Part shown: positions 1 to 33,230 of the stretch, piece by piece
Numbering within the stretch: position 1 is the first letter of the stretch
Layout: every line of letters starts with the position of its first letter
Assembly: GCA_022797115.1 (NCBI GenBank)
Contig: JAAWKB010000014.1
Span: 1-33,230 of the forward strand
Direction of reading: 5' to 3'
From: Oscillospiraceae bacterium
Lineage (GTDB): Bacteria; Bacillota; Clostridia; Oscillospirales; Oscillospiraceae
Length of the DNA: 33,230 nucleotides
The notes under the pieces: model-generated
What the model was told of the DNA's origin: nothing
Database searches by the model: none
The model's input: the letters and a program-made list of their open reading frames with translations, nothing else
Position numbers and translations under genes: made by a program

Positions 1-256
1 GAAATTTCTCTTTCGGATCGATCAGTACCGCCAAGCTATATCTCGGAGCTTTTGCCGACTTAGGCGCACGCCATATTTTCTTATTAAAGTTATCCAGCGC
101 CGCATCCTCGCTGAGATCCTTTTTCAGCATCTTGATGGCGACCAGACGATTGAGCCGGTGGCACTTGGCTTTGAATACCACCGCCATGCCCCCGGTGCCA
201 ATGACCTCCAGGACCTCATAGCGGTTATCCAGCATCTTTCCTATGTATCGTTCCAT
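1..256 (-). CDS. prkC: PASTA-type Ser/Thr protein kinase, N-terminal fragment (runs off the window)
   Basis: Membrane Ser/Thr kinase of the PrkC/Stk1 family, partner of the PP2C phosphatase just upstream; in Firmicutes the pair controls cell wall and dormancy functions. Only 85 codons are visible. The ATG is preceded by GAAAGGA at about 10 nt. Residues 1-50 look like a normal N-lobe: glycine loop G20-T-G-G-M and the ATP-binding lysine in V-A-I-K42. After about residue 52 the frame stays open but stops resembling a kinase: I cannot find the expected RF..E helix or the HPNIV segment. Instead it reads [14 protein letters not shown], and the last 100 bases are lower in GC than the neighbours. The gene may be interrupted, or the sequence may be joined wrongly here. 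Family call is firm for the first 50 residues only. Confidence 0.75.
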
Positions 257-281
257 AGTCAAGTATCCTTTCTCTCCGGCT

Positions 282-1031
282 TCACTGCTGCTGCAGCAGC
301 ACAGCGGTCACATTGTCCGGCGCCCCCTGCCCCTTGGCAATCTCCAGCAGCCGGTCCAGGCAGGTGTTGTCGTCCCCGCCCTCCAAAACTTCCCGCGCCA
401 TCTCATCGTCTGTAGCAGTTGTAATCAGTCCGTCGGTACACAGCAGGAGGTAGTCGCCTGGCAGCAGCTGGACCTGGTAGCTGTCACTGAGGGCCTCGGC
501 ATCCGGGCCCAAGGCACGGGTAATGAGGTTGCGGCCTGGGTAATTTCTGGCCTCGGCCTCTGTAATGGCCCCACGCTCCACCAGCCGCTCCACCAGGGAG
601 TGGTCCCGGGTGATCCGTGTGATGGCCCGTTCGCCGCCCCCGCCGCGGATCAGGTAGGCCCGGCTGTCGCCCACATTGTTGACCAATACCTGCCCCTCCC
701 TTGCAATGGCGGACACCAGCGTTGTCCCCATGCCCCGCTGTTTATCCCGGACGGAACGCTCATATACAGCGGTGTTGGCAGCGGCCACGGCAAACTCGGC
801 TACCTCCTGCACCTGTTCCAGTTCCATGTCTTGGCGCAGGTTGGCAAGGCATGTGGCCAGGAATGCGTCCACAGCCAGTTCGCTGGCCTGTTTTCCGCCG
901 CCCGGGCCGCCCATCCCGTCGCAGACGACGCATATGGTGAACCCGCTTTCATCGCTGCACCGAACTGCATAGGCGTCCTGATTCTCCCGGCGCACCAGAC
1001 CGATATCTGTCATGCCCCATACGTTCATCAT
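282..1031 (-). CDS. prpC: PP2C-family protein serine/threonine phosphatase
   Basis: Mn/Mg-dependent phosphatase that reverses the action of the neighbouring PASTA kinase. Motifs appear in the usual order: the N-terminal R-E-N-Q-D, D-G-M-G-G (metal-binding Asp), [21 protein letters not shown] and a final D-N-V-T. Length is about 249 aa, normal for the family. The frame is open further upstream, but those codons lie inside rlmN. I place the start at the first ATG of an ATG-ATG pair 4 nt past the rlmN stop; the second ATG (1026-1028) has better spacing from the GAGGA and is equally possible. The kinase starts 25 nt downstream, so the two are almost certainly cotranscribed. Confidence 0.95.
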
Positions 1032-1035
1032 TTCC

Positions 1036-2073
1036 TCAGAGTCCCTTCCTTCCAGTTTCCATGGCTTTCCTGCGCAGCTGGCCGCAGCTGGCATCGATAT
1101 CCCCGCCCAGGCTCCGCCGCACGGTGGCGGTGACGCCCCGGCCCTCCAGCCGCTGCTGGAAACGCCGCGTCCGGCGGCTGGGCTTCAAGGGGCTCTCCGC
1201 CACGTCGTTGAGGGGGATCAGGTTGACGTGTCCCGGCATTCCCCGCAGCTTCTCCACAATCAAATCCGCCTGCCAGTCGGCGTCGTTCACGCCGTCGATC
1301 ATGGCATACTCGAAGCTGATGCGCCTGCCCGTCTTGCGGAAATAGTCGTGGCAGGCCGCAAACAATTCCTCCACGCTGTAGGCTTTATTCACCGGCATGA
1401 GGCGGCTTCGCGTCTCATTGTCCGGCGCGTGGAGGGACACAGAGAGCGTCAGCTGGAGCTCCAGCTCCGCCAGCCGGCGTATCCCGGGGATCACCCCGCA
1501 GGTGGAAAGGCTGATGTGCCGCATCCCGATGTTCAGCCCCTGCGGATGGTTGACCAGCTCCAGGAACCGCAGCACATTATCCAGATTGTCCATGGGCTCC
1601 CCAATCCCCATCAGCACGATGTTGGAGACCTCCAGGCCGCTGCCCGCCTGGGTGAACAGCACCTGCTCCAGCATCTCCGATGGGCGCAGGTCGCGCACCT
1701 TGCCCCCCAAGGTGGAGGCACAGAAGGCACAGCCCATGCGGCAGCCCACCTGGCTGGAGATGCAGACCGTGTTGCCGTGGCGGTAGCGCATGAGTACCGT
1801 TTCAATGCAATTGCCGTCACTGAGCTCCCAGAGATATTTCGTCGTCCCATCCACCTGGGAGACCTGCTTGCGCGCCTCCCTAAGTGCGGACAGCTCCCAT
1901 CGCTGTGCAAGCTGCTGGCGCAGGGGTTTGGAGATATCGCTCATCTCCGCAAAGGACCCCGCGCCGCGGTGGAGCCATGCAAACACCTGCTTGGCCCGGA
2001 AAGCGGGCTCCCCCAGCTCCCCCATGGCCGCTGCCAGCTCCTCCAGGGTCATAGACCGTATATCTTCCCTCAT
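1036..2073 (-). CDS. rlmN: Dual-specificity 23S rRNA / tRNA adenine-C2 methyltransferase RlmN
   Basis: Radical-SAM enzyme that methylates C2 of A2503 in 23S rRNA and A37 in some tRNAs. The 4Fe-4S motif CxxxCxxC is at C111-R-M-G-C115-A-F-C118. The C-terminal cysteine that forms the methyl-transfer adduct is in D-A-S-C-G-Q-L near the end. Family motifs such as S-S-Q-V-G-C and G-I-G-E-P are present. Predicted 345 aa, normal. The ATG at 2071-2073 overlaps the rsmB stop (ATGA), which fixes the start; an upstream in-frame ATG at 2133 lies inside rsmB and is rejected. Part of the conserved rsmB-rlmN-prpC-prkC block. Confidence 0.97.
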   Translation of the reverse strand: MREDIRSMTLEELAAAMGELGEPAFRAKQVFAWLHRGAGSFAEMSDISKPLRQQLAQRWELSALREARKQVSQVDGTTKYLWELSDGNCIETVLMRYRHGNTVCISSQVGCRMGCAFCASTLGGKVRDLRPSEMLEQVLFTQAGSGLEVSNIVLMGIGEPMDNLDNVLRFLELVNHPQGLNIGMRHISLSTCGVIPGIRRLAELELQLTLSVSLHAPDNETRSRLMPVNKAYSVEELFAACHDYFRKTGRRISFEYAMIDGVNDADWQADLIVEKLRGMPGHVNLIPLNDVAESPLKPSRRTRRFQQRLEGRGVTATVRRSLGGDIDASCGQLRRKAMETGRKGL

Positions 2074-3374
2074 AACCGCCTCATTTTGCAGATGTAAAAC
2101 CCGTCTGTCCCATGGCGCTGGGGCCACAGGCACATACTTCCGTCCGTCTCCCCCTCCAGGCCGGGCAGAGAGAACGGCTCCTTCTGAAACTCCCCATGGC
2201 AGGCGAGAAAACCGTCCGTAATCTCCCCATTCTCCTCTGGCAGGATCGTACAGGTGGCGTACAGCAAGACGCCGCCTGGCCGGACATAGCGGCTTGCATT
2301 GTCCAGAATCGCCCGCTGGACCGCAGGAAGCCCTGCCAATACCTGCGGGTCCTTGTAGCGGATATCCGGCTTCTTACGGATAATGCCCAGGCCCGAGCAT
2401 GGTACATCACAGAGCACCAGATCAAACCCATCGGCCCACTCCGCCCGCTCCTGCCGGCCATCGGCCAGCACAGGGCGGATACATTGCAGCCCCAGCCGCT
2501 CCGCCCCCTTCTCAATCAGCGCCAGCTTGTGCTGGTGGATATCACAGGCGATAATCTCGCCCTGGTCTTCCATCTCTATGGCCGCTGTAAAGGACTTCCC
2601 ACCCGGTGCAGCACATACGTCCAGCACCCGCCAGCCCGGCTTGGGTTCTGCGGCCAGCACAGCCGCCCTGGCGGCGGCGTCCTGCACCTGGAACAGCCCC
2701 TCCTGAAAGGCAGGCAGAGCTGCCAGATCCCCTCCGCCGGAGAGCAAATAGCACCCCGGCATCCAGCTGTGGGGCGTTATACTGGCGGTTTCCAGGCTCG
2801 CGGCCAGCTCTGCCGCCGTCCCCCGCAGGGGGTTGTGCTGGATGGTCGTGGGGACACTCTCGTTATCCAGGCGAAGGAACGCTTCCGCCTCATCCCTGCC
2901 CAGAAGCCCCACCAGACGCTCCACCAGCCATTGGGGATGGCTGTACTGGAGCGCCAGGCCCTCCAGCCCCGATGGGATGGCGGGCAGTCCACCTTTTTCC
3001 CGGCTCAGCCGCCGGAGGACCGCGTTGACCAACCCGGCAGCCCGTTTACGTTTCCCGCGCTTGACCGTCTCCACCGCCTCGTCTACGGCGGCGCTGTCCG
3101 GCACCCGGTCCATGTATAGAATCTGGTAAGCGCCCAGCCGCAGCACGTCCCGCACAAAGGGCTCCAGTTTGGCGAAGCTCTGATCGCAGCAGCTGTCCAG
3201 ATAGAAGTCCAACAAGGCCCGGTTCTGCAAAACCCCATAGGCCAGCCGGGCAGCCAAGGCCGCCTCCCGGCGGTCCAGGCCGCGGCTGGCGGCCTTCAGG
3301 CTGTTATCCGACCAGGTATCCAGCCGCCGGCAGGCAGTCAGGGCTTCCAATGCCGCCTCTCTTCCGCCTCCCAT
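2070..3374 (-). CDS. rsmB: 16S rRNA m5C967 methyltransferase RsmB
   Basis: SAM-dependent RNA cytosine-C5 methyltransferase (Sun/RsmB family). Residues 1-140 form the NusB-like RNA-binding domain (R-R-E-A-A-L-A-A-R-L-A-Y-G, then V-N-A-V-L-R-R). The C-terminal two thirds hold the methyltransferase: SAM loop V-C-A-A-P-G-G-K, motif IV D-V-P-C-S-G-L-G and the catalytic cysteine in Y-A-T-C-T-I-L-P-E-E-N. At 434 aa it is full length. The start ATG overlaps the stop of the upstream peptidase gene (TGATG), and the end overlaps rlmN by 4 nt, so translation of the three genes is probably coupled. Confidence 0.97.
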   Translation of the reverse strand: MGGGREAALEALTACRRLDTWSDNSLKAASRGLDRREAALAARLAYGVLQNRALLDFYLDSCCDQSFAKLEPFVRDVLRLGAYQILYMDRVPDSAAVDEAVETVKRGKRKRAAGLVNAVLRRLSREKGGLPAIPSGLEGLALQYSHPQWLVERLVGLLGRDEAEAFLRLDNESVPTTIQHNPLRGTAAELAASLETASITPHSWMPGCYLLSGGGDLAALPAFQEGLFQVQDAAARAAVLAAEPKPGWRVLDVCAAPGGKSFTAAIEMEDQGEIIACDIHQHKLALIEKGAERLGLQCIRPVLADGRQERAEWADGFDLVLCDVPCSGLGIIRKKPDIRYKDPQVLAGLPAVQRAILDNASRYVRPGGVLLYATCTILPEENGEITDGFLACHGEFQKEPFSLPGLEGETDGSMCLWPQRHGTDGFYICKMRRL

Positions 3375-4072
3375 CAGCGCCTCCTGTTGTCCCGGCCCGC
3401 AAAAATGAGCAGGTACCGCAGCAGCTGCAACAAGCTCATCAGCAAAGCGGCTACATAGGTCAGCGCAGCGGCGGTCAGGACCTTCTTGGCCCCCTTCCGC
3501 TCATCCCCATCCAGCAGGTTCGTGCCGTCAATCGTCCCCAGAGCTCTGGCGGATGCGTCAAACTCCACCGGGAGCGTCACCAGCTGGAACAGGCTGGTCA
3601 ATCCAAAGAGTACAATCCCAATGGCAAACACAGGCTGGGAGTAGAGCACCAGCCCCAGCATCAACGCCACAAAGGCAAACTTTGAGCCGAACTGCGTCAC
3701 CGGGATGATCGCGGAGCGGATGCGTACCGGCCCATAGCCCACGGCATATTGCACCGCATGGCCCGCTTCGTGGGCCGCTACGCCTACCGCCGCCACCGTG
3801 TCCGCGTTGTACACCGGCTCGGAGAGATAGATGGTGTTATCCCGCGGGTCATAATGGTCGGTCAGCTCCCCCCGGCAGGGCCGGATCGCCACATCATGGA
3901 CGCCATGGGCCCGGAGGACCTCATAGGCGGCCTGAGCTCCCGTCACCCCACGGCGGTTACGCTGGCGGCTGTAGTGGTTGAAGCTGGAGCTGACCTTAAT
4001 TTGTGCGTAAACCGAGAGGATCAGCACTGGGATCAGTATAATCCAGTAGATCGCGTCATAGTAAAAACGCAT
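3374..4072 (-). CDS. Membrane zinc metallopeptidase, YugP family
   Basis: Putative membrane-bound zinc protease (Zn_peptidase_2, YugP-like); its substrate is unknown. It has an N-terminal membrane helix (about residues 5-25, Y-W-I-I-L-I-P-V-L-I-L-S-V), the zinc motif H-E-A-G-H in A-A-H-E-A-G-H-A-V-Q-Y, and further hydrophobic helices around residues 130-165 and 205-225. Its 232 aa match the family. In clostridia it commonly sits between fmt and rsmB, as here. An AGGGGA about 8 nt ahead of the ATG supports the start. A hairpin with a U-tract lies 15-35 nt upstream, so this gene may be partly uncoupled from def-fmt. Confidence 0.92.
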   Translation of the reverse strand: MRFYYDAIYWIILIPVLILSVYAQIKVSSSFNHYSRQRNRRGVTGAQAAYEVLRAHGVHDVAIRPCRGELTDHYDPRDNTIYLSEPVYNADTVAAVGVAAHEAGHAVQYAVGYGPVRIRSAIIPVTQFGSKFAFVALMLGLVLYSQPVFAIGIVLFGLTSLFQLVTLPVEFDASARALGTIDGTNLLDGDERKGAKKVLTAAALTYVAALLMSLLQLLRYLLIFAGRDNRRR

Positions 4073-4086
4073 GATTCATTTCCCCT

Positions 4087-4108
4087 AAAAAGCGAAACAA
4101 TGCTTCGC
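4087..4108 (-). terminator. Possible intrinsic terminator after fmt
   Basis: On the minus strand a 7-bp stem GCGAAGC/GTTTCGC (one G-U pair, 3-nt loop) is followed directly by TTTTTA. It sits 49 nt past the fmt stop and just ahead of the Zn-peptidase ribosome site. The stem is short, so it may only attenuate. Confidence 0.5.
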
Positions 4109-4156
4109 AAAAAGTCCTTTCTGATACCTTTTCTTCTAATATACGATAACCCGTTT

Positions 4157-5083
4157 TCACGTTACCGCAACCGGATGCCCCCTCAGATAGTCAGCGGCAG
4201 CCATCCGCCTGCCCCCGTCGGCCTGGAGCTCTGTAATCAGCAGGCTCCTGCCATCGCCGCAGGCAACCTCAATCCCCGCCTTTCCGGCGGATAGGATGGT
4301 ACCGGGTATACGGTCTGTCTCTGTCCCCTCCTGGGCACGGTAGACCTTCCAGCGTACCCCTGCCACATCCGTGGCGGCGCAGGGCCATGGGACAAGGCCG
4401 CGCACCTGGTTGACCAGCTCCCGTGCGGGTCTGCCCCAATCCATGGGGGACATTTCCCGGGAAAGCATGGAGGCGTACTGGTACTGTGGCCCATAGACCT
4501 GGGGCGTCCGGGGCGCGCCGCCTTCCTCCAGCAGGCGCAGGGCTTCGCTGGCCGCCTCGCCGCCCAGCTCCGCCAGACGGCTGTAGAGCTGGCCCGCATC
4601 TTCATCCGGCCCGATGGGCGTGCGCTTGACCAGCAGGATGTCCCCCGCATCCAGCTCCGCCGCCATATACTGGATGGTGACGCCGGTCTCCTGATCTCCA
4701 TTGAGGATGGCCCAGTTAATGGGCGCAGCACCACGGTACTGGGGCAGGATGGAGGAATGGACATTGATGATCGCTTTCTTGGGGATATCCAGCAGCTCCT
4801 GCGGCAACAGCTTGCCATAGGCGGCCACCACCACCACATCAGGCTCCAGTGACCGCAGCTGCTCCAATACCGCCCCGTCCCGGCAGGAAACCGGCTGGAA
4901 AACAAGGATTTCTTGTGTCAATGCATATTCCTTTACAGGTGTTGGCAGCATTTTCATTCCACGGTTTTTAGGTTTATCCGGCGAGGTAAAGACCGCCGCA
5001 ATAGCCCACCGGTCCTCCACCAGACGGCGCAGGACCGCAGCGGCAAAGTCCGGGGTCCCCATAAACACAACGCGCAAGCTCAT
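4157..5083 (-). CDS. fmt: Methionyl-tRNA formyltransferase
   Basis: Transfers a formyl group from 10-formyl-THF to Met-tRNAfMet for initiation. The formyltransferase fold opens with V-F-M-G-T-P-D-F-A. The active-site stretch is I-N-V-H-S-S-I-L-P-Q-Y-R-G-A-A-P-I (Asn and His catalytic), followed by G-V-T-I-Q-Y-M and D-A-G-D-I-L. The C-terminal OB-like domain occupies about residues 205-308. Length 308 aa, typical. Its ATG overlaps the def stop (ATGA), pairing the enzyme that adds the formyl group with the one that removes it. Confidence 0.97.
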   Translation of the reverse strand: MSLRVVFMGTPDFAAAVLRRLVEDRWAIAAVFTSPDKPKNRGMKMLPTPVKEYALTQEILVFQPVSCRDGAVLEQLRSLEPDVVVVAAYGKLLPQELLDIPKKAIINVHSSILPQYRGAAPINWAILNGDQETGVTIQYMAAELDAGDILLVKRTPIGPDEDAGQLYSRLAELGGEAASEALRLLEEGGAPRTPQVYGPQYQYASMLSREMSPMDWGRPARELVNQVRGLVPWPCAATDVAGVRWKVYRAQEGTETDRIPGTILSAGKAGIEVACGDGRSLLITELQADGGRRMAAADYLRGHPVAVT

Positions 5084-5580
5084 TTCGCCCTATTTTCCTC
5101 CGCCTCGTAAAATTCCTCCAGTTCATCTTCTGTCATAAAGTGGTCAATATGCTCCACATAAAGATGGCCGTCCAGGTGCTCGATCTCATGGCAGAAGCAG
5201 CGGGCCGTCAGGTCCTCCCCTTCCGCCTCAAACCAGTTGCCAAACCGGTCCTGCGCCCGAATCCGGACACAGCTGGGGCGGGACACCATCCCCCACTTGC
5301 CGGGGACGCTGAGACATCCCTCCGGCCCGGCCTGTTCGCCGGACTGGGAGAGAATCTCCGGGTTCACCAGCTCCAGCATCTCGTCCGTGTCATCCACCAC
5401 GATCACTGCCCGACGGAGAACGCCGACCTGCGGGGCTGCCAGCCCAGCCCCCTGGGCCTCTGCCAAGGTGTCCTTCATATCGTCCAGGAGCTGGTGGAGC
5501 CGGTCGTTGAAATCCGTCACCTGACGGCACTTCTTAGTCAGCATAGGGTCTCCCTGGGTTACGATTTTTCTAATCGCCAT
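5080..5580 (-). CDS. def: Peptide deformylase
   Basis: Fe/Zn hydrolase that removes the N-formyl group from nascent proteins. All three motifs are visible: G-A-G-L-A-A-P-Q-V-G (motif 1), E-G-C-L-S-V-P-G (motif 2, metal Cys) and C-H-E-I-E-H-L-D-G (motif 3, two metal His and the catalytic Glu). The usual HEIDH reads HEIEH here, a conservative change. Length 166 aa. Starts 42 nt after the priA stop and overlaps fmt by 4 nt. Confidence 0.97.
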   Translation of the reverse strand: MAIRKIVTQGDPMLTKKCRQVTDFNDRLHQLLDDMKDTLAEAQGAGLAAPQVGVLRRAVIVVDDTDEMLELVNPEILSQSGEQAGPEGCLSVPGKWGMVSRPSCVRIRAQDRFGNWFEAEGEDLTARCFCHEIEHLDGHLYVEHIDHFMTEDELEEFYEAEENRAK

Positions 5581-5622
5581 GGTTATTTTGTCCTCCTTCG
5601 GGCAGGAATAAACTTCTTTTTA

Positions 5623-8070
5623 TCAATCGTCCGCATTACAGTCCACAAACAGATTCATTCCCCTGTTTTCCTTCCTCTGATGGAACGCACGAACATAGTA
5701 GCCCAACAGCTCCCGGGTGGTGTGGTCGTTGCGCCCCACCCAAAAAATGCGGTAACGGTAGCGGTTATTTACCTTCACAATCGGTGCGGGAGCAGGTCCT
5801 AAAATTTCTACCGAGAGGTTGGCAGCGGTAGGATACTGCGTTCCCGTGCGCATCGCCTCCCGCAGCTGGGCGGCGGCACGAAGCACAGCCCCCTCCTCCG
5901 GCCCGGAGACCGTCAGGGTAAAAATATCCGCAAAGGGCGGATACCGCCGCGCCCGGCGGAGCCGGATTTCCCCGGCATAAAAGCTGTTGTAGTCCTGCGC
6001 TGCCGCGCTGGTGATGACCTCGTTGTCCGGGGTAAAGGTCTGGATCACAGCCCGCCCCCCCTTGCTGCCCCGTCCGGCCCGGCCCACCACCTGAGTGAGC
6101 AGGCTGAAGGTCCGCTCAGCGGCGTGGTAATTGTCCACATACAGGCTCAGGTCAGCCGCCAGGACGCCTACCAGCGTGACATTCTCGAAATCCAGCCCTT
6201 TTGCCACCATCTGGGTCCCCAGCAGGATCGGGATTTTCTCACTCACAAAGCGGTCCAGGAGCGCCTCGTGGTTGCCGGAAACCGTGTCCGCATCCATGCG
6301 TAAAATCCTTGCCTGGGGGAACAGCCCGGACAGCTCCTCCTCCACCTTCTGGGTTCCCGCCCCCACCTGCTTCATCAGCCCACCGCACTCCGGGCACACC
6401 TTGGGGGCCCGCTCGGAGTGTCCGCAGTAGTGGCACATCATCCGGCCATTGGCGCTGTGGTATGTCAGCGGTACGCTGCATCGGGGACACTGTGGGGTCT
6501 CGCCGCACTCGCCGCACAGCAGCATCCGGCTGCTGCCCCGGCGGTTAAGGAAGAGGATACTCTGTTCTCCTCGCTCCAAATTCCCCTCCAGCTCCCGGCG
6601 CAGGGGTGCGCTGATCATGCCGCTGTTTCCAGCCCGGAGCTCCTGGCGCATATCCGCGATCACAACCTCCGGCAGGGGCTGGCGGTTGTAACGGGAGCGC
6701 AGGATGCACTTCTGATAGACCCCGCGCTGGGCCTGGTAGGTCGTCTCCACAGAGGGCGTGGCGGAGCCGAGAACCAGCACCGCACCTTGCTGGGAGCACA
6801 AAAACTTTGCCACATCCCGAGCATGGTAGCGGGGCGGGTTTTCGGACTGGTAGCTGCTCTCGTTCTCCTCGTCCAGAATAATCATCCCTAAATTCTCCAG
6901 CGGCGCGAATACGGCGCTGCGGGTTCCAAGGACAATATCGACCTCCCCCCGCCGCACCCGTTTCCACTGGTCGTACCGCTCGCTCATGCGCAGGCCGCTG
7001 TGGAGCATGACCACCCGGTCCCCGAAATATGCACCAAATTTGGCCATCATCTGGGGCGTCAGGGCGATTTCCGGCACCAGAATCATGCCCCGCCGCCCCT
7101 GGCGGACGATCTCCTGAAGCAGGCGGATGTATACCGACGTCTTCCCACTGCCAGTGACGCCGTAGAGCAAGGAGCAGGACGCACTGCCCTCCCCTGCCTG
7201 GGCAAGGATGCTGTCGTAGGCGGCCTGCTGCTCATCGCTGAGGACGATTGGCCCGCTCTCCACCGGCTCCGGCCTGGGGACACGGAGGACCTCCTCTTGG
7301 GAAAAGGCCACCAGGCCGCTCCTCTCCAGGTTCTTCAGCGTCTGGGGGGATGCGCCAGTAAAATAGCAGATCTCGCTGGACAGGGCGCTGCCAATGGAGC
7401 ATAGGAGCTTGATCACCTCATAACGCATGGGGGCGGATCGCCGTCTCGGCTCCACAGCAGCCATGGCCTCCTCTGCTGACACCGCCAGCGTCACCCGCCG
7501 CACCTGCTTGTCCGAGACCTTCCGGGAGGCTGTCGCCTCAATGGATACTAGCCCACGCTTTTGCAGCTCCCGCGCCACGCCGGGCGCACCCTCTCCGCAG
7601 GCCAGACGCAGGGTATCCAGCCCCGCGGACCCGCCCTGGGATACCAATGTCTCCAGGACACGGCTCTCACGGCTGTCCTTCCCAGCCTCCAGGGCAGCCT
7701 CCCGGCTGGTCAGGAGGGTGCAAACCTCCCGCAGCTGATACCACAGCCCCGCTGGCAGCAACGCCTTGACCGCGTCGTAGAGGGTACAGAAATACCGCTC
7801 CCGCAGCCACAGGGCCAGCTTGATTTGCAGCGGGCCCAGCACGCTCTCCTCATCCAGGATTTCTGTCAACGCTTTTAGCCCTGTCCGCCGGCTCTCCTGG
7901 CCTACTGCCAGGATGACCCCCTCGCTGGCCCGGTTCCCCCGGCCAAAGGGCGCCGTCACCCGCACGCCGGGCACGGCCTTCTCCGCCAAGGAGGCTGGCA
8001 CCAGATAGTCGTAGGGCTTGTCAATCGCATATGTCGCCGCGGCTACCGCCACCCGCGCCACCAAATCCAT
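5623..8070 (-). CDS. priA: Primosomal replication-restart helicase PriA
   Basis: Superfamily-2 3'-5' helicase that reloads the replisome at stalled forks. The N-terminal DNA-binding region (V-A-R-V-A-V-A-A-A-T-Y-A-I-D-K-P-Y-D-Y) is followed by Walker A G-V-T-G-S-G-K-T, motif II D-E-E-N, and G-S-A-T-P-S. Four CxxC pairs come next (CGEC, CPRC, CHYC, CPEC) and bind two zincs. The last motifs are G-T-Q-M-V-A-K-G-L-D-F and Q-V-V-G-R-A-G-R. Length 815 aa, in the Gram-positive range. Motif II normally reads DEEH; here the His is Asn. In Bacillus coaBC lies between rpoZ and priA; it is absent here and a perfect inverted repeat occupies the gap. Confidence 0.97.
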   Translation of the reverse strand: MDLVARVAVAAATYAIDKPYDYLVPASLAEKAVPGVRVTAPFGRGNRASEGVILAVGQESRRTGLKALTEILDEESVLGPLQIKLALWLRERYFCTLYDAVKALLPAGLWYQLREVCTLLTSREAALEAGKDSRESRVLETLVSQGGSAGLDTLRLACGEGAPGVARELQKRGLVSIEATASRKVSDKQVRRVTLAVSAEEAMAAVEPRRRSAPMRYEVIKLLCSIGSALSSEICYFTGASPQTLKNLERSGLVAFSQEEVLRVPRPEPVESGPIVLSDEQQAAYDSILAQAGEGSASCSLLYGVTGSGKTSVYIRLLQEIVRQGRRGMILVPEIALTPQMMAKFGAYFGDRVVMLHSGLRMSERYDQWKRVRRGEVDIVLGTRSAVFAPLENLGMIILDEENESSYQSENPPRYHARDVAKFLCSQQGAVLVLGSATPSVETTYQAQRGVYQKCILRSRYNRQPLPEVVIADMRQELRAGNSGMISAPLRRELEGNLERGEQSILFLNRRGSSRMLLCGECGETPQCPRCSVPLTYHSANGRMMCHYCGHSERAPKVCPECGGLMKQVGAGTQKVEEELSGLFPQARILRMDADTVSGNHEALLDRFVSEKIPILLGTQMVAKGLDFENVTLVGVLAADLSLYVDNYHAAERTFSLLTQVVGRAGRGSKGGRAVIQTFTPDNEVITSAAAQDYNSFYAGEIRLRRARRYPPFADIFTLTVSGPEEGAVLRAAAQLREAMRTGTQYPTAANLSVEILGPAPAPIVKVNNRYRYRIFWVGRNDHTTRELLGYYVRAFHQRKENRGMNLFVDCNADD

Positions 8071-8129
8071 TCCCGTTCACCTCGGTTTACCGGTAGATCG
8101 CCCCATCCCCTGGGGCTTTGGGCACACGG

Positions 8130-8162
8130 CGCACCCGCTGGGGTCTGGTCCCAGCGGGTGCG
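8130..8162. repeat. Perfect 13-bp inverted repeat between rpoZ and priA
   Basis: CGCACCCGCTGGG (8130-8142) and its exact reverse complement (8150-8162) enclose a 7-nt loop, giving a very stable hairpin. No U-tract follows on either strand, so it is not a classic terminator. It lies 17 nt past the rpoZ stop and about 60 nt before priA. It could protect the 3' end of an rpoZ transcript or act as an attenuator. Confidence 0.7.
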
Positions 8163-8178
8163 TCTTCCCGTACATGGC

Positions 8179-8397
8179 CTATTCCACTTCCTCAATCACG
8201 ATATCCGCAGCGGCCACGGAATGCTTCCCCTCCGCCACCTCATTGATGGCAATGGTCACGGGCTTCACATCCATCGTTTCCCCGTTGTCCTCCGCCTCCT
8301 GGGCAATCTGGCGGGCCCGCCGGGCCACCACATTCACCAGCAGATAGCGGTTGGGTACGTTCGCGGTCAGCTTGTTCATCGCGGGATAAAGCATCAT
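8179..8397 (-). CDS. rpoZ: RNA polymerase omega subunit
   Basis: Small subunit that helps assembly of the beta-prime subunit of RNA polymerase. The diagnostic segment is N-R-Y-L-L-V-N-V-V-A-R-R-A-R-Q-I-A (residues 16-32), then K-P-V-T-I-A-I-N-E-V. At 72 aa it is the usual clostridial size. The start is an ATG-ATG pair about 11 nt after AGAAGGA; a closer ATG pair runs into a stop in another frame. Conserved position between gmk and priA. Confidence 0.95.
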   Translation of the reverse strand: MMLYPAMNKLTANVPNRYLLVNVVARRARQIAQEAEDNGETMDVKPVTIAINEVAEGKHSVAAADIVIEEVE

Positions 8398-8467
8398 AAT
8401 AACATCATTCCTTCTTTATGATATGATTTTCTGATCAAACCATCAGCCGGTCTGGAAGGGATATCCC

Positions 8468-9064
8468 CTACCGCAGGCCAGCCCGGCCGATCCGCTCCAC
8501 AGGCCGGCAGTGCTCGGCGGTCATGATGGCGCGGATTTCCTCTACAGCGTGTTCTACTGTGTCGTTGATGACAAAATAGTCAAAGTCCTTGGCGGCGGCA
8601 AATTCCTCTTTCCCCCGCGCCAGACGGGAGCGAACCTTCTCCATATCCTCTGTGCCCCGCCCGATGAGGCGGCGTTCCAATTCCTCCCAGCTGGGAGGGG
8701 CGACATAGATGCGCACAGCATCCGGCCGCTTTTGGCGGACCTGCTCCGCACCTTGGATCTCAATGTCCAGCAGTACATCCTGGCCCCGCTCCATGGCCTG
8801 ATCCACAAACAGCCTGGGGGTGCCATAGAGGTTGCCTACAAACTGGGCGTGCTCCAAAAAATCCCCGGCCGCAATCCAGCTCTCGAACTTCTCCTTGGTC
8901 AGGAAGTGGTAGTGGACGCCGTCCTCCTCCCCCGGCCTGGGGGCGCGGGTGGTGGCGGATATGGAGAAATAGAGGGTCGGGTCACTGGCCAGCAGGCGGG
9001 CTACTACAGTACCCTTCCCCACGCCGGAAGGCCCACAGATAATGAATGTCTTCCCTTTTTTCAT
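8468..9064 (-). CDS. gmk: Guanylate kinase
   Basis: Phosphorylates GMP to GDP with ATP. P-loop G-P-S-G-V-G-K-G-T is at residues 9-17; the GMP-binding elements [11 protein letters not shown] and D-G-V-H-Y-H-F follow, then D-I-E-I-Q-G-A and the lid region with E-R-R-L. Length 198 aa. The ATG overlaps the remA stop by 4 nt. The C-terminal tail beyond the kinase fold is short and normal. Confidence 0.97.
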
Positions 9065-9321
9065 ATCTCATCCTCCCAAACAGTGGGAGCCACCCCGAAC
9101 CGGGGGGCCAGCTTCTCCAGAGGCAGGCCGGAGAGCACCACATGGTCGCTGTCCATCACCAGCACCGCCGCTGTCTTTCTTCCAAATGTGGCATCAATGA
9201 GCATACTGCGCTCCCTGGCCTCGCTGACCAGACGCTTCACCGGCGCGGAGTCGGGGCTGACAACAGCAATGAGCCGCTGCGCGGAGATCAGCCCGCCGAA
9301 GCCTATGTTCACCAGCTCCAT
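9061..9321 (-). CDS. remA: RemA-like DNA-binding regulator (DUF370)
   Basis: Homologue of Bacillus RemA, a small ring-forming DNA-binding protein that activates matrix and osmoprotection genes in that organism; its targets here are unknown. The 86-aa sequence carries the family core: [31 protein letters not shown] and [18 protein letters not shown] sits close before the ATG. Gene order yicC-remA-gmk-rpoZ is the conserved Firmicute arrangement. Confidence 0.93.
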
Positions 9322-9330
9322 GGCCCCTCC

Positions 9331-10215
9331 CTACTCAATATTCTGGACCTGTTCGCGGATTTTCTCAATCTCCGCCTTCAGATCCACCACATCCCTTGCA
9401 ATCTGCAAATCGCTGCACTTGGAGCCAATGGTATTGGCCTCCCGGTTGAGCTCCTGGATCAGGAAGTCCAACTTCCGGCCGACCGGTTCGCAGCTGCCCA
9501 GCATTCCTCGCAGCTGCGCCAAGTGGCTGCGCAGACGGACCGTCTCTTCATCTACCGCCACCTTGTCGGCAAAGAGCGCTGCCTCCGTAAGGATGCGGCC
9601 CTCGTCGACAGCCGTGTTCTGGAGTACCTCATTCATCCGTACCAGCAGCTTCTCCCGATACTCCGCCACCGTCTGGGGCGAACGCACCTCCACCCGGGCT
9701 GTAATTGCCTCAATGGTATCCAGCCGCCCAGAGATGTCCTCCGCCAGCTTGCGCCCTTCGGTCTCCCGCATAGAAGTATACGCCGCCAGGGCCTCCTCTA
9801 AAACAGCGCACAGGTCGGCGGTAATGGTCTCCAAATCCTCATCTGCCTTTGTTACTGCCAGCACGTCGGGCAGGCGGGCCAAATCTGTCACAGCAAACTT
9901 GCCCTTGACCATCCCGCCGCCCAGCTGGGTCAGCCGTGCCAAGGCAGCAACATAGCTTTTGGCCAGGGGTTCATTGACAGCCACCACTGACTCCTCCGCC
10001 CCCAGGGATTCCACGGTGACAAACACATCCACCTTGCCCCGGCTGGCAGCCTTCTGCACCTTGGACTTTATGGCGTCCTCCGCAAAGATGTAGGAACGGG
10101 GCATCTTCACCGTGCAGTCCAGGTAGCGGTTATTGACGCTGCGGACCTCCACAGTGATATCCCGCCCATTCCGTGACTGCTTGGCTCTCCCATAGCCGGT
10201 CATACTCTTAACCAA
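9331..10215 (-). CDS. yicC: YicC-family endoribonuclease-like protein, TTG start
   Basis: Member of the YicC/YloC family (RNA processing; the E. coli protein is an endoribonuclease). The start is TTG at 10213-10215: GGAGAAGGA precedes it by 4-5 nt, and translation then gives M-V-K-S-M-T-G-Y-G-R-A, the family N-terminus. The frame is open to 10509, but that stretch overlaps the DnaJ gene and looks nothing like YicC. The C-terminal DUF1732 region is clear: R-K-L-D-F-L-I-Q-E-L-N-R-E-A-N-T-I-G-S-K, then E-K-I-R-E-Q-V-Q-N. Predicted 294 aa, as expected. Confidence 0.94.
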   Translation of the reverse strand: MVKSMTGYGRAKQSRNGRDITVEVRSVNNRYLDCTVKMPRSYIFAEDAIKSKVQKAASRGKVDVFVTVESLGAEESVVAVNEPLAKSYVAALARLTQLGGGMVKGKFAVTDLARLPDVLAVTKADEDLETITADLCAVLEEALAAYTSMRETEGRKLAEDISGRLDTIEAITARVEVRSPQTVAEYREKLLVRMNEVLQNTAVDEGRILTEAALFADKVAVDEETVRLRSHLAQLRGMLGSCEPVGRKLDFLIQELNREANTIGSKCSDLQIARDVVDLKAEIEKIREQVQNIE

Positions 10216-10245
10216 ATTGTCCTTCTCCCTCCATGTATGGCATCC

Positions 10246-10271
10246 CCTCTTTTCTTTCCCAAGAAAAGAGG
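10246..10271. repeat. 11-bp inverted repeat upstream of yicC
   Basis: CCTCTTTTCTT and AAGAAAAGAGG pair perfectly around a 4-nt loop (TCCC on the plus strand). It lies between the DnaJ stop and the yicC start. On the minus strand it is followed by GGGATGCC, not a U-run, so it is a poor terminator. It resembles short intergenic palindromes dispersed in clostridial genomes (recollection, not checked). Confidence 0.6.
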
Positions 10272-10285
10272 CAAAAGAACCGATC

Positions 10286-10921
10286 TCAACAGCAGAACAC
10301 CCGCATTCCGCAGGTATTGAGCCCCATACAGAGCATATAGGAGCAAGCCAGCCGCGCGCACATGTTATTGCCGCCGCAGCCGCTGCTGAACACCTCGTAC
10401 CCCTCCGGGCGGTAGGTTTCCCTGTTGTTCTCAACATAGTTGAGGGTCTGCCGGTACTCTGCATTCCCCGGTTCCATCTGGCAGGCTGTCTGGAAGTACC
10501 GCCGTGCATCGTCCAGCCAACCCCGGCGGTAACAGATCGTTCCCATCAGGAAGTTCCACTCGCCGCTGTGATCCCCGATCTGGCCCAGAAGCTGCTCCGC
10601 CATGCCCAGGTCGTTGCGGTTGATGGCCATGCGTACCCGCTGAAAGGCGGGATTTCCCGCCGCCTGCTGCTGGTACTGGTAGCCGCCATAGCTCTGCTGA
10701 TAGCTGCCACCAGAAGCGGATGCCGCCCGGCCGCTGCGCTGCTTCTGGATCGCGTCGTAGGCGGCGTTGATGTCCTTCATCTTCTCCTGGGCGAGATCCG
10801 CCAGGGGGTTATCGTGATAGTTGTCTGGATGGTACTTCCGGGCAAGCTCCCGATAGGCCTTTTTGACCTCATCATCCGTGGCGGTGCTGGGGATATTCAA
10901 GACTTCATAGGGATCGGTCAT
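10286..10921 (-). CDS. J-domain protein with TPR-like middle and cysteine-rich tail
   Basis: Type III DnaJ-like cochaperone. The J-domain fills residues 1-62 with H31-P-D33 in A-R-K-Y-H-P-D-N-Y. A Gly/Gln/Tyr-rich linker follows (about 75-105), then a short helical repeat region (about 108-165, containing A-R-R-Y-F-Q-T-A-C). The last 35 residues hold seven cysteines and end in C-C; this tail is hydrophobic (A-C-S-Y-M-L-C-M-G-L). It could bind metal or the membrane. The start overlaps the DUF5685 stop by 4 nt, so the two proteins probably work together. The client is unknown. Confidence 0.88.
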   Translation of the reverse strand: MTDPYEVLNIPSTATDDEVKKAYRELARKYHPDNYHDNPLADLAQEKMKDINAAYDAIQKQRSGRAASASGGSYQQSYGGYQYQQQAAGNPAFQRVRMAINRNDLGMAEQLLGQIGDHSGEWNFLMGTICYRRGWLDDARRYFQTACQMEPGNAEYRQTLNYVENNRETYRPEGYEVFSSGCGGNNMCARLACSYMLCMGLNTCGMRVFCC

Positions 10922-11814
10922 AGCTGCTCCTTATTTCTGCCCCCGATACGCAGGGCCATATCGTTGGCTTGGAATGTTCCCTCTAATACAGCCCTTCCCA
11001 CCAGGAAGAGGCCCTCATACACCGTAGAGCGGATCAAACCGCTCCACGCGCCGAAGTCCCACAGTTCAAAGGCTGCGGCCATCAGGCGGACGGAGTGGTC
11101 CAGGCTCACCACCAGGCTCTCCCTGGCCTCATCCGTCAGTTTCCCCTCTGTCAGGGCAAAGCGGCAGATAAGAGGGTTGTAGCTTCTGGAGGCAAAATCC
11201 TCCGCCAAGTCGTCCGCCGCGTCCACCAGATAGACCCAGCGGCCCAGGTGGTATAAGATTTGCTCCAAAACCCGGCGTTTCACCGGGTCACCAACCTCCC
11301 CCGCCGCACCAGCCAGCAATTGGGCGAAGGTGTCGGCGGGCTCGTCCAGGGAGGGACAGCGTCTCTTCTCCAGCTCCCGCAGGTGTGCCAGATGCTCCCT
11401 GGTGGCTCGGTCAAAATCCGGACGGAAATGACGGGCACGGCTATAGGCCCCCCGCAGCGCGGCGGCAGCGGCCCGGTACTTTCCCTTCCCCTTCCCTGGG
11501 TCCTCCAGGGCATCCTGAAGCTGCCACCAGGCCAGGATCACACTCTGATCTGCCGCCAGCTCCAATGCCGCGTTCCCTGGGAAATAGTCCCGTCCCCTCC
11601 ACGGATGGGCGATACATCTGCTGTGGAGGCGGGGCGGCTCATCCTGGGGCCACAGAAGGATCGACAAAAATGCAAAATCGTAGTTGAGGATAAACCGGGC
11701 CGCTGTGCCATACCGTGCGCCCAGCGCACGGCACAGGCCGCAGTAGGCCGCGCCGAAACGCCCTTTGTCCTCATCCGTCAGCCGGGCGGCAGACGGCCTC
11801 ACATATCCGAACAT
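10918..11814 (-). CDS. DUF5685 family protein
   Basis: Conserved clostridial protein of unknown function, about 298 aa. The N-terminus M-F-G-Y-V-R-P is followed by A-A-Y-C25-G-L-C28-R-A-L and a third Cys near residue 68 (S-R-C-I-A-H-P), which together could bind a metal. The rest is mostly helical, with a D-D-L-A-E-D-F segment around residue 205 and no clear membrane helix. It overlaps the J-domain gene, a pairing I recall from other clostridia. Its helical, Asp-rich make-up is loosely reminiscent of all-alpha prenyl-synthase folds, but I would not assign that. Confidence 0.8.
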   Translation of the reverse strand: MFGYVRPSAARLTDEDKGRFGAAYCGLCRALGARYGTAARFILNYDFAFLSILLWPQDEPPRLHSRCIAHPWRGRDYFPGNAALELAADQSVILAWWQLQDALEDPGKGKGKYRAAAAALRGAYSRARHFRPDFDRATREHLAHLRELEKRRCPSLDEPADTFAQLLAGAAGEVGDPVKRRVLEQILYHLGRWVYLVDAADDLAEDFASRSYNPLICRFALTEGKLTDEARESLVVSLDHSVRLMAAAFELWDFGAWSGLIRSTVYEGLFLVGRAVLEGTFQANDMALRIGGRNKEQL

Positions 11815-11817
11815 ATT

Positions 11818-12222
11818 TTATAGTTTCCTGGTAATCTGGTAAGCAACTCTCTGTTGCCCTCGCCGTATCCGGCGGTCACAGGCCATCGCGCCAGCAAAGC
11901 CCAGGACGAAGCCCAAGGCGCCGCACAGATACCGCATTGCCTCTGGCAGGCCGGAGGGCAAAAGATACCCCAACAGAAACAGCGTCACCGGCCCCAGGTA
12001 TACCAGGGCCGCAAAGCCCAGCACCCGGTTGTCGCTGTAGAGTTCTACCCGGTCCCCAACCTCCACAGGGATTGCTGTGCAGGCGCGGACCACCAGCTTG
12101 GCCGTCCTGGCCGCGCATCCCCCGCAGTGTTCACAGTCATGGCCGCAGGCGGTCTGCCGGGCCACCGCCACCTCCGCCTGCCCAGGTGCGGGCAGGCCGG
12201 TGACTGTTGCGATCTGTGTCAT
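11818..12222 (-). CDS. RseC/MucC-family integral membrane protein
   Basis: Member of the SoxR-reducing-system RseC family, 134 aa. The N-terminal soluble part has four clustered cysteines (C-G-H-D-C-E-H-C-G-G-C, about residues 27-37), likely an Fe-S or metal site. V-E-V-G-D-R-V-E-L is the usual family segment. Two membrane helices follow (about 72-90 and 95-115). In many anaerobes RseC accompanies Rnf complexes; here it stands between cdaR and DUF5685, so its partner is unclear. Starts 11 nt after the cdaR stop. Confidence 0.85.
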   Translation of the reverse strand: MTQIATVTGLPAPGQAEVAVARQTACGHDCEHCGGCAARTAKLVVRACTAIPVEVGDRVELYSDNRVLGFAALVYLGPVTLFLLGYLLPSGLPEAMRYLCGALGFVLGFAGAMACDRRIRRGQQRVAYQITRKL

Positions 12223-12233
12223 GGCAAGGCCCC

Positions 12234-13466
12234 CTAGGATGTGATCTTACAGGCTATGCTGGGCGGCGAACCAACCGCGCCTACCTGTTCGTGGCCGTCA
12301 ACAAAGACCAGTGCGTCCACTTTATACATTCCATTCGAGGTGAACTGGGTGAGATCCACCACCAAGCGGATATCCTCTGCCATCACCTGCTCCAGTTCCG
12401 CAGCGGGGCCGCGCAGCAGGACATCCACTGAATTGGTAATCAGGCTGAACCGTTGGCCGCTGCTCAAGCCGATGGGGGAGATATTGCTCACCGAGAAAGC
12501 CCGCGTCTCCAGGCCCCGGAAACGGATGCTCAGGGTTGTGCTGGTTATGCCGCTCAGATTGACACACCCGGCGGGGATCGGAATCTCCACCAGCTGGTCC
12601 ACATCAGACAGGATGGTGGTCAAATCCACCTCCCCCATGGTGATCTCTGCTATCGTCTCCAGATTGGCGGCCTCACCGGCTACTGTAATGCTGTCGTGCT
12701 CCAGCCAGTAACGGATGTCCTCCTCCATGGAACCGGCGGCCTGCTTGAACTTCACCACCAGGGGCAGCTCCTTGATCACATACACCGGCGCGGTCACATT
12801 TACGCGTTTGTCTGAGACACGGATGTGCTCGTTTTGCACCACATTGCCCTGGCTGTCCAGCATCTCGTAGCTGAAATCCTGCTGTACTGTGCCGTTTGCG
12901 CCAGCCAGATCTACCACCACGCGCAGGGCCTCCACCTGCTCCACATCCTCCTCTTTGCCGCTGAGGGTGATGGCAGCAGGCTCCACCACCAGGCGGTCGG
13001 TCATGTAGATGAAGCCTTCGGCTACCTCACCCACCACGCTTACTGATACGGGCACCTGTTTGGAGTACATCGTTGCCACCTGGACAGTGATCGTGGAACG
13101 GGAGCCCTGGATGCTGATATCAGCGCGGTTGATGTTGTCAGAAGTCGCATAGGTATACGTCCGCTGGTATGTGCCTGCGGCGTTGATGTTGGTCAAATCC
13201 ACCTGGACGCGGAGATCACTGCGCCGCAGGTTGGAAACAATCGTGCGGGGCCCGCTGACGGAGAGGTCCAGCGTGATGTCCTCGCCGTCCACCAGCATCA
13301 GCCCCCGGTTGGGAAGCGTGTCTTCCTCACCGATAAATTCAATCGGCACGTCCTTCAGCTCCCTTGTAATGGGGTTGCCGAGCGCGTCATCCACATACAG
13401 CCAGAAAACGATAGCCAGCAGCAGAGACAGTATCAGATATAGGACCTTGTTGACCTTTTCACTCAT
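12234..13466 (-). CDS. cdaR: YbbR-domain protein, regulator of diadenylate cyclase
   Basis: CdaR-like membrane-anchored regulator of CdaA. One N-terminal helix (about residues 8-27, V-L-Y-L-I-L-S-L-L-L-A-I-V-F-W-L-Y-V) is followed by an extracellular region of repeated beta-rich YbbR domains of about 80 aa each (V-D-L-T-N-I, V-V-D-L-A-G-A, V-V-D-L-T-Q-F mark successive units). Start ATG 13464-13466 overlaps the cdaA stop by 8 nt and follows an AAAGAGG; an ATG at 13499 lies deeper inside cdaA and is rejected. Predicted 410 aa. Confidence 0.93.
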   Translation of the reverse strand: MSEKVNKVLYLILSLLLAIVFWLYVDDALGNPITRELKDVPIEFIGEEDTLPNRGLMLVDGEDITLDLSVSGPRTIVSNLRRSDLRVQVDLTNINAAGTYQRTYTYATSDNINRADISIQGSRSTITVQVATMYSKQVPVSVSVVGEVAEGFIYMTDRLVVEPAAITLSGKEEDVEQVEALRVVVDLAGANGTVQQDFSYEMLDSQGNVVQNEHIRVSDKRVNVTAPVYVIKELPLVVKFKQAAGSMEEDIRYWLEHDSITVAGEAANLETIAEITMGEVDLTTILSDVDQLVEIPIPAGCVNLSGITSTTLSIRFRGLETRAFSVSNISPIGLSSGQRFSLITNSVDVLLRGPAAELEQVMAEDIRLVVDLTQFTSNGMYKVDALVFVDGHEQVGAVGSPPSIACKITS

Positions 13467-14355
13467 CCTCTTTTCCACCGCCCTTCTTCTCCTTGGCAAG
13501 CAGGGATTTCAAGCCCTTGCGCTTTTTCCCATTCTTCTCCCCGTCGTCCTCCGGCTGGGGCAGCAGCTCATTGCGCAGCAGCTGCTCAAGGGTCTCCGTC
13601 ATCAGGTGACGCTTGAGCATCCCACCTACGGCCACGGAGATGGACCCGGTCTCCTCGGAGACCAGCACCACCACAGCATCGGAGTTCTCGCTCATGCCGA
13701 TGCCGGCCCTGTGGCGCATTCCCAGATCACGGCTCAGGTTCACGTTCCGGCTCAAGGGGAGCATACAGCCCGCCCCCAGCACCCGTCCCTCCCGGACAAT
13801 GACCGCACCGTCGTGCATGGGCGCTTTGACAAAGAAGATGTTCTTCAGCAGCTCAGAGGACACCTCTGCATCCAGCTTTGTCCCGCTGCGCAGGACCTCG
13901 TCCAGCTGGATGTGCCGTTCAAACACGATAAGCGCGCCGGTGCGGGATTTGCTCATATCCCCACAGGCGGAGACCGTCTGGGAAATAGCCCCTTCAATGG
14001 TATGCCGGTCCACCTGGGGTTTGGAGAACAGCTCCAAAAAGGGCAGGCGGCTGCTCCCCACCTGCTCCAGCACCCGTCGGATCTCCGGCTGGAACAGGAC
14101 CAGCAGGGCTACAACGCCCCACTCAACGATATGGTTGAGCAGGAAGTTGAGCGCCCGGAGCCTCCCTGAGGAGAGCCACAGCGCGATGATAACCACCAGG
14201 ACCCCCTTCAGCAGCCGGGATGAGTTTGTCCTCCGCACCAGCAGCAGCAGGCGATAGACCAGGTAGGCAATTACCAGGATGTCCAGCACATCCCACATTT
14301 CCAGTGAGAGGACAAAGTTGCTCGCCCTCTGGGCCAAGTTCGTCAACACATCCAT
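13459..14355 (-). CDS. cdaA: Membrane diadenylate cyclase CdaA
   Basis: Makes cyclic di-AMP from two ATP; the messenger controls potassium and osmolyte uptake and wall homeostasis. Three membrane helices occupy about residues 20-90, followed by a linker and the DAC domain. Catalytic motifs are M-H-D-G-A-V-I (DGA) and G-M-R-H-R-A-G-I-G (RHR). Length 298 aa. GGAGG precedes the ATG by 6 nt. It heads the long minus-strand run, with an AT-rich 250-bp upstream region and a plausible sigma-A promoter. glmM, often third in this operon, is not here. Confidence 0.97.
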   Translation of the reverse strand: MDVLTNLAQRASNFVLSLEMWDVLDILVIAYLVYRLLLLVRRTNSSRLLKGVLVVIIALWLSSGRLRALNFLLNHIVEWGVVALLVLFQPEIRRVLEQVGSSRLPFLELFSKPQVDRHTIEGAISQTVSACGDMSKSRTGALIVFERHIQLDEVLRSGTKLDAEVSSELLKNIFFVKAPMHDGAVIVREGRVLGAGCMLPLSRNVNLSRDLGMRHRAGIGMSENSDAVVVLVSEETGSISVAVGGMLKRHLMTETLEQLLRNELLPQPEDDGEKNGKKRKGLKSLLAKEKKGGGKEDE

Positions 14356-14393
14356 GGCGTCCCTCCGTTGGAAAGAATCTATAAGTAAACTAT

Positions 14394-14422
14394 ATTTTAA
14401 TCTAAGTGCGGGAAAAAAGCAA
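14394..14422 (-). promoter_or_regulatory. Predicted sigma-A promoter of cdaA
   Basis: Minus strand TTGCTT (14417-14422), 17-nt spacer, TAAAAT (14394-14399). The -10 matches 5 of 6 consensus bases and the -35 matches 3 of 6. It sits about 38 bp before the cdaA start in the AT-rich gap. Confidence 0.45.
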
Positions 14423-14564
14423 CAAATTTACTGCCAGATTTTTGGCGGAAAAATCACTCTGTCTGTAAATAATCACTTTTTTTCAGATATCTATTGCAAA
14501 ACAAGCTATAACAAAGCAATAGAGAAACAATTATGCGGGAATATTCACAAAAAGTTTATACGCC

Positions 14565-14595
14565 GAGGGGGAGACGTTTTCCCCGCCTCCCCCTC
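14565..14595 (-). terminator. Hairpin between the desulfurase-like gene and cdaA
   Basis: GAGGGGGAG (14565-14573) pairs with CTCCCCCTC (14587-14595). It begins 10 nt past the stop of the minus-strand gene at 14605. On the minus strand the tail is GGCGTATAAACTTTTT, so the U-run is displaced. On the plus strand ATTTTT follows at once. It probably ends the upstream minus-strand transcript and may work in both directions. Confidence 0.5.
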
Positions 14596-14604
14596 ATTTT
14601 TACG

Positions 14605-15720
14605 CTAGAGCCGCCCCAGCAGCGCCAGAACCTGCGCTACCTCCCCGGCCGTGTTGAAAACAGAGGCGGAAAAGCGCAGTGTGCCGCTTTCCGCCGTGCC
14701 GGCAGTCATATGGGCCAGCGGCGCGCAGTGCAGCCCCGCCCGTACAGCCACCCCCTGGGACGCCAGCTGATCACCCAAGGTTTCCGGGTCTGTGTTCAGC
14801 GGCAGGACACTCAGCACCGAGCTTCCCGCCCCACCGCTGTCAAACACCTGGAACGTCCCCATCCGCCGCAGCCCCTCCGATAGAGCGGCAATGATCCCGC
14901 TCTCCTGCCGGGCAATGCGCTCCACGCCCATCCGGCGCACAAAGCGCAGCCCCTCCAGCAGCCCGGCCGCGCCATGGACATTCTGGGTCCCCGCCTCCAG
15001 GCGGTCCGGCAGGAAGTCCGGCATGTCCTGGAGCCGGGACAGGCTCCCGGTGCCGCCCTCCAGCAGGGGTCTGGGGGACTGCCCTTCCCCGCACAGCAGC
15101 AGCCCTGTCCCCTGGGGGCCATAGAGCCCCTTGTGGCCAGGCATCGCCACATAGGCCGCCCCCCACCGGCGCAGGCTCACCGGATAAATCCCTGCGGACT
15201 GGGAGGCGTCCACCACCAGGGGGACGCCCCGCTCCCGGCAGGTGGCTGCGATCTCGTCAATGGGCAGCGCATACCCGAACACGTTGGATACATGGGTACA
15301 GACCACCGCCTTTACACTGCCGTCCACCGCCCGGCGGAACCCCTCCGCCATCTGCCCGGGGTCGAAGAGCCTGCCATTGACAATGCGCGTGGATACGCCG
15401 CCAATCATATGGAGGGGGCGGGTTACGGCGTTGTGCTCATAGCCGGAAATCACGACCGTGTCCCCAGGGGACACCAAGCTCTTGATCGCAATATTCAGGG
15501 CGTGGGTGGCATTGGTGGTCAGGATTACGTTGTCCGGTTGGGAAACGTCAAAAAATTCCGCCGCCTCTGTCCGGCAGCGCAGCATCAGCTCCGCCGCATC
15601 CCTGGCGGCGGGGTAATCCCCCCGCCCGGGGGTGGTCATCGTATGGATTGCGCCCGCCACGGCCGCCGGTACGGTGTCCGGCTTTTGCAGCGTGGTGGCC
15701 GCGCTGTCAAAATAGATCAT
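14605..15720 (-). CDS. Cysteine desulfurase-family class V aminotransferase
   Basis: PLP enzyme of the NifS/SufS-like subgroup (the TIGR01977-type family), 371 aa. Such enzymes release sulfur or selenium from cysteine or selenocysteine. The PLP lysine is K197 in M-P-G-H-K-G-L-Y-G; the PLP-contacting Asp is in V-V-D-A-S-Q-S; the candidate active-site cysteine is C332 in G-L-H-C-A-P-L-A-H. The opening Y-F-D-S-A-A-T-T is typical. AGGAGG precedes the ATG by 11 nt. Directly upstream is a DUF3343 protein, a family described as Se/S carrier-like, which suggests a sulfur/selenium transfer pair rather than housekeeping Fe-S assembly. Confidence 0.9.
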   Translation of the reverse strand: MIYFDSAATTLQKPDTVPAAVAGAIHTMTTPGRGDYPAARDAAELMLRCRTEAAEFFDVSQPDNVILTTNATHALNIAIKSLVSPGDTVVISGYEHNAVTRPLHMIGGVSTRIVNGRLFDPGQMAEGFRRAVDGSVKAVVCTHVSNVFGYALPIDEIAATCRERGVPLVVDASQSAGIYPVSLRRWGAAYVAMPGHKGLYGPQGTGLLLCGEGQSPRPLLEGGTGSLSRLQDMPDFLPDRLEAGTQNVHGAAGLLEGLRFVRRMGVERIARQESGIIAALSEGLRRMGTFQVFDSGGAGSSVLSVLPLNTDPETLGDQLASQGVAVRAGLHCAPLAHMTAGTAESGTLRFSASVFNTAGEVAQVLALLGRL

Positions 15721-15786
15721 CTCATTGCGCTCCTCCTAAAGCAGCATCGGAGGGGAGCCGTCCGCCTGGGGCGGCCCCCCTCCCAA

Positions 15787-16041
15787 TTATATAGAAACCT
15801 CGCTGAACGATCCGTCAGCGCCAGCGTAGAAGACGCGCATTGGCAGCAGGCCCTCCGCCCGCAGCCGTTCCATGGCTGTGGGCAGGTACCCCTCCGCAAT
15901 CCGCACCGCATAGCTGCATCCCCTGTCCGTCAGCCCCATCGGGGGCCGGAAAAAGCGGGCTGTTATGCCAGAACGCTCCAGGATGCGGCTCATACGCTGG
16001 GCATGGGTAATCGAGCGGCTCAGTAAAAGATAGTATGGCAA
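15787..16041 (-). CDS. DUF3343 (putative Se/S carrier-like) protein, TTG start
   Basis: Small protein, 84 aa. The frame is open further upstream without an ATG that fits. I place the start at TTG 16039-16041, which lies 8 nt after AGGAGG; a GTG six bases earlier is only 2 nt from that site. This gives M-P-Y-Y-L-L-L-S-R-S-I-T-H-A. The conserved features are S-I-T-H-A-Q-R-M near the N-terminus and the single cysteine in R-G-C-S-Y-A-V-R, which in the family is the proposed sulfur/selenium carrier. The desulfurase-like gene follows after 66 nt with a GC-rich hairpin in between. Confidence 0.85.
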   Translation of the reverse strand: MPYYLLLSRSITHAQRMSRILERSGITARFFRPPMGLTDRGCSYAVRIAEGYLPTAMERLRAEGLLPMRVFYAGADGSFSEVSI

Positions 16042-16089
16042 TACCACCGCCTCCTCTTTGTATTGTATGTATGTATCCCTAAAATGTGC

Positions 16090-16127
16090 CGGCAGCGCCC
16101 CAGCCCATCCGGACCAAGACGCTGCCG
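16090..16127 (-). terminator. Hairpin after the membrane-protein gene
   Basis: CGGCAGCG and CGCTGCCG (8 bp, flanks extend imperfectly) around a 22-nt loop, 11 nt past the stop at 16139. On the minus strand ACATTTTAGG follows, a weak U-tract. A terminator is possible but not strong. Confidence 0.35.
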
Positions 16128-16138
16128 CGCACCATGAT

Positions 16139-17023
16139 TCACATCCTGCTCCCCAGCCAGAGGACCCGTACAAGCCTCTCCCAAACTGCCTGCACGGCAA
16201 GCAGCCCCAACACATAGGACGCCGCATTCGCTGTCAGCCCATAGGCGAAGGCCCTGCCTGCAGGCTGGCCCCGGAAGAACTTCGCATACAACACCGCCTC
16301 CACAAAGGCGATCACCCCTTCTATGGGGAGCAAAAGGATACTATATAGTATCATCCCATAGGCCCCTACCCCGCTCCGGACAATATGGGTGCTCAGGAAC
16401 AGCGCCAACGCGCCCTGTGTCACCAGATTGACCAGCAAAAACGGTTTCCAGTTCTTCTTCCAGTCAAAGCGAAACGCCAGCAGCACCAGCCCCTCTGTCA
16501 ACAATGTCAGCAGCAGAGTGGAGAGCGTTTGTAGGGCAACCGCCAGCCAGATGGGCATTACCGAAACGCTCTTCCTGGCCCAATCCACGGTCACAGCATC
16601 CTGCAATGCCCTCCGCTCCATGGTATCTGAGCTCCAGACCTCACCAGATTTCGTCATCAGGATCATTCGGAATTTCTCCGGCGTATCCAGGCCGCTGAAC
16701 CGGTGGAAACCGTCCTTCCCTGGCACATGCAGGAAAAGCTGGCTGGAGCTCTCCATGGTACAGGCTTCCCAACCCTCCGGGATCTCGCTGCGCAGGCCGT
16801 CCAGCAAATCCTGGTCAACGCCGGCAAGGGCCTCGTTCGAGTCTCTGTATACAGAATCGCCCGCTTCTTTGGTCAGGATATCCAGATAATACGGCTCATC
16901 CGGCCCGTTTACCAGCCTGACTACCAACAGATACTCCGGCGGCGCGGAATTCGCAAACGCTGTCCCAGCTAACAGCATGGCTGCAATGAAGGATACTATG
17001 CTGATCCTCCCAACCCGTTTCAC
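16139..17023 (-). CDS. Secreted/membrane protein of unknown function
   Basis: I do not recognise a named family. From the GTG at 17021-17023, which has GGGAGGGG 5-6 nt upstream, the product is 294 aa. It opens with K-R-V-G-R and a clear signal peptide (I-V-S-F-I-A-A-M-L-L-A-G-T-A-F-A-N). Residues 30-135 are a soluble extracytoplasmic domain, then come four or five membrane helices (about 140-170, 185-205, 210-235, 255-280). A GTG at 17045-17047 overlapping the upstream stop is an alternative that adds eight residues. Adjacent to an extracytoplasmic endonuclease/phosphatase-fold protein and probably cotranscribed with it. Confidence 0.7.
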   Translation of the reverse strand: MKRVGRISIVSFIAAMLLAGTAFANSAPPEYLLVVRLVNGPDEPYYLDILTKEAGDSVYRDSNEALAGVDQDLLDGLRSEIPEGWEACTMESSSQLFLHVPGKDGFHRFSGLDTPEKFRMILMTKSGEVWSSDTMERRALQDAVTVDWARKSVSVMPIWLAVALQTLSTLLLTLLTEGLVLLAFRFDWKKNWKPFLLVNLVTQGALALFLSTHIVRSGVGAYGMILYSILLLPIEGVIAFVEAVLYAKFFRGQPAGRAFAYGLTANAASYVLGLLAVQAVWERLVRVLWLGSRM

Positions 17024-17043
17024 ACGCTCCCCTCCCTGCCCGC

Positions 17044-18141
17044 TCACTCCCCGCCTGCAATCTGCGGCTTCAATATGAAATCCAGATAGACCGGGTTGTG
17101 GTCGCTCCAGCGAAACCCGGTATCATAGACCTCTGCCTCTGCCACCTCCACATTGTCGGATACAATGAAGCCATCCACCGTGACCACGTAGTTATCCGGA
17201 CCATAGGGGCGGTCTGCATTACGGCAGGAGGGCACGGGAGCTGCCGCGTCGAAGGGGGCCACGACAGTCAATCCTTCTGGGATGAGCTCCGCCGGGATGG
17301 GCTGGGCCCAGGTGTACCCCGGGCCGGAGATGCCGAAAATCTCTGATGAGTTCCCCAGCAGGTCCTTGTTGAAATCGCCCCCTGCAATGGCGTAGTTCCC
17401 CTTCTCATACTCCGAGCGCATGTCTGCGAACAGCATCTCCAGCTGTTCCTCCGCAATCGTTCCATCGGAGGTATAGGCGGAGAGGTGGAGGTTATAAAGC
17501 ACCAGCTCATCCCCGCCGGATAGGGGAATCCGCTGTACCGAGTAGCACCGGTCGCAGTCCACCAGCTTCATAACCCCGTCTTCAATGGGCAGCTGGCGGC
17601 GCAGGGCAGAAGCGATGGGGAATTTGGAAAAGGTGGCCTGCCCTGCCCGGTTGGCCCCATGGGGGGCTGTCAAGGGCCAGAAGAGGTAGGGGCTGTCGTA
17701 GTTCTGGGCAAAGGTGCCGTGGAGGAAATACATCTGGCTGCATAGCAAGGCCCACTCGTCCAGGTGATAGCTGCGGGTGCCGTCCACATCCACCTCCTGG
17801 AGCAGCAGGAAGGTTGGGTCCAGCTCCTGCACTGCCGATACCGCCCCGGTTACGTTTTCCAGAACCGCCTCCGGGGACCGGGCCCGGCTCTCCTTTCCGC
17901 CGTCCATGAAAAAGCTGTAGTCATTGCTGTAGGCCCCAAACCCGATGTTATAGGAGACGAGCCGGTATTGCCTCCCCGCCGTCAGCGCGACGTCAAGTCC
18001 ATAGTCGTGGATTGTCAATACCTCCAGCTCCTGCCTGTCCTCCACCCGGTAGTATGCCAAAAATACATAGGCCACATAGCCGCCCACGGCCAGCGCCAAG
18101 ACCAACAGCAGACATAGCAGGATCTTCAACAGCTTCTTCAT
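17044..18141 (-). CDS. Membrane-anchored endonuclease/exonuclease/phosphatase-family protein
   Basis: Metal-dependent phosphoesterase fold (DNase I / sphingomyelinase / inositol phosphatase superfamily), 365 aa. One N-terminal hydrophobic helix (about residues 5-30) places the enzyme outside the membrane. Metal and catalytic motifs: L-Q-E-V-D-V-D-G (Glu), N-L-H-L-S, A-G-G-D-F-N-K-D and, near the C-terminus, W-S-D-H-N-P-V-Y-L-D-F. Substrate cannot be told from sequence; nucleic acid, phospholipid or sugar phosphate are all possible. AAAGGAGG precedes the ATG. Confidence 0.87.
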   Translation of the reverse strand: MKKLLKILLCLLLVLALAVGGYVAYVFLAYYRVEDRQELEVLTIHDYGLDVALTAGRQYRLVSYNIGFGAYSNDYSFFMDGGKESRARSPEAVLENVTGAVSAVQELDPTFLLLQEVDVDGTRSYHLDEWALLCSQMYFLHGTFAQNYDSPYLFWPLTAPHGANRAGQATFSKFPIASALRRQLPIEDGVMKLVDCDRCYSVQRIPLSGGDELVLYNLHLSAYTSDGTIAEEQLEMLFADMRSEYEKGNYAIAGGDFNKDLLGNSSEIFGISGPGYTWAQPIPAELIPEGLTVVAPFDAAAPVPSCRNADRPYGPDNYVVTVDGFIVSDNVEVAEAEVYDTGFRWSDHNPVYLDFILKPQIAGGE

Positions 18142-18245
18142 ATCCGCCCTCCTTTTTCAGTAAACATCCTTTTTCTTACAAGAAACAGGATCAAAAAGAA
18201 CTTGAAACAGCTTGCACAGGGCCACCCTTCCCCACCCCCAGCAGG

Positions 18246-18264
18246 CGCCAAACGAAGCTTGGCG
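18246..18264 (-). terminator. Weak hairpin after the U32 gene
   Basis: CGCCAA and TTGGCG pair around 7 nt, 8 nt past the U32 stop. No U-run follows on the minus strand, so termination is doubtful. The rest of the 130-nt gap shows nothing clear. Confidence 0.25.
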
Positions 18265-18271
18265 AGAAAGG

Positions 18272-19501
18272 CTATGACTTCGCAGAGAGATCCCGCTCAA
18301 TGCGCAGGATGCTCCAGGCCGGAACGGGCCTGGGCAGCTGCATCCGGAAGACCATCTGCGGATTTTTCGGATGGGTCAGGGGCGTGCCCTCCTCGTCCTC
18401 CATCTCGGGGACCTCGAATGCAAAGGGCTTCACGTCCGGCCCCACCAGCTCCACCGTGTCCCCGGTACAGAACTTGTTGCGGAGGGTCAGCGTGGCGAGG
18501 CCGTGCTCATCGCAGCTGGTTATCAGCGCCACCACCTGCCACTCCCGGATGTACCGGGCGTTGTCTGTGTACTCCCCCGGCGGGCCGTAGTAGAAGCCGG
18601 TGGCGTAGTGCCGGTGGCTGACCCGCTCCACTTCCCTGCGCCATATGGGGTCGAGGGGCCGCCCGGCGGCCGCGTCGTCGATGGCGTGGCGGTATGCCCC
18701 GGTGACAATAGCGGCGTAATAGGCGCTCTTGGCCCGGCCCTCAATCTTCAGACTGTCCAGGCCCGCGTCCATCAGCTCCGCCACATGGTCGATCATGCAC
18801 ATGTCCCGGGAATTCATGATATACGTCCCCTTCCCGTCCTCGAAGACCGGAAAGTATTCCCCAGGCCGCTTTTCCTCCATCAGATAGTACTGGTAGCGGC
18901 AGGGCTGGGCACATGCCCCCCGGTTGCTGTCCCGGCCTGTCATATAGTTCGACAGCAGGCACCGTCCGCTATAGCTGACGCACATGGCCCCGTGGACAAA
19001 TGCCTCCAGCTCCAGTTCTTTAGGCGTCCGTGCCCGGATCTCCCGGATTTCCTCCAGGCTCAGCTCCCGCGCCAGGATAACCCGCTTGGCCCCCAGTCCA
19101 TACCAGGCTGCGGCAGCCTGGTAGTTGGCCACGCTGGCCTGGGTGGAGATATGCCGCTCACAGCGGGGGGCATATTGCCCCGCCAGGGTGAACACACCCA
19201 GGTCCGCTACAATCAGGGCATCGACCCCCGCATCGTTCAAAAGCTCCAGCCAAGCCGGGAGGCTGTCCACCTCCCGGCTGCGAGGCATGGTATTGACTGT
19301 AACATGGACGCGCACGCCCTGCTCATGGGCGAAGCGCACCGCCCGGGGCAGCTCCTCCGGGGAAAAATTCCCCGCAAAGGAGCGCATCCCAAAGCTTTCC
19401 CCCGCCAGGTAGACCGCATCCGCGCCATACAGCACCGCCATCCGCAGCCGCTCCATGTCCCCGGCGGGTGACAGGAGTTCCGGCTTTCTTCTCTCTCCCA
19501 T
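18272..19501 (-). CDS. Peptidase U32-family protein (TrhP-like tRNA hydroxylation)
   Basis: U32 family, 409 aa. Members such as TrhP/YrrN-YrrO act in prephenate-dependent hydroxylation of tRNA U34 rather than as proteases. N-terminal barrel: E-L-L-S-P-A-G-D and G-A-D-A-V-Y-L-A-G. The family signature E-A-F-V-H-G-A-M-C-V-S-Y-S-G-R-C is complete (C174, C181), and C197 and C201 follow in G-A-C-A-Q-P-C, giving four cysteines suited to a 4Fe-4S cluster. The C-terminal beta domain starts near residue 325. It follows mltG after 6 nt, an order seen in other Firmicutes. Confidence 0.92.
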   Translation of the reverse strand: MGERRKPELLSPAGDMERLRMAVLYGADAVYLAGESFGMRSFAGNFSPEELPRAVRFAHEQGVRVHVTVNTMPRSREVDSLPAWLELLNDAGVDALIVADLGVFTLAGQYAPRCERHISTQASVANYQAAAAWYGLGAKRVILARELSLEEIREIRARTPKELELEAFVHGAMCVSYSGRCLLSNYMTGRDSNRGACAQPCRYQYYLMEEKRPGEYFPVFEDGKGTYIMNSRDMCMIDHVAELMDAGLDSLKIEGRAKSAYYAAIVTGAYRHAIDDAAAGRPLDPIWRREVERVSHRHYATGFYYGPPGEYTDNARYIREWQVVALITSCDEHGLATLTLRNKFCTGDTVELVGPDVKPFAFEVPEMEDEEGTPLTHPKNPQMVFRMQLPRPVPAWSILRIERDLSAKS

Positions 19502-19507
19502 GGCGCG

Positions 19508-20776
19508 TCACTTGGCGGGCTGCGCCGCCTTGTCCTTGGCGGCTTTTTCCTGCGCGGCGTTGTGCTTGGCAAGGGTCTCGCTGAACACATGCTTGTCATC
19601 TGCACCCAGGACATAGAAATAGTAGTCCGTATCCGCCGGCAGCAGGGCCGCACGGATAGAGGCGATACCCGGGTTGGCAATGGGCGTAGGCGGCAGGCCC
19701 GTATGCTGGTAGAGGTTGTAGGGGCTGTCCAGGGTGGCGTAATCTTCCTGGGTGATGGCCCGGCCGCCGGCGGCATAGACCAGGGCCGCGTCGATTTGCA
19801 GCAGGTAGTTGGTCTCGCCCGCGTTCTCCAGACGGTTGTAAATGACGGAGGAAATCTTATCCCGGTCGCTGCCGTCAGTCTCCCGCTCCACCAGGGAGGC
19901 GATGGTGATGATGTCTGACAGCTCGTAGCTGCTGGCGGCAAACAGATCCGCGAAATCCTCGTTATTGAACACCTTGTTATTGAAGTTGGAGAGCATGGAG
20001 TTGAACGCCAGCTCAGGCCGCGCGCCTACATAGAAATTGTAGGTGTCCGGGAACAGGTAGCCCTCCAGGCGGCTGATGCTGCCCAGGTTCTCGTTGTCGA
20101 TGAAGGCGTACTCCTCGAAGACATAGTTTTCCGCAATGTCAGTCAGATCCTCCTCTGTGCCAACGCCCTTCTTCGCCAGCAGCTCAATGATCTGGGAGAC
20201 CGTATAGCCCTCGGGGATCGCCACGTCAACGGTCACAGCGGAGCCGCCTCTGGAGCGCATGTTCCGGATCAGGGCCATATAGTCCATATTGGTATTCAGC
20301 GTGAAGGTCCCCTGGGTGATTTTCGTGTCCGCATGGCTGAACCAGCAGAACAGGCGGAAAAACCAGCCGTACTCAATGAGGCCATCCTTTTGCAGAGCCT
20401 CGGCCACCTTGGCCATATCGTAATAGGTGACCTCCTTCTTCTTCCCGTCCTTCTGCTCTACATCCGCGACATCGGAGATCCACTCATCCTTCACCTCAAA
20501 ATTGACCTCCTTATAGGTCTTGTTCAAGGCGGCGAAATCGTTGGCCAGCATCCAGCCCACCCCCGCGAAGATGGCGGAGGAGGCCGCTACGATGGCAACC
20601 CACAGGATCAAAGCCAGCAGCGGATTCCCCCGCTGCTTCTTTTTCTTCTTCCCTGTGCGCTGCCCGGCGGGCGCACGATATGGCTGCTCCTGCCGCTGCG
20701 GCTCGGCGTTGGAGGCGGCCTGCCGGACCTGGCTGCCGTCCCAGCTGGTGGTATGGTTGCGATCCTCATGATTCAT
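19508..20776 (-). CDS. mltG: Endolytic murein transglycosylase MltG
   Basis: YceG/MltG family, 422 aa; cuts nascent glycan strands within the chain and sets their length. The cytoplasmic N-terminus is long and polar (about 50 aa, ending in a K-K-K-K-K stretch). One membrane helix follows (about 52-75), then a LysM-like region and the YceG domain. The catalytic Glu is in L-V-E-R-E-T-D; Y-N-R-L, Q-I-D-A-A-L-V-Y and G-L-P-P-T-P-I-A-N-P-G are typical. The Ala/Lys-rich tail (A-A-K-D-K-A-A-Q) looks unstructured. GGAGGA lies 7 nt before the ATG. Confidence 0.96.
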   Translation of the reverse strand: MNHEDRNHTTSWDGSQVRQAASNAEPQRQEQPYRAPAGQRTGKKKKKQRGNPLLALILWVAIVAASSAIFAGVGWMLANDFAALNKTYKEVNFEVKDEWISDVADVEQKDGKKKEVTYYDMAKVAEALQKDGLIEYGWFFRLFCWFSHADTKITQGTFTLNTNMDYMALIRNMRSRGGSAVTVDVAIPEGYTVSQIIELLAKKGVGTEEDLTDIAENYVFEEYAFIDNENLGSISRLEGYLFPDTYNFYVGARPELAFNSMLSNFNNKVFNNEDFADLFAASSYELSDIITIASLVERETDGSDRDKISSVIYNRLENAGETNYLLQIDAALVYAAGGRAITQEDYATLDSPYNLYQHTGLPPTPIANPGIASIRAALLPADTDYYFYVLGADDKHVFSETLAKHNAAQEKAAKDKAAQPAK

Positions 20777-20903
20777 GGAGCGATCCTCCTTTGGTGGATG
20801 AAATGGCAGGCCCGTCCCTCCCCGCCAAAGAGGCTCAGGCGGAAAAATTGGGGCCGGCTAAAAATATTTTTTGGTGTCCAAGCTGCATTTTGCCTTGCTC
20901 CCA

Positions 20904-20911
20904 CATAGGAT
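20904..20911 (+). promoter_or_regulatory. Possible sporulation-type -10 element for the Cys-rich gene
   Basis: CATAGGAT fits the CATANNNT core of sigma-E/sigma-K -10 elements and lies 31 nt before the start of the Cys-rich gene. I see no convincing sigma-A promoter there. The -35 match (GCATTT, 13 nt upstream) is loose, so this is a hint only. Confidence 0.3.
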
Positions 20912-20942
20912 GTCTCAGACTAATAAGTGAGGTGAACACATC

Positions 20943-21212
20943 ATGTGGAACAACAACTCCGGCTGCCTGTGGATCATTCTGATCATCATCCTGATCTGCT
21001 GCTGTGGTAGCGGCAGCGGCAACAGCTTCGGCTGCTCCTGCGGCAACTTCGGCGGTTGCAGCTGCGGCAACTTCGGCGGCTGCAACAACGGCTGCTCCTG
21101 CGGCTGCGGCAATGGCTGCAATTGCGGCTGTGGCTGTAACTGCGGGAACAACTGCGGGTGCAACTGCAATTGTAACTGCAACTGCGGCAATACCTGCGGC
21201 TGCTGCTGCTAA
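20943..21212 (+). CDS. Membrane-anchored Cys/Gly/Asn-rich small protein
   Basis: Unknown family, 89 aa. By my count it has 27 Cys, 21 Gly and 18 Asn, so three residues make up about three quarters of it. Residues 1-7 are polar, 8-20 form one very hydrophobic helix (L-W-I-I-L-I-I-I-L-I), then a C-C-C. Residues 21-89 are low-complexity: two copies of C-S-C-G-N-F-G-G, then alternating x-C steps (G-C, N-C) and a final C-C-C. It is real on three grounds: GAGGTGA 7 nt before the ATG, isolation on the plus strand between minus-strand genes, and a strong terminator after it. A metal-binding or disulfide-crosslinked surface layer (spore or envelope) is inference; a peptide precursor is a weaker alternative. 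Confidence 0.85.
   Translation: MWNNNSGCLWIILIIILICCCGSGSGNSFGCSCGNFGGCSCGNFGGCNNGCSCGCGNGCNCGCGCNCGNNCGCNCNCNCNCGNTCGCCC
21033..21080 (+). repeat. Tandem 24-bp repeat inside the Cys-rich gene
   Basis: Two adjacent 24-bp units encode residues 31-38 and 39-46, both C-S-C-G-N-F-G-G. They differ only at synonymous positions such as TCC/AGC for Ser, so selection seems to act on the peptide. The rest of the gene continues as shorter, degenerate GC/NC dipeptide steps. Confidence 0.8.
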
Positions 21213-21232
21213 GTGCTACATAGCGGGGACTG

Positions 21233-21262
21233 GGGACGCTGTCGCGTCCCTTTTCCTTTTTT
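21233..21262 (+). terminator. Intrinsic terminator of the Cys-rich gene
   Basis: GGGACGC and GCGTCCC pair perfectly around TGTC, followed by TTTTCCTTTTTT. It starts 20 nt past the stop codon and runs up to the end of the convergent tmk gene. Confidence 0.88.
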
Positions 21263-21930
21263 CAGCCAAGAAGCGGGCGGACCACCGCCCAGACCTCCTC
21301 GTGGATATCCTCCGGGGTGCGCAGAACCCCCTCCGGCGCACAGTGGACCTGCCGCCAGCCCAGGCTGGACGCGATTTCCCGTGCGTTCTCCCGGCAGTGG
21401 CGGAGATAGGCCGCGTCCTGTTCATGGATATCCGCCTGGGTGCCAGTTTCCTCCTGGCGGCGGCGGAGCATCTGCTCCGACATCTCGCTGGGCAGGTCCA
21501 GATAGATTACGAGATCAGGCTTCGGCAGCCCCAGGCGGCCATACTCCAAATCGAAGAGCCACGCCAGAAAGCTATCCCGCTCCCCGCTGGGCAGCTTCGA
21601 CGCCTGGTGGACGGCATTGGAGGTGGTATAGCGGTTGGCCAGAATCAGCTCCCCCGCCTCGTAGGCCCCGCCCCAGTCCTCTTTATAGGAGGCGTAGCGG
21701 TCCACCGCGTACAGAACAGAGGCGGCACAGGCGTTCACGTCCTCCGGCCGCCTCCCCAGCACACCCGCCAGATAGAGCCGCGCAGGCTCCGCAAAGGGGT
21801 TCCCGTACCGGGGGAAATCGATCTCCCGGAAGGCTGCCCCCTCCGCCTGGAGGCGGCGGGCCATCAGATGGGTCTGGGTGGCCTTGCCCGCGCCGTCGGC
21901 CCCTTCAAATACAATCAATCTGCCGCTCAT
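21262..21930 (-). CDS. tmk: Thymidylate kinase
   Basis: dTMP kinase-like P-loop enzyme, 222 aa, dTMP to dTDP. It opens L-I-V-F-E-G-A-D-G-A-G-K-A-T-Q; the usual GKSTQ reads GKATQ. L-A-N-R-Y-T-T-S-N and V-I-Y-L-D-L-P are family segments, and the lid R-R-R-Q-E-E-T-G is visible. The frame is open to 22152, but the ATG at 21928-21930 overlaps the tagA stop (ATGA), follows GAGGAAA and begins the kinase fold, so the longer form is rejected. The usual tmk neighbours (holB, yaaQ) are not here, so a second tmk elsewhere is possible. Confidence 0.9.
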   Translation of the reverse strand: MSGRLIVFEGADGAGKATQTHLMARRLQAEGAAFREIDFPRYGNPFAEPARLYLAGVLGRRPEDVNACAASVLYAVDRYASYKEDWGGAYEAGELILANRYTTSNAVHQASKLPSGERDSFLAWLFDLEYGRLGLPKPDLVIYLDLPSEMSEQMLRRRQEETGTQADIHEQDAAYLRHCRENAREIASSLGWRQVHCAPEGVLRTPEDIHEEVWAVVRPLLG

Positions 21931-22649
21931 GCCCGTTTCCTCTTCTCCCCTGCTACATGCACCAGAAACAGCGGCAGCTTCATCATCCTGCCCAAACGGC
22001 TGGGGTTCTTCAGCAGGCGGTGGAACCACTCCAGGCCCAGCCGCTGGAACACCTCCGGGGCCCGCTGCATCTGGCCGGAAAACACGTCCAGGCATCCGCC
22101 CAACCCGATGAGCAGATGCGCCCCGCAGGCAGCGCCATTTTTCTGCATCCACTTCTCCTGCTTTGGCGCGCCCAGGCAGACAAATACCACATCCGCCCCA
22201 CTGTCGCGGATCGCCTCGACCACCGGCCCATCCTCCTGGAAATAGCCGTCATGGGTCCCAACCACCCGCAGGCCGGGGTACTGCTCCCGCAGACGCTCTG
22301 CCGCCTTCTCCGCAACGCCGGGCTTGGCGCCCAGGAGAAAGAGGGATTTCCCGTTTTGGGCCATCCGCCCCATCAAACGCTGGGCAAACTCAATCCCGGG
22401 GGCGCGGCCCTTCAGGGGCGTCCCCAAGAGCTTCGCGCCGTAGACCACGCCGATCCCGTCCGCCAGTACCAGATCCGCGCCGTTGACAGCGGCCATTGCG
22501 CCAGGGTCCTCCCGGCAGACCTCCACAATCTCCGGGTTGGGCGTCACCACGTAGTGGGCCCCCGGGGTATCTGTCAGGCGCACGCCCTCCGCTACCGCCT
22601 GCTCCATCGTCACGTTGTCAAAGCCGACACCCAATATATTGATCCTCAT
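21927..22649 (-). CDS. tagA: WecG/TagA/CpsF-family glycosyltransferase
   Basis: GT26 family, 240 aa. Members add N-acetylmannosamine (or a uronate form) to undecaprenyl-PP-GlcNAc in teichoic acid or surface polysaccharide synthesis. Characteristic segments: V-T-P-N-P-E-I-V, L-A-D-G-I-G-V-V, P-G-I-E-F-A-Q-R-L and V-F-V-C-L-G-A-P-K-Q-E-K-W-M. AGGAGG lies 10 nt before the ATG. It overlaps tmk by 4 nt and has a good promoter upstream. The C-terminal basic tail (E-K-R-K-R-A) is typical of membrane association in this family. The exact sugar cannot be told. Confidence 0.92.
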   Translation of the reverse strand: MRINILGVGFDNVTMEQAVAEGVRLTDTPGAHYVVTPNPEIVEVCREDPGAMAAVNGADLVLADGIGVVYGAKLLGTPLKGRAPGIEFAQRLMGRMAQNGKSLFLLGAKPGVAEKAAERLREQYPGLRVVGTHDGYFQEDGPVVEAIRDSGADVVFVCLGAPKQEKWMQKNGAACGAHLLIGLGGCLDVFSGQMQRAPEVFQRLGLEWFHRLLKNPSRLGRMMKLPLFLVHVAGEKRKRA

Positions 22650-22681
22650 TATCTGAGGGCCTCCTTTCCCAGTATCTGGTC

Positions 22682-22710
22682 AGTATACCACAATTTCCTC
22701 TGCTTGTCCA
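22682..22710 (-). promoter_or_regulatory. Predicted sigma-A promoter of tagA-tmk
   Basis: Minus strand TGGACA (22705-22710), 17-nt spacer, TATACT (22682-22687); each hexamer matches 5 of 6 consensus bases. It lies about 33 bp before the tagA start. Confidence 0.7.
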
Positions 22711-22815
22711 CGAAAAGGGTCCCATCGTTTTTCATGAATCAGGCCGCTTTATGGGGAAATAGCCTATAATAGCGTGCTTCTTCCTATATTATACCAGAAA
22801 TACACCCCATGTTTT

Positions 22816-23712
22816 TTAAGATTTTATAAATCTGTTCCGCCGCAAAAAGGCGAATTTTGTCTCGCTGCACACGACCGCCACAAAAATCAGTACGAATCCC
22901 GCCAGCATCCGGGCACTGACCTGGTCTCCTGCAAACAGGACCGAGCACAGTACGCCGAACACCGACTCCAGGGACAGGATCACCGATGCAGAGGCGGGGT
23001 CGGACCAGACCTGTCCCACATTCTGGAAGAGGAGCGCCACTGTGGTCGCCATCACGGACAGATAGACCAGCGGCAGAAAGACATCGCTTTGGGTGAGGGC
23101 TGCGGCCGGGAAGGTCTCGAACAACGCCCCGCCAATCCAAGCGTACAGCCCCGCAAAAGCAAACTGGAATACTGTAAGGATATAGATATCCTTTCCCGGG
23201 GACACCTTGGCTACCGCAACAATATGCGCGGCATAAAAGATGGCACAGACCAGCGTCAGCGCATCCCCCCGGTTGACTGTCAGATCTCCGCTCAGGCTCA
23301 CCAGCCCCACCCCTGTTACGCACAGCACCGCTGCCAGCACATGATAGCGGTCCGGCCGCACATGGGCAAACGCCCAGTAGAGGAAAGGCACCAGAACGCA
23401 GTAGACGGCGGTAAGGAACGCATTCTTTGACGGCGTGGTCGATGCCAGCCCATAGGTCTGGATGGAGTAGGCCAAATACAAAAATGCCCCGATTATGGCC
23501 CCCCGCCAGAGGTAACTGGCCGTGAATACACGCCACTTTTTCCCGCAGAACAGGCCCAGCAGCACCGCGCCTGTAGTAAAGCGGATTGCCAGCAGATACT
23601 GCACCGGGAGCGCGTCCAGTGCGTCCTTCATAATGAAAAAGGAGCTGCCCCAGATAAAGGCGGCGGCAAACAGCATCGGCTTTGCCAGCCGCGTCATCCA
23701 TTTTTCTCTCAT
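22816..23712 (-). CDS. EamA/DMT-superfamily transporter
   Basis: Ten-helix drug/metabolite transporter made of two EamA repeats, 298 aa; in this family substrates range from amino acids to nucleosides and cannot be read from sequence. The first repeat carries A-A-F-I-W-G-S-S-F and A-I-R-F-T-T-G-A; the second ends with L-E-S-V-F-G-V-L. The C-terminus is basic (F-L-R-R-N-R-F). GAGGTAA precedes the ATG by 6 nt. Divergent from mpg, with overlapping predicted promoters. Confidence 0.9.
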   Translation of the reverse strand: MREKWMTRLAKPMLFAAAFIWGSSFFIMKDALDALPVQYLLAIRFTTGAVLLGLFCGKKWRVFTASYLWRGAIIGAFLYLAYSIQTYGLASTTPSKNAFLTAVYCVLVPFLYWAFAHVRPDRYHVLAAVLCVTGVGLVSLSGDLTVNRGDALTLVCAIFYAAHIVAVAKVSPGKDIYILTVFQFAFAGLYAWIGGALFETFPAAALTQSDVFLPLVYLSVMATTVALLFQNVGQVWSDPASASVILSLESVFGVLCSVLFAGDQVSARMLAGFVLIFVAVVCSETKFAFLRRNRFIKS

Positions 23713-23729
23713 TTTGGATTACCTCGTCA

Positions 23730-23759
23730 TTGCAAAAGAATTGATGAATATGGTACAAT
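23730..23759 (+). promoter_or_regulatory. Predicted promoter of mpg
   Basis: TTGCAA (23730-23735), 18-nt spacer, TACAAT (23754-23759). The -10 matches 5 of 6 and the -35 matches 4 of 6. It overlaps the predicted EamA promoter on the other strand. Confidence 0.5.
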
Positions 23760-23783
23760 AGCACCAAGAAGGTATAGTACCAA
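23755..23783 (-). promoter_or_regulatory. Predicted promoter of the EamA gene
   Basis: Minus strand TTGGTA (23778-23783), 17-nt spacer, TATTGT (23755-23760); both hexamers match 4 of 6. Its -10 occupies almost the same bases as the mpg -10. Confidence 0.4.
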
Positions 23784-23795
23784 AGAGGTGAGGAA

Positions 23796-24434
23796 ATGGC
23801 AAGACTTGACCGCGATTTTTTTCTACAGGATACGCTCACCGCGGCCCAGCAGCTGTTGGGCTGCTATCTGGTGCGTGTTGATGGGAATGAGACAATGGCC
23901 TGCCGGATCACAGAGACGGAGGCCTATGTGGGGGCTGTCGACAAAGCCTGCCATGCCTACGGCGGAAAGCGGACGCCCCGCACGCAGACCCTTTATGCCG
24001 GTCCAGGGACCGCATACGTCTACCTGATCTACGGGATGTACCACTGCCTAAATTTTGTTACCGGGCCGGAGGGGACAGCCTCAGCGGTGCTGGTGCGCGG
24101 CTGCACCCCAGTGTGGAATGTGGACGCCGTGGCGCGGCGGCGGTTTGGGGTCCCAGCGGACGGGATGTCGGCCTACCAGCGGAAAAATTTCATGAATGGG
24201 CCTGGAAAGCTCTGTAAAGGATTATCTATTGACAGCTCTTTAAACGCAATGCCGATTGACAATCCACAGCTGTATCTGCTGGATGAAGCGCCGGAGCTGT
24301 CGCTGCCAAAGCGGCCCGAAATACTCCCCTTCTCTACCGGGAAACGTATTGGCATCGACTATGCCGAGGAGGCAGTAGATTTCCCCTGGCGGTTTTGGAT
24401 TGAGGACGGAATAGGAGGGACAGCGGTATGTTGA
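23796..24434 (+). CDS. mpg: DNA-3-methyladenine glycosylase (AAG/MPG type)
   Basis: Excises alkylated purines to start base-excision repair; 212 aa. The AAG fold is clear: F-F-x-x-D-T-L at the start, L-L-G-C-Y-L-V, I-T-E-T-E-A-Y with the catalytic Glu, then H-A-Y-G-G-K-R-T-P-R, Y-A-G-P-G-T-A-Y-V-Y-L-I-Y-G-M-Y-H-C-L-N, and N-G-P-G-K-L-C. GAGGTGAGG precedes the ATG. It overlaps the HAD gene by 7 nt, so the two form a small operon. Confidence 0.95.
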   Translation: MARLDRDFFLQDTLTAAQQLLGCYLVRVDGNETMACRITETEAYVGAVDKACHAYGGKRTPRTQTLYAGPGTAYVYLIYGMYHCLNFVTGPEGTASAVLVRGCTPVWNVDAVARRRFGVPADGMSAYQRKNFMNGPGKLCKGLSIDSSLNAMPIDNPQLYLLDEAPELSLPKRPEILPFSTGKRIGIDYAEEAVDFPWRFWIEDGIGGTAVC

Positions 24435-25051
24435 TTTTTGATTTGGACGGTACGCTGATTGATTCCAATGGGGTCTGGCTGGAGGTGGACAAGACGTTCC
24501 TGGCCCGGCGGAATGCCCCCTACACCCAGGAATATTATGAGGGCGTGGCCCACTCCATCCTCCAGAACTGCGCAGTCTTCACCAAGGAATATCTCCGTCT
24601 GGAGGAATCCTGTGAGGAGATCATCGCAGAATGGATGGAGCTTGCCGAAGGCGCATACCACAACGTTCCCCTCAAGCCCCATGTCCGGGCCTACCTGGAC
24701 CGCTGCCGGGAGGCAGGCCACCGAATGGCGGTCTTCACAGCCTGCGTACCAGAGCACTGCCAGGCCGCGATGGCCCAACACCAGCTTGCCCCCTACTTTG
24801 AGCAGGTGATTTATGCGCAGGAGCTGGGGGTGGACAAAAAGTCCCCGGAAATTTTCCGGCGGGTGGCCGAGATGCTGGGGGTAAAGCCCCGGGAGTGCGT
24901 CCTCTTCGACGATTCCCTGGCCGCCTGCAAGGGTGCCAAGGCCGCCGGTATGACGGTCGTGGGCATCCGTGACAGCTTTTTTCGCGGGACAGAGGCCGAT
25001 ATGCGGGAGCTGTGTGACCGGTACATTGAAAGCTTTGGGGATTTGCTGTAG
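24428..25051 (+). CDS. HAD-family hydrolase (phosphoglycolate phosphatase-like)
   Basis: Haloacid dehalogenase-type phosphatase, 207 aa with a helical cap between motifs I and II. Motif I D-L-D-G-T-L-I-D, motif II F-T-A-C-V-P, motif III lysine in D-K-K-S-P-E-I-F, motif IV V-L-F-D-D-S-L-A-A. Motif spacing suits small phosphorylated metabolites. Cotranscribed with mpg by overlap; a link to clearing damaged nucleotides or sugars after repair is only inference. Confidence 0.9.
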   Translation: MLIFDLDGTLIDSNGVWLEVDKTFLARRNAPYTQEYYEGVAHSILQNCAVFTKEYLRLEESCEEIIAEWMELAEGAYHNVPLKPHVRAYLDRCREAGHRMAVFTACVPEHCQAAMAQHQLAPYFEQVIYAQELGVDKKSPEIFRRVAEMLGVKPRECVLFDDSLAACKGAKAAGMTVVGIRDSFFRGTEADMRELCDRYIESFGDLL

Positions 25052-25086
25052 AGGTACTGAGCCTTTCACTGGGTTTGTCACAATAA

Positions 25087-25120
25087 CAAACGCCGGTTGG
25101 AGAAATCCAACCGGCGTTTG
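25087..25120. terminator. Strong hairpin between convergent HAD and DsbA-like genes
   Basis: A perfect 15-bp stem, CAAACGCCGGTTGGA with its complement around a GAAA tetraloop. The U-run is inside the stem end (GTTTG) rather than after it. Placed between convergent stops, it very likely ends both transcripts. Confidence 0.75.
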
Positions 25121-25136
25121 CGTCATTCCGATCTTA

Positions 25137-25736
25137 TTAGACGTGGGCCAGCAGCCAGTCCTTGAGCTCCTGCACGGACTGCGCACCGCCCCCCAGGCGG
25201 TGCTCCCCAAGGAATGCGGTGGGAACTACATGTACCTTCAAATCCTGCTTCGCGTGGCGGACAGCCTCCTGCTCCTCAGCCTCCCAGCGCCCGCTTTTCA
25301 GCGCCTCCTGGAACGCATCCGCATCCAGCCCCGCCTCGGCGGCAAGGGATACCAGCTCCTGCAAGCTGCCGATATCCCGCTCCTCCTCAAAATAGGCGCG
25401 GAAAATCCGATGGCAATAGGCTTCTTCCAGCTTCTGTTCCCTGGCGAAATAGAGGCCCTGGAAAGCCAGGCGGGTATATGGGCGGGGCACCACGTTGGGC
25501 GGCAGGCACATGTTCAAGCCGACCTTTTGGCACAGCGGCTCCAGCTCCTCGGCATAGCGTGCCCGGCGTTCCGGGTCATTGTAGGTATCTACCTGCGGCT
25601 TCGGCGGCTCGGTCAGCTCAAAGGGGAGGTATTCAATCTCAACATCTAATTCAGGACGCAGCTGGTCAATCATGGCTTCCAGAACGTAGCAGTAGGGGCA
25701 GACAAAGTCTGACGCAATTTTCAATTGGATGGACAT
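25137..25736 (-). CDS. DsbA-family (FrnE-like) dithiol oxidoreductase
   Basis: Cytoplasmic thioredoxin-fold protein with an inserted helical domain, 199 aa. The redox motif C13-P-Y-C16 follows I-A-S-D-F-V, and the cis-proline loop is V-V-P-T-A-F. No signal peptide is present. The FrnE branch typically handles thiol stress or acts as a disulfide isomerase/chaperone. It lies downstream of the bcp peroxiredoxin in the same direction, 130 bp away, so a shared role in thiol/peroxide defence is likely. It may have its own transcript, because a stem-loop lies between them. Confidence 0.9.
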   Translation of the reverse strand: MSIQLKIASDFVCPYCYVLEAMIDQLRPELDVEIEYLPFELTEPPKPQVDTYNDPERRARYAEELEPLCQKVGLNMCLPPNVVPRPYTRLAFQGLYFAREQKLEEAYCHRIFRAYFEEERDIGSLQELVSLAAEAGLDADAFQEALKSGRWEAEEQEAVRHAKQDLKVHVVPTAFLGEHRLGGGAQSVQELKDWLLAHV

Positions 25737-25789
25737 AGACAGTTCCTCTCTTCTTTCTATCGGTTTGACGGTCTTGACAATATGTACAA

Positions 25790-25819
25790 CGCTGTCATTG
25801 GGTTTGCGTTCTGACAGCG
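25790..25819 (-). repeat. 8-bp inverted repeat between bcp and the DsbA-like gene
   Basis: CGCTGTCA and TGACAGCG pair around 14 nt, about 48 nt past the bcp stop; TTGTACA follows on the minus strand. It could be a weak terminator or an operator for the downstream gene. Confidence 0.4.
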
Positions 25820-25866
25820 GGCCCCCTTTTCCAGGGGAGATCCTTCAGCGGTGGGCCTTCCTCCGG

Positions 25867-26325
25867 TCAGCTGCGCAGATAGTCCAACACCTCTGCCGCG
25901 TTGGTATCCGGCTTGACCTTGGGCATAACCTTTTCGATCATGCCCTCCTCATTGATGATATATGTGCTGCGCACCACGCCCATACTCACTTTCCCATACA
26001 GCTTTTTCTCCTGCCAGACGCCGTAGGCCTGGATAGCCGACAGCTCCGGGTCAGAGAGCAGTATAAAAGGCAGGCCGTGCTTGTCCGCAAATTTCTGATG
26101 GGATGCGGATGAGTCCTTGCTTATGCCAATGACTGCTGCATCCAGGCTTTTGAATTCCGCATAGGCTGCTGCAAATGCACATGCCTGCCGGGTACAGCCG
26201 GGTGTGTTGTCTCTGGGGTAGAAGTAGAGCACCACCTTCTTCCCCGCAAAGTCCGACAGGGATACCGGATTCCCGTCCTTATCCGGCAAAGTGAAGTCTG
26301 GGGCTTTGGTTCCAGCCTCTAACAT
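25867..26325 (-). CDS. bcp: Thiol peroxidase Bcp (PrxQ-type peroxiredoxin)
   Basis: Reduces hydrogen and organic peroxides; 152 aa. The peroxidatic cysteine is C44 in T-P-G-C-T-R-Q-A-C and the resolving cysteine C49 lies five residues later, the PrxQ/Bcp arrangement. F-Y-P-R-D-N-T is the usual lead-in. GGAGG precedes the ATG at 26323-26325; an in-frame ATG at 26382 lies in the promoter and is rejected. Transcribed away from the HTH-desulfoferrodoxin regulator, with 270 bp between starts. Confidence 0.95.
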
Positions 26326-26362
26326 GGTCAGGGGACCTCCTTTGGATTCATTTGGTTTTTTT

Positions 26363-26392
26363 AGTATATCATATCTCCCCATCCTTATTCAA
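26363..26392 (-). promoter_or_regulatory. Predicted promoter of bcp
   Basis: Minus strand TTGAAT (26387-26392), 18-nt spacer, TATACT (26363-26368). The -10 matches 5 of 6 and the -35 matches 4 of 6. It is about 38 bp before the bcp start. Confidence 0.6.
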
Positions 26393-26422
26393 GTATCCAT
26401 CCAAGGGAATTCACGCAGAAAG

Positions 26423-26441
26423 CTGCGCAGGCATTGCGCAG
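26423..26441. promoter_or_regulatory. Candidate operator in the bcp-regulator intergenic region
   Basis: CTGCGC and GCGCAG form a perfect 6-bp inverted repeat with 7 nt between. It lies 31 bp upstream of the bcp -35 and about 80 bp upstream of the regulator's predicted -35. A dyad of this size suits a dimeric XRE-type protein. Binding is inferred only from position. Confidence 0.35.
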
Positions 26442-26519
26442 ACGCTGGAAATATGGTATGCTGTGAGCGAGACATACAGCTGGGCCAGATGGAACCCCGT
26501 AAACTCTACGATTCGTGGA

Positions 26520-26548
26520 TTGTATTGCGGCAGTTTCCCGTGTATGAT
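26520..26548 (+). promoter_or_regulatory. Predicted promoter of the HTH regulator
   Basis: TTGTAT (26520-26525), 17-nt spacer, TATGAT (26543-26548). The -10 is good (5 of 6) and the -35 weak (3 of 6), which would suit a regulated promoter. Confidence 0.4.
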
Positions 26549-26595
26549 AGGCGCTGCGGGTAAAAAACCGTCATTCATATAAGGGAGGGAGCGGC

Positions 26596-27180
26596 ATGGA
26601 CTGTGGTAAGGTAGGCGCGCTGATTTCACGCCTGCGGAAGGAACGCGGGCTGACCCAGCGGCAGCTGGCAGAGCGTCTTCTCATCAGCGACAAGGCTGTG
26701 AGCAAATGGGAATGCGGCATGGGATGCCCGGATATATCCCTGCTGGCCCAGCTGGCTGACGAGCTGGATGTGGAGCTGGCGGCGCTGTTGTCCGGTCAGC
26801 TGCCCTCCGGCGCTACGCCAGGAGGAAGTATGAAAAAAGCAAAATATTATGTCTGCCCCACCTGTGGGGGCATCGCATTCTCCACCGGCGAGGCCGAGCT
26901 GAGCTGCTGCGGCAGAAAGCTCTCCCCGCTGTCCGCCCAGAAAGCGGAGGAAGATGCGCGTTTGACAGTAGAGCGGGTGGACGACGAGTGGTTTGTCACC
27001 TCCACCCATCCGATGGAAAAGGAGCACCACATCGCCTTTGTCGCCTTGGCCCAGGGCGACCGGCTCCAGCTGATCCGGCAGTATCCGGAATGGGATCTGC
27101 AGGTGCGCATCCCCGCCAGGAGCCACGGGACCCTCTTGTGGTACTGCACCCAGCACGGCCTCTTCTATCAGCTGCTATAG
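26596..27180 (+). CDS. XRE-family regulator fused to a desulfoferrodoxin-like region
   Basis: 194 aa in three parts. Residues 6-66 are an XRE/Cro helix-turn-helix (L-T-Q-R-Q-L-A-E-R-L, then A-V-S-K-W-E). Residues 83-110 match the desulforedoxin Fe(Cys)4 site: Y-V-C87-P-T-C90-G and S-C104-C105-G. Residues 118-194 align with the superoxide reductase domain of desulfoferrodoxin: H138-P-M-E-K-E-H144 and C184-T-Q-H187-G-L keep two His, the Cys and the last His of the Fe(His)4Cys centre. The segment that should read E-K-H (catalytic Lys, first His ligand) reads E-D-A. So it probably senses superoxide, oxygen or iron through an Fe site rather than reducing superoxide. GGGAGGGAG precedes the ATG. Divergent from bcp, its likely target. 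Confidence 0.87.
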   Translation: MDCGKVGALISRLRKERGLTQRQLAERLLISDKAVSKWECGMGCPDISLLAQLADELDVELAALLSGQLPSGATPGGSMKKAKYYVCPTCGGIAFSTGEAELSCCGRKLSPLSAQKAEEDARLTVERVDDEWFVTSTHPMEKEHHIAFVALAQGDRLQLIRQYPEWDLQVRIPARSHGTLLWYCTQHGLFYQLL

Positions 27181-27232
27181 CGTGAGTGCGCCGGCATCCT
27201 TTTATGAAAGCCTGTAAGGAGGGCGTTTATCC

Positions 27233-28234
27233 ATGAAAATCCTAGCCTTTGAATCCTCCTGCGACGAGACCGCCGTCGCGGTAGTCCGGGATGGACGGCA
27301 TGTCCTCAGCGACGCCATCCTGTCCCAGGCGGACATGCACGCCATCTATGGCGGCGTCGTTCCGGAGATTGCCTCCCGGAAACATATAGAGGCTATTGCC
27401 GGTTTGACAGACAAGGCCCTGGCCGATGCCGGAATTTCCAAGGGGGAGATTGACGCTGTGGCCGTCACCTACGGTCCTGGCCTGATTGGCGCACTGCTGG
27501 TGGGGGTAAACTTCGCCAAGGCCGCGGCCTATGCGCTGGACAGGCCCTTGATCCCGGTTCACCATCTCCGGGGGCACATTGCCGCCAATTATATCGCTTT
27601 CCCGGAGCTGGAGCCTCCGTTCCTGGCGTTGTGCATCTCCGGGGGCAACTCCATGCTTGTCGATGTGCGGGGGTATACGGACATGTCCATCCTGGGGGCC
27701 ACCCGGGACGACGCCGCCGGGGAGTGCTTTGACAAAATCGCCCGGGTACTGGGTCTCCCCTACCCCGGCGGCCTGCCCATGCAGGAGCTGGCCGAGGGCG
27801 GCGACAGCACAAAATATCCTCTGCCGCGGGCGAAGGTGGCGGGAAATGACCTGGATATGTCCTTCTCCGGCCTGAAAACAGCGGCAGTCAATCTGATCCA
27901 CAACGCCCAGCAGAAGGGGGAACCGCTGGACCGCGCCAGCCTGGCGGCATCGGTAGCGGCGGCAATCAGCGACGAGCTGGTCCCACGCGCGATGGAGGCA
28001 GCCCGGCGGTGCGGCCATCACACCTTGGTTGCTGCTGGCGGTGTAGCCGCCAACAAGCGCATCCGGGGTGATCTGGAGCGGGCCTGCCGGGAACAGGGGC
28101 TCCGTTTGTATCTGCCGCCCCTGCGGCTGTGCGGTGACAACGGGGCCATGATCGGCAGCCAGGCCTACTACGAGTACTTGGCAGGAGCGCGGGCGGACAT
28201 GAGCCTGAACGCCTATGCAAATTTGGAGATTTGA
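27233..28234 (+). CDS. tsaD: tRNA N6-threonylcarbamoyladenosine transferase TsaD
   Basis: Transfers the threonylcarbamoyl group to A37 of ANN-decoding tRNAs, together with TsaB and TsaE (not in this window). Kae1/Qri7 fold, 333 aa. It opens I-L-A-F-E-S-S-C-D-E-T. The metal site H111-L-R-G-H115 is intact, as are G-P-G-L-I-G, S-G-G-N and the C-terminal G-D-N-G-A-M-I-G with the third metal ligand Asp. AAGGAGG lies 9-10 nt before the ATG. Starts 52 nt after the HTH gene; the two could share a transcript, as I see no terminator between them. Confidence 0.97.
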   Translation: MKILAFESSCDETAVAVVRDGRHVLSDAILSQADMHAIYGGVVPEIASRKHIEAIAGLTDKALADAGISKGEIDAVAVTYGPGLIGALLVGVNFAKAAAYALDRPLIPVHHLRGHIAANYIAFPELEPPFLALCISGGNSMLVDVRGYTDMSILGATRDDAAGECFDKIARVLGLPYPGGLPMQELAEGGDSTKYPLPRAKVAGNDLDMSFSGLKTAAVNLIHNAQQKGEPLDRASLAASVAAAISDELVPRAMEAARRCGHHTLVAAGGVAANKRIRGDLERACREQGLRLYLPPLRLCGDNGAMIGSQAYYEYLAGARADMSLNAYANLEI

Positions 28235-28248
28235 CGGGAGGAACTGCG

Positions 28249-28623
28249 ATGATCGACTTTGAAAACGCGGAATACCTGAAGCTTCGGCCTGTGAAGGAGG
28301 ACGCCTTTGACGCGCTCATCCGCCCGATGTTCGTGGACGGCGAGGAGGTGATCCAGTGCTTCCAGACGGTGCGCGACGGCGTGGTATTTACCAACAAGCG
28401 CATTTTCGCCATCAACATCCAGGGCTTGACTGGGAAGAAGAAGGATTTCACCATCCTGCCCTACAGCCGGGTACAGGCTTTCTCTGTGGAGACTTCCGGT
28501 GTACTGGATCTCGACAGTGAGCTGGATCTCTGGTACAGCGGCCTGGGGCGTATCCGGTTTGAGTTCGTCTCCAATGCCAACGTGGCTATGATCTGCCGGA
28601 CCATCTCGGAACGGGTCCTGTAG
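28249..28623 (+). CDS. Bacterial PH-domain protein
   Basis: A single bacterial pleckstrin-homology-like domain (YvbH/bPH type), 124 aa. Typical features: V-R-D-G-V-V-F-T-N-K-R-I-F near the middle, P-Y-S-R-V-Q-A-F-S-V-E-T, then E-L-D-L-W and a C-terminal helix (A-M-I-C-R-T-I-S-E). The start at 28249 is set by GGGAGGAA 5 nt upstream; an upstream ATG at 28231 overlaps tsaD and lacks a site. Function is unknown. Cotranscribed with tsaD, 14 nt apart. Confidence 0.88.
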   Translation: MIDFENAEYLKLRPVKEDAFDALIRPMFVDGEEVIQCFQTVRDGVVFTNKRIFAINIQGLTGKKKDFTILPYSRVQAFSVETSGVLDLDSELDLWYSGLGRIRFEFVSNANVAMICRTISERVL

Positions 28624-28633
28624 GGAAACGAAG

Positions 28634-28670
28634 AGCGCGATGCGGATTGACCGCATCGCGCTGCTTTTTT
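28634..28670 (+). terminator. Intrinsic terminator after the tsaD-PH unit
   Basis: AGCGCGATGCGG and CCGCATCGCGCT form a perfect 12-bp stem around ATTGA, followed by GC and six T. It starts 11 nt past the PH-gene stop. On the minus strand it could also slow transcripts leaving argD. Confidence 0.93.
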
Positions 28671-28698
28671 ATGTACTCGATTTCCAGGCGGGCCGCTT

Positions 28699-29880
28699 CT
28701 AAGCGCCCATGACCTCTTTCATCACAGCAAGGCCCTTGTCGATCTCCTCCCGGGTGATGACCAGCGGCGGCAGCAGGCGCAGGGTATCCGCACCGGCGAT
28801 CAGGCACAGCAGGCCCTTATCCATCAACCGATCCTTCAGCTCCTTATGGGTCATCCCCTGGATACCCACCCCGATCATCAGGCCCATGCCCCGGATGCCG
28901 GAGACATAGGGGCTGTTCAGCGCGGCAATGCCGCTGCGCAGGTACTCCCCCTTCTCCTGCACCTCCCGCAGGAAATCCGGCGTCAGGGCGTCCAGCACCA
29001 CATTGGCCGCGGCCGCGGCCATGGGGTTGCCGCCAAAGGTGCTGCCGTGATCCCCGGCCCGCAGCACGTTCCGGCATTTCTCGCTGGTCATGAACCCGCC
29101 GAAGGGCAGTCCGCCGGCAATACCCTTGGCAAAGGTGAGCACATCGGGCTGGATGCCGAACTGCTGGTAGGCAAACATTGTCCCCGTCCGGCCCACGCCG
29201 GTCTGTACCTCGTCAACCAGGAGCAGCCAGTCCCGCTCCGCACACAGCTTCGCCACAGACTGGACGTAGTCCTGCTGGAGGGGGTTGACGCCGCCCTCCC
29301 CCTGGACCAGCTCCATCATCACTGCGCACACGTCGTCCCCCGCAACGGCCAGGAGGCTGTCCATGTCGTTGGCCACCGCATAGCGGAACCCCTCGGTAAA
29401 GGGGAAGAAATAGTCGTGGAAATGATCCTGGCCCGTAGCCTTCAGGGTGGTGATCGTGCGGCCATGGAAGGAGTTTTTCAGCGTGATAATCGTAGCCCGG
29501 CCCTGGCCGTACTTCTCATAGGAGTACTTCCGGGCGGTCTTAATCATGCCCTCGTTGGCCTCCGCACCGGAGTTCCCGAAAAACGCCGCCGCCATGCCAG
29601 CCGCCGGGACCAGCCGGGAGGCCAGCTTGGCGTAGGGCTCGGTATAGAAGAGGTTGGAGATGTGCCCCACCTTCATTGCCTGGTCGTAAATAGCCTTGGC
29701 CCACGCCTCGTTGGCGTAGCCAAGGGAACACACGCCGATGCCGGAGGTGAAGTCAATATACATCTTTCCCTCAGTGTCGTACAGTGTCGCGCCACAGCCG
29801 TGGTCGATGGCCACCTGGTTGCGGCCATAGGTCTGGAGGACATAGCCCTCGTCCAGCGCCTTGATTTCAGAGAAATTCAT
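28699..29880 (-). CDS. argD: Acetylornithine aminotransferase
   Basis: PLP enzyme for the fourth step of arginine synthesis, N-acetylglutamate semialdehyde to N-acetylornithine; 393 aa. G-N-S-G-A-E-A-N-E and D-E-V-Q-T-G-V-G-R-T-G are class III aminotransferase motifs. The PLP lysine is in L-T-F-A-K-G-I-A-G-G-L-P-F-G. Last gene of the arg operon visible here; starts 22 nt after argB. Confidence 0.96.
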   Translation of the reverse strand: MNFSEIKALDEGYVLQTYGRNQVAIDHGCGATLYDTEGKMYIDFTSGIGVCSLGYANEAWAKAIYDQAMKVGHISNLFYTEPYAKLASRLVPAAGMAAAFFGNSGAEANEGMIKTARKYSYEKYGQGRATIITLKNSFHGRTITTLKATGQDHFHDYFFPFTEGFRYAVANDMDSLLAVAGDDVCAVMMELVQGEGGVNPLQQDYVQSVAKLCAERDWLLLVDEVQTGVGRTGTMFAYQQFGIQPDVLTFAKGIAGGLPFGGFMTSEKCRNVLRAGDHGSTFGGNPMAAAAANVVLDALTPDFLREVQEKGEYLRSGIAALNSPYVSGIRGMGLMIGVGIQGMTHKELKDRLMDKGLLCLIAGADTLRLLPPLVITREEIDKGLAVMKEVMGA

Positions 29881-29902
29881 AGCAGCAGGCTCCTTTATTA
29901 TT

Positions 29903-30766
29903 TTACCAGATCATCGTCCCAATCCCGGCGTGGGACAGCACCTCAATGAGGATCGAATGGGGGATTCGGCCGTCCAGAATATGGGTACGGCGCACACCGT
30001 TCTCCACTGCGTCCACGCAGCAGGCCACCTTGGGGATCATGCCGCCAGAGATGATCCCCTGCTCCACAAGCCCCGGCACCTCCTGGATTCTGACCTGGGA
30101 GATGAGGGTATTTTCATCGTTTTTATCCCGGAGCAGGCCGCGGATATCTGTGAGCAGGATCAGCTTCTCCGCCCCCACTGCCACAGCAATTTTGGCGGCA
30201 GCGGTGTCGGCGTTGACATTATAGCTGGTCTCTGCGTCCGTCCCCTGAGCCACGGTGGAAATCACAGGGATGAAATCATCGTGGATGGCGTCCAGGATGA
30301 CCTTGGGCTCCACCTTCGTCACATCCCCCACCAGGCCATAGTCCACGCCGTCCTCCTGCCGCCGGACGGCCTGGAGCATCCCGCCGTCCAGGCCGCACAG
30401 GCCGACCGCACTGCCGCCGGCGCGGTTCAGCGTGGCTACCAGACCCTTGTTCACCTTGCCGCACAGGACCATCTGGACAATCTCCATGGTCTCCTGGTCG
30501 GTGTAGCGCAGGCCGTTGACAAAACGGCTCTCCTTGCCGGTCTTTTTCAGCAGCTCATTGATCTCCGGCCCACCGCCGTGGACCACCACCACATGGATGC
30601 CCACCAGCCGCAGCAGGATGATATCATTGATGACTGCCTTGCGCAGCTCGTCGGAAATCATGGCGTTGCCGCCATATTTGATGACAATCGTTTTCCCATA
30701 GTAACGCTGGATATAGGGCAGGGCCTCCACCAGTACCTGCGCCCGGTCGCTGTGCGTCAGTTCCAT
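29903..30766 (-). CDS. argB: Acetylglutamate kinase, probably arginine-sensitive
   Basis: Phosphorylates N-acetylglutamate; 287 aa, amino-acid kinase fold. I-K-Y-G-G-N-A-M and V-V-H-G-G-G-P-E-I hold the ATP and substrate loops; N-V-N-A-D-T-A-A-A is the usual C-terminal motif. Before the fold there is an N-terminal helix (R-A-Q-V-L-V-E-A-L-P-Y-I-Q) that E. coli ArgB lacks and that hexameric, arginine-inhibited enzymes use for inhibition. With argJ present this would be the controlled step. Confidence 0.96.
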   Translation of the reverse strand: MELTHSDRAQVLVEALPYIQRYYGKTIVIKYGGNAMISDELRKAVINDIILLRLVGIHVVVVHGGGPEINELLKKTGKESRFVNGLRYTDQETMEIVQMVLCGKVNKGLVATLNRAGGSAVGLCGLDGGMLQAVRRQEDGVDYGLVGDVTKVEPKVILDAIHDDFIPVISTVAQGTDAETSYNVNADTAAAKIAVAVGAEKLILLTDIRGLLRDKNDENTLISQVRIQEVPGLVEQGIISGGMIPKVACCVDAVENGVRRTHILDGRIPHSILIEVLSHAGIGTMIW

Positions 30767-30804
30767 ACAGGCAGGTCTCCTTCCGGATTCTTTCTCTGGG
30801 GAAC

Positions 30805-32031
30805 TTATGTCCGGTAGTCCCCGTTAATTTTAATATAGTCGTAGGTGATGTCACAGCCCCAGCAGGTGCAGGAGCCGTCCCCCTCGCCCATGGCAATCTC
30901 AATGGCAATCTCGTCCTCAGTGAGGATTTTCTTTGCCAGCGCCTCGTCAAAGTCCAGCCCCCTCCCCTTCTCGCAGACCAGGATGGTCCCGGCGGTGGAT
31001 GCGAAACGCACGTCCACCTGCTCCGGGTCAAACTGCTCGCCGGAGTAGCCCATGGCGCACAGCACACGGCCCCAGTTGGCATCACAGCCAAAGATCGCTG
31101 CCTTGGTCAGCGTGGAAGAAATGACCGACTTCGAGATGGTCTCCGCCTGGGCCTCGTCCCGCGCACCGGAGACGGCGCAGGTAATGAGGTGCTTTGCCCC
31201 CTCGCCGTCCTTTGCCATCTTCCGCGCCAGCAGGATACAGATCTCCTCCAGAGCCTGGACAAAGGCGGCGTAATCCTCGCCCTTCCCCGTGATCTCTTTG
31301 TTGCCCGCCAGGCCGTTGGCCAGGACGCAGCAGGTGTCATTGGTGGAGGTGTCACCGTCCACGCTGATACGGTTGAAGCTGACCCGGACCACCTCGTGGA
31401 GGGCCGCACGGAGCATCTCGGGGGAAATGGCACAGTCGGTGGTAAGGAAACAGAGCATGGTGCCCATATTGGGATGGATCATGCCGCTGCCCTTGGCGAT
31501 ACCGCCGATGGACACAGCCTTCCCGCCGATTTCCGTCCTGACAGCAACCTCTTTCTTCACCGTATCCGTAGTCATGATGGCGTGGGCCGCCCCGTCGCTG
31601 GCCTCATCACTGCGGGCCAGGAGGCCGTCCAGCTCCGGTACGCCCGCCTCGATCACGTCCACCTTCAGCGTCTGGCCGATGACGCCGGTGGAGGCCACCA
31701 GCACCTCCTCCGGCCCACAGCCAATCGCCTTGGCCGCCGCAGCGCACATGCGCCGGGCGTTCTCCTCCCCCCGGGGGGCGCAGGCGTTGGCATTGCCGCT
31801 GTTGGCAATCACCGCCCGCGCCCGGCCATCCGCCAGATGCTCCATGGTAACGCGCACCGGGGCCGCCTTCACCACGTTCTTGGTAAACATGCCCGCCGCA
31901 GCACAGGGGACATCGGAGACGATCAGCGCCACATCCTTTTTATTGACATTGTGGGTCTTGACCCCCACATGGAGCCCCGCTGCCCGGAACCCCTGGGCGG
32001 CGCAGATGCCGCCCGCAATCATAGTACCCAT
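30805..32031 (-). CDS. argJ: Ornithine acetyltransferase / N-acetylglutamate synthase
   Basis: ArgJ moves the acetyl group from N-acetylornithine to glutamate and so recycles it; bifunctional members also use acetyl-CoA. 408 aa, a precursor that cleaves itself. The cleavage and nucleophile segment is K-G-S-G-M-I-H-P-N-M-G-T-M-L-C-F-L-T; the Thr after M-G becomes the new N-terminus. The family usually has Ala where this Gly is. S-T-G-V-I-G and D-G-D-T-S-T-N-D are conserved. Starts 18 nt after argC. Confidence 0.96.
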   Translation of the reverse strand: MGTMIAGGICAAQGFRAAGLHVGVKTHNVNKKDVALIVSDVPCAAAGMFTKNVVKAAPVRVTMEHLADGRARAVIANSGNANACAPRGEENARRMCAAAAKAIGCGPEEVLVASTGVIGQTLKVDVIEAGVPELDGLLARSDEASDGAAHAIMTTDTVKKEVAVRTEIGGKAVSIGGIAKGSGMIHPNMGTMLCFLTTDCAISPEMLRAALHEVVRVSFNRISVDGDTSTNDTCCVLANGLAGNKEITGKGEDYAAFVQALEEICILLARKMAKDGEGAKHLITCAVSGARDEAQAETISKSVISSTLTKAAIFGCDANWGRVLCAMGYSGEQFDPEQVDVRFASTAGTILVCEKGRGLDFDEALAKKILTEDEIAIEIAMGEGDGSCTCWGCDITYDYIKINGDYRT

Positions 32032-32049
32032 TTTGTTTCCATACCTTTC

Positions 32050-32988
32050 TCAGAGGCCGGTCCCCTCGTCAAAGCCCAGCATGATGTTCATATTCTGTAC
32101 TGCCGCGCCGGATGCGCCCTTGCCCAGGTTGTCCAGGCGGGCGCAGAGCATCACCTGTTCCGCATTGCCGCAGACAAAGATCTGGAGCTCATTGCTCCCC
32201 GACAGATTATTCGAGCCGATGAAGCCGCAGGTCGGGGCCTCCGGCGGGCGGATGGTGACATAGCGGGACCCCGCGTAGAAGTCCTGGTACATCCCCCGCA
32301 AGCTCTCCAGGCTCTGGCTGCCCGCCAGCATATCCAGGTCCAGCGGCGCAGTCACCACCATCCCCTGGGGGAAGTCGCAAATTATGGGGGTGAAGAGGGG
32401 CTTGCGCGTGAGGCCGCAGACCTTCATCATCTCCGGGATATGCTTGTGGGAGAGCTGCACCGCGTAGTGCCGGGGGCTGACCAGCTCCGGCTCCCGCTCC
32501 TCCGCCTCATAGACGGCGATCATCTTCTTCCCGCCGCCGGTGTAGCCGGACAGGGCATGGACTGCCAGGGACGTGCCGGGATCCAGCAGCCCCTTCTTCA
32601 CCAGGGGATACACCAAGGCGATGAACCCGGTGGCATAGCAGCCGGGGTTCGCCACCCGCTTCGACCCTTGGATGGCCTCCCGCTGGGCCGCGCCCAGCTC
32701 GGGGAAACCGTAGGTCCAGCCCTCCACCGTGCGGTGGGCGGTAGAGGCGTCGATCACCCGGGTGTTGGGGTTCTCAATCAGCCCCACCGCCTCTACCGCC
32801 GCCTCGTCCGGCAGGCAGAGGAACGCGAGGTCCGCCGCATTGAGCAGCTTTTTCCGCTCGCCTGCGTCCTTACGCTTGTCCTCATCAATCACCAGCAGCT
32901 CGATATCCTCCCGGTCCGCCAGACGGTCGTAAATCTGGAGGCCAGTGGTCCCCTCTTTCCCATCAATATATACGATTGGCTTACCCAT
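32050..32988 (-). CDS. argC: N-acetyl-gamma-glutamyl-phosphate reductase (short form)
   Basis: NADPH reductase for the third arginine step, 312 aa. It opens V-Y-I-D-G-K-E-G-T-T-G-L-Q, which marks the shorter, less common ArgC type (TIGR01851-like) rather than the usual 345-aa form. The active-site cysteine is in V-A-N-P-G-C-Y-A-T-G, and G-Y-T-G-G-G-K-K follows. I take ATG 32986-32988, 4 nt past the argH stop with GGAGTG upstream; an ATG at 33003 would overlap argH and add five residues. Confidence 0.95.
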   Translation of the reverse strand: MGKPIVYIDGKEGTTGLQIYDRLADREDIELLVIDEDKRKDAGERKKLLNAADLAFLCLPDEAAVEAVGLIENPNTRVIDASTAHRTVEGWTYGFPELGAAQREAIQGSKRVANPGCYATGFIALVYPLVKKGLLDPGTSLAVHALSGYTGGGKKMIAVYEAEEREPELVSPRHYAVQLSHKHIPEMMKVCGLTRKPLFTPIICDFPQGMVVTAPLDLDMLAGSQSLESLRGMYQDFYAGSRYVTIRPPEAPTCGFIGSNNLSGSNELQIFVCGNAEQVMLCARLDNLGKGASGAAVQNMNIMLGFDEGTGL

Positions 32989-32992
32989 GGTG

Positions 32993-33230
32993 TCACACTC
33001 CATTCTCTGCCTGGGCGTCTGCCCGGACAGCCTTGATAAACTGCGCTAACTCCTCGATCTGCCGGGTGGTCTCCTCCACCGCAGGGCCGCCGTAGCTTTT
33101 GCGCTGGCCCATGCAGTTCTCCAGGCGCAGCGCCTGATACACATCCTCATCAAACAGCGTGGAGATGCTTTGCAGCTCCGGGAGCTCCAGCTCCTCCAGG
33201 AGTTTCCCATGCTGGGTGCAGTAGTAGACC
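32993..33230 (-). CDS. argH: Argininosuccinate lyase, C-terminal fragment
   Basis: Only the last 78 codons are in the window, and the gene continues beyond the right edge. The segment around D-E-D-V-Y-Q-A-L-R-L-E-N-C and R-K-S-Y-G-G-P-A matches the C-terminal domain of ArgH, which splits argininosuccinate into arginine and fumarate. It ends E-N-G-V-stop, 4 nt before the argC start, so it leads the operon argH-C-J-B-D as seen here. The assignment rests on this short tail. Confidence 0.8.
   Translation of the reverse strand, partial: VYYCTQHGKLLEELELPELQSISTLFDEDVYQALRLENCMGQRKSYGGPAVEETTRQIEELAQFIKAVRADAQAENGV

Follow-up and report, generated by a model that had tools for sequence, protein, structure and literature searches.

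HTH-desulforedoxin-superoxide reductase proteins of Clostridia as probable autogenous regulators with a conserved candidate operator

Introduction

Proteins in which an N-terminal HTH is followed by a desulforedoxin and a superoxide reductase (SOR) module were named as a class, HTH-Dx-SOR, in 2011, and the SORGOdb article assigns 19 proteins to it (PMC3116461). The protein described here has the domain order of that class, HTH then Dx then SOR. As the class is set out in SORGOdb, it is based on architecture and has a cysteine spacing of CXXCX15CC, whereas our protein has X13 and one of its five centre-II ligands is missing (PMC3116461).

Two larger groups are also related. Desulfoferrodoxin, or 2Fe-superoxide reductase (PF06397 plus PF01880; structures 1dfx and 2ji2), is alike over residues 80-190, including the four cysteines of centre I and H138, H144, C184 and H187; our protein differs by having E-D-A in place of E-K-H, an extra HTH and a dfx_rbo score below the cut-off. 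With XRE/Cro-CI family regulators it has in common the HTH_3 domain and a dyad beside its own -35, but a former redox enzyme makes up its C-terminal half. OseR, a C. difficile repressor of detoxification genes that responds to O2, is described from an anaerobe within the same broad group and offers a functional parallel only; it belongs to the Spx/YusI family and was rejected as an HTH-Dx-SOR member (PMC11481553). TrtA was likewise rejected as a known member, being an XRE protein of 104 aa with no recognised C-terminal domain (PMC12724145).

Among open-licence PMC papers we found none that gives an operator, a target, a signal or centre-II erosion for HTH-Dx-SOR proteins. The architecture is known; the candidate operator, the linked targets and the erosion of centre II are new here, as far as that literature shows.

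Results

The gene and its domains

The window, the whole stretch of 33,230 nucleotides that was analysed, comes from an Oscillospiraceae bacterium (GenBank assembly GCA_022797115.1, contig JAAWKB010000014.1). Its HTH-Dx-SOR gene spans 26596..27180 on the forward strand and encodes 194 amino acids, with an ATG start and an RBS-like gggaggg close upstream. A preliminary description, made from the letters of the window, had read this ORF as an HTH fused to a desulfoferrodoxin with an altered catalytic site, and the ORF, its length and its domains proved to be as stated. Both HTH_3 (48.4 bits against a cut-off of 23, residues 11-63) and Desulfoferrodox PF01880 (23.5 bits against 22.2, residues 136-190) exceed their Pfam cut-offs.

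By Pfam and alignment, the XRE/HTH_3 DNA-binding domain occupies residues 1-70 (26596..26805, forward strand), N-terminal to the Dx-SOR module, and its S36-K37-W38-E39 is invariant among 64 aligned members. The desulforedoxin-like centre I covers residues 78-112 (26827..26931, forward strand) and has C87, C90, C104 and C105 in a CXXC-X13-CC arrangement; the Pfam model Desulfoferrod_N scored 14.1 bits, under its cut-off of 23, though the four cysteines are in place. Residues 113-194 (26932..27177, forward strand) form the superoxide-reductase-like domain, in which E119-D120-A121 replaces E-K-H and H138, H144, C184 and H187 are kept. The NCBIfam model dfx_rbo spans residues 81-190 with 31 bits, against an equivalog cut-off of 146.9. 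A second PF01880 match was absent from the window's genome, which is 75% complete.

When the protein was aligned with the solved desulfoferrodoxins 2ji2 and 1dfx, all eight of the cysteines and histidines that the preliminary description had listed fell on the canonical ligand columns. Comparison by hhalign with a profile of three canonical 2Fe-SORs (99.2%, E 2.4e-19, columns 80-190) matched the same columns. The alignment to 2ji2 and 1dfx sets E119-D120-A121 on E-K-H, as had been claimed, and hhalign opens a three-residue gap in this loop, so that the register is partly soft and is the least certain part of the alignment. It is supported at the E-K-H column because 34 of 93 family members, including the nearest relative with its E-D-H, show His at the A121 column.

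Distribution of the family

HTH-Dx-SOR proteins were identified by matches at 1e-25: the draw from the window's family gave 41 among 150 genomes and the draw from its class 70 among 351, the window's own genome being counted in both. Two further genomes of the window's genus in the family draw had no match at that threshold. The fusion is therefore no one-off oddity, contrary to what the preliminary description had implied, being a class named in 2011 and present in this share of the class genomes sampled.

The first locus search yielded 71 loci in named genomes, among them three canonical SORs (L076-L078) that served as outgroup. It used peptide patterns of the window protein, and the resulting 93 aligned rows are biased towards the window's kin. 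Four fragments of fewer than 110 aa (L067, L070, L074, L075) and a locus identical to L026 (L081) were excluded before counting. Seven of the 93 rows (L060, L061, L064, L068, L069, L071, L072) are without an in-frame HTH, owing to an insertion, a broken reading frame or the end of a contig.

Centre I is invariant and centre II is repeatedly lost

Among the 93 distinct members, C87, C90, C104, C105 and H138 are each present in every row and form the set that never varies. The other centre-II ligands are less constant: H144 occurs in 79 rows, C184 in 77, H187 in 72 and the loop His in 34, and only 4 rows have Lys at the E-K-H column. All five ligands are found in 34 rows; 38, including the window protein, lack the loop His only; and 21 lack it together with one to three others. 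Another His in residues 116-126 is found in just 7 of the 59 rows that lack the loop His. The interval between C90 and C104 is 13 residues in 92 of 93 rows, versus 15 in the three canonical rows; the exception, L082, reads as 12 by regular expression because it has three consecutive cysteines there. This CXXC-X13-CC spacing of the family, against CXXC-X15-CC in the three canonical proteins, was not mentioned in the preliminary description.

With the ligand columns left out, a quick ML tree, 44 of whose 93 inner branches are weakly supported, required at least nine changes for the loop His, four for H144, five for C184 and seven for H187. An independent-pairs test of joint ligand loss gave no significant result, the pairs being too few. 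The nearest relative of the window protein, L008 (75% identity), reads E-D-H and keeps the His, and the next, L073 (74%), has lost it. Loss of the loop His in the window's branch thus looks recent, unless L008 has regained it.

In superoxide reductase, the E-K pair of the E-K-H loop is catalytic. The window protein has E119, its Lys is replaced by D120 and its loop His by A121, so the residues expected for canonical superoxide reduction are lost, as the preliminary description had it. Three His and one Cys remain at centre II, in place of the Fe(His)4(Cys) set of superoxide reductase. Such a site could still hold iron, and normal superoxide reductase activity would not be expected of it. In the 21 most eroded rows, Y163-P164-E165 is kept in all 21, and the stretch Y163-P164-E165-W166-D167-L168-Q169 and W182 are kept in 19-21.

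A candidate operator abuts the predicted -35

Reading the upstream regions of HTH-Dx-SOR genes revealed a recurring sequence, CTCTACGGAGCGTnGATTG. Its counterpart in the window is the candidate operator CTCTACGATTCGTGGATTG (26504..26522, forward strand; 23.4 bits), in which a dyad, TCTACG-N3-CGTnGA, is followed by TTG. The window's genome (75% complete) has no other exact match than this site at the gene's own promoter. A predicted -35, TTGTAT (26520..26525, forward strand), directly abuts the dyad, and a predicted -10, TATGAT (26543..26548, forward strand), lies 17 bp past it; both draw on the sequence and the geometry of the family.

Upstream regions numbered 95, two of which (L023, L069) were too short, leaving 93 testable. 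With a 19-bp matrix trained on those regions, 84 of the 93 scored above 10 bits; of the 20 shuffles per region in the control, one or more also passed that score for 2 of the 93. The rest of these loci (614 kb in total) contained eight sites above 11 bits. Two of them, in L041 (28.0 bits) and L065 (28.4 bits), are upstream of the gene at distances of 1.2 and 2.6 kb, and the six others reach at most 16.5 bits. Dyad pairing among the 84 sites was seen at positions 6/12 in 84, 5/13 in 78, 7/11 in 69, 3/15 in 57 and 4/14 in 25. The best -10 was found 17 bp past the -35 in 67 of 84 sites (ties went to 17), and at this fixed distance the mean match was 4.25 of 6 bases (83 sites), versus 1.55 at shifted offsets. 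The -35 keeps only TTG, its last three bases being little conserved.

Nine of the 93 regions lack a near site. Besides L041 and L065, they include L066, where the gene follows the 3' end of a VWA gene; L060, L061 and L064, where it is split by an insertion; and L051, L062 and L092, where the locus offers no explanation. In L041, a type I restriction specificity gene (2777-4085; Methylase_S, 159 bits) lies between the operator and the HTH-Dx-SOR gene, and may reflect either an insertion or a misassembled MAG.

The site occurs in 30 of 33 testable rows with all five ligands, 35 of 37 that lost only the loop His and 16 of 20 that lost more, so the ligand state matters little for the operator. A paralogous XRE protein in the window's own genome (L002, G000:C88; ~257 aa) has a hydrophobic, putatively membrane-like C-terminal half. 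About 60-80 bp upstream of its gene is a related site, CTCTACCGCTGGTCGGTTG (11.7 bits), and the CTAC half-site may therefore be common to this HTH group.

Genome-wide occurrence of the operator

The exact pattern TCTACGNNNCGTNGRTTG occurred at 10 sites in the 150 family genomes, against one for the reversed-pattern control. Eight directly precede HTH-Dx-SOR genes, one (G034) is 81 bases from a contig end and one (G082) precedes a CAT-like gene. A second exact pattern, CTCTACGGAGCGTNNNTTG, gave eight sites in 391 class genomes and none in the control; six precede HTH-Dx-SOR genes, one a CAT-like gene (G515) and one a DUF2087 gene (G332). Both scans together place 14 of 18 exact sites directly before HTH-Dx-SOR genes. 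Patterns this strict overlook most HTH-Dx-SOR genomes, and allowing one mismatch was noisy (49 sites versus 23 control matches in 50 chosen genomes). The site before the DUF2087 gene (L123 in G332) is near consensus, at 31.0 bits, and is a single case of this gene as a target.

In a later set of 25 loci, a site precedes the gene by 63-68 bp in 17 (two of these, in G388 and G493, were already among the class-genome exact sites), and three have one on the same strand at 440-780 bp (L183, L198, L200). Five have no same-strand site. Three of them (L194, L195, L203) end MoxR/VWA operons that carry the operator at their start; for L193 and L204 the locus gives no explanation.

Genes linked to the operator

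The CAT-like genes belong to a subfamily that matches PF00302 (207 bits); two members scored 220 and 197 bits with the model for type A chloramphenicol acetyltransferase, whose cut-off is 270 bits. We sought this CatA-like subfamily, defined by at least 45% identity, in both genome draws. It occurs together with HTH-Dx-SOR in 10 genomes of the two draws, and the two are linked in all 10. The CAT gene lies downstream on the same strand in five, with a gap of less than 50 bp in G014, G303 and G327 and of about 330-380 bp in G238 and G444. The other five have an operator of their own before the CAT gene: G308 (30.3 bits), G391 (29.1), G082 (26.6), G044 (26.5) and G039 (21.2), the last having the variant CTCAACGG at both its promoters. 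Three added cases were found via the regulator or the operator, namely L012 and L039, with the CAT gene directly downstream, and G515 (32.1 bits). Two genomes with the subfamily and without HTH-Dx-SOR (G449, G229) have no operator.

In the class draw, 6 of 8 genomes with the CatA-like subfamily had HTH-Dx-SOR, versus none of the 13 whose CATs were all remote (Fisher p 5e-4, relatedness ignored); in the family draw it was present in 4 of 4 versus 5 of 13 with remote CATs. The subfamily was found in few HTH-Dx-SOR genomes, 4 of 41 in the family draw and 6 of 70 in the class draw. Two of the CAT-linked genomes, G014 and G082, have a regulator gene that an insertion has split. Remote CAT homologues (at most 40% identity) were rejected as part of the regulon: none of 14 loci had a site at the promoter, and in a second set none of 17 had a site above 10 bits. 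In one remote locus, L150, a 13.1-bit match lies on the other strand, away from the promoter.

A second linked gene encodes what we label a MoxR-type ATPase (AAA_5 in Pfam, 45.8 bits), found at 1e-60 in 4 of 351 class genomes. Every one of the four has HTH-Dx-SOR (p 0.0015, uncorrected), an upstream site (28.4, 21.0, 21.0 and 13.6 bits) and a VWA gene akin to the one in L065. HTH-Dx-SOR comes after the VWA gene in G190, G280 and G337, and the Sedimentibacter locus L065 has the same order. A 20.6-bit site also precedes a related ATPase gene in G132 (L165). The window's genome (75% complete) has no CAT match at 1e-30 and no MoxR-type match at 1e-60; given this, and an exact site at its own promoter only, the local regulon may be the gene itself.

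Discussion

The domain order, the ligand states, the operator, the promoter geometry and the linkage with two other gene types are features of the sequences, and the reading of them that we favour, with a probability of roughly 0.6, is a one-component HTH-Dx-SOR autoregulator that uses the TCTACG-N3-CGTnGA operator and senses most likely via its Cys4 centre. The XRE domain would bind as a dimer to this conserved site just upstream of the -35 TTG, and the protein would control its own promoter. Judged by sequence, the window gene product is probably an autogenous transcription factor, with control of its own gene likely. The preliminary description had proposed a DNA-binding regulator, and this is very probably right, given the conserved candidate operator at the gene's own promoter and the linked targets elsewhere. 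Since in some relatives the same operator also precedes the CatA-like acetyltransferase gene and the MoxR-type ATPase/VWA operon, the family may regulate a small set of genes.

Under the autoregulator reading, a shift in the oxidation or metal occupancy of the invariant Cys4 (desulforedoxin) centre would alter the paired domains and with them DNA binding; the four cysteines would also be compatible with structural zinc. The superoxide-reductase half would persist as a domain no longer needed as an enzyme, with Lys nearly always gone, the loop His lost repeatedly and other centre-II ligands also lost in some lineages. Judged from the -35, the start site is predicted about 43 bp downstream of the operator centre, a distance that suits a repressor or an activator alike. 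Lambda CI activates at PRM by touching sigma, and either an activator of that kind or a repressor that blocks the -35 would fit a dyad beside a -35 that keeps only TTG. More tentatively, and as something possible rather than probable, we propose a clostridial transcription factor family in which a former superoxide reductase senses via its rubredoxin-type Fe(Cys)4 electron-entry centre, its catalytic iron decays stepwise, and it governs itself and, by lineage, CatA-like or MoxR/VWA genes via TCTACG-N3-CGTnGA.

The preliminary description had placed the sensor at the remaining centre-II iron. A residual 3-His-1-Cys iron would there bind superoxide, oxygen or NO without turnover and switch DNA binding, which would agree with the invariance of H138 and with the joint retention of H138, H144, C184 and H187 in the window protein and the 37 other rows that lack the loop His only. 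We consider this unlikely, and the data do not support it: the 21 members that have lost the loop His and one to three more ligands keep the domain, and those testable have the operator in 16 of 20 cases, three of the four others being genes split by insertion. Such loss is not expected of a general sensor, and because loss of the catalytic centre is recurrent, centre II is unlikely to serve the family in that role; it may do so in particular lineages. The complete centre II of 34 members could instead mean that the proteins are still mainly enzymes, slow superoxide reductases whose HTH merely autoregulates their supply. Active SORs without the Lys are known, namely the Nanoarchaeum and Ignicoccus proteins; autoregulation is the commonest use of the operator, and the window's genome has no second PF01880 match. 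This is nevertheless improbable, because the window protein lacks both the loop His and the Lys, 59 of 93 members lack that His and just 7 of these have an alternative nearby, and operator-linked genes extend beyond the regulator itself.

The conserved non-ligand residues of the eroded rows (the Y163-Q169 stretch and W182) suggest another role for the Dx-SOR half, that of a metal-stabilised domain, with zinc in the Cys4 site, which would bind a xenobiotic or metabolite that the CatA-like target modifies. The CAT family does act on small molecules, and four cysteines alone cannot tell iron from zinc. However, in most HTH-Dx-SOR genomes no CatA-like member was found, and the domain descends from a redox enzyme, and we hold this to be rather doubtful.

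With an operator that can be read from sequence and members at every stage of loss of the catalytic iron, the family is a testable system, in which promoters of one type could be tested with proteins retaining five, four or fewer centre-II ligands. Should Fe(Cys)4 be the switch, roughly a fifth of the class genomes sampled would encode a kind of iron-based DNA-binding sensor that, to our knowledge, is usually absent from lists of the Fe-S cluster, haem and PerR/Fur types.

Genomic neighbourhood and insertions

ORF clustering of 100 loci plus the window identified no widely shared neighbour gene among the top 45 clusters. The tsaD cluster was beside the gene only in the window, L008 and L073. 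In the window, a 52-bp gap (27181-27232) separates the gene from tsaD, which has the same orientation, and inspection by eye showed no obvious terminator. On the other side is a divergent bcp-type peroxiredoxin gene (25867-26382, reverse strand; AhpC-TSA, 150 bits), adjoined by a gene for a DSBA-family protein (25137-25736). As a conserved partner bcp was rejected: apart from the window copies, a close match was found only in L101 (78%, partial, some 1.3 kb beyond the gene there), and a weak match (28%) lies beside the canonical SOR of L078. Redox genes adjoin the window's regulator but are not conserved as neighbours.

Six HTH-Dx-SOR genes (L060, L061, L064, L069, L176 in G082 and L178 in G014) are interrupted at identical codons, W38-E39. 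Ahead of the C-terminal half, five of the six share the junction AACAATATCTTTAA(C/T)TAAGG, and L060 has a variant. An ORF of serine-recombinase type (Pfam Recombinase, Zn_ribbon_recom, DUF4368) ends beside the split in L060 and G082, and the HTH-Dx-SOR gene seems to be an attachment site of a mobile element. In G082 the two gene halves are about 61 kb apart on one contig, and the HTH half retains an operator-like site.
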